Positions 1 to 40,103 of a DNA stretch of 40,103 nt are shown piece after piece; positions within the stretch are counted from its first letter, which is position 1, and every line of letters starts with the position of its first letter. The stretch lies in the IMG/VR virus record IMGVR_UViG_3300008266_000137, positions 1-40,103 of that record; one strand, 5' to 3'. Source of the DNA: a virus. The notes under the pieces are model-generated. The model did not search any database. It worked only from the letters and a program-made list of their open reading frames with translations, and had not been told where the DNA came from. The position numbers and the translations under genes are program-made.

Positions 1-114
1 TTGCTCTGCCACCTTTGCACCAGCGGCTTCTAGCGGCGTCCTGACGGCAAATGCCATTACCAGCGACAGCAGCGCAAACGCTACCGGCACGGCTTCATTC
101 TTTCGATTGGTGAC
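1..114. repeat. Terminal direct repeat marking circular closure (left copy)
   Basis: These 114 bases are identical to 39990-40103. The repeat lies inside one gene that reads continuously through the joint, so it is best explained as the overlap of a closed circular assembly rather than a biological long terminal repeat. That fits a headful-packaging, circularly permuted P22-like genome. The unique length is 39,989 bp. A true short terminal repeat cannot be excluded without reads across the joint. Confidence 0.93.
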
Positions 115-253
115 CAGCGGCGGCACTGCGATACTTCAGGGCACCGTCACGGCAACGGGCGGCGGCGGCGATCTCACCTTCACCTCTACGGCCTTTGTCG
201 CTGGCTACACAATCAACATCACGGCCTTTGTACTGACGGCACCGGGGGCTTAA
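1..253 (+). CDS. Tail fibre-like protein, 3' part (gene begins at 39835)
   Basis: This is the C-terminal part of a 135-residue protein whose 5' part is at 39835-40103; joining the circle gives one uninterrupted frame ending in TAA at 251-253. The product is rich in Thr, Ala, Ser and Gly, and its opening (MAIQLRTTERN, then LLRIYDG) resembles a common small phage tail or fibre family that I know only as hypothetical or tail proteins. It lies between a small zinc-binding protein gene (39646) and another probable fibre protein (255), inside the late operon. A structural role in the tail or receptor-binding complex is inferred from position and composition only. Confidence 0.75.
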   Translation, partial: CSATFAPAASSGVLTANAITSDSSANATGTASFFRLVTSGGTAILQGTVTATGGGGDLTFTSTAFVAGYTINITAFVLTAPGA

Positions 254-254
254 T

Positions 255-1130
255 ATGGCAAGCCTAAAGTACTCGGCAAATTCGAGTTTGCAGACGGTTA
301 CGCTAGGCAGCAACTACATTGCGGCTAGCGGAACTATGGATCTCACGGCGGGGCATGGCGCTCGGCTACCCGCCACGGGGGACTACTGGATCGCCTACAA
401 CAACGGCGCGGGAACGATCCGCATATTCAAGGTGACCGCTCGAAGCACTGACACCTTGACCGTAGTAGCAGACGCCACTGAAGGCTCAGGGGATGGAAAC
501 ATCACCAGCGGTGAAACGCTGCGATGGGCGCTCACCGTATCGGCATTGACGCAATTGCGGGCGGACATCGTGGCGCAGGGTGCAATGGTCCTGCTCAAGA
601 CTCTCACTGCTAGCGCATCGGCTACCCTCGATTTCGCAACCCGCACCGATGGAACGAATCTGATTCAGAGCGATTTCGACGATTACATGATCCGCGTGAT
701 CAACGTAATGCCCGCAACCGATGGCGCTCAGCTAACGCTGAGGGTTTCAACCGACAACGGCGCAAGCTATATCAGCACGGCATCATACCAGTGGATTCAA
801 TGGTTTCATTCAGGGACAGGATCAACACAAACAGGAGACGCGGCTGGTACCTCAGTCCAACTTTCGTACAACATTGAAAATACTGGATCACAATACACGT
901 GCAGTGGCGTCTACAACGTGCCAAATCCCGCAGGAGGTGCCGCTTACTTCAATGTATTTGGCGATGCAATCTCAATGGATACATCAGGCACTGGCATTGC
1001 GAACATGGCTAATACAAAAACCTGGGGCGCATACAAGGCGACAACGGCTGTCAATGCGCTGCGGTTTCTGATGTCGTCTGGAAACATCGCTAGCGGCACG
1101 ATTCGCATCTACGGGATCGCTAAATCGTAA
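255..1130 (+). CDS. Probable tail fibre / receptor-binding protein
   Basis: The 291-residue product is Thr/Ser/Gly/Ala-rich with alternating hydrophobic residues, typical of beta-rich phage fibre and appendage proteins. No catalytic motif is visible. It begins one base after the stop of the junction-spanning gene, with a G-run upstream, and its TAA overlaps the next ATG (TAATG at 1128-1132). A central segment (about residues 130-200) is less repetitive and aromatic-rich and could be a globular head domain. Function is inferred from composition and from its place among tail genes. Confidence 0.65.
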   Translation: MASLKYSANSSLQTVTLGSNYIAASGTMDLTAGHGARLPATGDYWIAYNNGAGTIRIFKVTARSTDTLTVVADATEGSGDGNITSGETLRWALTVSALTQLRADIVAQGAMVLLKTLTASASATLDFATRTDGTNLIQSDFDDYMIRVINVMPATDGAQLTLRVSTDNGASYISTASYQWIQWFHSGTGSTQTGDAAGTSVQLSYNIENTGSQYTCSGVYNVPNPAGGAAYFNVFGDAISMDTSGTGIANMANTKTWGAYKATTAVNALRFLMSSGNIASGTIRIYGIAKS

Positions 1131-1561
1131 TGAGCCAAACGTCACAACTTGGGCTGATTGAACTTGGGCTGATGCAGCTTGGGTACGTCGATACCACTGG
1201 TCTGACAGGCTCATGCAACGCCACAATCGCGGCTATTACGTGCGCTGCAACCGGCACGATTGAGGTGAGTGGCGCGGGCGCTTCAACGATTGGGCCTGTT
1301 GTGTCCTCATCGTCCGGGTTTGTCGGGTTGCGTGGCTCATCGAATGCACTCATTGGGCCTGTTACGAGTGTGGCAACTGGCACGATTGACCAGCTAATCT
1401 TCGGCTCATCGGCGGCGGTGATCGGCCCTGTTGTGTCCGCTGCCACGGGTACTTTCACTATTCCGCCACCTTTTGTTTATGTGGCTTCGGTGGCGATGGT
1501 GGACACGCTTAGCGCATCGGTTGAGATGGTGGATTCCCTGTATGGAGAGGTGGAGCTATGA
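1130..1561 (+). CDS. Repeat-containing late protein, probably tail-associated
   Basis: The 143-residue protein contains about four imperfect tandem repeats of 20-24 residues between residues 27 and 111, each carrying a core like (A/S)xIGPVxSxATGTx. A separate C-terminal pair, VAMVDTL and VEMVDSL, forms a second short repeat. Such Ala/Gly/Ser/Thr repeats suggest a fibrous beta-structure. The start overlaps the previous stop (TAATG) and its end overlaps the next ATG, so translation is probably coupled. No enzymatic motif is seen. Confidence 0.65.
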   Translation: MSQTSQLGLIELGLMQLGYVDTTGLTGSCNATIAAITCAATGTIEVSGAGASTIGPVVSSSSGFVGLRGSSNALIGPVTSVATGTIDQLIFGSSAAVIGPVVSAATGTFTIPPPFVYVASVAMVDTLSASVEMVDSLYGEVEL

Positions 1562-1899
1562 CGCCAACGACTTCGACAATGTACCGCGCAGACGTGCGGG
1601 AGATGACGATCACGATTCGTAATCCTGATGAGACACCAGCAGACCTGACGGGGAAGCGTGTACTGTTCACAGCTCGCACCCGTCGAGGATCGAGCGGCTA
1701 CTATTTTCAGAAGTCTTCTGCGGGCGGGGGTATTGTCATCTCTGACCCTACCTCAGGCGTATGCGTGATGACAATTGAGGCAGCGGACACTAGCAGCCTC
1801 GACCGTACTATCGCGCTGGCGTACTCCGTGACGGTAGACAACAACCCAGGCCAGCAGATCACCGTTGCGACGGGGCAGCTTGTGGTGGAGGCACCGTGA
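1558..1899 (+). CDS. BppU-like small tail domain protein
   Basis: The 113-residue protein has the pattern of the N-terminal domain of phage baseplate upper (BppU/DUF2479-like) proteins: a short lead-in followed by ADLTGKRVLFTAR, then a beta-rich stretch ending in an aliphatic strand (ATGQLVVEAP). In such families this domain attaches receptor-binding modules to the tail. Here it stands alone. It overlaps both neighbours by four bases (ATGA at 1558 and GTGA/ATG at 1896). Domain assignment is by pattern recognition only. Confidence 0.6.
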   Translation: MTPTTSTMYRADVREMTITIRNPDETPADLTGKRVLFTARTRRGSSGYYFQKSSAGGGIVISDPTSGVCVMTIEAADTSSLDRTIALAYSVTVDNNPGQQITVATGQLVVEAP

Positions 1900-2336
1900 C
1901 CATTACAGTAACTCTCTCGAAAGATCGCACCAGATACGGGCGCATTTGCGTAGAAACGGACGGAGAGACGCTGCTAGGGCCATTCCCATGCCTAGGGAAG
2001 GGCGGGCGATCCAAGGGCGCTAAATCGTCGGATTGGCGCATCCGTGGCAACGACACGCCAACGGGTGAGTATGAGGGCGAGACGGCGAGATGGGAACCGG
2101 CTAACGTGTACGGGCCATATCCGGTTATTAAGCTCGATCCGACAGACGGCAACGCGCTTGAGGCTGAAAAGCTCGGGCGCTCTGGCCTTGCGATCCACGG
2201 GGGCAGAGATCAGACAACGCTCTGGAGTACAGAAGGCTGCGTCCGCGTGTTTGATCGGGACATGGCAAAAATTAACGCCCTGCTGAATCGGCATGGGCTA
2301 ACCAATATCAAAGTCACAGTTAAAGAAGAGGATTAA
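1896..2336 (+). CDS. L,D-transpeptidase (YkuD)-fold peptidoglycan enzyme
   Basis: The 146-residue protein has the signature of the YkuD family: TPTGEY at residues 54-59, His101 in an IHGG context, and STEGCVRV at 111-118 with Cys115 as the likely nucleophile and Arg117 behind it. Family members form or exchange 3-3 crosslinks in peptidoglycan, and some relatives cut stem peptides. The protein is little more than the catalytic domain and has no signal peptide or wall-binding repeats. No other lysozyme, amidase or peptidase was recognised in the genome, so it may act as the endolysin or as a virion-associated wall enzyme used at entry. The first reading frame overlaps its upstream neighbour by four bases. 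Confidence 0.85.
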   Translation: MTITVTLSKDRTRYGRICVETDGETLLGPFPCLGKGGRSKGAKSSDWRIRGNDTPTGEYEGETARWEPANVYGPYPVIKLDPTDGNALEAEKLGRSGLAIHGGRDQTTLWSTEGCVRVFDRDMAKINALLNRHGLTNIKVTVKEED

Positions 2337-2337
2337 C

Positions 2338-2748
2338 ATGGGCAGCTACTACAACCAAGAAAACGGAACCCTTTCACTTTGGGACAGCAAGGCGGCAAAG
2401 CTTGTACCCGTCGCGGTCAAGTATGCCGACAGGGACAAATCGCCGGGAGATACGCCGTGGTATCCGAGGCCCGAGTACTTCCCGACGTTCCATGCCCACA
2501 TCATGGAAGCGTTCAGCGAAGCCAAGCTGGAGCAGAAAAGCGACTTGTACCTCGCTAAAAACGAAGTAGACGACCGGGGGCACCTTGTGTGGGTTTTCGG
2601 GCGAAAGGACGCCGAGAATGATCGCTCGATGCAGTTCGTGATCGACGACATCGGCGCGGCGGGTCAGTTCAACCAATCGCCGGGAACCTTGAAGGCTTAC
2701 ACGCTGCGAGAGCTGAAGGCATTGGACGCCAAGAAACTCGGCGAATGA
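2338..2748 (+). CDS. Hypothetical protein
   Basis: The 136-residue soluble protein is not recognised. It has no signal peptide, membrane segment or obvious motif; aromatic residues cluster in the middle (WYPRPEYFPTFH). It begins two bases after the L,D-transpeptidase-like gene, and its TGA overlaps the ATG of the acetyltransferase-like gene. Its position between a wall enzyme and the ejection-protein block suggests a virion or assembly role, but nothing in the sequence proves it. Confidence 0.7.
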   Translation: MGSYYNQENGTLSLWDSKAAKLVPVAVKYADRDKSPGDTPWYPRPEYFPTFHAHIMEAFSEAKLEQKSDLYLAKNEVDDRGHLVWVFGRKDAENDRSMQFVIDDIGAAGQFNQSPGTLKAYTLRELKALDAKKLGE

Positions 2749-3215
2749 CCTACGCTCGCCTCTACGACATGCAGGTGATCGCGGATACCATCACGCATCC
2801 GCGAATCTATCCTCACGTCTCGGACGATCTCGCCCCTCCCCGAGAATCGTTCGTCCCCTGCGATCACCCAAGCCTCTACTACCTGGGGGCTTGGGATCAG
2901 CAGGAATACCTAGGGCTATGGATGTTCGCTCCGCAAAACTCAATCTGTTGGGACGTGCATACATGCCTGTTGCCGACAGCATGGGGGAAGCGGGCAGCGG
3001 AGGCAACCAAGGGCGCGGCAGATTGGATCTTTGCGAATACGGAATGTCGGCGTATAATCACAACAGTACCAGCGACAAACGCTCTTGCCCTCCGGTTGGC
3101 GAAACTCGCAGGCTTAACGCAATTTGGCGTTAATCAACGCTCGTTCCTGAAGAACGGGCAGTTACTCGACCAGATCCTATTGGGGATCTCAAAACCGGAG
3201 GCACCATGCCACTAG
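2745..3215 (+). CDS. GNAT-like protein (phage gp13/gp14-type)
   Basis: The 156-residue protein resembles the small acetyltransferase-like proteins found just before the ejection-protein genes of podoviruses (T7 gp13-like or P22 gp14-like). The GNAT-like core is seen as LGLWMF, then a helix after WGKRAAEATKGAADWIF, and RRIITTVPATNALALRLAKLAG, the usual late GNAT strand-helix. The acetyl-CoA P-loop is weak, so it may be a structural relic of the fold. It overlaps the upstream gene by four bases and the downstream one by ten. Confidence 0.6.
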   Translation: MTYARLYDMQVIADTITHPRIYPHVSDDLAPPRESFVPCDHPSLYYLGAWDQQEYLGLWMFAPQNSICWDVHTCLLPTAWGKRAAEATKGAADWIFANTECRRIITTVPATNALALRLAKLAGLTQFGVNQRSFLKNGQLLDQILLGISKPEAPCH

Positions 3216-4285
3216 CAGCGGCTATACCCGCGATCATCGGAGTTGGCGGAAGCGTCGCCAGCGGAATCATTGGCAGCAAAACGGCTGCAAGCGCGGCAAA
3301 CACCCAATCTCAGGCAGCACAGCAGGCGGGAAACCTAGTCCAAGGTTCGGCCAACGCAGCAGCAGACGCGGTACAGAACGCAACGCAGGCGGGACAACAG
3401 GGCGTAGAGGGCGCAACCAATCAGGCCATCTCAGACGCAACCGCTGGGGCAAACTCTGGAATCACTGCCGTAGGCGATGCCACTACCGGCGCTAACGCTG
3501 CGATCCGGGCGGCACTCGAACAGCAGCGCAACAACCAGAACCCGTACCTGCAAGCGGGGCAGATGTCGCTGAACGCGCTGGGGCAGTATATGACGGGAGA
3601 GGGTGCCAAAGGATTCAGCTTTTCGCCTGAAGAGTTCAATAAAACCCCTGGCTTCCAGTTTGAGCTAGAACAAGGCGCTAGGGCGTTGCAACGCTCACAG
3701 GCAGCAAGGGGCGGCGCGGTATCGGGAGCGGCACAAAAGGCGCTTCTAGGCTTCTCTCAGGGGCTTGCATCAACACGATACGGGGAAGCAAGCGACAGAG
3801 CACAGCGCATCTATCAAATGAACCGGGAGAATACGATTAACCCGCTAATGTCGCTGATCGGTGTCGGCCAACAGGCCACGCAAAGCATCAACGCCAATGA
3901 GGGCCAAGCGGGATCGCAGCAGGCCGGGAATCTGATGACGGCGGGACAATTCGCGGGGAACACGCTTAGTGACCTCGGAAGATACACAGGGTCGGCGCGG
4001 ATGACGGGCGCAAGCAACATCGCCAATCTTGGGATGCAAGGGGCAACAAACGCGGGCAACTTCCGCGTGGGTGGCGCTGAAGCGATGGGCAACTACATGA
4101 CGCAAGCCGCAAACGCTCGCGCGGCTGGGAAGATTGCATCGGGCAATAGCTGGATTAACGCTATTGGTGGAGCGGCAAACGCGGCGGGGGATTACTTTTC
4201 AATGCGGAATCTCAACGCTGGCAACCGAAGGGGAACTATGCCAAGCATGGGCAGAGGCGGCGGCGATTACGGAGGTGAAACCTAA
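3206..4285 (+). CDS. Internal virion / DNA ejection protein (P22 gp7-like position)
   Basis: The 359-residue protein opens with a hydrophobic Gly/Ala segment (AAIPAIIGVGGSVASG) followed by a long Ala/Gln/Asn-rich helical region. A recognisable block at about residues 110-200, with NPYLQAGQ, SPEEFNKTPGFQF and AARGGAVSGAAQKAL, is common in phage DNA-transfer proteins. Such proteins leave the capsid with the DNA and help build the conduit across the envelope. A GGAGG ribosome-binding site precedes the ATG. It is the first of three consecutive ejection candidates. Confidence 0.78.
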   Translation: MPLAAAIPAIIGVGGSVASGIIGSKTAASAANTQSQAAQQAGNLVQGSANAAADAVQNATQAGQQGVEGATNQAISDATAGANSGITAVGDATTGANAAIRAALEQQRNNQNPYLQAGQMSLNALGQYMTGEGAKGFSFSPEEFNKTPGFQFELEQGARALQRSQAARGGAVSGAAQKALLGFSQGLASTRYGEASDRAQRIYQMNRENTINPLMSLIGVGQQATQSINANEGQAGSQQAGNLMTAGQFAGNTLSDLGRYTGSARMTGASNIANLGMQGATNAGNFRVGGAEAMGNYMTQAANARAAGKIASGNSWINAIGGAANAAGDYFSMRNLNAGNRRGTMPSMGRGGGDYGGET

Positions 4286-5619
4286 TGGCAATTGACACCA
4301 GCATTTACGGGATGATCGCGCAACCGAAGATTAAGAGTCCGAATCAGTTTCAGGCCGATGCGCTCACGCTCCGCAATCTTGGAATGGAGAATGAGTACAA
4401 TCAGCAGCGCATTGCTACCGCTCGGGCATTGGAGCAACAGCGGGTAGCGGATTTGGAGCGCGAGCGGCTGTTCAATGAGGCGGCGGGTCAAGGCAAGCGC
4501 GGCGCTGATCTTCGAGGAATCGACACAGAACGTGCGCTGAAGGTGGAAAAGGCGGAATCCGAAGCGAAGACGCAAGAGCGGCTGGCGCGGGCGGCAGAAC
4601 TCGACGGCAACATGAAGGCGCTGGAAGGACGCATCAAGCAGGCTGGTTACATCTCTCAGCTAGCCAAAGCTGCGATGGCAAGCCCAACGGCTGCAAGTCG
4701 AATCATGCTGCAAGCGGTTCAAGAGGGATTGGTAGACGAAGAGCAATCAGACCAGATACTTGCTCTGCCGTGGCCTGAACAGCAAAAAGAGCTTGAGGTA
4801 TTTGTCAAGGCTGGCATGACGGCACAGGCGCAAGATGAGGCCGAATACAAGAAAATGGCGGAAGAACGAGCGGCGGCAGAGGAAAAGCGCAAGCAAGAGG
4901 AGCAGCCACTTAAACTTGCAAAGCTTGGCAACGAGGTAAAGGTCGGCACTCCTGACCCTGTAACAAATCTGACGGCGGCGCAGATGGCAGAACAAGCACG
5001 CGCAAAGGCGGCTCAAGAGTTTCAGGCAGCAGAGAATGCCAAGAATCGCAATGTGACCATGCGGGGTCAGGATATGACTGATGCGCGTTCCAAGGAATCA
5101 AACAAGATCGCACAGGGTAAGAATCTTCCCGAGGGCGCAATCAACAAGCTGGAACAGAATAAAGCTGTTTCGGATCGGCTCTCCTCGCTTGAATCAACAT
5201 TCGACGATGGGTTCGCAGGCAACACGATGATCGGCGGACTTGAAAACACCCTTGGAAAATTTGGCGGGGAAAGCGTCGGGCTAACAAGCAAAGGCCAGAC
5301 TGACTGGTGGCAGAACTATCAGGACTACATCAACAGCGTCCGTAAAGAGTTGTTCGGATCGGCGCTTACTCCGACAGAGCAAAAGGAATTTGAAAAGGCC
5401 ATCATCTCGCCTAGCAGCAATCCCAATGTGGTACGCACCAACATTGCACGGCAGAAGCAGATTATCAACGCTGCTCTAGGTCGTCGGGCTGACACATACG
5501 AGGCGGGCGGCTTCAACACGAATCAAGTCAATCTCTATCGGCCTCAAGGCGCGGCACCGGCTAGCGGTAAACCTGCCACCGGTGGCCGTCCTCCACTCAG
5601 TTCATTTGAGAAGAAATAA
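4285..5619 (+). CDS. Internal virion / DNA ejection protein (gp20-like position)
   Basis: The 444-residue protein is dominated by charged, Ala/Gln/Glu-rich helices, with heptad-like segments at about residues 40-115 and 160-240, and ends in a Gly/Pro-rich tail. This fits the middle ejection protein of P22-like phages. The start overlaps the preceding TAA (TAATG) and the next gene begins two bases after its stop. The function is inferred from composition and order. Confidence 0.72.
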   Translation: MAIDTSIYGMIAQPKIKSPNQFQADALTLRNLGMENEYNQQRIATARALEQQRVADLERERLFNEAAGQGKRGADLRGIDTERALKVEKAESEAKTQERLARAAELDGNMKALEGRIKQAGYISQLAKAAMASPTAASRIMLQAVQEGLVDEEQSDQILALPWPEQQKELEVFVKAGMTAQAQDEAEYKKMAEERAAAEEKRKQEEQPLKLAKLGNEVKVGTPDPVTNLTAAQMAEQARAKAAQEFQAAENAKNRNVTMRGQDMTDARSKESNKIAQGKNLPEGAINKLEQNKAVSDRLSSLESTFDDGFAGNTMIGGLENTLGKFGGESVGLTSKGQTDWWQNYQDYINSVRKELFGSALTPTEQKEFEKAIISPSSNPNVVRTNIARQKQIINAALGRRADTYEAGGFNTNQVNLYRPQGAAPASGKPATGGRPPLSSFEKK

Positions 5620-5621
5620 CC

Positions 5622-7739
5622 ATGCCTCAATTTGACATTCAAGGCGCTCGAAAAGCTGGCTACAGCGACGATGAGATTATCGCGCATCTCGCCAAGTCTC
5701 GTAACTTTGACGTGGACGGGGCAAAGAAGTCAGGCTATTCGTCGCAAGAAATTCTCAGTCATTTGTCGCCTGATTCGATTACGCAGCCTGAAGCCGAGAA
5801 GCCTACGATGGGGTCTCGATTCTACGAGAACACCGTCGGCATGGTCAAGGGCGCTGCGGAGAAGTTCGCCAATACTCCAGGCTCAAACCCGTTCGTTCGA
5901 GCGGCTGAGGCGTTTGTGGTCGATCCAATCGTGGGAATGGCGCAACGCACGATTGGATCGAAAGCGCCGGGACCGTTGAAGATATTCGACACCCTTGGCA
6001 GCTTGGTCGTACCTGACACGGCGGCTAAGGACATCGCTGAGGGCAACTATACGGCGGCGCTCGGTGGAATCGGCGGAAACGCTACGATGATGATGCTGCC
6101 GGGATTGGCTGGAAGGGCATCGAAGGCAGCACCGACAACGCTGCGAAACATGGGCACAGCCGTCAAGCGACCGGCATCGGCTATCGAATCATTCCTCCCT
6201 CAAAAGGGCGGCACCATGCAGGCGGCGGTGGATTACGCACAAAAGCGCGGAATTCCTACGACAGTAGGCGAGCGTACAGGCTCTCCGATGCTTCAGACGG
6301 TGGAACGCATGGCGGAGATGACACCGGGAGCTTCTGGCGTGGCTACGGACTTTTTCATGGATCGCAATGCTCAAATATTGGGCAACGCTAGGGGCATTGT
6401 AAAGAAAATGGGCGGAGCGGCTGAAGATCGCACGGCTGCGGCTCAAACAGTAGTCGAAAGAACAGGACAGCGCACGACCAACTTAAGCGATTACGCATCG
6501 AAGAAATATTCTGAAGTTCGATCTTCAATCGAAAACAATAAAGCTAAACTTCAGGCCGAAGCTGATGCACAATATGCGGCTGAATCCTCTCAGATTACCG
6601 CTGAAAATGCGGCCAGTGAGCGAGCGTATCAGCAACGCCGCCAAGCTGTAGCCGCTGCCGGGGGGAATCCCGATACCGTTCCTGTTCCTGAAAAGCTGCC
6701 ATTGCCGCAAAAGCCAACGATTGCCAGCGGCGCTGAAGTCGATCTCGCTCCGATTAAGCAAAAACTACAGCCGCTATATGACGAGATGTCGCGCACTATG
6801 CCCACGACAATGAAGGAAGCATCTCCAGGATATACGCGCTTAAAGGCAATCGTGGAGGATGCTAATACTTCCAGGTCGGCAATTGATCTCGACCGCGATC
6901 TAAGCGAGATTAAACGAGTATTGCGAAGTGAAGGAAAAGGGTATGCGTCCACGCAATCAGGCCGATACGCTGCCGCTACAATCAACGCAATTGAATCGGA
7001 AGTTCAAAAAGCAATTGAATTAGCAGGCGGCAAAAAAGCAGTTAATGATTTAATGCAAGGTCGCGCCGCTGTTCGCAAGTTGCACGAAGTCGCCGACGTG
7101 ATGGACCAGATTCTGCCGAAAGGCGAATCACCGGCAATACTGTTTGAACGTGCCGTAAGGGATGGCGACAAGAACCTTAACAAGCTGATGGCGCTCAAGA
7201 AAGCGACACCGAATGGCGTCAATGAGATCGCAGCAACATACCTCGATGGGGCGTTGAGCAAGATCAGCGGGGAAGCTGGCCAGGCTGATCTTGCCGCAGC
7301 GTCTAACGCATGGAAGCGGCTGGGTCCTCGGACAAAGCAAGAGCTTTACGGGCTGAACGTAGGCGAGTTAGACGCATTCTTTGAGAACGCGCCAAAGCTA
7401 ATCAGGAACGTGAACAAATCGGGCAGCGGGTACGCTACTCAGGCTTCCCGCGTCCTAAACGCTAGCGGTCTAGTTTTGGGCGCGTTCACGGGCGGATTAG
7501 GCGGTATGGCTGAAGGCGCGGCGCTCACTAGCGCGTCGATGGCTTCAACCAATATGCTAGCCAAGTTTCTATTCAGGAAAGGCAATCCCACGCTCCTCAT
7601 GGATGCCATGAAGTATCCACCAAATTCAAGTGCAGGAATCACCGCAATGAAACGACTAAACGCAGCAGCTTTGAAAGAACCAGAGATTGCGGCTTTTATT
7701 ACCGCTCAGAATAGCGGCGGAATCCAGAAGCGGCCATAG
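5622..7739 (+). CDS. Large ejection / internal virion protein (gp16-like position)
   Basis: The 705-residue protein is the third and largest ejection candidate. Its first 50 residues contain two tandem copies of a motif like FDxxGAxKxGYSxxEIxxHL, a repeat seen at the N-terminus of other phage internal proteins. The middle is helical and charged, with a Pro-rich stretch (about 340-380) and a C-terminal Gly/Ala-rich hydrophobic segment (about 615-650) that could insert in membrane. No lytic transglycosylase motif was recognised. The 3' end overlaps a small antisense gene. Confidence 0.75.
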   Translation: MPQFDIQGARKAGYSDDEIIAHLAKSRNFDVDGAKKSGYSSQEILSHLSPDSITQPEAEKPTMGSRFYENTVGMVKGAAEKFANTPGSNPFVRAAEAFVVDPIVGMAQRTIGSKAPGPLKIFDTLGSLVVPDTAAKDIAEGNYTAALGGIGGNATMMMLPGLAGRASKAAPTTLRNMGTAVKRPASAIESFLPQKGGTMQAAVDYAQKRGIPTTVGERTGSPMLQTVERMAEMTPGASGVATDFFMDRNAQILGNARGIVKKMGGAAEDRTAAAQTVVERTGQRTTNLSDYASKKYSEVRSSIENNKAKLQAEADAQYAAESSQITAENAASERAYQQRRQAVAAAGGNPDTVPVPEKLPLPQKPTIASGAEVDLAPIKQKLQPLYDEMSRTMPTTMKEASPGYTRLKAIVEDANTSRSAIDLDRDLSEIKRVLRSEGKGYASTQSGRYAAATINAIESEVQKAIELAGGKKAVNDLMQGRAAVRKLHEVADVMDQILPKGESPAILFERAVRDGDKNLNKLMALKKATPNGVNEIAATYLDGALSKISGEAGQADLAAASNAWKRLGPRTKQELYGLNVGELDAFFENAPKLIRNVNKSGSGYATQASRVLNASGLVLGAFTGGLGGMAEGAALTSASMASTNMLAKFLFRKGNPTLLMDAMKYPPNSSAGITAMKRLNAAALKEPEIAAFITAQNSGGIQKRP

Positions 7740-7903
7740 GCTATGTATCCACCAATGCAACGAATCAACCACATCCCCAATACCGGCAGCAGCGTGATGG
7801 CGAAGCACATTTCAAGCGTTGACAGCATATTGGATGCAATCCCGACGCCAATCCAAAACGCCGCCCACGTCGCACAGAACACGATCCACGCTCTACGTAT
7901 CAT
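7706..7903 (-). CDS. Small two-span membrane protein, antisense within the late block
   Basis: The 65-residue product, beginning MIRRAWIVFCATW, has two hydrophobic segments (about residues 5-22 and 32-52) and an RCIGGYIAYGRFW tail. Small phage membrane proteins of this type are common. An AAAGG ribosome-binding site precedes the ATG at 7903; an in-frame start at 7927 is also possible. It is the only likely leftward gene among rightward late genes and overlaps the 3' end of the ejection protein by 34 bases. A lysis-timing or superinfection role is possible but unproven. Confidence 0.6.
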   Translation of the reverse strand: MIRRAWIVFCATWAAFWIGVGIASNMLSTLEMCFAITLLPVLGMWLIRCIGGYIAYGRFWIPPLF

Positions 7904-7948
7904 CACATCAACCTTTAGCACATCCAACTGCCAATTAGAAGGACCCCA

Positions 7949-8329
7949 ATGAATGCGATTCTTCCCCCTGTTGGGTTTTATTCAATTAGCAACAGACCTG
8001 CCACAATTGCCAATTGGGAGGCTCGAACAGATCAGTATAGTGGCGCTGGAAACAGCGATCATTTGGATTCTTTGGCGGGCGTACAGGGAAAAAGACAATC
8101 AGCTCGCGGACCTGACCAAAAAGATTATCGAGACGGATACGCAGCAGTTAGAGCTAATGCGGCGCGTGGACCGCTTGCTGGAATCGCTGAAGCAATCCGG
8201 TGTGCGTTAGGGATCAGCAAGGATCGCGGGTTTATAGATTTCGTGGTTCACGAAAGGCAGCGGGTTTATGCCCACTGTGAAGCGGTAATCGGCAAACACT
8301 CAACTTCAGACAAAGGACAAACTACATGA
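7949..8329 (+). CDS. Possible overlapping-frame gene
   Basis: A 126-codon frame starts at an ATG five bases after AAGGA and ends in a TGA that overlaps the next ATG (ATGA at 8326). Its first two thirds share DNA, in another frame, with the membrane/coiled-coil gene at 7953. The segment after 8210 is the only candidate coding frame in an otherwise empty 115 bp, and its C-terminal part (FIDFVVHERQRVYAHCEAVIG) looks protein-like. No lipobox is present, so an Rz1-type spanin is not supported. Confidence 0.35.
   Translation: MNAILPPVGFYSISNRPATIANWEARTDQYSGAGNSDHLDSLAGVQGKRQSARGPDQKDYRDGYAAVRANAARGPLAGIAEAIRCALGISKDRGFIDFVVHERQRVYAHCEAVIGKHSTSDKGQTT
7953..8210 (+). CDS. Membrane-anchored coiled-coil protein (holin- or spanin-like)
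   Basis: The 85-residue product has one membrane segment (about residues 26-42, ISIVALETAIIWILW) followed by a charged helix with heptads to the C-terminus. This topology fits a small holin-like or inner-membrane spanin-like lysis protein. It shares a ribosome-binding site (AAGGA) with the overlapping ATG at 7949. It lies after the ejection proteins and before the exported fibre proteins, well away from the other holin-like gene at 26601. Confidence 0.6.
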   Translation: MRFFPLLGFIQLATDLPQLPIGRLEQISIVALETAIIWILWRAYREKDNQLADLTKKIIETDTQQLELMRRVDRLLESLKQSGVR

Positions 8330-8811
8330 GACACGTTTTTCAATGGTGCGTGGTTGCCATGACCCTTACGGGCGCGGCATTCGGGCAAGATTTATGGTTC
8401 ACCAGTTCAACAGGAGTAGTAGCACTGGCGGGCGCTGGCGCTACGGCTACGATCCAGCGGGGAAGCGGTACTTCCTCGCTGATTCAACTGCATGAAGCAA
8501 CCGTGTATTGCTCTGTGGCCTGCACGATCACGCAAAGCCAGAACGGTACAGCGGCAACGGCTACGGCTGGCAACGTGCGGGCGCTGAATCCCAACTTTAC
8601 AGCGGCTACGGCCACCTTCTGGACGGCATCAAACGTAGGCGCGGGTACGACCGTGGGTAGTCCCATTACGTGTACGGCGGCTTGCACCATCGTCATTGAT
8701 CTCTCAAAGATCAGCATTCCCCGGCAGTCGACCGCCTATAACTACTCGATCACGATCTCAAGCATTACCGGCGATTACAGCATCGGGTTCCTTCACAAGG
8801 AGAAGCAATGA
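8326..8811 (+). CDS. Exported Cys-containing protein with signal peptide
   Basis: The 161-residue protein begins with MRHVFQWCVVAMTLTG and a likely cleavage near AAFG-Q at residues 18-22, a Sec-type signal peptide. The mature part is Thr/Ala/Ser-rich with paired cysteines in CSVAC and CTAAC contexts, suggesting disulfides and folding outside the cytoplasm. It overlaps the next signal-peptide gene by four bases (ATGA). Virion proteins normally assemble in the cytoplasm, so this may be a secreted phage factor or host-derived module. Function unknown. Confidence 0.7.
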   Translation: MRHVFQWCVVAMTLTGAAFGQDLWFTSSTGVVALAGAGATATIQRGSGTSSLIQLHEATVYCSVACTITQSQNGTAATATAGNVRALNPNFTAATATFWTASNVGAGTTVGSPITCTAACTIVIDLSKISIPRQSTAYNYSITISSITGDYSIGFLHKEKQ

Positions 8812-10496
8812 GACATTTTACAATCCTTTTGGCGTTTGCGCTTGTCGCGTGGCCTCAGTCTCCTAAGCCTGGGGTGATCGTGCAGAACGGAACCGGCGGC
8901 GGGGGTTCTGGAACCGTGACCAGTGTAGCTACGGGCTGCGGCCTTAGCGGTGGCACTATCACCACAAGCGGCACCATCGTCTCGCGCTCGGTCGCCAATG
9001 CTCAGATTGGCACCACATACACTCTCGACGCTGGCGACTGCGGCAAGCTCGTCACGCTCAGCAATGGAAGCCCTGTCACGCTCACAGTCCCTGCGGCGGG
9101 CGGATCTTTCGTCGATGGTTGGTATGTCGATGTGCAGAACATCGGCGTGGGCACGGCAACCTGCTCGGGCGCTACCTGCACCCTGACCACGGGGCAAAGT
9201 GCTCGATTTGTCAGCACTGGTTCTACGTGGCGCGTGTTGTTAGGCGGCGGAACAACTGGCGGCACTGGATACGCCACGATTGAAGTGGGCGGCAGCGCAC
9301 AGACGCAACGCACCACGGTTAACTTCATCGCTGGCACTGGCGCAACGGTTGCTGGAGCGGATGCGGCACCTGATACCAACGTCACAATTTCAGCCGACAC
9401 CGCCGTCATGTTGTCTCGCGCCACCGGCCAAGGCGGCACCGATAACACCTGCATCCCCACCTCTGCAAGCGGAACCACCTTCACCTGCTCAATGGTCGGC
9501 AATGCGCTGACGGCGTACACCAACGGGATGCGGGTAATGTTCCGGCCTGACGTGACCCTTTCGGGAAGCCCAACGCTCAACATCAACACTCTAGGGGCGA
9601 AGAACCTCTACGCAGCGGACGGAACCACGGCGGCGACTGGTACGGCAGGCTTGAGCTACTGGCTTGTCTACAACTCCTCGCTCAACGGCGCTGCGGGCGG
9701 GTGGGTGTTCCCGGCTACTGGGGGCGGCGGCGTCTCCTCCGTCTCAGGCACCACCAACGAGATCACTAGCACAGGCGGCGCAACTCCCGTTCTGTCGCTG
9801 TCGAGCACGATGGATTTGACGAGTAAAACGGTTCGGGTGCCGAATAGCACCAGCCTTCCGGGTACGTGTACCGTTGGCGATTCCTACATGGATACCAATG
9901 CTACTTCCGGGGCGCGGTGGTTCCTGTGTGAGTCCACCAATACTTGGGTGGCACAGGGTGGTTCTGCTGGCTCGGCCCTTGATGGCATTACCTACACGCC
10001 GTTTGGAAGCATGAGTACCAGTACCGCTACAACTACAATGGTGAGCGCCAATATGGTTGTCTATCAGCAATTTCCTGTGTTTGCACCAGGAATGGTAGTC
10101 AATCGTTACAAGTTCTACACGACCGGGGCGGCACAAGGGAATATGGCAGTCGCTTTGTATGATTCGGGCTGCAACCTTATCGCTAATAGCACAGTTCAAT
10201 TTGCGTCGGCGGCTTCTAACGCTTCTTTGAGCGGAAATTTAAGTTCGCCGCTGACGCTAACTCCGGGTTTATATTTTGTTGCCTACACTAGCGATGTCAC
10301 AACAACCCGGCTATACGGCACGGCGGGAGACTTTGGCAATGATCCATACGATTCAAACGAATCAACATCTACTAGATCCGCGTTTAAGGGAGCCAATGCG
10401 TCAACGGGCACGACGCCATTGACGTTCCCGGCTACATGCGGAAACCGTAATCCTAACACCGGGGGAACCGCCCTATGGAACATGTCGTTTAGGTAA
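8808..10496 (+). CDS. Tail fibre-like protein with N-terminal signal peptide
   Basis: The 562-residue protein starts MRHFTILLAFALVAWPQ, which looks like a signal peptide, then passes to a Gly-rich linker and the segment GTVTSVATGCGLSGG, a repeat type very common in phage tail fibres. Further Gly/Thr/Ser beta-rich repeats follow, and the C-terminal 150 residues form a less repetitive, perhaps globular, domain. A receptor-binding fibre is the likely role. A signal peptide on a fibre is unexpected. It overlaps the upstream gene by four bases and ends two bases before the next ATG. Confidence 0.72.
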   Translation: MRHFTILLAFALVAWPQSPKPGVIVQNGTGGGGSGTVTSVATGCGLSGGTITTSGTIVSRSVANAQIGTTYTLDAGDCGKLVTLSNGSPVTLTVPAAGGSFVDGWYVDVQNIGVGTATCSGATCTLTTGQSARFVSTGSTWRVLLGGGTTGGTGYATIEVGGSAQTQRTTVNFIAGTGATVAGADAAPDTNVTISADTAVMLSRATGQGGTDNTCIPTSASGTTFTCSMVGNALTAYTNGMRVMFRPDVTLSGSPTLNINTLGAKNLYAADGTTAATGTAGLSYWLVYNSSLNGAAGGWVFPATGGGGVSSVSGTTNEITSTGGATPVLSLSSTMDLTSKTVRVPNSTSLPGTCTVGDSYMDTNATSGARWFLCESTNTWVAQGGSAGSALDGITYTPFGSMSTSTATTTMVSANMVVYQQFPVFAPGMVVNRYKFYTTGAAQGNMAVALYDSGCNLIANSTVQFASAASNASLSGNLSSPLTLTPGLYFVAYTSDVTTTRLYGTAGDFGNDPYDSNESTSTRSAFKGANASTGTTPLTFPATCGNRNPNTGGTALWNMSFR

Positions 10497-10498
10497 CC

Positions 10499-13400
10499 AT
10501 GAAAACACTACTCGCAATCCTCACGCTAGCTCTGTCCCTTCAAGCGGGGCAGAGCATCAGCCTTCAAAACTTCGGTGCGGCTCGCAATAACTTCCCCGCG
10601 CAGAACAAGGCAAATCCGTGGCGGCTGGAAATCTACGTTACGAACCTTGACTGCTCGGGGGCGCGTGAGATTTTTGACGAACCTGCCATCGGAATGCGCT
10701 TGCGCTGCCTTGGCGTTGCCGATGCAATAACGTTGAATACCAGCTATTGGAATACGGGCGAGTCTGGATCTTGTCAGCTAGCGCCGGGAGCGGATTTCTA
10801 TGTTAGAGTTCAGCGAGATCCAGCGGGGTCAATTCACTGTGAGTTCTGGAATACGAGTGGGGTGAGATTTTATAACGCCACTACTACATTTACAGGAACC
10901 ACTGGGGATACCTCGACGGGCCTCAGCATGGGCAATATCAGCGGCGCAGCGGGGGTAAACGCTACGGCAAATGTCGCGTTCTTCCGTCTGCATTCCACGT
11001 TGGTCCCGCTGAACTCTACGCCGCCAACGACCGTGGACAACACAGCCCGAATCATGGAGTGGAAGCTCGATGGCGGGCTGACGGACTCCAGCGGCAATGG
11101 CTACGACATCAGCACCACTAATGGATCGGCGGTCTACTCCAGTACGCCAAATCAGAACACCTATGCGCTTCCGCGAGTAAAGTCAACATCTTGGAGCGAT
11201 TGGACATCTTTGAGGGCGGGCCAGACTGAGACGCTGACCGGATCGGGCAGCTACTCACAGGCGGATGCTTCAAACACGGCAACGTGTTTTTGGCAGCAGT
11301 TGAGCGGCCCCAGCCAAGTGCTGTTCTCGGATCGCGCCACCTGCAATCCAACCATCAGCGGCACCGTGTTTGGGCCTTACAGATTCCAACTCACGGCAAC
11401 CGGAACCGATGGCAGCACAGGCACCAGCACAATTGACGTGGGCGCGGTGGCAACGGACAGCAATGGCGTAGTCATTCAGGGCAGCTCGGCGGCTGACGTG
11501 CTCTATGGGCCTATGATCGGCTTCGGCAAAAACGGGTGGGCCTACATGGATGATGCAGCACTGCGGGCGCTCACGATTCGCGGGGCGTCGGCTTATGCTT
11601 CGAGCTATTCAAAAGATTGGCTGAATTACAAGCAAGGCACGGTCGCGTACAAGGCCAATCCATTTGTTAGTAATCTCACCACTCTCTCAACGGGAATCAA
11701 CGCCACCGATACAAGCATTGTAGTGGCTTCCACGACAAACCTTAACTTGACCAGCTTCCCTACGATTATCCAGTTCGGTTACGGCGGCGAGCGCGTGTTG
11801 ATCTGCTCGGCGGCTGGAACCACGCTTACGGCATGCCCCGACGGGCGCGGGTGGGCAAATACTACAGCAGGGTCACGCTCCGTAGGCGCTGGCATCGTGC
11901 AGCCTATCGCGGTTGGCACCTCTACTGCATTCCTGGCTGATTACTGCTCAGGGCGCGTGGGGCCGTTTACAGGGACGGGCGCATATTCAACGGGCACAGT
12001 CTCGGCTACGGCTGGGTCTACGACACTCACGGGTAGCGGGACAACTTGGACAGGCAACGTATTCGCGGGGCAGGTTGTGCGATTCTCGGGCATCATCTCG
12101 GGTCAAGCGTTTGAGTTCATCACGACCGTGGGAAGCGTGGGCGGCAATACCTCCATTACCCTGTCTCGGGCGTACCCAGCAAGCGCAACGAATGTCAGCG
12201 GGGTTACCTATCAAATCTTCAACGCCAACGCATTTTTTACTCCTCGCTGGGATCGGCCCGACGCCACTAACGGCCACATTCGTTATTCGGAACCTGCTTG
12301 CATTTCTAATACTCAGGTAGTATTTGGTGGCGGGCTGGAGGCTTGGACAGGCAATCAGACGGGCCAGCAACACAGCATGAGCACTCAAAACTGGATGACG
12401 AGCGGCGGCAACGGCACACCTAACTTCTATGACGAGGTTGCGGCTCACTACGCCATGTATTTGCGCTCTGGCTCACAAGCGGCTCTGGATGCGGCAAGGT
12501 GGCTCGGAGATGTGTGGGCGTCATCACCGGAGTTCGATCAGGGTTGGGGGTTTGGCCCCGGCATCCCGCGCAACGTGGGGGCGCTGGGGATCTTAGCGTC
12601 GTGGCAATTGGACGGTCGGAACTGGAACTACGCTCTAAACAAGCTCGCCAAAAATGCACAAGCACGATTGACGGCGGCTGGAGCTAACTGCCAAAACGGG
12701 GATCTCCGAGAGGACGCCTACACATTTATGTGGTTGGCGATGGCGGCAAAATACGAGACAGACCCCACGGATAAAGCGGCGTTTGTGGCGTCTCTGGCTA
12801 CGCTCTTGACGAGAGAGCAGACCTGCCAAGATGCCAACGGATACTATCCCAGTTATAACTACTACAACTTCTTCACCCCAAACATCACGTTTACCAATGG
12901 GTCCACGGCTGGGACTGGCACGGGTATTCCCACGACTATCTGCGCGTCCGTGGCAACCGGAACAGCCACGGCCACCAATGGCAGCGCAACCATCACAGGC
13001 TCGGGACTCCCAGCTATCAGCGGCAATCAGTCGATCTCGATCAGCGGATTGCGTAGCGGTCAGCCTTACTCATGGCAAGGTCGGTGGAGTGGCAGCGGCT
13101 CAAGCATCACGCTTAGCGGCCTATGGGCGGGGACATCGGGTACGATTACGTGGATCACGCACAGCGACAACTATCACACGATGTTTAGCTCTGCGATCAA
13201 TGACGCGACCTTCAACACGGCCAATCCCTGCTATTGGAATAGCTCGACTTCGATCACGCTTGGGAAGCCGTGGGGCGGCGCTAATGGCTCATTCGGCCAC
13301 TATCGGGGCAACATCACAGGCGCTGGTGTTCAACCGTTTATGGCGGGAATTAAAGCGTTGGAATATCACTTCGCCGAGGAAGCCACCACGGGCGCAACTC

Positions 13401-14116
13401 AGACCTCGTATCAAACGCTAGCCGCTCAGATTGCGGGATGGATCAAGGACACTGGCTATGATCCGCGAACTAAAGGCCTCTACTATGGACGTGGGTTTGG
13501 CGCTTGCGAGGTTCCCGTTGATCCGCCCGGATTCAATCAGGCTAACTTCACAAGCTCCCCGGCGTTTGATTACTCGATCTCGGAGTGTCAGTGGGGATTT
13601 GGTCCGGGGGCGGTAGGCGCGGCACGGGCGCTCAATTCGGAGGCTCAGAACGCGCTCAGGATCATCTATGAGAGCAGCCCGACAGGGGCAAACCTGACGT
13701 TTGGAGACAACTTCTATGGTGGGCAATGGGGGGCTTCGGGATTTACGGCTGGAGGTCTTCCTACCGATGACGGATTTGCCAACGAGTATGCAACCAACGG
13801 GGCGCTCTCGGCTGGCAAGTGGTATGGCTTCCAGTTTGGCGTCGGAATGGCTCACCAGTGGCCCGCTGTGAGGTTGGGTGGCGTGGCTCCTGCGGATACG
13901 CGGACGGTGCGTTTGTCCTACGTTGCCCCTGCTGGCACCTCTGCCACCTCTGCGACCTATGTAGCGCCGTCTGGGGCATCCTCGACCGTCAGTTGCTCGG
14001 CTGGTACGTGCGCTCTTCCTACCGATTGGCGACAAGGGAACTACCTTTACCGCCTCACGCATACGGTAACGGGCGGGACGGCGGCGGGGGATCTGGTGCC
14101 GTTACGGGTGCAGTGA
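10499..14116 (+). CDS. Giant exported spike-like protein, probable polysaccharide depolymerase
   Basis: The 1,205-residue protein starts with a signal peptide (MKTLLAILTLALSLQA). Residues about 20-200 look like a LamG/concanavalin-type beta-sandwich (MEWKLDGGLTDSSGNGYD), then a PKD/Ig-like segment (about 235-320). From about residue 340 it alternates Gly/Thr-rich beta inserts with Trp-rich helical pairs (YDEVAAHYAMYLRSG, EDAYTFMWLAMAAKYE, ALEYHFAEE) as in six-hairpin (alpha/alpha) glycosidases and lyases. A C-terminal beta domain follows. I infer a glycan-degrading tailspike or secreted depolymerase; catalytic residues cannot be assigned by eye. It is the last gene of the late block and converges with the leftward operon, overlapping it by 15 bases. 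Confidence 0.68.
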   Translation: MKTLLAILTLALSLQAGQSISLQNFGAARNNFPAQNKANPWRLEIYVTNLDCSGAREIFDEPAIGMRLRCLGVADAITLNTSYWNTGESGSCQLAPGADFYVRVQRDPAGSIHCEFWNTSGVRFYNATTTFTGTTGDTSTGLSMGNISGAAGVNATANVAFFRLHSTLVPLNSTPPTTVDNTARIMEWKLDGGLTDSSGNGYDISTTNGSAVYSSTPNQNTYALPRVKSTSWSDWTSLRAGQTETLTGSGSYSQADASNTATCFWQQLSGPSQVLFSDRATCNPTISGTVFGPYRFQLTATGTDGSTGTSTIDVGAVATDSNGVVIQGSSAADVLYGPMIGFGKNGWAYMDDAALRALTIRGASAYASSYSKDWLNYKQGTVAYKANPFVSNLTTLSTGINATDTSIVVASTTNLNLTSFPTIIQFGYGGERVLICSAAGTTLTACPDGRGWANTTAGSRSVGAGIVQPIAVGTSTAFLADYCSGRVGPFTGTGAYSTGTVSATAGSTTLTGSGTTWTGNVFAGQVVRFSGIISGQAFEFITTVGSVGGNTSITLSRAYPASATNVSGVTYQIFNANAFFTPRWDRPDATNGHIRYSEPACISNTQVVFGGGLEAWTGNQTGQQHSMSTQNWMTSGGNGTPNFYDEVAAHYAMYLRSGSQAALDAARWLGDVWASSPEFDQGWGFGPGIPRNVGALGILASWQLDGRNWNYALNKLAKNAQARLTAAGANCQNGDLREDAYTFMWLAMAAKYETDPTDKAAFVASLATLLTREQTCQDANGYYPSYNYYNFFTPNITFTNGSTAGTGTGIPTTICASVATGTATATNGSATITGSGLPAISGNQSISISGLRSGQPYSWQGRWSGSGSSITLSGLWAGTSGTITWITHSDNYHTMFSSAINDATFNTANPCYWNSSTSITLGKPWGGANGSFGHYRGNITGAGVQPFMAGIKALEYHFAEEATTGATQTSYQTLAAQIAGWIKDTGYDPRTKGLYYGRGFGACEVPVDPPGFNQANFTSSPAFDYSISECQWGFGPGAVGAARALNSEAQNALRIIYESSPTGANLTFGDNFYGGQWGASGFTAGGLPTDDGFANEYATNGALSAGKWYGFQFGVGMAHQWPAVRLGGVAPADTRTVRLSYVAPAGTSATSATYVAPSGASSTVSCSAGTCALPTDWRQGNYLYRLTHTVTGGTAAGDLVPLRVQ

Positions 14117-14251
14117 TTGCTTAGCGGCGCGGCAAGTGGCAACGACGCCAACTGCCATAAGCGGCAGAGCGTAGCTGTAGATGGCAAGCTCTAGCAGCAC
14201 GATCCCGGCGCTAAGGGCGAAGATTCCCAAAATCATTCCGGTGGTTTTCAT
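14102..14251 (-). CDS. Small membrane protein
   Basis: A 49-codon gene: MKTTGMILGIFALSAG opens a nearly continuous hydrophobic stretch of about 38 residues, enough for one or two membrane spans, followed by a short basic tail. A purine-rich AAGGA site lies upstream. Its ATG overlaps the stop of the preceding leftward gene (ATGA), and its 3' end overlaps the 3' end of the spike gene on the other strand. It is the last gene of the leftward operon. Confidence 0.65.
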   Translation of the reverse strand: MKTTGMILGIFALSAGIVLLELAIYSYALPLMAVGVVATCRAAKQSLHP

Positions 14252-14400
14252 TGTTCTTTTCCTTTTCTTCTCCGATACGCTGCTCTACCCTTGGCTAGCT
14301 CCCGCTCCCTAAACTCCGGGTCGCTGTGATATCGCCTCAGCCACCATTCCCGCTTCCACTTCCGCATGGATAACTGGCGGCGGGCTTGGGCGGGGGTCAT
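14248..14400 (-). CDS. Small basic protein
   Basis: A 50-codon gene giving an Arg/Lys/Trp-rich product with WKREWWLRRY and DPEFRERELAKGR. This composition resembles small nucleic-acid-associated phage proteins. Four-base ATGA overlaps join it to both neighbours, which is the main support for it being real. No function is known. Confidence 0.65.
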   Translation of the reverse strand: MTPAQARRQLSMRKWKREWWLRRYHSDPEFRERELAKGRAAYRRRKGKEQ

Positions 14401-14588
14401 AATCCAGCCTCAACAATCTCTGCATCCTTCATGTCTCGCTGCCATGTACGTAGCAAGCGATATTCAGAGTATGGCCATCTCGCTTCTCGGTATGCGACGG
14501 TTTTTGGCCAGCGAAAAGTGACGAGAAATAGCTTTGGCCCGAGCCTTAAGCGGTCTCCGTTTTGCGGATCAATGCGCGGATCTCTCAT
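14397..14588 (-). CDS. Hypothetical protein
   Basis: The 63-residue product is unrecognised; it is basic and aromatic in the middle (FLVTFRWPKTVAYREARWPYSEYR). It shares ATGA overlaps with the genes before and after it in the leftward operon. No motif or membrane segment is seen. Confidence 0.6.
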   Translation of the reverse strand: MRDPRIDPQNGDRLRLGPKLFLVTFRWPKTVAYREARWPYSEYRLLRTWQRDMKDAEIVEAGL

Positions 14589-14842
14589 CCCTTCCCCTCC
14601 CTCTCCACCGCATCAGCCAGCCTGATCGTAGCCTTGCAATGCTCGATAGCTTCCTCGCGGCTGGCGAATGTGCGCTTATCCCAAATCGTGTTGTGGCCGC
14701 TGCCGTACCAATACCAGCCGTCCGCAGAAGGTGCGACGGTGGCGACCTTTTCGCCATCCGCAAAGACATCTCGAATGGATCGGTCTTGCGTCATACTTGC
14801 CAGTCCTCCAAATGGTGGCTGCTTGCGAATGGTAATTCTCAT
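14585..14842 (-). CDS. Hypothetical protein
   Basis: The 85-residue product begins MRITIRKQPPFGG and contains a compact segment with VATVAPSADGWYWYG and a C-terminal helix (SREEAIEHCKATIRLADAV). The start at 14842 is chosen because it overlaps the upstream nuclease stop (ATGA); a longer frame to 14923 would overlap that gene. The WYWYG strand plus helix resembles small phage proteins of unknown function. Confidence 0.65.
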   Translation of the reverse strand: MRITIRKQPPFGGLASMTQDRSIRDVFADGEKVATVAPSADGWYWYGSGHNTIWDKRTFASREEAIEHCKATIRLADAVEREGKG

Positions 14843-15141
14843 GCTCCGCTCCATTTCTCTGCTGCCATCACGATTGCCTCGGCCTCCTGCGGCGTATGTG
14901 CTACCGCTACCTGGCCCTTCCATTTCTTGTGAAACTCCACCTGCGAATCACGCAAGGCGCGGCCCTTTGGCGACTTCGCGGGATTCTTGACCTCGATCAG
15001 CACATTGACGGCGCGGCGGCCTACGAGGAGATCAGGGATACCCTTCCCAGCGCTGGCTAGCGATTGCACAGAGCATCCGATAGCCTCAAGGTGTGCGACG
15101 ATTGCGCGGTGGTTGGCGTCGATGTTTGCGGCGCGTCTCAT
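14839..15141 (-). CDS. VRR-NUC-type PD-(D/E)xK nuclease
   Basis: The 100-residue protein has a complete small nuclease core: Gly-Ile-Pro-Asp at residues 34-37, Glu50-Val-Lys52, and Gln67 in a SQVEFH helix. This is the arrangement of VRR-NUC nucleases, which cut structured DNA such as flaps or Holliday junctions. It probably processes recombination or packaging intermediates along with the RecT-like protein and SSB upstream in the same operon. The start at 15141 overlaps the preceding stop by four bases; an in-frame start at 15192 would overlap that gene much more. Confidence 0.82.
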   Translation of the reverse strand: MRRAANIDANHRAIVAHLEAIGCSVQSLASAGKGIPDLLVGRRAVNVLIEVKNPAKSPKGRALRDSQVEFHKKWKGQVAVAHTPQEAEAIVMAAEKWSGA

Positions 15142-15416
15142 GCTTCCCCTTCTTTCTGCCGCTGTGCGGCGATTGCTGCTAATTCCGCGCAAACTCCCAT
15201 TGCCTCGGCCTTGAAAAGCACGTTCGGCATTCGGTTGTGCGCCTTGTCGATATATTCGACGGCATCTTTCAGCGCCCCCTCCAGTTCCGCGATGCGGCGG
15301 CGGGCGTCCCTCAGGTCTTCAGCAAGATCTATGACGCTCAGTTGATCCTGTATGTACTGCCCTTTCAACACAAGCGCCGTTTCCAGTACCCGATCAGCGA
15401 CCCTCGGCTTATCCAC
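15138..15416 (-). CDS. Helical hypothetical protein, GTG start
   Basis: The 92-residue product is mostly helical with a heptad-like middle (LAEDLRDARRRIAELEGAL). I place the start at a GTG at 15416, seven bases after a strong GGGAGG ribosome-binding site and overlapping the end of the upstream gene; an ATG at 15455 lies deeper inside that gene. Its stop overlaps the nuclease start. Function unknown. Confidence 0.65.
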   Translation of the reverse strand: MDKPRVADRVLETALVLKGQYIQDQLSVIDLAEDLRDARRRIAELEGALKDAVEYIDKAHNRMPNVLFKAEAMGVCAELAAIAAQRQKEGEA

Positions 15417-15807
15417 GGTCGGCCTCCCGCTCTGTTGCAATCTGCCAAACGTCAATCATGGCGGCATTCAGCAGCGAAACGTCTTCCTCGTTGTAATTCA
15501 TCATGTTGAGTTCTTGGGCACATTTCAAAGCCTCAATGACACGATCCAAGCGGGCCGCCTTCTCCGCGTTCTCCACTGCCTGCCGTGCGGCTTGGGGGAT
15601 GGTGAGGGCGAGTGCGGCTTCGGCCTTTTCGCGGTCGGCAATAGCTTGCTGAATGCGTTCTTTGTCGGTTCCTGCGTTCGGCTGCATCCATTGCTCCAGC
15701 GCCTCCCGCAGCACCCGCACCTGCGCCGCAAGCTCGTCGCGCTCCCGCTCGGCCCGCTGGAGCTTCTCGGTGAGCGCCAGTGTCTCGGTGAGGTTCAATC
15801 CGTTCAT
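15409..15807 (-). CDS. Coiled-coil hypothetical protein
   Basis: The 132-residue protein is predicted from its heptads to be largely coiled coil at residues 8-45 and 52-90, followed by a short less regular C-terminus. An AGAGG ribosome-binding site precedes the ATG, which overlaps the stop of a small membrane protein gene. It resembles the small coiled-coil accessory proteins common in phage early operons. Function unknown. Confidence 0.68.
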   Translation of the reverse strand: MNGLNLTETLALTEKLQRAERERDELAAQVRVLREALEQWMQPNAGTDKERIQQAIADREKAEAALALTIPQAARQAVENAEKAARLDRVIEALKCAQELNMMNYNEEDVSLLNAAMIDVWQIATEREADRG

Positions 15808-15983
15808 GCCGAAACCTCTGATTGGTGTTGCGCCTTAATAGCTTCGGCGGCTTGCCGTCCTGCCTCCAGATAATGCACCCGCATCGACAGCCGCATGATG
15901 CACCAGCGCAGCGCCTCGGGTGATTGGTAGGTGGCGACTGCGGCAAGTGCCAGCAGCGCAAAGAACAGTATCAGAATGTCCAT
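15804..15983 (-). CDS. Small single-span membrane protein
   Basis: A 59-residue product: MDILILFFALLALAAVATY is an N-terminal membrane helix, followed by an amphipathic basic tail. A strong AGGAG site lies about eight bases upstream of the ATG. Its stop overlaps the next ATG (ATGA). It may be an early-expressed membrane effector, but no family is recognised. Confidence 0.68.
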   Translation of the reverse strand: MDILILFFALLALAAVATYQSPEALRWCIMRLSMRVHYLEAGRQAAEAIKAQHQSEVSA

Positions 15984-16141
15984 AGCCTCAACTCCTGTGT
16001 AATCTTGTGGCGGACTTTCACCGCCTGTCCTGTCCCCTTCGTGGTAAAGTATGCAAACCCATCCCGGCGATCAGGTCTATCATTCCCCCGAATGATGCCT
16101 ATTTCTGTTTGCGGCGATCTGGAAGGATGCCGTAATACCAT
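15971..16141 (-). CDS. Possible small gene overlapping two neighbours
   Basis: A 56-codon frame beginning MVLRHPSRSP starts inside the preceding 31-codon gene and ends 13 bases inside the next. It fills a gap between them that would otherwise be noncoding and reads like protein (DGFAYFTTKGTGQAVKVRH). A GGAG lies only three bases before the ATG, which is close. Support is moderate and rests on gap-filling. Confidence 0.4.
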   Translation of the reverse strand: MVLRHPSRSPQTEIGIIRGNDRPDRRDGFAYFTTKGTGQAVKVRHKITQELRLWTF

Positions 16142-16194
16142 GCGCTCCAAAGCAGTAGCGCGACAATCACTAGAACGTGTCCTGTGTAGTCCAT
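16099..16194 (-). CDS. Micro-membrane protein, 31 residues
   Basis: A 31-codon gene with AGGAGA six bases before the ATG. The product MDYTGHVLVIVALLLWSAW... is a single membrane helix with a short basic tail (PDRRKQK). The good ribosome-binding site and its position directly after SSB support it. Function unknown. Confidence 0.55.
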   Translation of the reverse strand: MDYTGHVLVIVALLLWSAWYYGILPDRRKQK

Positions 16195-16203
16195 AAGAGT
16201 CTC

Positions 16204-16587
16204 CTAGAACGGGATTGAATCGTCGTCTACTGTGCCGTCCCAGCTACCCTGAACGGGCGAAGCCTTGGGCGGGGCGTAGCTACCCGATGCGCGATCACTG
16301 CGGGGATGAGGATGAACTACATCAGCGACAACATTGCTGTAGTACTTGTCATCGCGCTTGGTGTGTTCTTGACGTCCAATCACGGTCACCTCCGTCCCTT
16401 TGGTGAGTTCGGCGGTGTTGGCATTAAAGGCAATGACGTTGTGCCATGTTGTCACCTTCGACTCATCTTTGCCGTGATCGGTAGCAATGGAGAATGTCAC
16501 CATGCTTTTGCCTGTCTTTGTGGTGCGCTCCTCAGCATCGCGTCCGAGCTTGCCACGGAGATAAATCTGATTGATGCTGTAAGCCAT
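16204..16587 (-). CDS. ssb: Single-stranded DNA-binding protein
   Basis: The 127-residue protein has the bacterial-type OB fold: an N-terminal strand (NQIYLRGKLGRDAE), the TFSIAT strand, TTWHNVIAF at 46-54, and GTEVTVIGR near 64-72. The C-terminus ends in the acidic tip DDDSIPF, the docking motif for partner proteins such as host repair and replication factors. It binds ssDNA during phage replication and recombination and probably cooperates with the RecT-like annealing protein two genes upstream. Confidence 0.93.
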   Translation of the reverse strand: MAYSINQIYLRGKLGRDAEERTTKTGKSMVTFSIATDHGKDESKVTTWHNVIAFNANTAELTKGTEVTVIGRQEHTKRDDKYYSNVVADVVHPHPRSDRASGSYAPPKASPVQGSWDGTVDDDSIPF

Positions 16588-16805
16588 TACATTAGCCCTT
16601 TCATTGTGCGAATCTTTTCAGCCAACAGGGACGGCGTAATCGGCATCGGTTCAGATTCAACCATCTTGGCGACGTGATCGAACAGCGCAACCTCGTACTG
16701 AGTCAGTACCCAGCGCACGTTTTTCTCAAACTCAAGGTAGACGGCGCGGGATTCTGACAATTCTACGCCGTAGTCAGGCCGAAAGCGTTCGATATCAAAC
16801 TCCAT
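16587..16805 (-). CDS. Hypothetical protein between RecT-like gene and ssb
   Basis: The 72-residue acidic protein (MEFDIERFRPDYGV) has no recognised motif. It overlaps the RecT-like gene stop by TAATG, and its final base is shared with the ssb start. Such tight linkage suggests a role in the same recombination module, but this is inference from position. Confidence 0.62.
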   Translation of the reverse strand: MEFDIERFRPDYGVELSESRAVYLEFEKNVRWVLTQYEVALFDHVAKMVESEPMPITPSLLAEKIRTMKGLM

Positions 16806-17542
16806 TACACGGCCTCCTGTTCGGTTTCAGCCGCTTCCGGTTTGGTTAGCAGGGCCAGTACTTCCTCGGCCTGCTTCTGCTTGCGCTCACGGACGGCCTT
16901 GTACTTTTCTTTGTCGTAAGGCTCAGGCGTGTCCTCGTCCATCTCTTCGATTGACGGCACCGTTGCATTGAATGCTTCAGGAGCGTACCAGCGTTGAGCA
17001 TTGCTGACGGCGCGGCAGAAGTACATGTTCTTGGGGTTCTTCACCCAGTTGTCTTTCGTCAGCAGGCTGTTGGCGCGGGCGTCCTCTTCGACGTAGGCGG
17101 ATTCACCCAAGTACTCACCAGCGGGCGAATACACATCGAGAATGCATCCCTTGTGATCAAAGTGCTTGAACTTCCACGTATAGCCAGCGCCCTTCATCTT
17201 GGCGGCGCGGAAGTGGGCGCGGATGCTCGGCGTTCCCTTGATGAAGTCGAGATTGATCAGGCTCTCACCTTCGCTCATGCCCAACGACCGGCCAATGCGG
17301 ATTTTGGTAAACGCCTTAGCGAGTGCCTGGTTCGGTGTTGCGCTGTTCAGGTCGGCAAAGTTTCCAGACGCGGCAAACAGGTTAGCCGTTCGCTGGTCAA
17401 CGTCAAGCTCTACCTCAGCTTGCGACCGTGCGGCGGCGCGTTGTGTCTTCTCAATGATTGCCAGCAAACGATCATCAGTTGCGGGCGTTGGCGCTACAGC
17501 TTCGGCGGTTGCGGCTTGCAGCGTTTGTTGCATCTCTCCCAT
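16805..17542 (-). CDS. RecT-family-like single-strand annealing protein
   Basis: The 245-residue protein shows the RecT-type pattern: LFAASGNFADL near residues 53-63, then a helix with QALAKAFTKIRIGRSLGMS, the INLDFIKGTPSIRAHFRAAKM strand, and NPKNMYFCRAVSNAQRWYAPEAF around residue 165-187. RecT proteins anneal complementary single strands, usually with a partner exonuclease. Here no exonuclease of the RecE type was recognised; the VRR-NUC protein downstream may partly serve. N- and C-terminal ends are Ala/Glu-rich and likely disordered. A GGGAG site precedes the ATG. Confidence 0.75.
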   Translation of the reverse strand: MGEMQQTLQAATAEAVAPTPATDDRLLAIIEKTQRAAARSQAEVELDVDQRTANLFAASGNFADLNSATPNQALAKAFTKIRIGRSLGMSEGESLINLDFIKGTPSIRAHFRAAKMKGAGYTWKFKHFDHKGCILDVYSPAGEYLGESAYVEEDARANSLLTKDNWVKNPKNMYFCRAVSNAQRWYAPEAFNATVPSIEEMDEDTPEPYDKEKYKAVRERKQKQAEEVLALLTKPEAAETEQEAV

Positions 17543-17543
17543 A

Positions 17544-17705
17544 TCAGTTCTCCCTCTGTTCTTGTGTGTCGCGGCAGTCGCGGCACTGATTCTTGTAGTT
17601 CAACCAAACCTGTTCACGTCCGCACTGTTCGCAATCGCAATTAAAGTTGTAATCGTCGAGCAGTTCGGCCTTATCTTCGTAGCCGTTCCATTGTTCTTGC
17701 TGCAT
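17544..17705 (-). CDS. Small zinc-ribbon-like protein
   Basis: A 53-residue product with CDCEQC (about residues 23-28) and CRDC (41-44), a likely four-cysteine zinc site, plus acidic helices. It starts just after the preceding stop and lies immediately before the RecT-like gene. Phages carry many such zinc ribbons; the exact role is unknown. Confidence 0.65.
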   Translation of the reverse strand: MQQEQWNGYEDKAELLDDYNFNCDCEQCGREQVWLNYKNQCRDCRDTQEQREN

Positions 17706-17707
17706 GG

Positions 17708-17908
17708 CTAAAACTCCACCATGACCAGCGGAATCCAGCCGTCAGGTAGTGGTCGATTGTCCTGAAGCCGATGCAGTTGCATCATTCGCAAGCTGCCAGT
17801 AATGCAAAACTCGATATGACCGAAAATTGCATTGACGTAAACAAACGTCACAACTCGCGCAGTGTCGTCCTGAAGCTGGCTCAGCGGATAGAGCTTGATC
17901 GGTGGCAT
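17708..17908 (-). CDS. Hypothetical protein
   Basis: The 66-residue product has no known motif; hydrophobic strands alternate with short loops (ARVVTFVYVNAIFGHIEFCITG), suggesting a small beta protein. Its start overlaps the preceding stop (TGATG). It belongs to the chain of small genes upstream of the RecT-like gene. Confidence 0.6.
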   Translation of the reverse strand: MPPIKLYPLSQLQDDTARVVTFVYVNAIFGHIEFCITGSLRMMQLHRLQDNRPLPDGWIPLVMVEF

Positions 17909-18123
17909 CAGTTCACCCCTCTGCTAGTCTTGGCGGCTTGCATTTGCGCCAACATCCGTTTCTCTGCCTGTGCGCTGATCCACTGAGACGCCATCTCGTG
18001 CGAAACCTCAGCGGCGATGCGCTCCACCAGCGCGGTCAGCACCAGCTCGGCGCATCCAGTTTGCTCAATCACCGTGAGCGTGTCCTTGGCCCATTCGTTG
18101 GGCGTCATGCCTGCGATTTTCAT
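17908..18123 (-). CDS. Small helical hypothetical protein
   Basis: The 71-residue product is mainly helical and Ala/Glu-rich (PNEWAKDTLTVIEQTGCAELVLTALVERIA). No family is recognised. It overlaps both neighbours by a few bases in the leftward operon. Confidence 0.6.
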   Translation of the reverse strand: MKIAGMTPNEWAKDTLTVIEQTGCAELVLTALVERIAAEVSHEMASQWISAQAEKRMLAQMQAAKTSRGVN

Positions 18124-18392
18124 GCTTTGCCGCCTTTGGCAATACGCAGCATATATTGGGTGTTGCGAAGCTCGCCGCGCAAGCCTTGAATCATCGCTTC
18201 CTGGTGTTCGATGATCGACATTACAAGGTCAAATGCCTTTTGCTTTGGGTCGAGGCACCGATCGCAGATGTACTTGCTTGCGATCAGCGCCATTTCGTCG
18301 AGTGTGGCGATGCGCTGGCACTCGTCACACGGTCCCTTCGTTTCTTCTGCGGGACCGGAGTACAACTCGTAAGGATTCGGGGGAATCGTCAT
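18120..18392 (-). CDS. Zinc-binding hypothetical protein
   Basis: The 90-residue protein has CDEC at residues 22-25 and CDRC at 43-46, a probable four-cysteine zinc site, followed by a C-terminal helix (QKAFDLVMSIIEHQEAMIQGLRGEL). An AAAGG ribosome-binding site lies six bases before the ATG. It is the first gene after a terminator-like hairpin, so its expression and that of the RecT/ssb genes may depend on read-through. Confidence 0.66.
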   Translation of the reverse strand: MTIPPNPYELYSGPAEETKGPCDECQRIATLDEMALIASKYICDRCLDPKQKAFDLVMSIIEHQEAMIQGLRGELRNTQYMLRIAKGGKA

Positions 18393-18403
18393 ATTTGCCT
18401 TTC

Positions 18404-18444
18404 TAAAAATACCGGGGCACCGAAGTGATGCTGTGATACCCCGG
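18404..18444 (-). terminator. Terminator-like hairpin inside the leftward operon (possible attenuator)
   Basis: On the leftward strand CCGGGG (18439-18444) pairs with CCCCGG (18412-18417), extended by CAC/GTG with a 3-base bulge, and is followed by TATTTTT. The hairpin lies between the 48-residue gene and the zinc-binding gene, and no promoter was seen immediately after it. It is therefore more likely an attenuator or antitermination point than an operon end. Confidence 0.55.
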
Positions 18445-18481
18445 CTGTCTCATTGCGTCTGCTTGTGACCCGCTAACGGAT

Positions 18482-18551
18482 CGCTGATGGCTCTGGCTAT
18501 TACGCAGGTAGAAGGAGTTGAGGAGAAACACCCTGCCCAAAGCCATCAGCG
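18482..18551 (-). repeat. 10-bp inverted repeat in the operon leader
   Basis: CGCTGATGGC at 18482-18491 and GCCATCAGCG at 18542-18551 are perfect inverted copies 50 bp apart. With the terminator-like hairpin just downstream (leftward), the 165-bp gap between genes at 18393-18556 looks like a structured leader. No convincing gene was found in this gap. Confidence 0.5.
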
Positions 18552-18556
18552 GCACG

Positions 18557-18703
18557 CTAGAGCGTCGCCGCAACCTCGTCACGCTTAGCCATCGCTTGCG
18601 TGAGCGAGTGGCACAGCGCGTACAAATACGACCTGTAACCGTAGCAGACGTAAACGGAAAAGAGGTCGCCGTCAAATGCAGGAGGGTGGATTGTGACTTT
18701 CAT
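18557..18703 (-). CDS. Small hypothetical protein
   Basis: A 48-residue product starting MKVTIHPPAFDGDLFSVYVC, with a short strand followed by a helix (LCHSLTQAMAKRDEV). It begins three bases after the ribbon-helix-helix gene and is probably translated by coupling, as no strong ribosome-binding site is seen. It ends before the structured leader. Confidence 0.55.
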   Translation of the reverse strand: MKVTIHPPAFDGDLFSVYVCYGYRSYLYALCHSLTQAMAKRDEVAATL

Positions 18704-18706
18704 GGG

Positions 18707-18889
18707 TTACCGTGCTTTCAGTGCTGCCTTGATCTCAGCGCGCTTGAGTTCTTTGACGATCAGTGCATTGACGAAGGTGGAAACACGCATGGGACGCGGC
18801 TTTGCAGCGTCGCAATGAGCCTGGATCTTAGCCTTCATGCCTTCGCCGATGTAAACCGTAATCACTCTGTCTTTGTGTGGTGCGCTCAT
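18707..18889 (-). CDS. Ribbon-helix-helix (Arc/CopG-like) regulator
   Basis: The 60-residue protein matches the RHH layout: a basic N-terminus, one beta strand (DRVITVYIG at about 7-15), helix 1 (MKAKIQAHCDAA) and helix 2 (RVSTFVNALIVKELKRAEI). RHH dimers bind short palindromes through the paired strands. It is first in the leftward operon and its promoter carries a CTCATA-N3-TATGAG palindrome, so autoregulation is likely, and it could also act on the divergent rightward promoter. The -10 box ends seven bases before the ATG, so the mRNA is probably leaderless. Confidence 0.7.
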   Translation of the reverse strand: MSAPHKDRVITVYIGEGMKAKIQAHCDAAKPRPMRVSTFVNALIVKELKRAEIKAALKAR

Positions 18890-18914
18890 GACTCATAGAT
18901 TATGAGATTGTGAG
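18885..18914. promoter_or_regulatory. Palindromic operator with repeated CTCAT half-sites
   Basis: CTCATA (18892-18897) and TATGAG (18901-18906) form a perfect inverted repeat around GAT, lying over the -10 box and start point of the leftward promoter. Extra half-sites CTCAT at 18885 and GTGAG at 18910 flank it at 7-8 bp spacing. Two adjacent palindromic half-site pairs are the usual footprint of ribbon-helix-helix tetramers. Confidence 0.6.
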
Positions 18915-18925
18915 ACGGATTGCAA
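18897..18925 (-). promoter_or_regulatory. Leftward early promoter
   Basis: On the leftward strand TTGCAA (18920-18925), a 17-base spacer and TAATCT (18897-18902) form a sigma-70-like promoter. Only seven bases separate the -10 box from the ATG at 18889, so transcription should begin at or near the start codon. Confidence 0.6.
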
Positions 18926-18951
18926 GGGATATTTTGAGGAAAGTTGGATGC

Positions 18952-19050
18952 GCTAAAAGAATGAACCCCGCTGTGGTCCAGGTAGCGAATCTGGCAGCGG
19001 GGTCCGGTGTCTCACAGAGCAGCGCCCTTTTGGAGGGAGCGAACATTTTT
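18952..19050 (+). ncRNA. Strong hairpin plus possible terminator; candidate small RNA
   Basis: ACCCCGCTG (18965-18973) pairs perfectly with CAGCGGGGT (18995-19003), with an inner CCAG/CTGG stem, and GCGCT/AGCGC (18952-18956/19020-19024) could enclose it. A weaker CCCT/AGGG hairpin (19025-19037) follows, with TTTTT at 19046-19050. This reads as a structured segment with an intrinsic terminator just before the next promoter. No clear promoter for it was seen, so it may instead be an insulating terminator region. Confidence 0.4.
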
Positions 19051-19053
19051 ATC

Positions 19054-19083
19054 TTGACACGGAAAACGGATCTCGTCTAGTCT
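19054..19083 (+). promoter_or_regulatory. Rightward promoter upstream of the structured RNA and ibrB/ibrA
   Basis: TTGACA (19054-19059), an 18-base spacer and TAGTCT (19078-19083) make a sigma-70-type promoter with a perfect -35 box. The predicted start near 19090 leaves about 384 bases before the first gene. It is divergent from the ribbon-helix-helix promoter. Confidence 0.65.
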
Positions 19084-19089
19084 GAAGTT

Positions 19090-19440
19090 GTCCACAGGGC
19101 TTAGCCGCTCTAAACACCGTTCGATCAGCACTTCGATTATCGACGGTAGCAACACCCAAATTTAGTTCGATAAGGCTAAGGCCAAACCTGAGGACGACTC
19201 TAGCTCGAAAGGGCTAGCGGGCATAAGTCGCCGTAGCAGGTGCCTCCCAGCTCGTTAGGACCGCCGCCGTACAGGACGCACACCAGAGGGTAGGAGTTGC
19301 TACAGGTGCCAGCGCCGAAGATTGCCAAGCTGGATGCCTGAAGGGCCTTGGCTCCGAAGGGTAAAAGGTACTATTTGCTTCCTACGAACATCGTAAGAGG
19401 TTAAGTAGTACCCTGCCTTCTAAACCTTTCACGCAAAGGG
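19090..19440 (+). ncRNA. Large structured RNA / long leader upstream of ibrB
   Basis: No coding frame is supported here, yet the strand is full of pairing. Stems seen: CTTAGCC/GGCTAAG (19100-19106/19174-19180) enclosing an ACCG..CGGT hairpin; CGACT/AGTCG (19195-19199/19226-19230) around CTAGCTC-GAAA-GGGCTAG (19200-19217); GTAGCA/TGCTAC (19233-19238/19298-19303) with CCTCCC/GGGTAGG inside; CAGG-CCAGC/GCTGG-CCTG (19303-19340), whose loop GCCAA (19324-19328) can pair with TTGGC (19348-19352) as a pseudoknot; GGTACTA/TAGTACC (19367-19373/19406-19412) with a TACGA/TCGTA tip; and CCTTT/AAAGG (19425-19439). It could be a stand-alone RNA or a riboregulator. I do not recognise it as a known family. 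Confidence 0.65.
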
Positions 19441-19473
19441 TAAATATAAGAAAACAGGAGAGATTAGAGAGCA

Positions 19474-20631
19474 ATGAATCTAGTAGCAAGTCACATGCTT
19501 TCATCGTTCAAAGAGGTTTGCGAGGATCTAAAGTTTATGCCCCTCGAAGAACAGGTGGAAGTATTAAATGAATTGCGGACCATGCTTCACAAGGCTGGAC
19601 CGTTCGCCAATGAGCCGGTCGATTTGGTTCTTTGGGTGCCGCTTGAAAAGGTTGAGGCAAACGACTACAACCCAAACTCTGTCGCGCCGCCTGAGATGAA
19701 GCTGTTGGAGCGTTCCATTGACGCAGACGGGTACACTCAGCCAATCGTTTCATGGCCCAGGGATGGCGTTTTCGAAGTCGTAGACGGATTCCACCGCAAC
19801 CGCGTCGGTCGAGAGTCCAAGATTGTGAAGAAACGCATTCACGGATTTTTGCCGCTCACGGTGATCCGAGATGAGCAACAGGACAAAAGTGACCGCATGG
19901 CGTCGACTATTCGCCACAATCGAGCGCGTGGCAAGCACAAGGTCGAGTCTATGTCTGACATCGTGATCGAACTCAAGCGGCGCAACTGGTCAGATGAGCG
20001 CATCGCTAGGGATCTCGGAATGGATCGTGATGAGATTCTGCGACTCTGCCAGATTACCGGCCTTGCGGAGATGTTCAGTGACCGTGAGTTTTCCGCATCT
20101 TGGGACGTTGAAGGCAACATCACCGAGGACGATTTTAAGGGCCTGACGGATGATGTCAGCGAGTATGGCGAAGAGGCAGAGCAGTTTCGCACCGTTAACA
20201 CCAGCGACGAGGACCGCGTGTTCCATACCTATGAGAAATGGGAATGCCACAAGGCAGGATTCTACGCCTCTACGCTAAATGGGATGACCAAGGAGGAGGC
20301 AGAACTGAAATACGCTCAATTTTTGGCCGATGAATCGGTATTCGGCGCGGCTCTGGAGCGCGTAACGACAGAATGGAAGCATTCCTGCGAGCATTACCTG
20401 ACAAACAAGGCCATGAACCGCATCGCGTGGCTTGGACAGGCTTCTGTGTGTTTGGCTTTGGGCATTCCGTCATCGTTTCGAGGCGGGTTTAACCTGCTGC
20501 CAGAAGACAAACAGGAATCAGCGAACCAGCTTGCGTTGAAGTACCTGAACAAATGGCTTGTGGCGAACGGTCGCGCTGAAGTCACGATGGAAGAAGCCTA
20601 TTCCGGTGAAAGGCAATCGGTGATCTACTAA
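19474..20631 (+). CDS. IbrB-like ParB/Srx-domain protein
   Basis: The 385-residue protein has an N-terminal helical lead, then a ParB/sulfiredoxin-like domain (about residues 50-150): the DYNPN box at 64-68, GYTQPIV at 86-92 and VVDGFHRNRVG at 102-112, the equivalent of the ParB DGxHR nucleotide-binding box. A helix-turn-helix-like region follows (about 170-195, WSDERIARDLGMDRDEILRL). Its immediate coupling (TAATG) to a PAPS-reductase-family gene is the IbrB-IbrA arrangement known from E. coli prophage-like elements, where the pair controls gene expression. A plasmid-type partition role is not supported. The role in this phage is unknown. An AGGAG lies 13 bases before the ATG. Confidence 0.78.
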   Translation: MNLVASHMLSSFKEVCEDLKFMPLEEQVEVLNELRTMLHKAGPFANEPVDLVLWVPLEKVEANDYNPNSVAPPEMKLLERSIDADGYTQPIVSWPRDGVFEVVDGFHRNRVGRESKIVKKRIHGFLPLTVIRDEQQDKSDRMASTIRHNRARGKHKVESMSDIVIELKRRNWSDERIARDLGMDRDEILRLCQITGLAEMFSDREFSASWDVEGNITEDDFKGLTDDVSEYGEEAEQFRTVNTSDEDRVFHTYEKWECHKAGFYASTLNGMTKEEAELKYAQFLADESVFGAALERVTTEWKHSCEHYLTNKAMNRIAWLGQASVCLALGIPSSFRGGFNLLPEDKQESANQLALKYLNKWLVANGRAEVTMEEAYSGERQSVIY

Positions 20632-21908
20632 TGGGAATCAAGTGCTATCGGGATGTGAACGTGCTGGATGCGGCACGAAACCGGATCGCAACCACATTCG
20701 ACACAGTAGAACGTGTATTCGTGGCGTTCTCTGGCGGCAAGGATTCATCGGTAATGCTTCATTTGGTCATGGATGAGGCAATCAAGCGGGGGCAGCGTGT
20801 AGCGGTCATGTACATCGACTTTGAAGCGCAGTATGCCGAGACGGTGACACACGTTGAAGAGATGTTCGAGCTTTACAAGGATCACATTGATGCTCACTGG
20901 GTGTGCATTCCGATGCTGCTACGAAACGCGGTTACCAACTATGAGCCGCGCTGGACCTGCTGGGATGAGACAAAGAAACATCTTTGGATCAGGGAAAAGC
21001 CGACGCAGCACAAGGGCCTCGAAGACTATCCGTTTGCGCTGCCAGAGATGGAGTTTGAGGAGTTTGTGGTGTTGTTCGCAAAGTGGTACGGCGAGGGCAA
21101 GAAAACAGCGGGATTCATTGGAATCCGTGCTCAGGAATCACTTCACCGATATTGCGCGGTTGCCACATGGGAGAAACGTGACCTGATGCTTAACGGTCAT
21201 CGCTGGACAACCAAGATCACGGATCAAGCGTACAACGTGTACCCGATCTATGATTGGCTGACTACGGACATTTGGACATACCACGCCAAATACCCGTGGA
21301 AGCCGCATAACGCCATATACGACAAAATGCAGATGGCAGGTGTTCCACTTTCGCAGCAACGATTGTGTCAGCCGTTTGGAGATGACCAGCGCCGGGGCTT
21401 GTGGCTATATCACATTCTCGAGCCGCAAACTTGGTTCAAGCTGGTGGTTCGCGTGAACGGTGCTAACTCTGGAGCGTTGTACGTGGAAGAAAACGGCAAC
21501 ATCAGCGGGTACAACAAGATTACCAAGCCCGACAATCACACATGGAAGAGCTTCTGCAATCTGTTGCTTCAGACGATGCCGAAGAAAACCAGGGAGCATT
21601 ACGTGTTCAGGTTCAAGAAGTTTATCCACGGCTGGCATGATCGCGGCTACACTTCGATACCCGAAGAGGCTCCCCCAGAGCTTGAGGCGAAGTGCTGGGC
21701 ACCGTCATGGCGTCGCATGTGCAAGGTTCTTCTACGGAACGACTACTGGTGTAAGGGATTGGGGCAGACGCAACCGAAGTCTGACGCATGGATGAAATAC
21801 AAGGGAATCGTGAAGGAGAAAAAAGGAAATGTTGGCAATACCGACAGCGGAATCGCTGAAGAGGATAGAATCGCTGGTACAGAAGAAGGAGCAGAGAATG
21901 CCGCTTAA
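20631..21908 (+). CDS. IbrA-like PAPS-reductase-family protein with DUF3440-type C-terminus
   Basis: The 425-residue protein has a PP-loop ATP-binding motif, FSGGKDSS, at residues 33-40, then YIDFEAQYAETV, an RxxES-HR block (GIRAQESLHR), and PIYDWLTTDIW, all typical of phosphoadenosine-phosphosulfate-reductase-fold proteins of the IbrA type. The second half (LCQPFGDDQRRGLW, WFKLVVRVNGANSG) matches the DUF3440 region by eye. The catalytic Cys motif of true PAPS reductases was not seen, so sulfonucleotide reduction is doubtful; adenylation or sulfur transfer chemistry, as in DndC relatives, is possible. It is translationally coupled to the ParB-domain protein. Confidence 0.82.
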   Translation: MGIKCYRDVNVLDAARNRIATTFDTVERVFVAFSGGKDSSVMLHLVMDEAIKRGQRVAVMYIDFEAQYAETVTHVEEMFELYKDHIDAHWVCIPMLLRNAVTNYEPRWTCWDETKKHLWIREKPTQHKGLEDYPFALPEMEFEEFVVLFAKWYGEGKKTAGFIGIRAQESLHRYCAVATWEKRDLMLNGHRWTTKITDQAYNVYPIYDWLTTDIWTYHAKYPWKPHNAIYDKMQMAGVPLSQQRLCQPFGDDQRRGLWLYHILEPQTWFKLVVRVNGANSGALYVEENGNISGYNKITKPDNHTWKSFCNLLLQTMPKKTREHYVFRFKKFIHGWHDRGYTSIPEEAPPELEAKCWAPSWRRMCKVLLRNDYWCKGLGQTQPKSDAWMKYKGIVKEKKGNVGNTDSGIAEEDRIAGTEEGAENAA

Positions 21909-22356
21909 CCGCAACGACATCCTGAAGCGCATGAACAACGCTCTATCCGAGCTACACCGCTGCCACAACGAGCTAGCGGCGCTGGAATCGGCGGCACCCG
22001 CTACGGCACCAATAAACAATCCTCTTGATGTGCTGGCTCAGGATTTGAGTGATCGGCATCCAGTACACAAAACGGCGAACGTTGCGGCTACTGGAAGCGC
22101 ATTATTTCAGTTACTGTCTAGTTCTACAAACCCAGCTTGGGATCTTGCTCATATTCGAGTTCACCACGCTTGGAGGCGGAAGTACGATTGGCCGACGCGA
22201 CCGCCGCAGATGGTGCCGCAATTGGTGAAGTGGATACGGGAAGAGGCGCTGAACCCGATTCCGAGCGATGCCGAGGGCGAGGCGCTTCTAAATCCGGTTA
22301 AGCTGACAAAGCGAGAGCAGGAAGCGGAGCAATTGAGGAGGGAACAGGGATGGTAG
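21898..22356 (+). CDS. Hypothetical protein downstream of ibrA
   Basis: The 152-residue protein starts MPLNRNDILKRMNNAL; AAGGAG lies seven bases upstream of this ATG, which is preferred over the in-frame ATG at 21829 deep inside the IbrA-like gene. The first half is helical, the middle has WDLAHIRVHHAWRRKYDWP, and the end is charged. No family is recognised. It overlaps the IbrA-like gene by 11 bases and the next gene by seven. Confidence 0.65.
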   Translation: MPLNRNDILKRMNNALSELHRCHNELAALESAAPATAPINNPLDVLAQDLSDRHPVHKTANVAATGSALFQLLSSSTNPAWDLAHIRVHHAWRRKYDWPTRPPQMVPQLVKWIREEALNPIPSDAEGEALLNPVKLTKREQEAEQLRREQGW

Positions 22357-22844
22357 CCAAAACCCGTGAATCCTACTGTTTTACGCAGGTCCAGCGGCTC
22401 AGTGGGTTATCGTACTACCCCGGCAAAGAGGGTATACGGGAATTGGTGGCGGCGCTAGCTGCCAACACCCTAACAGACTTTCACGCTGCGGCTGTAGTTG
22501 ATGAGTGGCTACAGGAACAAAGCGTCGCACCGGCACCGGCTGACATTCGGCGGATTGCACTGGCATTGAGGCCGATCTACGCACCGCAACCAGGGGAACA
22601 TGAGGCGTGTACAAGCTGTGCGGGGACGGGCTGGCTGGTGTGCTACGAGGAGTACAAGCCATTCGTGCGCCACGGTCATTGTCGCTACCATGTACGCGAT
22701 CCGCATGAAGCTGATATGGAGTTTGGGCGGCGGATGCGGCACTATGAGCGCGAGATCATGCCCGAGGGACGCATACTCTCTGAGGCGGTCATGCGCTGCT
22801 CATGCGCGGCGGGTATGGCACGGGCTAGGAGGGATGTGGCATGA
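22350..22844 (+). CDS. Zinc-finger hypothetical protein
   Basis: The 164-residue protein has an N-terminal helical domain (about residues 15-75) and a DnaJ-like zinc motif, CTSCAGTGW near residue 88, with further cysteines near 98, 110 and CSC at about 149-151. Such proteins near early phage operons sometimes act in replication or transcription, but no specific family is recognised. It is joined to its neighbours by short overlaps. Confidence 0.65.
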   Translation: MVAKTRESYCFTQVQRLSGLSYYPGKEGIRELVAALAANTLTDFHAAAVVDEWLQEQSVAPAPADIRRIALALRPIYAPQPGEHEACTSCAGTGWLVCYEEYKPFVRHGHCRYHVRDPHEADMEFGRRMRHYEREIMPEGRILSEAVMRCSCAAGMARARRDVA

Positions 22845-23035
22845 CGCATTCAGACGCAGCGTACCAGTTGCTATTTATCGCCGAAACTCACGACATGCCA
22901 CGCGCTGATAGATTGGCCCAAATGGAGGCGCTAGTGGCTCGCCTTGAGCTTGAGGCGATTGAGCGGCACCGAGAGGACCAGCGCAGGACGAAAGCGATTC
23001 AGGAGAGCAGGAAAACGAAAGGGAAGGGGAAATGA
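22841..23035 (+). CDS. Small charged helical protein
   Basis: The 64-residue product has an N-terminal helix (DAAYQLLFIAETHDMPRADRL) and a Lys/Arg/Glu-rich C-terminal half. It overlaps both neighbours (ATGA). No family recognised. Confidence 0.6.
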   Translation: MTHSDAAYQLLFIAETHDMPRADRLAQMEALVARLELEAIERHREDQRRTKAIQESRKTKGKGK

Positions 23036-23238
23036 GTGACATGAAGCCTATGGAACCGCTGAACTTGCAACGCGGGCAGTTAGTGAAATACAAGACGCAC
23101 AATGGCAAGATCGCATGGGCTAAGGTGCATGACCCGCGACCGCGCGTGATCCTGCGGGGCATGTATCATTTTGAGCTTATGACGCCGAAGGGGGTCAAAG
23201 ACATCCCACAGCTATGGATTGAGAGGGCGCAGGGATGA
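23032..23238 (+). CDS. Small hypothetical protein, SH3-like pattern
   Basis: The 68-residue product reads as a small beta barrel: LQRGQLVKYKTHNGKIAWAKV, then RVILRGMYHFEL and a WIERAQG end. This resembles short SH3-like or KOW-like folds but no family is assigned. It overlaps neighbours by four bases on each side. Confidence 0.6.
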   Translation: MSDMKPMEPLNLQRGQLVKYKTHNGKIAWAKVHDPRPRVILRGMYHFELMTPKGVKDIPQLWIERAQG

Positions 23239-23330
23239 CGAAGAAGCCGATGGAGGTTATGCAAATAGTTTTAGGAGCGTATGCGATGTACTTGCTTTGC
23301 GAGATCGCGTTGTTTTGGTGGGGAATATGA
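23235..23330 (+). CDS. Micro-membrane protein, 31 residues
   Basis: A 31-codon gene with ATGA-type overlaps to both neighbours. The product (MTKKPMEVMQIVLGAYAMYL...) is one membrane helix with a basic N-terminus and WWGI end. The overlap pattern is the main support. Confidence 0.55.
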   Translation: MTKKPMEVMQIVLGAYAMYLLCEIALFWWGI

Positions 23331-23560
23331 CACGGACCGAAGCTGAAGCACTGATGACGCGGATAGGGTGCATTGATACGCGGAATGTGGCATGTTTGCA
23401 CATTGTTTATGCAAGGTACTGCCATGAGCGAGGGCTAGGGAACATGCAGAAATTGCCCGTGGCTGAAGCATATGCGCTACTAGTAGCCGCTATCAAAGAA
23501 GATAAAGGCAAAGTCCCACAACAACAAGCACTATTCAATACAAGCAGGAGCGCATTATGA
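23327..23560 (+). CDS. Small hypothetical protein
   Basis: The 77-residue product (MTRTEAEALMTRIGCID) is helical with no known motif. The start at 23327 is chosen because it overlaps the preceding TGA; the longer frame from 23219 would read through the micro-membrane gene. Its own stop overlaps the HNH start. Confidence 0.6.
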   Translation: MTRTEAEALMTRIGCIDTRNVACLHIVYARYCHERGLGNMQKLPVAEAYALLVAAIKEDKGKVPQQQALFNTSRSAL

Positions 23561-24264
23561 GGCGAGATTTTGCAAGCGTTATGTGGATGCCATTGCGCGA
23601 ACGCTTTGAGCTTCAACACACAAAAGAACCCATGTCTGGATGTTGGCTTTGGATGGGAAGTGAAAGCGGCGGGTATGGGGAAATTAGTAATAACGGCAAA
23701 AGAATCAAAGCGCATCGAGCTTCGTTGATTCTTGATGGGCAAGACCCAACAGGCAAAGTTGTCATGCACAAATGCGACAACCGCCTATGCGTTAACCCGC
23801 ATCATTTGCAAATCGGCACGTATCTGGAAAACATGCAGGATGCCGTGAAGAAGCGCAGAATTGCACATGGTACGAGATGTAAAAAAGCAAAGCTAGACGA
23901 GCAAAAAGTTTTATTGATCCGAACTTCAAACCTTTCGTTTAGTCGGCTAGGGCGCATGTATGGAGTGAGTAGTAACAGCATCAGATTGATAAAACTTGGA
24001 AAATCTTGGGCGCATGTAGGCGGTAAAATTGGCGCAGATAAAAACATCGGATCTCGTCACGGGCAATCAAAATTAAATGAAAAGTGGGTCAAAGAAATCT
24101 TAGCTTCAACCGAAGGCTTAAAGGCTTTAGCCAATCGTTACAACGTTTGCAAACAGACAATCCATAACATACGAACCAAGAAAATTTGGAAGCATATCGA
24201 GCAACCCCCAGCGGTCAAGCAGGGGCGCTGTTTGAGGAGAAGGGAGCGGACCTGTGAGCCATGA
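23557..24264 (+). CDS. HNH homing-type endonuclease
   Basis: The 235-residue protein has CWLWMGS at residues 29-35, GGYGEI at 38-43, KAHRAS at 51-56, and the zinc/His-Asn block HKCDNRLCVNPHHL at 71-84, then ENMQDAVKKR. This is the HNH type found in phage intron-free homing genes. Two C-terminal repeats resembling DNA-binding helix-turn-helix modules follow (KLDEQKVLLIRTS... and KLNEKWVKEILAS...). The gene is visibly more AT-rich than its neighbours, pointing to recent acquisition. It is inserted between small genes without breaking them. Confidence 0.88.
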   Translation: MRRDFASVMWMPLRERFELQHTKEPMSGCWLWMGSESGGYGEISNNGKRIKAHRASLILDGQDPTGKVVMHKCDNRLCVNPHHLQIGTYLENMQDAVKKRRIAHGTRCKKAKLDEQKVLLIRTSNLSFSRLGRMYGVSSNSIRLIKLGKSWAHVGGKIGADKNIGSRHGQSKLNEKWVKEILASTEGLKALANRYNVCKQTIHNIRTKKIWKHIEQPPAVKQGRCLRRRERTCEP

Positions 24265-24511
24265 TTTCCAGTTTGGCGATGAGCGCAAGATCTTCTACGA
24301 TGAGGTGGAAGATGGCATGGTTGTCACGGTGCATATTGCCGACAGCGGAGCGGTGCGGGAAGTAGACCCACGCACAAGAAAAACGCGGGGTGCCTTGCAG
24401 CATTTCCGCGTTATTGGGGATTCAGCACCATATACGCTGCAAGCTATACAAGCACCCGCAGACGGTGCGGAGGTTGTACGGCTGTGCGTTGGTAGCTGGT
24501 TCTGCGCCTAG
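24254..24511 (+). CDS. Hypothetical protein, GTG start
   Basis: The 85-residue product starts at a GTG eight bases after GGGAG and overlaps the HNH gene end by 11 bases. It is a mostly beta protein (VVTVHIADSGAVREVD, YTLQAIQAP) of unknown role. It is the last rightward gene of the early operon; its TAG shares the CTAG tetranucleotide with the stop of the convergent gene. Confidence 0.6.
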   Translation: MSHDFQFGDERKIFYDEVEDGMVVTVHIADSGAVREVDPRTRKTRGALQHFRVIGDSAPYTLQAIQAPADGAEVVRLCVGSWFCA

Positions 24512-24705
24512 CACTTATGCCCACGGGCCTCTGCTCTTTTAGCCGTCATTTCTCCACAGGGGCACCGGGGAACGTTTGTTCGGGCTTTGCGGGCAATACC
24601 GCTCTTAGCTCCGTTGCGGCTTGCCCATGCGCTTCGTAGGGCCTCGGGTGAGGCTGTGAGGATGGCTGCTACTTGCTCGGCGTGTGGGAGGATACTCAGA
24701 TTCAT
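24508..24705 (-). CDS. Small hypothetical protein with CPCGEMT motif
   Basis: The 65-residue product begins MNLSILPHAEQ and ends with PRCPCGEMTAKRAEARGHKC, a C-terminal motif I have seen in other small phage and mobile-element proteins of unknown function; it may bind zinc. The start at 24705 overlaps the preceding stop (ATGA). It converges with the rightward operon. Confidence 0.62.
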   Translation of the reverse strand: MNLSILPHAEQVAAILTASPEALRSAWASRNGAKSGIARKARTNVPRCPCGEMTAKRAEARGHKC

Positions 24706-24959
24706 CGCGGCCTCATTGGTTGAGTACATGCATTGCATGGGCATGGGCGAATAGCCTTAGCTGCCTTTTGAGCTTCGGTGCGGGTATCAAAGGCGACGAC
24801 GTGCTCGCCCTCGTCAATGACGCAATATCCGTTGGGGGCAATAACCTCGTAAGCTGTACCCGAATCGGTACACATCCCGTCAACGCGTTCAATTGTTGCT
24901 TTAGGTTTTGGCATTGTTTTCTCTTTTGTGTCGGCGTGGGTGAGGTTGGCTAGGTTCAT
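24702..24959 (-). CDS. Small hypothetical protein
   Basis: The 85-residue product has a central strand-rich part (TAYEVIAPNGYCVIDEGEHVV) and a helix with RTEAQKAAKAIR, followed by a Cys-containing end (CPCNAC). The start at 24959 overlaps the upstream stop; an inner start at 24914 is possible. Function unknown. Confidence 0.62.
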   Translation of the reverse strand: MNLANLTHADTKEKTMPKPKATIERVDGMCTDSGTAYEVIAPNGYCVIDEGEHVVAFDTRTEAQKAAKAIRPCPCNACTQPMRPR

Positions 24960-25120
24960 GCGGTGGGCACTTCCTGCACATAAAAATCAAAGACTACCCC
25001 TTGCGGATACATGTTCTGCACTTTGGCGATGGCGTTCCACTCGGATCCGGCAATTACATGGAGGAATTGCTGGCCTACCGTGCCATCGGTCAGGCGGTAA
25101 CGGATTTCGTAAGTTTTCAT
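24956..25120 (-). CDS. Small hypothetical protein
   Basis: A 54-codon gene: the product (MKTYEIRYRLTDGTVGQQF) has a beta-alpha-beta pattern with a helix at EWNAIAKVQNM. AGGAGA lies about eight bases before the ATG, and its stop overlaps the next ATG. No family recognised. Confidence 0.65.
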   Translation of the reverse strand: MKTYEIRYRLTDGTVGQQFLHVIAGSEWNAIAKVQNMYPQGVVFDFYVQEVPTA

Positions 25121-25149
25121 GGTGTCTCTCTCCTGTATTCTGCGGTGCC

Positions 25150-25344
25150 CTAGCGGGCGTCTGCTCCAAAGTCTTCAGCAGCGTCATCGTGAAACCCCTT
25201 GCGTTTAAGTTCCACGACAAACTTAGACGATTCTAGACTCCACGGCCACATGGAAGCCGAAACAAACTCGGGCTGGCGCTTTTCCTGTGCAATTAGTTGT
25301 TCTGCCTGTTCTTTGTTGCTGGCGTGAAAATAGTCAATTCGCAT
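25150..25344 (-). CDS. Small hypothetical protein
   Basis: The 64-residue product (MRIDYFHASNKEQAEQLIAQE) has a strand-helix start and mixed C-terminus. An AGGAG site lies upstream. It follows a 90-bp gap with two adjacent hairpins. Confidence 0.6.
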   Translation of the reverse strand: MRIDYFHASNKEQAEQLIAQEKRQPEFVSASMWPWSLESSKFVVELKRKGFHDDAAEDFGADAR

Positions 25345-25393
25345 GGTGGTTCTCCTGTATCCTGCGGGTTGCTCTCAAGAGCGGCCTCGTCAG

Positions 25394-25423
25394 CACCAGC
25401 GTCACTGGTGGACCCCCGTGGGG
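25394..25423. terminator. Two adjacent hairpins between small genes
   Basis: CACCAG/CTGGTG (25394-25399/25405-25410) and CCCCC-GTG-GGGGG (25411-25423) lie side by side in the gap 25345-25434. The second is followed by TTT only on the rightward strand, so a terminator is weakly supported; RNA processing or stability elements are alternatives. Confidence 0.4.
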
Positions 25424-25434
25424 GTTTCGGCCTA

Positions 25435-25623
25435 TTAGAGTTCGATGTGCTGAACTAGCGTGGTGGTACCGAAGCAAATGAGCATCTTAAGCGCGGGAAA
25501 CTCATCAGTATCGGGGTTCATGCTAAACAGCTTCTGCTCTGCCTGCTTGATAGCGGACTTGCGGGTGAAACCAAAACCATAGAGTTTGTCATTGCTGTCG
25601 GTGATGATGTACTTTTTGTTCAT
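25435..25623 (-). CDS. Small hypothetical protein under an operator-controlled promoter
   Basis: The 62-residue product begins MNKKYIITDSNDKLYGFGFT. The start at 25623 has an AGAGAGG site upstream and lies downstream of a good leftward promoter; an ATG at 25662 lies upstream of the -10 box and is unlikely. Codon use is more AT-rich than in the late genes. Confidence 0.62.
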   Translation of the reverse strand: MNKKYIITDSNDKLYGFGFTRKSAIKQAEQKLFSMNPDTDEFPALKMLICFGTTTLVQHIEL

Positions 25624-25644
25624 TTCGTTTGCCTCTCTGAAACC

Positions 25645-25673
25645 ATAGTACGACAGAAGCATGTTCCTGTCAA
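25645..25673 (-). promoter_or_regulatory. Leftward promoter with 20-bp palindromic operator (copy A)
   Basis: TTGACA (25668-25673), 17-base spacer, TACTAT (25645-25650). A 20-bp imperfect palindrome with GACAG and CTGTC ends (25652-25671) sits between the boxes and overlaps the -35. A near-identical element occurs at 26250-26278, so the two promoters are probably bound by one repressor. Confidence 0.68.
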
Positions 25674-25710
25674 TACCCTGATGTGAGATTTGTGAAAAAA
25701 AGATGGCGGG

Positions 25711-25986
25711 CTATGCCGGTCTTTTCTTTTGTTTTGGCGCATCCCTTTCTATTTGATTGATAAGCACGCGACGTTTCAATGATAGAGCTTTAATGTATCT
25801 CCGAAGGATTACAAGCTGCTCAGGCTTGCTTAATTGACACAGGTAGCAAGCATCATAAAAAGTGGTGGCGAAAGCATTCAGGCTGCTTTCGCAAAACTGA
25901 TGAATTTCTAAAATCCCGTACCCTTTTTTGGGGTAGCCTTGGCATGGCGGAAAGCACGTGCATGTTTTGTTTGGGTTCATTACCAT
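25711..25986 (-). CDS. Cys-containing hypothetical protein
   Basis: The 91-residue product has CTCFPPC near the N-terminus and CYLC in the middle, perhaps a zinc site, followed by a basic helical end. The start may be 25986 or 25980, both at the stop of the upstream gene (TAATG for the latter). The stretch is AT-rich relative to the late genes. Function unknown. Confidence 0.6.
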   Translation of the reverse strand: MVMNPNKTCTCFPPCQGYPKKGYGILEIHQFCESSLNAFATTFYDACYLCQLSKPEQLVILRRYIKALSLKRRVLINQIERDAPKQKKRPA

Positions 25987-26243
25987 CTCACTTTCTGATC
26001 TTGATTGTTTGCTAGCTCGGCAATCTGCTCAAAGCTGAACTCTACGACATTGCAGTCATGGCCAAACGCTACCGACTGCCGGACCTTTACCGTTCCTTGG
26101 TTGCGGTTATCGATCTTGATTGATTTGCGTCCAAAGATGGCCCGACCAAAGATGGCCCGCTGTTCGGCGGCTGGCATGACTCCCGTGTAATTATCTTTCC
26201 CTTCAAGGGCGATAGCGGCGGCGATTTCGTATTTGCTCTTCAT
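25980..26243 (-). CDS. Hypothetical protein, probable leaderless gene
   Basis: The 87-residue product begins MKSKYEIAAAIALEGKDN and has a conserved-looking middle (RAIFGRAIFGRKS, a 5-residue direct repeat). The start at 26243 is six bases after a TATATT -10 box, so longer upstream starts (26396) would lie before the promoter. No ribosome-binding site is present, as expected for a leaderless mRNA. Function unknown; it may encode the regulator of the shared operator, but no DNA-binding motif is evident. Confidence 0.62.
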   Translation of the reverse strand: MKSKYEIAAAIALEGKDNYTGVMPAAEQRAIFGRAIFGRKSIKIDNRNQGTVKVRQSVAFGHDCNVVEFSFEQIAELANNQDQKVRW

Positions 26244-26249
26244 GTCTTT

Positions 26250-26278
26250 AATATACGACAGAAACATGTTCATGTCAA
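26250..26278 (-). promoter_or_regulatory. Leftward promoter with 20-bp palindromic operator (copy B)
   Basis: TTGACA (26273-26278), 17-base spacer, TATATT (26250-26255), six bases before the ATG at 26243. The spacer holds the second copy of the palindrome (26257-26276, centre AACATGTT), matching copy A at most positions. Consensus on the leftward strand: GACAKRAACATGYTTCTGTC. Confidence 0.7.
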
Positions 26279-26341
26279 TACTAAAGATGAGGGGTAGCGA
26301 AAAAAAAGATGTGGGGTGAACTATCCGGTAATTCCGGATGG

Positions 26342-26370
26342 TTGCATGTTGAAAAAAGTTCGCGTACTCT
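26342..26370 (+). promoter_or_regulatory. Possible promoter for the second structured RNA
   Basis: TTGCAT (26342-26347), a 17-base spacer and TACTCT (26365-26370) form a moderate promoter directly before the structured stretch. The predicted start is near 26377, just inside the outer stem, so a start a few bases earlier would be needed for full pairing. Confidence 0.4.
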
Positions 26371-26505
26371 GTGAGCAGGATCGGCCACGCTTGCATAGGT
26401 GGTACGGCTACCTGGGGGATGCTGGCAACCCGAGAGGGAGCGGCCAGCGAAAGCGCTAGGAAGTAGCAGCGCTGGAAACTACTGGGCTAGGCTCACAAGG
26501 CTCCC
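26371..26505 (+). ncRNA. Structured pseudoknotted RNA candidate upstream of the late promoter
   Basis: No gene is supported between 26279 and 26600. Stems on this strand: GTGAGC/GCTCAC (26371-26376/26491-26496) enclosing the rest; AGGTGG-TACGG-CTACCT (26397-26413) extended by GCAT/ATGC and GCCA/TGGC; CCC-GAGA-GGG; CCAGCG-AAAG-CGCTAGG (26444-26460); AGTAG/CTACT (26462-26466/26479-26483) with a palindromic CAGCGCTG loop; and GGGAGC/GCTCCC (26436-26441/26500-26505), which crosses the outer stem and makes a pseudoknot. It does not match a ribozyme or riboswitch core I know. It could be a small RNA, a riboregulator of the late genes, or packaging-related. Confidence 0.6.
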
Positions 26506-26565
26506 GAGACACCTAATGCGATACTCCAACTGTGGAGGGGGTAGGGGGTGCCATTTCTGCGAGCA

Positions 26566-26594
26566 TTGACATTAACATCGAATACAGCTATAAA
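26566..26594 (+). promoter_or_regulatory. Late rightward promoter
   Basis: TTGACA (26566-26571), 17-base spacer, TATAAA (26589-26594): close to a perfect sigma-70 promoter. The -10 box ends six bases before the ATG at 26601, so the mRNA is probably leaderless for its first gene. It is the best candidate to drive the long late operon. Confidence 0.7.
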
Positions 26595-26600
26595 TGCCTC

Positions 26601-26876
26601 ATGGCATCCAAGCGTAGCTGGAAGACAACGTTAACCGGGATCTTCGGCCTCACGATGAGCGCCGCCGCCATCCTCCACAACCCCACCATCCTGATGAGTC
26701 CCGACGCCGCTCCGCTGATGCTCACCAGCATTGCATCGAGCATCGGCTTGATCTTGGCTAAAGACGCAGCCGCCATCAATAAGCAACTGCCAACGCCTGA
26801 TGAGATCGCAGCGGGTGCAGACGTTGCCGAAAAGCTCAAGGCCATCATCAAGGCTCGCAAGGAGCGCAGCAACTAA
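26601..26876 (+). CDS. Holin-like small membrane protein
   Basis: The 91-residue product starts MASKRSWKTTLTGIFG and has two hydrophobic segments (about residues 8-24 and 34-53), then AKDAAAINKQ and a charged tail. The SWKTTLxGI opening is typical of a widespread phage holin-type family, which permeabilises the membrane at lysis. The longer GTG frame from 26532 would start before the promoter. No ribosome-binding site is seen, fitting a leaderless start. It precedes the terminase genes. Confidence 0.72.
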   Translation: MASKRSWKTTLTGIFGLTMSAAAILHNPTILMSPDAAPLMLTSIASSIGLILAKDAAAINKQLPTPDEIAAGADVAEKLKAIIKARKERSN

Positions 26877-26989
26877 TGCCTCCGATGGGACCGTTAGAGG
26901 CGGCGTTTGCCTGCCTGATGCTGTTCCTCATGGTCTACGGGGCCTGCTCACTGGCTGTCATCCTGGCCAAGAGGCTTGACCGCGACTGA
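26876..26989 (+). CDS. Small membrane protein, possible lysis accessory
   Basis: A 37-codon gene overlapping the holin-like gene stop (TAATG) and the small terminase start (TGATG). The product is one membrane helix (AAFACLMLFLMVYGACSLAV) with a basic cytoplasmic end (KRLDRD). Likely a holin partner or lysis accessory; no family recognised. Confidence 0.6.
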   Translation: MPPMGPLEAAFACLMLFLMVYGACSLAVILAKRLDRD

Positions 26990-27495
26990 TGCCGAAACCA
27001 CGCCAAGCTATTGCAGCGAAGAAACGGGCACGGGAACCTGAGACGAAGCCGGTGGTACGCATTACGGATGCCATCGCAGACGAGATTCTGAAGAGGCTAG
27101 AAGACGGTGAGAGCCTTCGCAGCATTTGCAGCAGCGATCCGCAGCGGCTACCCGGAGCAACGGCAATACATGAGCTTGTGGCGCGAGACAGCGCATTTGC
27201 TGAGCGATACGCACGCGCGCGATCCGCTGGAATCGACCGATTGGCTGAACAGACGCTCGCCATTGCTGACAACCTCGACGAAGATCCACGATCCCGCGCT
27301 GTCAGAATCGACGCTCGCAAGTGGTTTGCTTCCAAGATGCGCCCTGACAAGTACGGCGATGCCTCCAAGCTCACGGTAGACGGTACAGGCCCTGGTGGTA
27401 GCATCGTCATCGCAGCGGCGAAGCTCGAAGCGCTCTCGGACGATGAGCTTCAGGTCGCGTTCCAGCTTCAGAAGAAGATCGCGGGGCAAGAGTAA
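26989..27495 (+). CDS. Terminase small subunit (Sf6-like)
   Basis: The 168-residue protein fits the Sf6 gp1-like small terminase: an N-terminal helix-turn-helix (about residues 24-60, ADEILKRLEDGESLRSICSS with ATAIHELVARD), a central helical oligomerisation part (RAVRIDARKWFASKMRPDKYGD) and a C-terminal helix. It recognises pac DNA and hands it to the large subunit. Position two small genes before TerL supports this. Confidence 0.85.
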   Translation: MPKPRQAIAAKKRAREPETKPVVRITDAIADEILKRLEDGESLRSICSSDPQRLPGATAIHELVARDSAFAERYARARSAGIDRLAEQTLAIADNLDEDPRSRAVRIDARKWFASKMRPDKYGDASKLTVDGTGPGGSIVIAAAKLEALSDDELQVAFQLQKKIAGQE

Positions 27496-27677
27496 TGCCA
27501 GTAGCCGCCGTAGTGCCATCATTGCTCGCTCTGCCATTGCGTTCCGTTGTGTGTGATTACTGCCGCAGCGAATGGAACAGGCAGCTAGGCCGCAAACACT
27601 GCCCAAGCTGTGGCGCAACGCTCGATTACGTAAAGGGCATTCAGGATATGGCGGATAAACAGAAGGGGCAAGAATGA
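27495..27677 (+). CDS. Small zinc-ribbon protein
   Basis: The 60-residue product has CDYC and CPSC separated by about 13 residues, a four-cysteine zinc ribbon. It lies between the terminase subunits, a common place for such small proteins. Its start overlaps the TerS stop (TAATG) and its end overlaps the next ATG. Confidence 0.65.
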   Translation: MPVAAVVPSLLALPLRSVVCDYCRSEWNRQLGRKHCPSCGATLDYVKGIQDMADKQKGQE

Positions 27678-27859
27678 ACCCAACAGCCTTCCGCATTGCC
27701 CACGCCTCGCCCTTAGCCATCCAGCGTCTCATTGCCCTAGATTGCCGCAACTGTCCGAAGTGCGGTACTCGCCACTATTACCCGCAGGCTCAATGCCGCA
27801 AATGCCAAGCCAAGTTGGTGACGGCCAAACGGGGTAAGCGTGACCACGGCAATACCTGA
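27674..27859 (+). CDS. Second small zinc-ribbon protein
   Basis: The 61-residue product has CRNCPKC and CRKC, a likely zinc ribbon, and a basic C-terminus. It resembles the preceding gene in size and Cys spacing, perhaps an old duplication. It overlaps the large terminase start by 20 bases. Confidence 0.65.
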   Translation: MNPTAFRIAHASPLAIQRLIALDCRNCPKCGTRHYYPQAQCRKCQAKLVTAKRGKRDHGNT

Positions 27860-29300
27860 AATCCTAACACTCGACCTCGCCGGGGAGATTGAGCGCAGGC
27901 GGCGCAACCTCATACGCAAGTATTTCCCCGACACGGGACCATATCGGCGTGAGTTGTACGGCAAGCACCTCGAGTTTTTCGCAGCGGGGGCTAAGTTCCG
28001 TGAACGGGCCTTTATCGCTGGCAACCGCGTGGGGAAGACGCTAGCCGGCGCATATGAGGCTACCTTGCATCTCACGGGCCATTACCCGGACTGGTGGCAG
28101 GGGAAGCGGTTCAACAAGCCTGTAAAGGGTTGGGCAGCGGGTGACACGGGCAAAACGGTGAAAGAGATCGTGCAGGCAACGCTCATGGGTGATCCGGGGC
28201 AGATTGGCACCGGCATGATTCCAGGTGACCTGATCGTACACACCACGGCTAAGACGGGCATTGCCAACGCCATCGACACGGTATGGGTTAAACACAAGTC
28301 AGGCGGCAACAGCGTGCTGGTGTTCAAGTCGTACGACCAGCGCCGCGAGGCGTTCCAGGGCACGGCACAAGATTTTATATGGCCTGATGAAGAGTGTCCC
28401 ATGGACATCTACACGGAATGCGTTATCCGTACCATGACCACGGACGGACTCGTGATGCTCACGTTCACGCCACTATCAGGGCTGACAGAGGTAGTCTTGA
28501 CGTTCCTTCCTGGCGGGCAGATTAGTGGCGTCGGGGCGTCATCTGACGATATGCCGTCACTGAAGCACGTCACCATGTGTGGCTGGGACGACGTGCCCCA
28601 CCTTGACGAGACGGCTAAGGCGCAACTGATGGCGTCTATCCCGGCCTATCAGCGCGATGCCCGCATGAAGGGTATTCCGCAGTTGGGCAGCGGTGCGATC
28701 TACCCGATAGCCGAGGCTGATTTGATCGTCGATGATTTCGAACTGCCGGTACATTGGCCTCGTGCCTACGGTATGGACGTTGGTTGGAAGCGCACAGCAG
28801 TCACATGGGGCGCTCTTGATCGGGATACGGACACGCTGTACCTCTACAGCGAGCACTATCGCGGGGAGGGCGAACCTCCCGTTCACGTGGCGGCAATCAA
28901 CAGCCGTGGACCGTGGATAAAGGGGGTGATCGACCCTGCGGCTAATGGTCGCAGCCAGCATGACGGGCAACAGCTCATCGAACGCTATCGACTACTGGGA
29001 CTCGACATCGAGAACGCCGACAACAGCGTTGAGGCAGGAATCTTTGAGGTGTTCGAGCGTATGACTACGGGACGGCTGAAGGTGTTTCGATCCTTGAGCA
29101 ATTGGCGCTCGGAGTTCAGGCTGTACCGACGCGATGAAAAGGGCAAGATCGTCAAGGCTGATGACCATTTGATGGATGCGACGCGCTATCTGGTCAAGAG
29201 CGGCCTCATGCGAGCGGCTACAAGGCCCAACGCTGGAGCGGTGAATAAGAGCGTGGTCTATAGACCGCCTACGAGAAATGGAAGGACGTGGATGTCATGA
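27840..29300 (+). CDS. Terminase large subunit (packaging ATPase/nuclease)
   Basis: The 486-residue protein has the packaging ATPase with Walker A GNRVGKT at residues 61-67, Walker B FIWPDEE at 179-185 and coupling motif MLTFTPLSG at about 206-214. The C-terminal RNase H-like nuclease has acidic residues Asp313 (GMDVGW), Asp365 (VIDPAANG) and Asp446 (HLMDATRY). It cuts concatemers and drives DNA into the prohead through the portal. GTG is the start, since it follows the zinc-ribbon gene. It overlaps the portal gene by 13 bases. Confidence 0.95.
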   Translation: MTTAIPEILTLDLAGEIERRRRNLIRKYFPDTGPYRRELYGKHLEFFAAGAKFRERAFIAGNRVGKTLAGAYEATLHLTGHYPDWWQGKRFNKPVKGWAAGDTGKTVKEIVQATLMGDPGQIGTGMIPGDLIVHTTAKTGIANAIDTVWVKHKSGGNSVLVFKSYDQRREAFQGTAQDFIWPDEECPMDIYTECVIRTMTTDGLVMLTFTPLSGLTEVVLTFLPGGQISGVGASSDDMPSLKHVTMCGWDDVPHLDETAKAQLMASIPAYQRDARMKGIPQLGSGAIYPIAEADLIVDDFELPVHWPRAYGMDVGWKRTAVTWGALDRDTDTLYLYSEHYRGEGEPPVHVAAINSRGPWIKGVIDPAANGRSQHDGQQLIERYRLLGLDIENADNSVEAGIFEVFERMTTGRLKVFRSLSNWRSEFRLYRRDEKGKIVKADDHLMDATRYLVKSGLMRAATRPNAGAVNKSVVYRPPTRNGRTWMS

Positions 29301-31408
29301 GTTCGCATGATCAAGATGTACCGGAACTGTCGATACGGCAGAAAAGTGATTTCCTTGAGAGCGCCAAGCGGCGTTTCAACCTGAGTCAGAAGACCTTCAG
29401 CGACCGACGAATCAAGGGCTTGGACACGTTGCGCTTCTATTGGGGCGATCAGTGGTCATCGCAGGACGTGACAGAGCGTGAGAACGCTGGTAGACCTTGC
29501 CTTACGATCAACAGGACTAAGGCATTTGTGCGCCAGGTGACGAATGAAGAGCGGTTAAACCGTCCCGCTGTACTCGTCGATCCTGTAGCCGACACCGACA
29601 TTGAGACAGCGGACATTGAGATGGGCATCATTCGCCACATCGTCTCTCAGTCTGATGGCGACATCGCTATCGACACGGCGGCGCGTCATGCTGCGATTCA
29701 TGGCGAGGGCTGGTTCACGCTCCATTGTGAGTACGTAGACCTGCCTATCGACGATCCGCAGGCGCAATCGTTCAATCAGGAGATCTACGTCCGTGAGATC
29801 CGCAACCCGTTCACCATCTTCGATGACCCGAATGCGAAACTCCCCAACCGCGAGGACAGCAAGTACAGGTTCGAGGTCTACGAGGTCACTCGGGAAGCGT
29901 TCCGCGAGATGTACCCGGATTCGGACATCAATACGGGCCTTGATTGGGGGCCTGAGTCTGACGGCTGGATCAATGAAGACGGCATCAGGCTTGCCAAGTA
30001 CTGGTACATCGAAGAGGTGAAGCGCACTCTCTGCCTGATGCAGGACGGCGCTCAGGTGTGGAAGAAGGACATCCCGAAAGAGTACTACCCGATGATTGAG
30101 CGGGAGCGGGAATGGTGCGGTCGTCAGGTCAAATGGGCAATTATCAACGGCGTTGAGATCCTTGAACATGGCGATTGGGCGGGGAATTACTTCCCGCATG
30201 TACGCGTGGTTGGCGATGAGATCAACATTGACGGCGAGGATTGCGTTGCTGGCCTCGTAGACGACATGGTGGGACCGCAGATCACGTACAACTATTGGGT
30301 AACGGCAGCGGCTGAAAGGCTTGCGCTGTCTACCAAGTCTCCGTGGATCGTCCCTGCTGGCGCACTTGAGGGCTTCGAGGACCAGTGGGAACGTGCCAAC
30401 AAAGAGAACTTCGCTTGGCTCTACTACAAGCCCACGACCGCCAATGGTGAGCTACTCCCGGCACCGACGCGCAACGACAGCGACCCCTCTATCGCGGGTT
30501 ATTCGCATATGGTCGCTCAGGCTGACAACGATCTGAAGGCGGTATCGGGCATCTATGACGCGGCGCTAGGCTCGCGTGGCCCTGAACAGTCAGGGCGGGC
30601 TATCAATGCTCGCAAGTCGGAATCGCAGCTTAGCAATCTTCACTTCATGGACAACCTCAAGCGTTCCGTGAAGTTTATGGGCAAGCTACTGATCGACCTG
30701 ATGCCTAAGATTTACGACACCGAGCGCGTGGTACGCATCATCAAGCCCAACGACACCGCCGAGATGGTAGCGGTGAACACGCAACCCGACCCGATGCGCG
30801 GCGTTAAGAAGTTCTATGACCTGACAACGGGGCAGTACGATGTGCGCGTTCAGGCTGGCAAGAACTACGCAACAGCCCGTCAGGAGATGGCAGAAAGCAT
30901 GGTCGAGCTTACCAAGGCATACCCGCCAGTGTTCCAGGCGGCAGGCGACATCATGGTGGGCGCGATGGACTTCCCTGAGGCTCAGGAGGTCGCCAAGCGG
31001 CTGCGTAAGATGATGCCGCCCGAATTGCAAGGCGACGATCAGGACACCGAGATCCCGCCGCAGGTGCAAGCACGGTTGCAGCAGCTTGACCAGTTCGCGC
31101 AACAGGCGACGCAGGTCATCGAGCAGCTATCGGCGCAGCTTGAGAGCAAAAACGATGAGATCGCATCGCGGGAACGCATCGCAGCTGAGAACAATAACAC
31201 CAAGTTGCTTATGAAGATCGCAGACCTTGACGCCAAGATGGGCGCTCTCATGATGAGCCAAGAGTACGCCTCGGCCAAGCATGAGATTGACGTGAGCAGG
31301 GCAGATCAGCAAATGGAGCGGGCGCACGAACAGGCGCTCGAATCGAAGTCGATGGATCAACAAGCGGCACAGCAACAGGCCGCGCAACAGGGAGAACAAC
31401 AGGTATGA
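29288..31408 (+). CDS. Portal protein, P22 type
   Basis: The 706-residue protein matches the P22-type portal by its N-terminal region (FLESAKRRFNLSQ, WGDQWSSQDV, GRPCLTINRTKAFVRQVTNE) and the long helical C-terminal barrel (Gln-rich, from about residue 600). Portals form the dodecameric DNA entry and exit vertex. Length is close to the P22 portal. The last 100 residues form a Gln/Ala-rich coiled-coil barrel. It overlaps the scaffold gene by four bases. Confidence 0.92.
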   Translation: MDVMSSHDQDVPELSIRQKSDFLESAKRRFNLSQKTFSDRRIKGLDTLRFYWGDQWSSQDVTERENAGRPCLTINRTKAFVRQVTNEERLNRPAVLVDPVADTDIETADIEMGIIRHIVSQSDGDIAIDTAARHAAIHGEGWFTLHCEYVDLPIDDPQAQSFNQEIYVREIRNPFTIFDDPNAKLPNREDSKYRFEVYEVTREAFREMYPDSDINTGLDWGPESDGWINEDGIRLAKYWYIEEVKRTLCLMQDGAQVWKKDIPKEYYPMIEREREWCGRQVKWAIINGVEILEHGDWAGNYFPHVRVVGDEINIDGEDCVAGLVDDMVGPQITYNYWVTAAAERLALSTKSPWIVPAGALEGFEDQWERANKENFAWLYYKPTTANGELLPAPTRNDSDPSIAGYSHMVAQADNDLKAVSGIYDAALGSRGPEQSGRAINARKSESQLSNLHFMDNLKRSVKFMGKLLIDLMPKIYDTERVVRIIKPNDTAEMVAVNTQPDPMRGVKKFYDLTTGQYDVRVQAGKNYATARQEMAESMVELTKAYPPVFQAAGDIMVGAMDFPEAQEVAKRLRKMMPPELQGDDQDTEIPPQVQARLQQLDQFAQQATQVIEQLSAQLESKNDEIASRERIAAENNNTKLLMKIADLDAKMGALMMSQEYASAKHEIDVSRADQQMERAHEQALESKSMDQQAAQQQAAQQGEQQV

Positions 31409-32283
31409 GCATGATCGGTGAAGTCCACCCGGAAACCGACTTTCAGAAGTATGAACAGGCCGCAAAAGCAGGCACAATTGAGGCACCCATTGACACGGGC
31501 GCTGAATCTGTGCAACAAACAGAAGTAACCGATGCGGCATCGACCGACGCTGAGCCTGAAACAGGTGGCGAAGTCGAAGCAACAGCAGAGGCCACGGACG
31601 CTGATGACGATGGCGACGATGAGGTTGGCGAAGATAACCGCCCTGCCCGTCGAAATCGAAGCGGAAGCGGATGGAAGCGGCAGATCAGGAAGCTGGAAGC
31701 CCAGCTAGCTGAGTTACAAGCACGGAGCACTGTTGGCGCTGAGAGCGCTTCGCAGACCGAAATGCCAACTCAGATTGTTGGGGAACCCAAACTCTCAGAC
31801 TTCGACGGCGATTTGGATGCTTATATCCCAGCTCGTGTCAAGTGGGAGAGGGAGCAAGAGCGGGCACAAGAGGAGTTCAAGGCTAAATCTCAGTCTTGGC
31901 AGACTCGCACCGCTGAAGCCGCCAAACAGTACGAGGATTGGGAAGATTACAGCGATGTTGCGCTGCCTTTGACTGCCGACATGAGGGACTTCCTCATTGA
32001 ATCGGAAGTTGGGCCGCAGATCGGCTACCACCTCGCGAAAGATTTACAGAACGCTCAGAGGATTCAGGGCCTACCACCGCTCCAGAGGGTGAAAGAGCTA
32101 ACGAAACTTGAGCTTGCCATTTCGGGGACCATGACCAGCCCCGATAAGCCGAAACCCGCAGTATCGAAAGCACCTGTACCGCCGAAACAGATCGCGGGGA
32201 AGTCCCCGACGATGGCAAAGAACGAGCCTCCGATGGATTTCTCGGAATACGAGAAGTGGCGGAAGGCTGGCGGCAAGGTCTGA
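31405..32283 (+). CDS. Scaffold-like protein
   Basis: The 292-residue protein lies between portal and coat. The first 100 residues are acidic and Ala/Glu/Asp/Thr-rich, probably disordered; a basic segment (RPARRNRSGSGWKRQIR) and a coiled coil follow, then an Asp-rich middle and a basic Lys/Pro-rich C-terminus. This charge pattern and the position match scaffold proteins that template P22-like proheads. The C-terminal helix pair of P22 scaffold could not be proved by eye. Confidence 0.78.
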   Translation: MSMIGEVHPETDFQKYEQAAKAGTIEAPIDTGAESVQQTEVTDAASTDAEPETGGEVEATAEATDADDDGDDEVGEDNRPARRNRSGSGWKRQIRKLEAQLAELQARSTVGAESASQTEMPTQIVGEPKLSDFDGDLDAYIPARVKWEREQERAQEEFKAKSQSWQTRTAEAAKQYEDWEDYSDVALPLTADMRDFLIESEVGPQIGYHLAKDLQNAQRIQGLPPLQRVKELTKLELAISGTMTSPDKPKPAVSKAPVPPKQIAGKSPTMAKNEPPMDFSEYEKWRKAGGKV

Positions 32284-32295
32284 CGGTCTGCTAAT

Positions 32296-32307
32296 CCCCC
32301 AAGGGGG
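32296..32307 (+). promoter_or_regulatory. Small hairpin before the coat gene
   Basis: CCCCC (32296-32300) and GGGGG (32303-32307), effectively a four-base stem capped CAAG, lie just upstream of the coat ribosome-binding site (AAAGGA). It may stabilise the highly expressed coat mRNA; no T-run is present, so it is not a terminator. Confidence 0.35.
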
Positions 32308-32321
32308 TAAAGGACAGCCTA

Positions 32322-33584
32322 ATGGCAAATACATATCAACCCTGGCAAGTATTCACGAATGAAGCCTTGATGATCCTCAAGAACGATCTCACGTTCCTCA
32401 AAGGCGTTTCGCGTGACAACCAGCACCTCTTCGCCAAGCCCGGAATGAAGAGTGGCAACACCGTGAACGTGCGCTACCCTGCCCGCTTTGTCGGTCGTAC
32501 GGGTGAAGCGTACAACCCTGAAGCGTACACGGAAACCAGCTTTCCGCTGACCGTTCGTCCGCTGCAGGGCGTTGACATCGACGCTCCTTCGACCGAATGG
32601 ACGCTGAACATCAACCAGATCAAGGAAGATGTGCTCAAGCCTGCAATGGCTCAGCTCAAGAACAACATCGAGCGTGACTGTTTGCAGATCGCCTATCAGG
32701 GCGTCTCGAACTACTACGGCACCCTCGGCACCCAGCCCGCTACCTCTGCCTCCGTCCTTCAGTGCGGCGTACAGTTGACGGGTGAAGGTTTCGCCAAGGA
32801 CAACCGCCGTCGATTCGTTCTCGATCCTCAGCACAATGCTTCGCTGGTTCCCGGCCTTCAGGGATTGTTTAATCCGCAGTCGAAGATTGGCGACCAGTAC
32901 GAATCGGGCCTGCTGTCGAAGAACACGCTCGGCTTTGACTTCTACGAAAGCCAGAACATGTGGCAGCACCGCATCGGCCCGCTCGGTGGCACTCCTGCGT
33001 TCCAGTCGATTACCTCGACCACGACCGCTGGCTCGACCATCACCACGGACGGTTGGACCGCCGCCGCTGCTCTCCGATTGCGCAAGGGCGACATCATCAG
33101 CATCGCCGCCGTCAAGCCGGTGAACCCGATGACCCGAGAACCCTACGGCACCTCCGCTCAGCTTCGCACCTTCACGGTTCTCGATGATGTGAGTTCGGAC
33201 GGCGCGGGAGCCGCGACTTTCAGCGTGTATCCGCCGATCATCCCCGCACCTCAGCAGTTTGCCACGGTTGACGTGCTGCCTGTTGCTGGTGCGCTGATCT
33301 CGGTATGGGGCGCTGCCGCTGCTGGTCAGGGTGCGATTGCCAACACCTATCTGGTGCAGTCGCTGGCGCATCACCCCTCTGCCTTCACCTTCGCTGGCAT
33401 CGCTCAGGAAGTGCCGAAAGGCTCTACTGATGTAGCCTACTCCGCAACCGACGCTGAAACGGGCATCCAGCTTCGCTTCGCTCGGCAGTGGAACGGGCGC
33501 GAAAACATATTCATTAACAGGTTCGACGTGCTGTATGCCTTCGGCGTACCGTACGGAACCGGCGCTGTGAGGTTGGTGGCTTAA
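32322..33584 (+). CDS. Major capsid protein, P22 coat type
   Basis: The 420-residue protein has the P22 gp5-like pattern at the start (ANTYQPWQVFTNEALMILKND) and throughout (TVNVRYPARFVG, PLTVRPLQGVDID), with a mid insertion-domain-like segment and a C-terminal QWNGRENIFINRFDVLYAFG. Length is close to P22 coat. It builds the HK97-fold shell with scaffold. Codon use is strongly biased, as in other highly expressed genes, which creates a long false frame on the other strand. Confidence 0.93.
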   Translation: MANTYQPWQVFTNEALMILKNDLTFLKGVSRDNQHLFAKPGMKSGNTVNVRYPARFVGRTGEAYNPEAYTETSFPLTVRPLQGVDIDAPSTEWTLNINQIKEDVLKPAMAQLKNNIERDCLQIAYQGVSNYYGTLGTQPATSASVLQCGVQLTGEGFAKDNRRRFVLDPQHNASLVPGLQGLFNPQSKIGDQYESGLLSKNTLGFDFYESQNMWQHRIGPLGGTPAFQSITSTTTAGSTITTDGWTAAAALRLRKGDIISIAAVKPVNPMTREPYGTSAQLRTFTVLDDVSSDGAGAATFSVYPPIIPAPQQFATVDVLPVAGALISVWGAAAAGQGAIANTYLVQSLAHHPSAFTFAGIAQEVPKGSTDVAYSATDAETGIQLRFARQWNGRENIFINRFDVLYAFGVPYGTGAVRLVA

Positions 33585-33612
33585 GCGCCAACGATCCAAT
33601 AGGAGAAACCAA

Positions 33613-34323
33613 ATGACCCAGACACTCAAAACCATCACCCTCTTGGGCGTGTTCGTTGTCGCGTCCTTCGCACAGCAGAACGCGCTCACTTCCACCACTC
33701 TCAGCGCCGCGATCACTGCAACTCAGCAGTCGTTCTCTGTCGCCTCCGCAACTAACATCAGCGTCTCGCCTGCCACTGCAATCTATGTGGACAAAGAACT
33801 GATGTACGTTCTCTCTGTCAGCGGCACCCGCATCACGGTTGCTCGTGGGCAGAACGGGACCGCCGCCGTCGCTCATACGAGTGGTTCGTATGTGCTCGCC
33901 GGTCGTCCTGACATGTTTGTGACCGTAGCACCAACAGGCGCATGCACCACGGCTAGCACTTATGTCGCTCCCGTCGTCAACGTCCTTACTGGATACCAGT
34001 ATTTGTGCTCGACAGTCACGCTCGCGTGGGTTCCTGGCTTCAACAACCCGGAACCCGCTCAGGCTACGGCTACTGTCGCTTCTGCGGCTGGCGCTATCAC
34101 GCCCTCTGGCCCGCTGTTCACCGTATCGGGGACGGCGGCTGTGACTGGGTTCACGTTCCCTGTCGGATTCACCGGCAAGGGTTCGTTCACGGTCATTCCG
34201 ACTGGTGCATTTACTTGGACCACGGCGGGCAATATCGCCGTTGCTGGTACTGCCGTTGTCGGGCGGGCGCTGACCTTCACTTGGAATGCTTCTACCTCCA
34301 AGTGGGTTGCCTCGTACCTCTAA
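33613..34323 (+). CDS. Exported head- or surface-associated protein with signal peptide
   Basis: The 236-residue protein begins MTQTLKTITLLGVFVVASFAQ, a clear Sec signal peptide with likely cleavage at SFA-Q. The rest is Thr/Ala/Val-rich beta, with GPLFTVSGTAAVTGF and a C-terminal part resembling phage decoration or fibre domains. Right after coat is the usual place for a decoration protein, but a signal peptide argues for export. AGGAG precedes the ATG. Function is uncertain. Confidence 0.65.
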   Translation: MTQTLKTITLLGVFVVASFAQQNALTSTTLSAAITATQQSFSVASATNISVSPATAIYVDKELMYVLSVSGTRITVARGQNGTAAVAHTSGSYVLAGRPDMFVTVAPTGACTTASTYVAPVVNVLTGYQYLCSTVTLAWVPGFNNPEPAQATATVASAAGAITPSGPLFTVSGTAAVTGFTFPVGFTGKGSFTVIPTGAFTWTTAGNIAVAGTAVVGRALTFTWNASTSKWVASYL

Positions 34324-34343
34324 GCTGTCTCTCTCCTGTAAAT

Positions 34344-34374
34344 GGGCGATGCGTGGAAAGGTCGCCCACCTTTT
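34344..34374 (+). terminator. Terminator-like hairpin after the exported protein
   Basis: GGGCGA (34344-34349) pairs with TCGCCC (34362-34367), followed by ACC-TTTT. It could be a partial terminator that limits transcription past the coat region. Loop length is 12 and the T-run is short, so support is modest. Confidence 0.45.
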
Positions 34375-34405
34375 CTACCTCAATCTCTGAACCGCTGAGG
34401 ACAAC

Positions 34406-34618
34406 ATGACATTCCCACATTGGTACTTCCACGCAACGGAACCGGCCCGCATCGTAAACGATCCCACTGAACTTGAGGCGCTTGGCCCGGGTTGGGTTTC
34501 GCATCCTGACAAGCTCAAGGACGGCGGGGTGATTACTGGCGAGGCTCACATCACGATTGAGCCTGTAGTGATGGAAGAACCCGTGAAGAAGGGGAAGCGT
34601 CATGGCATTCGCGGCTGA
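34406..34618 (+). CDS. Small hypothetical protein
   Basis: The 70-residue product (MTFPHWYFHATEPARIVNDP) has no known motif; the opening W/H/P-rich segment resembles small phage proteins found between coat and tail genes. It overlaps the next gene by 17 bases. Confidence 0.65.
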   Translation: MTFPHWYFHATEPARIVNDPTELEALGPGWVSHPDKLKDGGVITGEAHITIEPVVMEEPVKKGKRHGIRG

Positions 34619-35297
34619 AGACGTCATTAACCCTGCCCTCAAGCTGTTGGGTGTAATCACCCAAGGCGAGACCCCATCAGCGTCAGAATCCGCAGATGCC
34701 CTCGATGCGCTCAATGCAATGCTCGACAACTGGAGCACCGAGCGCCTCAACATCTTCTACATCTACAACTTTACTGGCGCGATCTCAGCAGGCACCAACA
34801 ACTACACCATCGCCACCGGCGGCACTTGGAATACACCACGACCGATCCGCATTGAATCGGCAAACATCCTGCTATCAGGGCTGACTCACCCGCTTGAGAT
34901 CATCTCGGCGGCTGATTGGGCAGCGATTAAGGAAAAGGGCGCACTCGCCAATGTCCCGCTCAAGCTCTACTACAATCAGGCGTCGCCTACTGGCGTTGTT
35001 TACCTTTGGCCTACTCCCAACACTACCCCGACGATTGACCTGTGGCTCTATTCGGCGCTGCCTCAATTCGCCGATCTTGTGACCAGCTACGACCTTGGCA
35101 GCGGCTACCTGCGGCCTATGATCTACAACTTGGCGGTAGAGATTGCGGCTCAGTTCGGATCAGTACTTAAGCCTGAAGTGGTACAGATCGCAGCAGAATC
35201 TAAGGCGGCCATGCGGATGCTGAATGCCGCGGAACCCGGGGCACCTCCACCGACAGGACAGATCAGCGCGATTACCCCGCAGGCACCGGGAGCTTAA
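34602..35297 (+). CDS. Tail accessory factor gp4-like, copy 1
   Basis: The 231-residue protein shares an overall layout with its neighbour: N-terminal helices with ALDALNAMLDNWSTERL, then NNYTIATGGTWNTPRP, LYYNQASPTGVVYLWPTP, and DLWLYSALPQFADLVTSYDLGSGY. This matches the P22 gp4 tail accessory factor family, which binds the portal and closes the head. It ends with a Pro/Gly-rich tail and is followed three bases later by the second copy. Confidence 0.82.
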   Translation: MAFAAEDVINPALKLLGVITQGETPSASESADALDALNAMLDNWSTERLNIFYIYNFTGAISAGTNNYTIATGGTWNTPRPIRIESANILLSGLTHPLEIISAADWAAIKEKGALANVPLKLYYNQASPTGVVYLWPTPNTTPTIDLWLYSALPQFADLVTSYDLGSGYLRPMIYNLAVEIAAQFGSVLKPEVVQIAAESKAAMRMLNAAEPGAPPPTGQISAITPQAPGA

Positions 35298-35300
35298 CCC

Positions 35301-36047
35301 ATGACAGCTCGCCAGTTGATCTACTCGGCATTGCGGTGGATAGGCGCTCTCAGGCCGGGGCAAGGGGCCTCGGATGAAGCGTATGAGGACGGGCTGACGA
35401 CGCTCAATGGAATGCTCGAAATGTGGTCTATCGAGCGCATGATGATCTACTCGACGAGCTTTCAGAGCTTCGACATCGTAGACAATCAGCAATCGTACAC
35501 AATCGGCACCGGCGGGGATTGGGATATCCCACGACCTCCCAAGGTGGATCGCGCCAGCGTGGTTATGACGACCGGCAGCTATCCGGTTGAGATTCCCTTG
35601 ACGGTTCTTCAATACACGGATTGGCAGCTTGTGAGGGTCAAGACGATCCCAAGCACGATCCCGCAGATGGTGTATTTCGATGAGGGCTTTCCGCTCAATC
35701 GTGCGTATCTGTACCCGATCCCCAACGGCGGTCAACCCATTCAGATCAAGCTCTACTACTGGGCGCTGCTGGAACGGTTCGCCGATCTCGACACCAACTA
35801 TGAGTTCCCCCCTGGCTACGATCTAGCGTTGCGATTCAACCTTGGCGAGCTGTTGTGGCCCGCGTTCGTGGTCATGACCAAAACAGGCGCTAACGGGATG
35901 CAGCTTCAGATGGTGCAGCAGATGGCGCGGAACGCTAAAAACACCATCAAGAGCTTCAACTATTCGCCTCCCAACATGCGGGTTGACCGTGCATTAAGAC
36001 AGCAGCGCAACTGGTTTGATTTGAGGACAAATGGCGGAATATCCTAA
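35301..36047 (+). CDS. Tail accessory factor gp4-like, copy 2
   Basis: The 248-residue protein repeats copy 1 in order: LTTLNGMLEMWSIERM, QQSYTIGTGGDWDIPRP, NRAYLYPIPNGGQPIQIKLYY, and LERFADLDTNYEFPPGY. The C-terminus is more basic. The two copies are clearly paralogous by eye, so one may occupy a second ring or the second may have a new role. It overlaps the next gene by 17 bases. Confidence 0.82.
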   Translation: MTARQLIYSALRWIGALRPGQGASDEAYEDGLTTLNGMLEMWSIERMMIYSTSFQSFDIVDNQQSYTIGTGGDWDIPRPPKVDRASVVMTTGSYPVEIPLTVLQYTDWQLVRVKTIPSTIPQMVYFDEGFPLNRAYLYPIPNGGQPIQIKLYYWALLERFADLDTNYEFPPGYDLALRFNLGELLWPAFVVMTKTGANGMQLQMVQQMARNAKNTIKSFNYSPPNMRVDRALRQQRNWFDLRTNGGIS

Positions 36048-37635
36048 TTTCGTTGGTCCCGCGTATCGGCTCGCCTCAATCAATGCGGCGGGCGACCGTT
36101 GCGTGAACCTGTATCCTCAGACGATCCAGAGCGGCACCGGGAAGGGGCGTAATAGCCTTGAGTGTACTCCGGGCCTCGTGGCGTTCGGTACACTGCCCTT
36201 GGCCCCATGCCGTGGCTTGTGGGCTGGATTTAATCGCCTGTTTGCTGTAGGCGATGACACGCTTTATGAGGTATCGGACGCAGGCGCAGCTACCAGCATA
36301 GGCGCGATGTCGAGCGCCACTACACCAGCTACAATCTTCGCCAACGGCCTTGGTACTCAGCTCATGATTATCACCGGCGATGAGGTATGGGTGACCAATG
36401 GTGGCGCACCCGTACAGCCGCAATATGGGACGCTCGCGGGGACGGTGGACACCAACGGGACGACCGTTACATGGGTCAGCGGTGATAAATTCACCCCGAC
36501 GATGATCGGAACGCCGATTACCATCAACGGCGTCGATTACACGGTAGCCACGTTCAACAATCCTGAAGAAATCACCATCACCACAACCGCAGGCGTTCAA
36601 ACTGGCGAGGTTAGCGGGTGGGTGGAACTGGTAAAAGGCGTCGCAGGAGCGTACATCGGCGGGTATTTCTGCGTTTTGGCTCCCGATTCCAACACGATCA
36701 ACGTTTCGGCGCTCAATAACGGCCTCGAATGGGACCCGCTCGACTACCAGCAGCGCATTTCACGCTCCGATCGCCTGCAAATGATCTACACCGTGGGGGA
36801 AAACCTTTGGTTATTCGGCACAAACACCTGCGAAGCGTGGTATCTGACCGATCAGGACTTCCCGCTCACCCGAATTGAGGGTTCTTTGCTCGATTATGGC
36901 GTCTGGGCACCGTTTAGCGTCGCGCCGGTCGGTGACAACTCGGTGATGTGGCTCTCAGGGACGGATCGAGGGCTTGGCAGCGTCAAATTAGTGAACGGTT
37001 TGAAGGCTTCGACCGTTAGCACCTACGCAGTCGATTGGGCAATCAGGCAGTACGAAGTCTCAACAGACGCTATTGCGTACAGCTACAGCCAGTTGGGACA
37101 CGTTTTCTATGTCCTGAACTTCCCGACTGCGGGGAAAACCTGGGTTTACGACATCGGGGAAAACGCATGGCATGAACGCGCCTATGGAACCGATTTAGCG
37201 GGGCAGATTCAGTGGTATTCAGCGGCTACATTCGGCGAAAACATCGTCGGATCAGGCACCACGGGTGAACTGTACTACATGCGGAATGACGCATATGACG
37301 ATGACGGCGAAACGATCAGGCGCATCAGGCAGGCTCCGCATCTTTCAGAGGAACAATTGTGGCTGTTTTACCGCTACTTCCAACTCGACGCCGACATGGG
37401 GGACGTGCCTAGCACTGCTCCTGACATCACGCTCGAAATCAGCAACGACGGCGGGAAGACGTTTGGTACGCCTATGACGATCCCGATGGGCGCGATAGGG
37501 GATTACACCCGCCGTGCTCGCTGGAATCGCTTAGGTCGCTCGCGTGACCGCGTGTTCAAGGTTACCTGCGACTCACCGACATTCCAATCATGGGTCAACG
37601 CTTATATCAAGGTTGACGCAGGAACGGGGGCATAA
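36031..37635 (+). CDS. DNA stabilisation / tail hub protein, gp10-like
   Basis: The 534-residue protein matches the P22 gp10-type family: opening PNFVGPAYRLASINAAGDRCVNLYPQ, a beta-propeller-like body, FGTNTCEAWYLTDQDFPLTR, SVMWLSGTDRG, YAVDWAIRQYE and a C-terminal NAWHERAYG region. It plugs the tail to keep packaged DNA inside. Its stop overlaps the next start (TAATG). Confidence 0.88.
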   Translation: MAEYPNFVGPAYRLASINAAGDRCVNLYPQTIQSGTGKGRNSLECTPGLVAFGTLPLAPCRGLWAGFNRLFAVGDDTLYEVSDAGAATSIGAMSSATTPATIFANGLGTQLMIITGDEVWVTNGGAPVQPQYGTLAGTVDTNGTTVTWVSGDKFTPTMIGTPITINGVDYTVATFNNPEEITITTTAGVQTGEVSGWVELVKGVAGAYIGGYFCVLAPDSNTINVSALNNGLEWDPLDYQQRISRSDRLQMIYTVGENLWLFGTNTCEAWYLTDQDFPLTRIEGSLLDYGVWAPFSVAPVGDNSVMWLSGTDRGLGSVKLVNGLKASTVSTYAVDWAIRQYEVSTDAIAYSYSQLGHVFYVLNFPTAGKTWVYDIGENAWHERAYGTDLAGQIQWYSAATFGENIVGSGTTGELYYMRNDAYDDDGETIRRIRQAPHLSEEQLWLFYRYFQLDADMGDVPSTAPDITLEISNDGGKTFGTPMTIPMGAIGDYTRRARWNRLGRSRDRVFKVTCDSPTFQSWVNAYIKVDAGTGA

Positions 37636-38147
37636 TGACTCGTGAAGATGAAGACGGATTCCTAATCCCCGCTCCGATTCAAACCGACATGTTCGCCGTC
37701 GATGGCGGCTTTACTATGCCTTGGGTGCGCTGGTTTCAGCAGTTCAGGCGCAAGCTCCGCGTCCCCGCCATTGTGGTGGGCAGAACCAAGCTCCCCGGCG
37801 TTCAAGTCGTCGGCACCGACCTGCTGGATTCCCCCTGCGTGGTACGGCTCGAAGATGACATCGCAGCACGTCTGTATGAGGCTCAAGGGCGCTGCTTTAC
37901 GGCACCTGCTACCAGCGACTATGAGGCCATCATCACCTATCGGCGTCCACCCGCTACGACCTTTACCAGCATCTTCAGGCCGGGTGAAAGTCTCATCATC
38001 CCTGTAGGCGAAACGGAAGCAATACCCGTTGAACCGCTCGTGACCGACTTCTATGAAGGCGACGATTTCAACGTTGATGTCATCGCAGCGGACGGCACCG
38101 TGGCGGATGTAGAGCTAACGCTCAGAGGGGTATACAGGCTCAGATAA
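37635..38147 (+). CDS. Hypothetical tail-region protein
   Basis: The 170-residue protein has an opening PWVRWFQQFRRKL helix, common at the start of phage tail-associated proteins, then beta-rich segments. It lies where P22 has the tail needle gp26, but it lacks a long trimeric coiled coil, so a direct equivalent is not supported. Its stop overlaps the next ATG (TAATG). Confidence 0.65.
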   Translation: MTREDEDGFLIPAPIQTDMFAVDGGFTMPWVRWFQQFRRKLRVPAIVVGRTKLPGVQVVGTDLLDSPCVVRLEDDIAARLYEAQGRCFTAPATSDYEAIITYRRPPATTFTSIFRPGESLIIPVGETEAIPVEPLVTDFYEGDDFNVDVIAADGTVADVELTLRGVYRLR

Positions 38148-39649
38148 TGCCAGTCAATCCAATCTTCGCAACCGAGTACTGGTTTCCCGTGTTCTGCCAA
38201 GAACGCCTTTTTGAATACGGCGGCGAGTACTTCTGCCCTGTGAATCCCGACGTGGGCGGCGGCGGCACCAACATCATCAGCATGGTGAAGAGTGTGGACG
38301 CTGGTGTACCTAGCGGCACCAACGCGGGGATCACGTGGCGCGAGGTTGACGGGCCGGGGCGACCTGACGAAACTTGGTCCTACTTCTACCCTGGCGTAAG
38401 CACTCTCAGCGATTGGACCTTCGACCGATACGCCGACGTGGTGTATCTGGCGGTCGTTCGGCGCTACTCCGTCAACGATATGGAGCTACAGGTTGGCAGC
38501 TTCGACCTTACAACGGGCCTATGGGGGCCAAAGGGAACGGATGACGGCACCAACCCGTTGTACTTCGGCGCAAATGAGGACATCTCTGGCGTTCAGGTCA
38601 AGGCGCTTGGCGTCGACGACCTGTTTATCACGTACCACATCAACGACGTTACCGGCGTCGGCACCGGCACCCAGAAATACTACGGTGTGCGATACGACAC
38701 CGGCACATGGGGGACGCCGTTCGAGATCGGCACCACGGGCGATCCTACGCTCTACAACACGCACATCTCGGGCATCCAGCAGATCCACAAACAGGGAACG
38801 GACTACATCCATTTCGTTTGGCTTCAGGAGTCAGGCATTACGGGATTTCCTCCTCCCGATGACGCGAATGTGAGTGTAATCACGCAGTCGTACACGATTT
38901 CCACCGACACGCTAGGCTCCGAGGCTACCGTCGAAACCGTTACCCCGATCACGCATTCGGCAAACGCGGCACCTGTGACCATGCAAAATACGTTTACGCA
39001 GGCTGTCATCTTTGGCGATCTCGCATTCCTCAGCTACAACAGGCCGCTAGAGGCGGGCGCGACAGATGAGGTAAGCAATAAGCGGTATCTCAGTTGCGAC
39101 GCCACCGACGCCATACCGACATTCAGCGGCGGGCAGGTCTTCACCTACCTCGCAACGTATACGGTAAACCGTCGCATCTTTGTAGACAACGCAGGCCGAT
39201 TGCTGTCGTTCCGCTCCGAGTTCAATGATTACGCATCGTCCCCGCCGAATCCGGATTTCGATGAAACCATTGAACCGCAACTGGTGTATCAGGTTTGGGA
39301 CGCTGGCACCTCCACATGGGGGACAGAGCAAGTGTTTTACCTGCTGGCAGAACCGGCACTCTTGCCGCGTACTGACGGTTTCGTGCCTCCGCCTTACAGT
39401 CTCATCGTCGATGACGTTCGAACGTACTACCCGTATGGCTCAGGATTCGGCAATACGCTGACGACCTGCAACACCTGTATCGGCACTTCTGCGGTCACCG
39501 GCACTGGGTTTGCTGCTCTCTGCGGCGTTACGTTCGTTACGGATGACACGGGATACCCGACTTCAGGCATCGCTACCTATTTCTTCACTGATGGGGAATG
39601 CGATTGCGGGCCAACGACCGCTGGAAACGTGATGTTTTTCGGACTATGA
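38147..39649 (+). CDS. Probable tail or appendage protein
   Basis: The 500-residue protein is beta-rich with repeated WGxxxF/WG contexts (LWGPKG, TWGTPFEIG, TWGTEQVFY), consistent with a propeller or fibre-like appendage. The C-terminus has clustered cysteines (TTCNTCIGTSAV, CDCG), which could bind metal or form disulfides. No enzymatic motif is seen. It follows the tail genes and precedes the small zinc-binding protein gene. Confidence 0.68.
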   Translation: MPVNPIFATEYWFPVFCQERLFEYGGEYFCPVNPDVGGGGTNIISMVKSVDAGVPSGTNAGITWREVDGPGRPDETWSYFYPGVSTLSDWTFDRYADVVYLAVVRRYSVNDMELQVGSFDLTTGLWGPKGTDDGTNPLYFGANEDISGVQVKALGVDDLFITYHINDVTGVGTGTQKYYGVRYDTGTWGTPFEIGTTGDPTLYNTHISGIQQIHKQGTDYIHFVWLQESGITGFPPPDDANVSVITQSYTISTDTLGSEATVETVTPITHSANAAPVTMQNTFTQAVIFGDLAFLSYNRPLEAGATDEVSNKRYLSCDATDAIPTFSGGQVFTYLATYTVNRRIFVDNAGRLLSFRSEFNDYASSPPNPDFDETIEPQLVYQVWDAGTSTWGTEQVFYLLAEPALLPRTDGFVPPPYSLIVDDVRTYYPYGSGFGNTLTTCNTCIGTSAVTGTGFAALCGVTFVTDDTGYPTSGIATYFFTDGECDCGPTTAGNVMFFGL

Positions 39650-39834
39650 CTATGGAAAAGATACTCGGCTCCATCTGGATCGAATGCGACGGGAACGGCG
39701 AGGCGGAATGCCCGCACTGCCAGACAAAAGGCTATTTTCGCGGCAACAAGTGGGCTGGATGTAAACACGCAATTGGACCGGGAACCGTGGGCAAAAATCC
39801 CGCGATGATCTTCAAACGAGAAAAGGACAAATAA
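39646..39834 (+). CDS. Small zinc-binding protein
   Basis: The 62-residue product starts MTMEKILGSIWIEC, and its ATG overlaps the upstream stop (ATGA). CPHC with flanking C and CKH make a likely zinc ribbon. The second Met at 39652 is an alternative start. It sits between tail genes; function unknown. Confidence 0.62.
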   Translation: MTMEKILGSIWIECDGNGEAECPHCQTKGYFRGNKWAGCKHAIGPGTVGKNPAMIFKREKDK

Positions 39835-40103
39835 ATGGCAATCCAACTGAGAACAACGGAACGCAACACGCTACTCGATGCGATTACATCGGGCATCTCC
39901 ACCAGCGGATTGCTCAGGATCTACGACGGCACCCCGCCTGCGAACGTGGCAGCGTCTCTAGGCGCTAACGTATTGCTTGCCGAGTGCGCTTGCTCTGCCA
40001 CCTTTGCACCAGCGGCTTCTAGCGGCGTCCTGACGGCAAATGCCATTACCAGCGACAGCAGCGCAAACGCTACCGGCACGGCTTCATTCTTTCGATTGGT
40101 GAC
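39835..40103 (+). CDS. Tail fibre-like protein, 5' part (continues at 1-253 in the circle)
   Basis: The ATG at 39835 directly follows the stop of the small zinc-binding protein gene (TAA at 39832-39834). The frame runs off the window end and continues without a break at base 115 after the repeat, giving 135 residues in total. The N-terminus MAIQLRTTERNTLLDAIT is typical of a small phage tail family. See the entry at 1-253 for the rest. Confidence 0.75.
   Translation, partial: MAIQLRTTERNTLLDAITSGISTSGLLRIYDGTPPANVAASLGANVLLAECACSATFAPAASSGVLTANAITSDSSANATGTASFFRLV
39990..40103. repeat. Terminal direct repeat marking circular closure (right copy)
   Basis: Exact copy of 1-114. Removing one copy restores a single continuous gene and a 39,989-bp circle. 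Confidence 0.93.

Follow-up and report, generated by a model that had tools for sequence, protein, structure and literature searches.

A putative structured 5' leader upstream of the ibrB-ibrA gene pair in a phage with a P22-like head module

The window analysed here is the whole of a virus record of 40,103 bases, whose head module (Sf6-type small terminase, large terminase, portal and scaffold) is P22-like. Between two divergent operons lies a gap of 389 nt, window positions 19085-19473, to which we refer as the leader. To its left, a set of small leftward genes runs from 18889 down to 16204, and to its right an ibrB-like and an ibrA-like gene are read rightward:

16204-16587, in the leftward gene set: single-strand binding protein gene
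19054-19081, + strand: candidate sigma-70-type promoter, read from the sequence (TTGACA, 16 nt, TCTAGT)
19474-20631, + strand: ibrB-like ParB-domain gene, the first after the leader (phrog_2159, E 9.9e-70)
20631-21908, + strand: ibrA-like PAPS-reductase/DUF3440 gene (Pfam PF11922 and PF01507; phrog_2302)

Within 19085-19473 no open reading frame of at least 50 aa was found on either strand, nor did a codon-usage model built from the genes of the window itself call a credible gene there. These roughly 390 nt are therefore taken as genuine intergenic or leader sequence, bearing out the first-pass annotation, which had described about 380 bases without a supported gene. The short in-frame starts present in the leader form no credible gene, and a protein reading was rejected, the coding signal being absent in every frame. 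Gene density elsewhere, previously described as near complete, is high but falls short of that, with other gaps at 27496-27839 and 26397-26531; the first of these, 344 nt long, separates the small and large terminase genes.

Regarding the start of rightward transcription, the -35 element TTGACA at 19054-59 is perfect, and the -10 element TCTAGT, placed after a 16-nt spacer, matches at four of six positions. A consensus promoter scan in which A was required at the second position of the -10 element did not call this site. The promoter had earlier been rated as good; given a perfect -35 set against a weak -10 and the missing call, plausible is the better word. If the candidate promoter is used, transcription would be expected to start near 19086-19088 and, as a consequence, the first transcribed bases would fall in the predicted helix 19086-93/19192-99. 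On the + strand, the stretch from the promoter to ibrB contains no called terminator. On the - strand (window 18962-19003), a hairpin formed by ACCCCGCTG/CAGCGGGGT and accompanied by a T-rich tail lies immediately upstream of the leftward genes; it looks like a weak terminator that may insulate them from antisense leader transcripts.

The elements that can be drawn in the leader, together with the ribosome-binding site that ends it, are the following:

19085-19200, + strand: 5' domain of nested long-range helices (z -3.2, 1 of 200 shuffles as good)
19086-93/19192-99, 19095-98/19187-90 and 19100-106/19174-80, + strand: helices of the 5' domain, predicted fold
19116-20/19143-47, + strand: inner hairpin of the 5' domain, predicted fold
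19200-19217 (19200-206/19211-217), + strand: 7-bp hairpin with a GAAA loop, from the sequence and the predicted fold
19218-24/19334-40, 19229-39/19297-308 and 19309-13/19329-33, + strand: possible three-way junction, structure unsupported
19324-28/19348-52, + strand: possible pseudoknot GCCAA/TTGGC, structure unsupported
19355-19421, + strand: strong imperfect hairpin of about 25 pairs, no U tract (z -6.1, 0 of 200 shuffles as good)
19367-19412, + strand: hairpin within this interval, predicted fold
19456-19462, + strand: Shine-Dalgarno-like AGGAGAG before ibrB, from the sequence

Folded as a whole, the 389 nt reach a minimum free energy of -128.7 kcal/mol (z -2.6, 3 of 100 shuffles as good), and 350 nt of the leader give a z of -2.3, a value equalled or bettered by 6.7% of 350-nt windows from the same phage. 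The complementary strand over the leader folds with a z of only -0.7, and the antisense of the 67-nt hairpin 19355-19421 with -4.0 as against -6.1 in sense; such a bias of sense over antisense is expected of an RNA and not of DNA palindromes.

Two elements fold well beyond chance. At the predicted 5' end, the domain 19085-19200 is more stable than chance on the sense strand, its outer helix having a pair probability of 0.97. At the other end, the hairpin 19355-19421 stands 53-119 nt upstream of the ibrB start codon, and when 5340 windows of 67 nt across the genome were scanned, one covering it had the third-best z of the candidates retained. From there, 19422-19473 runs directly into the ibrB ribosome-binding site, whose surroundings are A-rich, and then into the start codon.

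The middle of the leader behaves differently. The segment 19200-19341, which includes the GAAA hairpin, folds no better than chance (z -0.6, 48 of 200 shuffles as good), and its predicted fold changes when the ends are moved, so that a fixed fold may not be needed there. The GCCAA/TTGGC pairing had been put forward as an H-type pseudoknot, and is taken here as a possible but unsupported one: the segment 19304-19356 has a z of 0.0 in nested folding only, with 91 of 200 shuffles as good, and two H-type pseudoknots of 5+5 Watson-Crick pairs are possible in the region, at least one occurring in 16% of shuffles. The gapless order of helices (19192-99, 19200-217, then 19218-24, and 19305-08, 19309-13...19329-33, 19334-40) looks attractive in the predicted fold of this one sequence. 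Thus, a structured RNA read rightward before ibrB is plausible, given the non-coding character, the sense-strand bias and the two elements beyond chance, whereas the large, pseudoknotted RNA initially described, taken as one global fold, lacks support: neither the middle nor the pseudoknot segment folds better than its shuffles, and the middle fold shifts with the chosen ends. All the stems then named can be drawn in 19085-19473, though their support differs from stem to stem.

Other structured stretches were noted in the genome. The window segment 26285-26535, gene-poor and lying between divergent open reading frames, holds several hairpins (z -1.4 overall, -2.7 for its first half) and has no Rfam match. 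Short stretches of about 28-37 nt that match its hairpin GAACTATCCGGTAATTCCGGATGGTTGCATGTT (26316-26347) at 85-97% occur in 112 phage records. These are mainly enterobacterial, and some carry an annotation as EaA or hypothetical genes; a promoter-like site (TTGACA, 17 nt, TATATT) lies nearby on the - strand at 26278-26250. Further to the left, an HNH endonuclease gene (23557-24264) is followed by a stretch predicted to fold strongly (window 23557-24700).

The search for relatives of the leader covered both sequence and structure. A covariance-model search of Rfam, including riboswitches, GOLLD, ROOL, HEARO, group I/II introns, RNase P and 6S, returned no match at gathering score in the window and none on the sense strand up to E = 10, the sole match being NEAT1 noise (E 6.4) on the other strand; the lack of resemblance to known RNAs remarked upon in the first-pass annotation is thereby confirmed. 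ARAGORN found no tRNA or tmRNA, and blastn of the leader against phages, plasmids and E. coli genomes gave no match. No homologue was found in about 360 fetched loci (80 for ibrB, 40 for ibrA, 80 viral and 80 bacterial for terminase, and those of neighbour genes), and the closest terminase relatives, viral and bacterial, show neither synteny around the leader nor similarity to it. The 245-aa leftward protein retrieved no relative as a query, and the concatenated neighbour proteins retrieved a single contig, which ends before the leader region (L120).

Exact leader patterns occur in 71, 1 and 9 IMG/VR viral contigs, and one such pattern had no match in genome contigs; the six loci inspected (L271, L365, L367, L361, L363 and L368) were rejected as homologues because open frames run through the match and the flanks cannot be aligned. 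Two single-sequence covariance models were applied to loci totalling about 3.4 Mb; in addition, R1 (19200-19340) was run against 396 Acidobacteriota genomes, and R2 (19086-19199) against 398 Pseudomonadota genomes and 50 whole virus records. Nothing credible emerged in the loci, the 50 virus records or the roughly 800 bacterial genomes; the best outside match, at 30.9 bits, lies inside a sulfatase-like reading frame and was discarded. Sequence searches of the same 396 Acidobacteriota and 398 Pseudomonadota genomes gave short matches only, all in long open frames, and the Acidobacteriota blastn matches (E 0.002-0.01) were rejected on this ground. These searches leave the absence of relatives unproved, since single-sequence models detect weakly and metagenome contigs lay outside the search. 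Relatives of the large terminase were found in Bryobacterales (Acidobacteriota) assemblies (L272, L274 and L290, at 68%, 60% and 49%), a possible hint at the host group, and in a Pelomonas assembly (L273, 65%).

A functional tie between the leader and the ParB/PAPS-reductase pair, as had been suggested, is not upheld by the relatives of these genes. The leader sequence is absent upstream of ibrB/ibrA in all of about 118 related loci, most of these genes starting within about 50 nt of another gene; in 107 loci, ibrB is separated from the preceding gene by a median of 36 nt, and by more than 250 nt in 16 of them. Even the closest relatives (L081, 81%/92%; L105, 71%/84%; L001, 69%/80%) have other genes upstream and no leader. 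Those longer upstream gaps that were folded resemble neither the leader nor each other, and none beats the leader when each is compared with its own shuffles. Four related contigs (L045, L046, L099 and L109) carry about 1.6 kb without a long open reading frame before ibrB. In the papers searched, no leader RNA for ibrB/ibrA was reported, and no directly comparable phage leader was found. Missing before ibrB in all relatives, the leader is not needed for ibrB/ibrA in general and, since the relatives do without it, a sulfur-responsive or ibrBA-specific leader appears unlikely.

Taken together, stable sense-strand stems in a non-coding stretch between the inferred promoter and the ribosome-binding site are what a structured 5' leader would present. 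We tentatively favour, somewhat short of an even chance, the view that the rightward ibrB-ibrA transcript opens with a structured 5' untranslated leader that acts in cis and is specific to this lineage. In a similar, not quite even measure, we infer that its likeliest role would be the cis-control of mRNA stability, processing or translation. Paired 5' ends slow 5'-end-dependent mRNA decay, as in the ompA type, and RNase III cuts hairpins of this sort in the early mRNAs of lambda and T7. In this regard, a transcript beginning near 19086-19088 would have its 5' end locked in the 19086-93/19192-99 helix, which may slow 5'-end-dependent decay as in the ompA leader, and the hairpin 19355-19421 could be a target of RNase III or other processing, or an insulator, with the A-rich ribosome-binding site kept accessible. 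Counting against this reading are the weak -10 element, the lack of a homologue in the collections searched and the absence of the leader before ibrB in the relatives.

Among the alternatives, the one that survives best, unlikely yet deserving real weight, is that the region is mostly unselected spacer left before ibrB by mosaic recombination, with one real hairpin and the other stems accidental. The chance-level middle fits this explanation, as do the modest rank of the whole region, within the top 7% of windows from this phage, and the lack of a relative in anything searched, the relatives of ibrB being without this leader. However, the z values of the 5' domain (-3.2) and the 3' hairpin (-6.1) and the preference for the sense strand speak against it, and 390 idle bases are seldom kept by phages of such size.

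Improbable, and more so than the spacer, is an independent RNA of small or medium size (about 335 nt, 19086-19421), cut from the leader or ending there and acting in trans on host or phage targets. The compact multi-stem layout, with a closed 5' end and a strong 3' hairpin, would suit such a molecule, but no terminator follows the hairpin, no relative is conserved, and 19422-19473 passes straight into the ibrB ribosome-binding site. A more ambitious reading is a hitherto unknown phage RNA, some 335 nt long, in which a closed 5' end would be combined with a GAAA hairpin, a three-way junction of flush helices and a pseudoknot. It would act in trans, or switch in response to a ligand or protein, and would be too rare or fast-evolving for relatives to appear in the collections searched; we give it a low probability.

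About as improbable is an antiterminator resembling HK022 put, in which RNA at the start of the early transcript alters RNA polymerase so that later terminators are read through. In its favour, the leader would be transcribed first in an operon diverging from the leftward genes; however, HK022 put is about 65-70 nt long, with two stem-loops, and sits at both early promoters, whereas the present leader is far longer, has no second copy in the window and faces a leftward side almost without a leader. A DNA-level control site in the divergent region (operators or a replication origin, for instance the TTCGAT repeats at 19119, 19132 and 19165) is equally doubtful: GTTCGATMAG occurs twice exactly in the leader and 10 times in the window against 4.4 expected (one mismatch), but just two or three copies fall in the leader and others lie within genes, folding is biased to the sense strand, and there is no A+T-rich origin-like stretch.

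Where phage early operons carry long structured leaders, these can govern how takeover genes are timed, processed and kept stable, and in uncultured phages most such leaders are uncharted. A new RNA class would follow if homologues appear and their stems covary; a striking list of stems from one sequence does not establish one. With no relative found, the results do not allow a new pseudoknotted RNA class to be claimed, nor a link to ibrB/ibrA, the latter tie not being general in the available data.

Sulfur-metabolism riboswitches (the SAM family and others) are alike in place, since the leader precedes a PAPS-reductase-like gene pair, but differ in that the leader has no Rfam match, is not conserved before related genes and offers no definable conserved core. 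GOLLD, ROOL and HEARO are likewise phage-borne, non-coding and built of several stems, whereas the leader lacks both an Rfam match and conservation and has a middle fold at chance. The leader would resemble the put RNA of HK022 as the first RNA of an early promoter that has a divergent partner; it differs in being several times longer, present in a single copy and without a known relative. Nearest in kind are the ompA-type stabilisers and the RNase III-processed early leaders of lambda and T7. The leader is longer than the ompA leader elements, no sequence relationship to the ompA-type, lambda or T7 leaders is known and a stabilising or processing role here is putative, but it shares with them a non-coding leader, a paired predicted 5' end and a strong hairpin upstream of the ribosome-binding site. 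The best reading of this locus is thus a phage structured leader ordinary in kind, probably a lineage-specific example.

Follow-up and report, generated by a model that had tools for sequence, protein, structure and literature searches.

An IbrB-IbrA pair in a viral genome, in a fused three-module form, and its possible role in DNA or nucleotide modification

Among the closest described systems, the ibrAB genes of E. coli are reported to activate the prophage eib genes, as Sandt and co-workers are said to have found in 2002. The chromosomal copy of the pair in E. coli is described as being under CitR regulation (PMC9068703), and the names IbrA and IbrB are used in papers on glacier viruses and on Flavobacterium phage FCL-2 (PMC4490671, PMC4541368). 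A comparable arrangement is described for Dnd phosphorothioation, in which the ParB-superfamily protein DndB stands beside the PP-loop enzyme DndC, an enzyme described with three Fe-S cysteines and a distinct cysteine dyad (PMC10853773). In phages, the IbrB-IbrA pair is previously known, annotated and widespread: tblastn against 50,697 phage records found IbrA in 216 and IbrB in 221, and several of the matching records already carry these names. An earlier note on the present locus, made from the sequence, had identified the pair properly and overlooked this prior annotation.

The window, meaning the whole stretch of DNA analysed here, is an entire virus record of 40,103 bases, possibly a fragment of a larger genome. 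Profile matches (Pfam/PHROG) reveal P22-like portal, coat, scaffold and terminase genes in it. The features discussed below are as follows.

18900-19473, plus strand: untranslated stretch 5' of IbrB, separating divergent early genes; no plus-strand ORF of at least 60 aa lies entirely inside it
19474-20631, plus strand: IbrB-like protein, 385 aa, ATG start, with the C module fused (ORF, PHROG, AlphaFold2 model)
19621-19929, plus strand: aa 50-152 of IbrB, a domain with the ParB/Srx fold (Foldseek/VIA search, matching Noc, ParB, KorB and sulfiredoxin)
19783-19797, plus strand: DGFHR box of IbrB, aa 104-108 (conservation among 158 non-redundant IbrB)
19930-20115, plus strand: helix-turn-helix region of IbrB, aa 153-214 (match to the KorB DNA-binding domain 1r71)
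20206-20628, plus strand: C module, aa 245-385 of the IbrB fusion, a third component that is helical and separable
20631-21908, plus strand: IbrA-like protein, 425 aa, ATG start, PP-loop/PAPS-reductase-fold domain plus DUF3440 (ORF, Pfam, PHROG, AlphaFold2)
20730-20747, plus strand: PP-loop SGGKDS of IbrA, aa 34-39 (conservation among 150 non-redundant IbrA)
21366-21368, plus strand: near-invariant Cys246 of IbrA (RLCQPFGD), Cys in 143/150
21750-21752, plus strand: near-invariant Cys374 of IbrA (YWCKGLGQ), Cys in 142/147

Both ORFs lie exactly where the earlier note had placed them. The translational coupling that it proposed agrees with the one-base overlap between the TAA stop codon of IbrB and the ATG of IbrA (TAATG), and its view that the pair leads the rightward operon agrees with IbrB being the first sizeable gene of the rightward block, beyond a region of about 575 nt that separates it from the leftward genes. 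On comparison with relatives, both ORFs are judged to be real genes under strong purifying selection. Homologues occur in the same gene order at up to 92 % identity for IbrA and up to 81 % for IbrB, and the comparison of IbrA with its counterpart in locus L002 gave a dN of 0.055 and a dS of 1.57. Downstream in the same block there is also a plus-strand gene for an HNH endonuclease (PF13392, 1.6e-6) at 23557-24264.

IbrB matches PHROG 2159 at 9.9e-70, which places it in this family, with the ParB/Srx fold, while its score for Pfam ParB_N is under the cut-off (16.4 vs 26.3 bits). The AlphaFold2 model (mean pLDDT 86.0, pTM 0.49) matched KorB 8qa9 across model residues 50-214 (Z 13.7, rmsd 5.5, 153 aligned) and sulfiredoxin 6ky4 (Z 10.3, rmsd 2.7, 89 aligned), with Noc and ParB also among the matches, so that the ParB/Srx reading given previously stands. 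The helix-turn-helix superimposes on the KorB DNA-binding domain 1r71 (Z 7.4, rmsd 1.2, 57 aligned), and SbnI and free serine kinase match the IbrB model at Z about 8. The DGFHRNR box, already claimed to be intact, is unbroken at residues 104-110, and D104, G105, H107, R108, N149, A151, G153 and H155 all have a conservation of 1.0 among the 158 non-redundant IbrB sequences. The hallmark motifs of the ParB CTPases are GERR and ENxQR. IbrB fails this motif test, since the same 158 sequences have near-invariant GFHR and RHNRARG in place of them. The DG-x-HR box aligns with DGVHR of SbnI as a weak match (E 0.34). A palindrome search for IbrB operators within the window gave none above shuffles.

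IbrA matches PHROG 2302 at 2.5e-81, which places it in the IbrA family, and it also matches Pfam PAPS_reduct (3.5e-14) and DUF3440 (1.2e-35, 123.4 bits against a cut-off of 25). Its AlphaFold2 model (mean pLDDT 82.1, pTM 0.74) matched PP-loop enzymes, among them FAD synthase at Z 15.9 (rmsd 3.4 over 175 aligned), APS reductase at Z 15.6 (rmsd 3.5 over 178) and CysD at Z 15.2 (rmsd 5.2 over 173). The two fold predictions, ParB/KorB-type and PP-loop, are thus those that the earlier note had expected, and the failure of structure prediction that it named as a refutation did not occur. In PP-loop enzymes, a loop of the SGGKDS type signifies the use of ATP. The FSGGKDSS stretch of IbrA is unbroken at residues 33-40, again as claimed, and S34, G36, K37, D38 and S39 have a conservation of 1.0 among 150 non-redundant sequences, which argues for ATP use. 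CysH, the assimilatory PAPS reductase, carries a C-terminal ECG(I/L)H motif. This motif is absent from the window IbrA sequence, in line with the previous remark that no PAPS-reductase catalytic cysteine motif was seen, but that remark missed the two near-invariant cysteines, Cys246 and Cys374, which are jointly present in 136/150 IbrA sequences. Alanine replaces Cys246 in 5/150, so Cys246 is not strictly required. Compared with the DndC cysteine pattern, IbrA has these two near-invariant cysteines and three others that are partly conserved. We considered C92, C110 and C364 as an Fe-S triad and rejected them as a single site, all three occurring together in 66/150 sequences with weak covariation.

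To describe the linkage of the two genes, viral contigs were arranged into 115 loci (L002-L116), in which several contigs are counted twice. When the window is added to the 88 distinct viral loci, 89/89 have a called IbrA and 88/89 a called IbrB, and the next commonest neighbour of the pair reached 11/89. The cellular set comprised the best 80 of 324 confirmed relatives in a genome collection of bacteria and archaea, and IbrB was called in 72 of these 80 loci. In profile searches over the 226 loci gathered, the window copy among them, A (IbrA) and B (IbrB) were adjacent in 223/226, and the three loci without IbrB (L029, L037, L182) are truncated by a contig edge near the gene. Among 398 genomes sampled from one bacterial phylum, 8 carried IbrAB. 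IbrB is frequently found mid-operon in the relatives.

Several neighbours were recorded in addition. Two or three ParB-like genes surround IbrA in several actinobacterial, Rhizobium and Bacillus phages (L204, L205, L206, L208), and a second, short PAPS-reductase-fold protein (L055:1230-1598) lies near IbrBA in 3/89 viral loci. A small protein of about 137 aa with no known family (e.g. L129:7600-8013) lies no more than 200 nt from IbrA or IbrB in all nine loci that hold it (L124, L125, L127, L128, L129, L131, L175, L183, L210). In E. coli K-12 (L199), citR, dsbG and ahpCF are neighbours of ybdN-ybdM, which places that pair in a sulfur/oxidation context. We dropped the long ORFs of L182 and L183 as candidate fusions, since they are likely gene-calling artefacts.

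The final 140 residues of the window IbrB are a separable helical module that appears undescribed in the sources searched. The ParB/Srx part of the domain reading in the earlier note held, whereas this C-terminal part had been missed as a separate module. Residues 245-385 match stand-alone ORFs in Microcystis, Pseudoalteromonas and Mycobacterium phages and in Pseudomonas phage Amjad_SA, and C is its own ORF in five cellular loci (L122, L126, L132, L133, L135) among the best 80 of 324 relatives. Profile searches found C in 137/226 loci, and in 137/137 it was within 200 nt of A or B. However, most of these copies are fused and their loci were gathered through A or B, so the independent tests of linkage are the split-C loci and the phage records. 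With the split C of Amjad_SA as bait, 16 viral loci were recovered and the order was B-C-A in 16/16; 6/6 phage records holding C also carry IbrA and IbrB. Loci with the order B-A plus C occupy a single large section of the IbrA tree, on which C changed at least five times. C was absent from the genomes sampled from the one phylum (0/398), with positive controls matched in 3/3 genomes. Pfam gave no family for the window copy at E up to 0.1, and PHROG gave nothing convincing: the window copy had no match, and the best value, 0.019, came from the copy of Mycobacterium phage Gaia. When the full IbrB model was compared with the PDB, the matches covered chiefly residues 45-204, and a viral-structure search returned ParB-type matches. 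Neither C nor the linkage of the GNAT and cupin genes treated next was described in the titles and opening parts of abstracts found in open PMC searches. Within the sources searched, the window cassette appears to be an undescribed, fused three-module form (B::C + A) of a known pair.

Relatives of the pair carry accessory enzymes. A GNAT gene lies between C and A in 6/16 split-C loci, and the same GNAT is found in 11 cellular loci among the best 80 of 324; all 17 matches are within 200 nt of A or B. The Pfam GNAT cut-off was passed by 7/9 copies scanned (L135, L171, L172, L130, L196, L191, L225), while L216 fell slightly below it and L175 gave no match. In 5/5 loci, an ectoine-synthase-like cupin adjoins A or B within 200 nt (PF06339; the L038 copy matches at 2.2e-44). 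An SNF2 helicase occurs in 29/226 loci and is no further than 200 nt from A or B in 23. A methyltransferase of PHROG 11826 adjoins IbrA in one Arthrobacter and one Bacillus phage. In a single contig, the same as L014, IbrA is fused to an N6/N4 DNA methylase (PF01555, 5.1e-39; L077:7096-9198). Near the viral pair, a motif scan found DNA methylases only rarely, in 3/89 loci, one of which is this fusion. The 'putative DNA methyltransferase' of Rhizobium phage RHph_I4 was dropped because it is really a misannotated ParB_N protein. On the IbrA tree, GNAT changed at least 9 times and SNF2 13 times; the accessory genes are scattered over the tree, so none of them is essential. The window holds no relative of the GNAT, cupin, SNF2 or methyltransferase genes seen elsewhere. 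Among the recurrent neighbours of the pair, no DndA, DndD, DndE or cysteine desulfurase was recognised.

Linkage of the pair to a structured RNA, which the earlier note had raised, gained no support beyond local folding. On the plus strand, the whole upstream region folds like its shuffles (z -0.71), and on the minus strand somewhat better than shuffles (z -2.41). A local stable plus-strand fold at 19351-19470 (z -3.94) ends just 5' of the IbrB start codon, where a regulatory hairpin is possible. Rfam gave no match for the region, at gathering or at E up to 5. Searches with blastn and nhmmer found no relative of it in the 115 other loci, the weak blastn matches (E of at least 0.5) being judged chance, and two exact 18-mers from the region led to no homologue in viral contigs. 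In L002, the closest relative, whose IbrA is 92 % identical, IbrB lies inside an operon without such a leader. A conserved structured RNA tied to IbrAB is thus not supported. Where the leftward gene block begins, a strand-specific stable fold was also observed on the minus strand at 18931-19050 (z -4.15), possibly a terminator or operator structure.

Our preferred reading, held tentatively and at somewhat less than an even chance, is that IbrB and IbrA form a complex that uses ATP to modify DNA or nucleotides and works with exchangeable tailoring enzymes. We consider it the most economical because it draws together the ATP-type PP-loop, the two near-invariant cysteines, the ParB/HTH partner, the methylase fusion and the tailoring enzymes. 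IbrB would contact DNA through its ParB/KorB-like domain and helix-turn-helix, and C would most likely keep the complex together or shape its substrate. IbrA would spend ATP, with AMP and pyrophosphate as products, and so prepare a group carried by DNA or by a nucleotide for modification. GNAT, the ectoine-synthase-like cupin and the methyltransferase could act as exchangeable tailoring enzymes, with the window holding the bare B::C + A core. For the phage, the modification might protect DNA from host nucleases, alter repressor binding, or both, and a change in repressor binding would account for the prophage-gene activation by E. coli IbrAB. By analogy with phosphorothioation and a filamentous phage repressor (PMC8569181), this activation could work through modified operators. 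The GNAT, cupin and methyltransferase neighbours and the IbrA-methyltransferase fusion of the relatives are circumstantial pointers to such a role. Counting against it are the rarity of DNA methylases near the viral pair, the lack of accessory relatives in the window, the scatter of the accessory genes over the tree, the failure to recognise a DndD/DndE-like partner among the recurrent neighbours, and the replaceable Cys246. In a bolder and rather improbable version, IbrB-C-A would be the heart of a phage DNA hypermodification system as yet undescribed, in which IbrB::C positions a TilS-like IbrA on DNA and IbrA adenylates a DNA base and then links an amine (or sulfur) to that base. In richer members, GNAT would acetylate and the ectoine-synthase-like cupin would cyclise the attached group, and altered repressor binding would again explain the old prophage-activation effect.

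It is unlikely, though worth serious attention, that IbrB is instead a KorB/ParB-like transcription regulator with IbrA as its nucleotide-sensing partner, switching phage or host promoters for host takeover and leaving the DNA unmodified. The resemblance of the IbrB model to the KorB repressor, its helix-turn-helix, its first place in the rightward operon and the reported activation of the eib genes would all suit a regulator, but the invariant catalytic residues of IbrA would be needless in a mere sensor, the GNAT and ectoine-synthase-like partners look biosynthetic, and IbrB does not lead the operon in many relatives.

ParB/Srx enzymes include nucleotide-dependent kinases, and ectoine-synthase and GNAT enzymes act on amino-acid-like substrates. 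Both facts would fit a pair acting on a small molecule, either the nucleotide pool or a host metabolite, in counter-defence or as an auxiliary metabolic function, and so would the SbnI-like box and the SbnI and free serine kinase matches of IbrB. The position of YbdN/YbdM beside dsbG/ahpCF, surroundings that do not suggest phage DNA, is a counterpoint to a phage-DNA target. However, the helix-turn-helix of IbrB and the IbrA-N6/N4 methylase fusion do point to DNA, and we regard the small-molecule explanation as distinctly unlikely.

A minimal phosphorothioation system, with IbrB as DndB and IbrA as DndC, is very improbable. The near-invariant cysteine pair of IbrA recalls the dyad described for DndC (PMC10853773), and IbrA has weak DndC matches (TIGR03183, 27.5 bits; PADLOC DndC, 29.1 bits), but the TIGR03183 cut-off is 290.4 bits, the three other frequent cysteines are not one site, and cysteine desulfurase, DndD and DndE are missing from the recognised recurrent neighbours. 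An auxiliary metabolic PAPS reductase for sulfur assimilation, as the PAPS_reduct match and existing annotations might suggest, is hardly credible given the ATP-type SGGKDS in place of the CysH loop, the absent ECG(I/L)H, the DUF3440 extension, the constant IbrB partner and a score of 28.1 bits against the cut-off of 254.2 for the NCBIfam model TIGR02057. With the DndC and CysH models so far under cut-off, sulfur is not demanded by the sequence evidence.

Returning to the preferred reading of a modifying complex, IbrAB is spread across phages of many hosts, bacteria and archaea. Together with its GNAT, cupin and methyltransferase partners, the C module, adjoining the pair in every examined locus that holds it, would recast a vaguely defined pair of regulators as an enzyme complex that can be put to the test, and the results name phages in which to seek new DNA modification.

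Among known systems, E. coli IbrA/IbrB (PhiR5_2) and K-12 YbdN/YbdM belong to the same two families and are likewise adjacent and overlapping. The window and PhiR5_2 pairs are 38.8 % identical in IbrA and 53 % in the N-part of IbrB. Unlike the B-A order of the window, the PhiR5_2/YbdNM pair has the order A-B and a short IbrB without C. The Dnd system, as far as its DndB and DndC are described in the source cited above, is alike in setting a ParB-superfamily protein side by side with a PP-loop enzyme, but IbrA misses the DndC model and DndA, DndD and DndE were not recognised near the pair. TilS, FAD synthase, CysD and other PP-loop ATP pyrophosphatases have the fold and the SGG-x-DS loop in common with IbrA, whereas the DUF3440 extension and the IbrB partner set IbrA apart from TilS, FAD synthase and CysD. 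The nearest named phage is Microcystis phage Mwe-JY13 (IbrA 67 %, IbrB 56 % identical), in which C is present, annotated as a CDS separate from that of IbrB, and the flanks are primase, YqaJ and RecT. The split B-C-A phages (Pseudomonas phage Amjad_SA, L211-L226) share the same three components in identical order, with C as its own gene and, in some of them, a GNAT between C and A.
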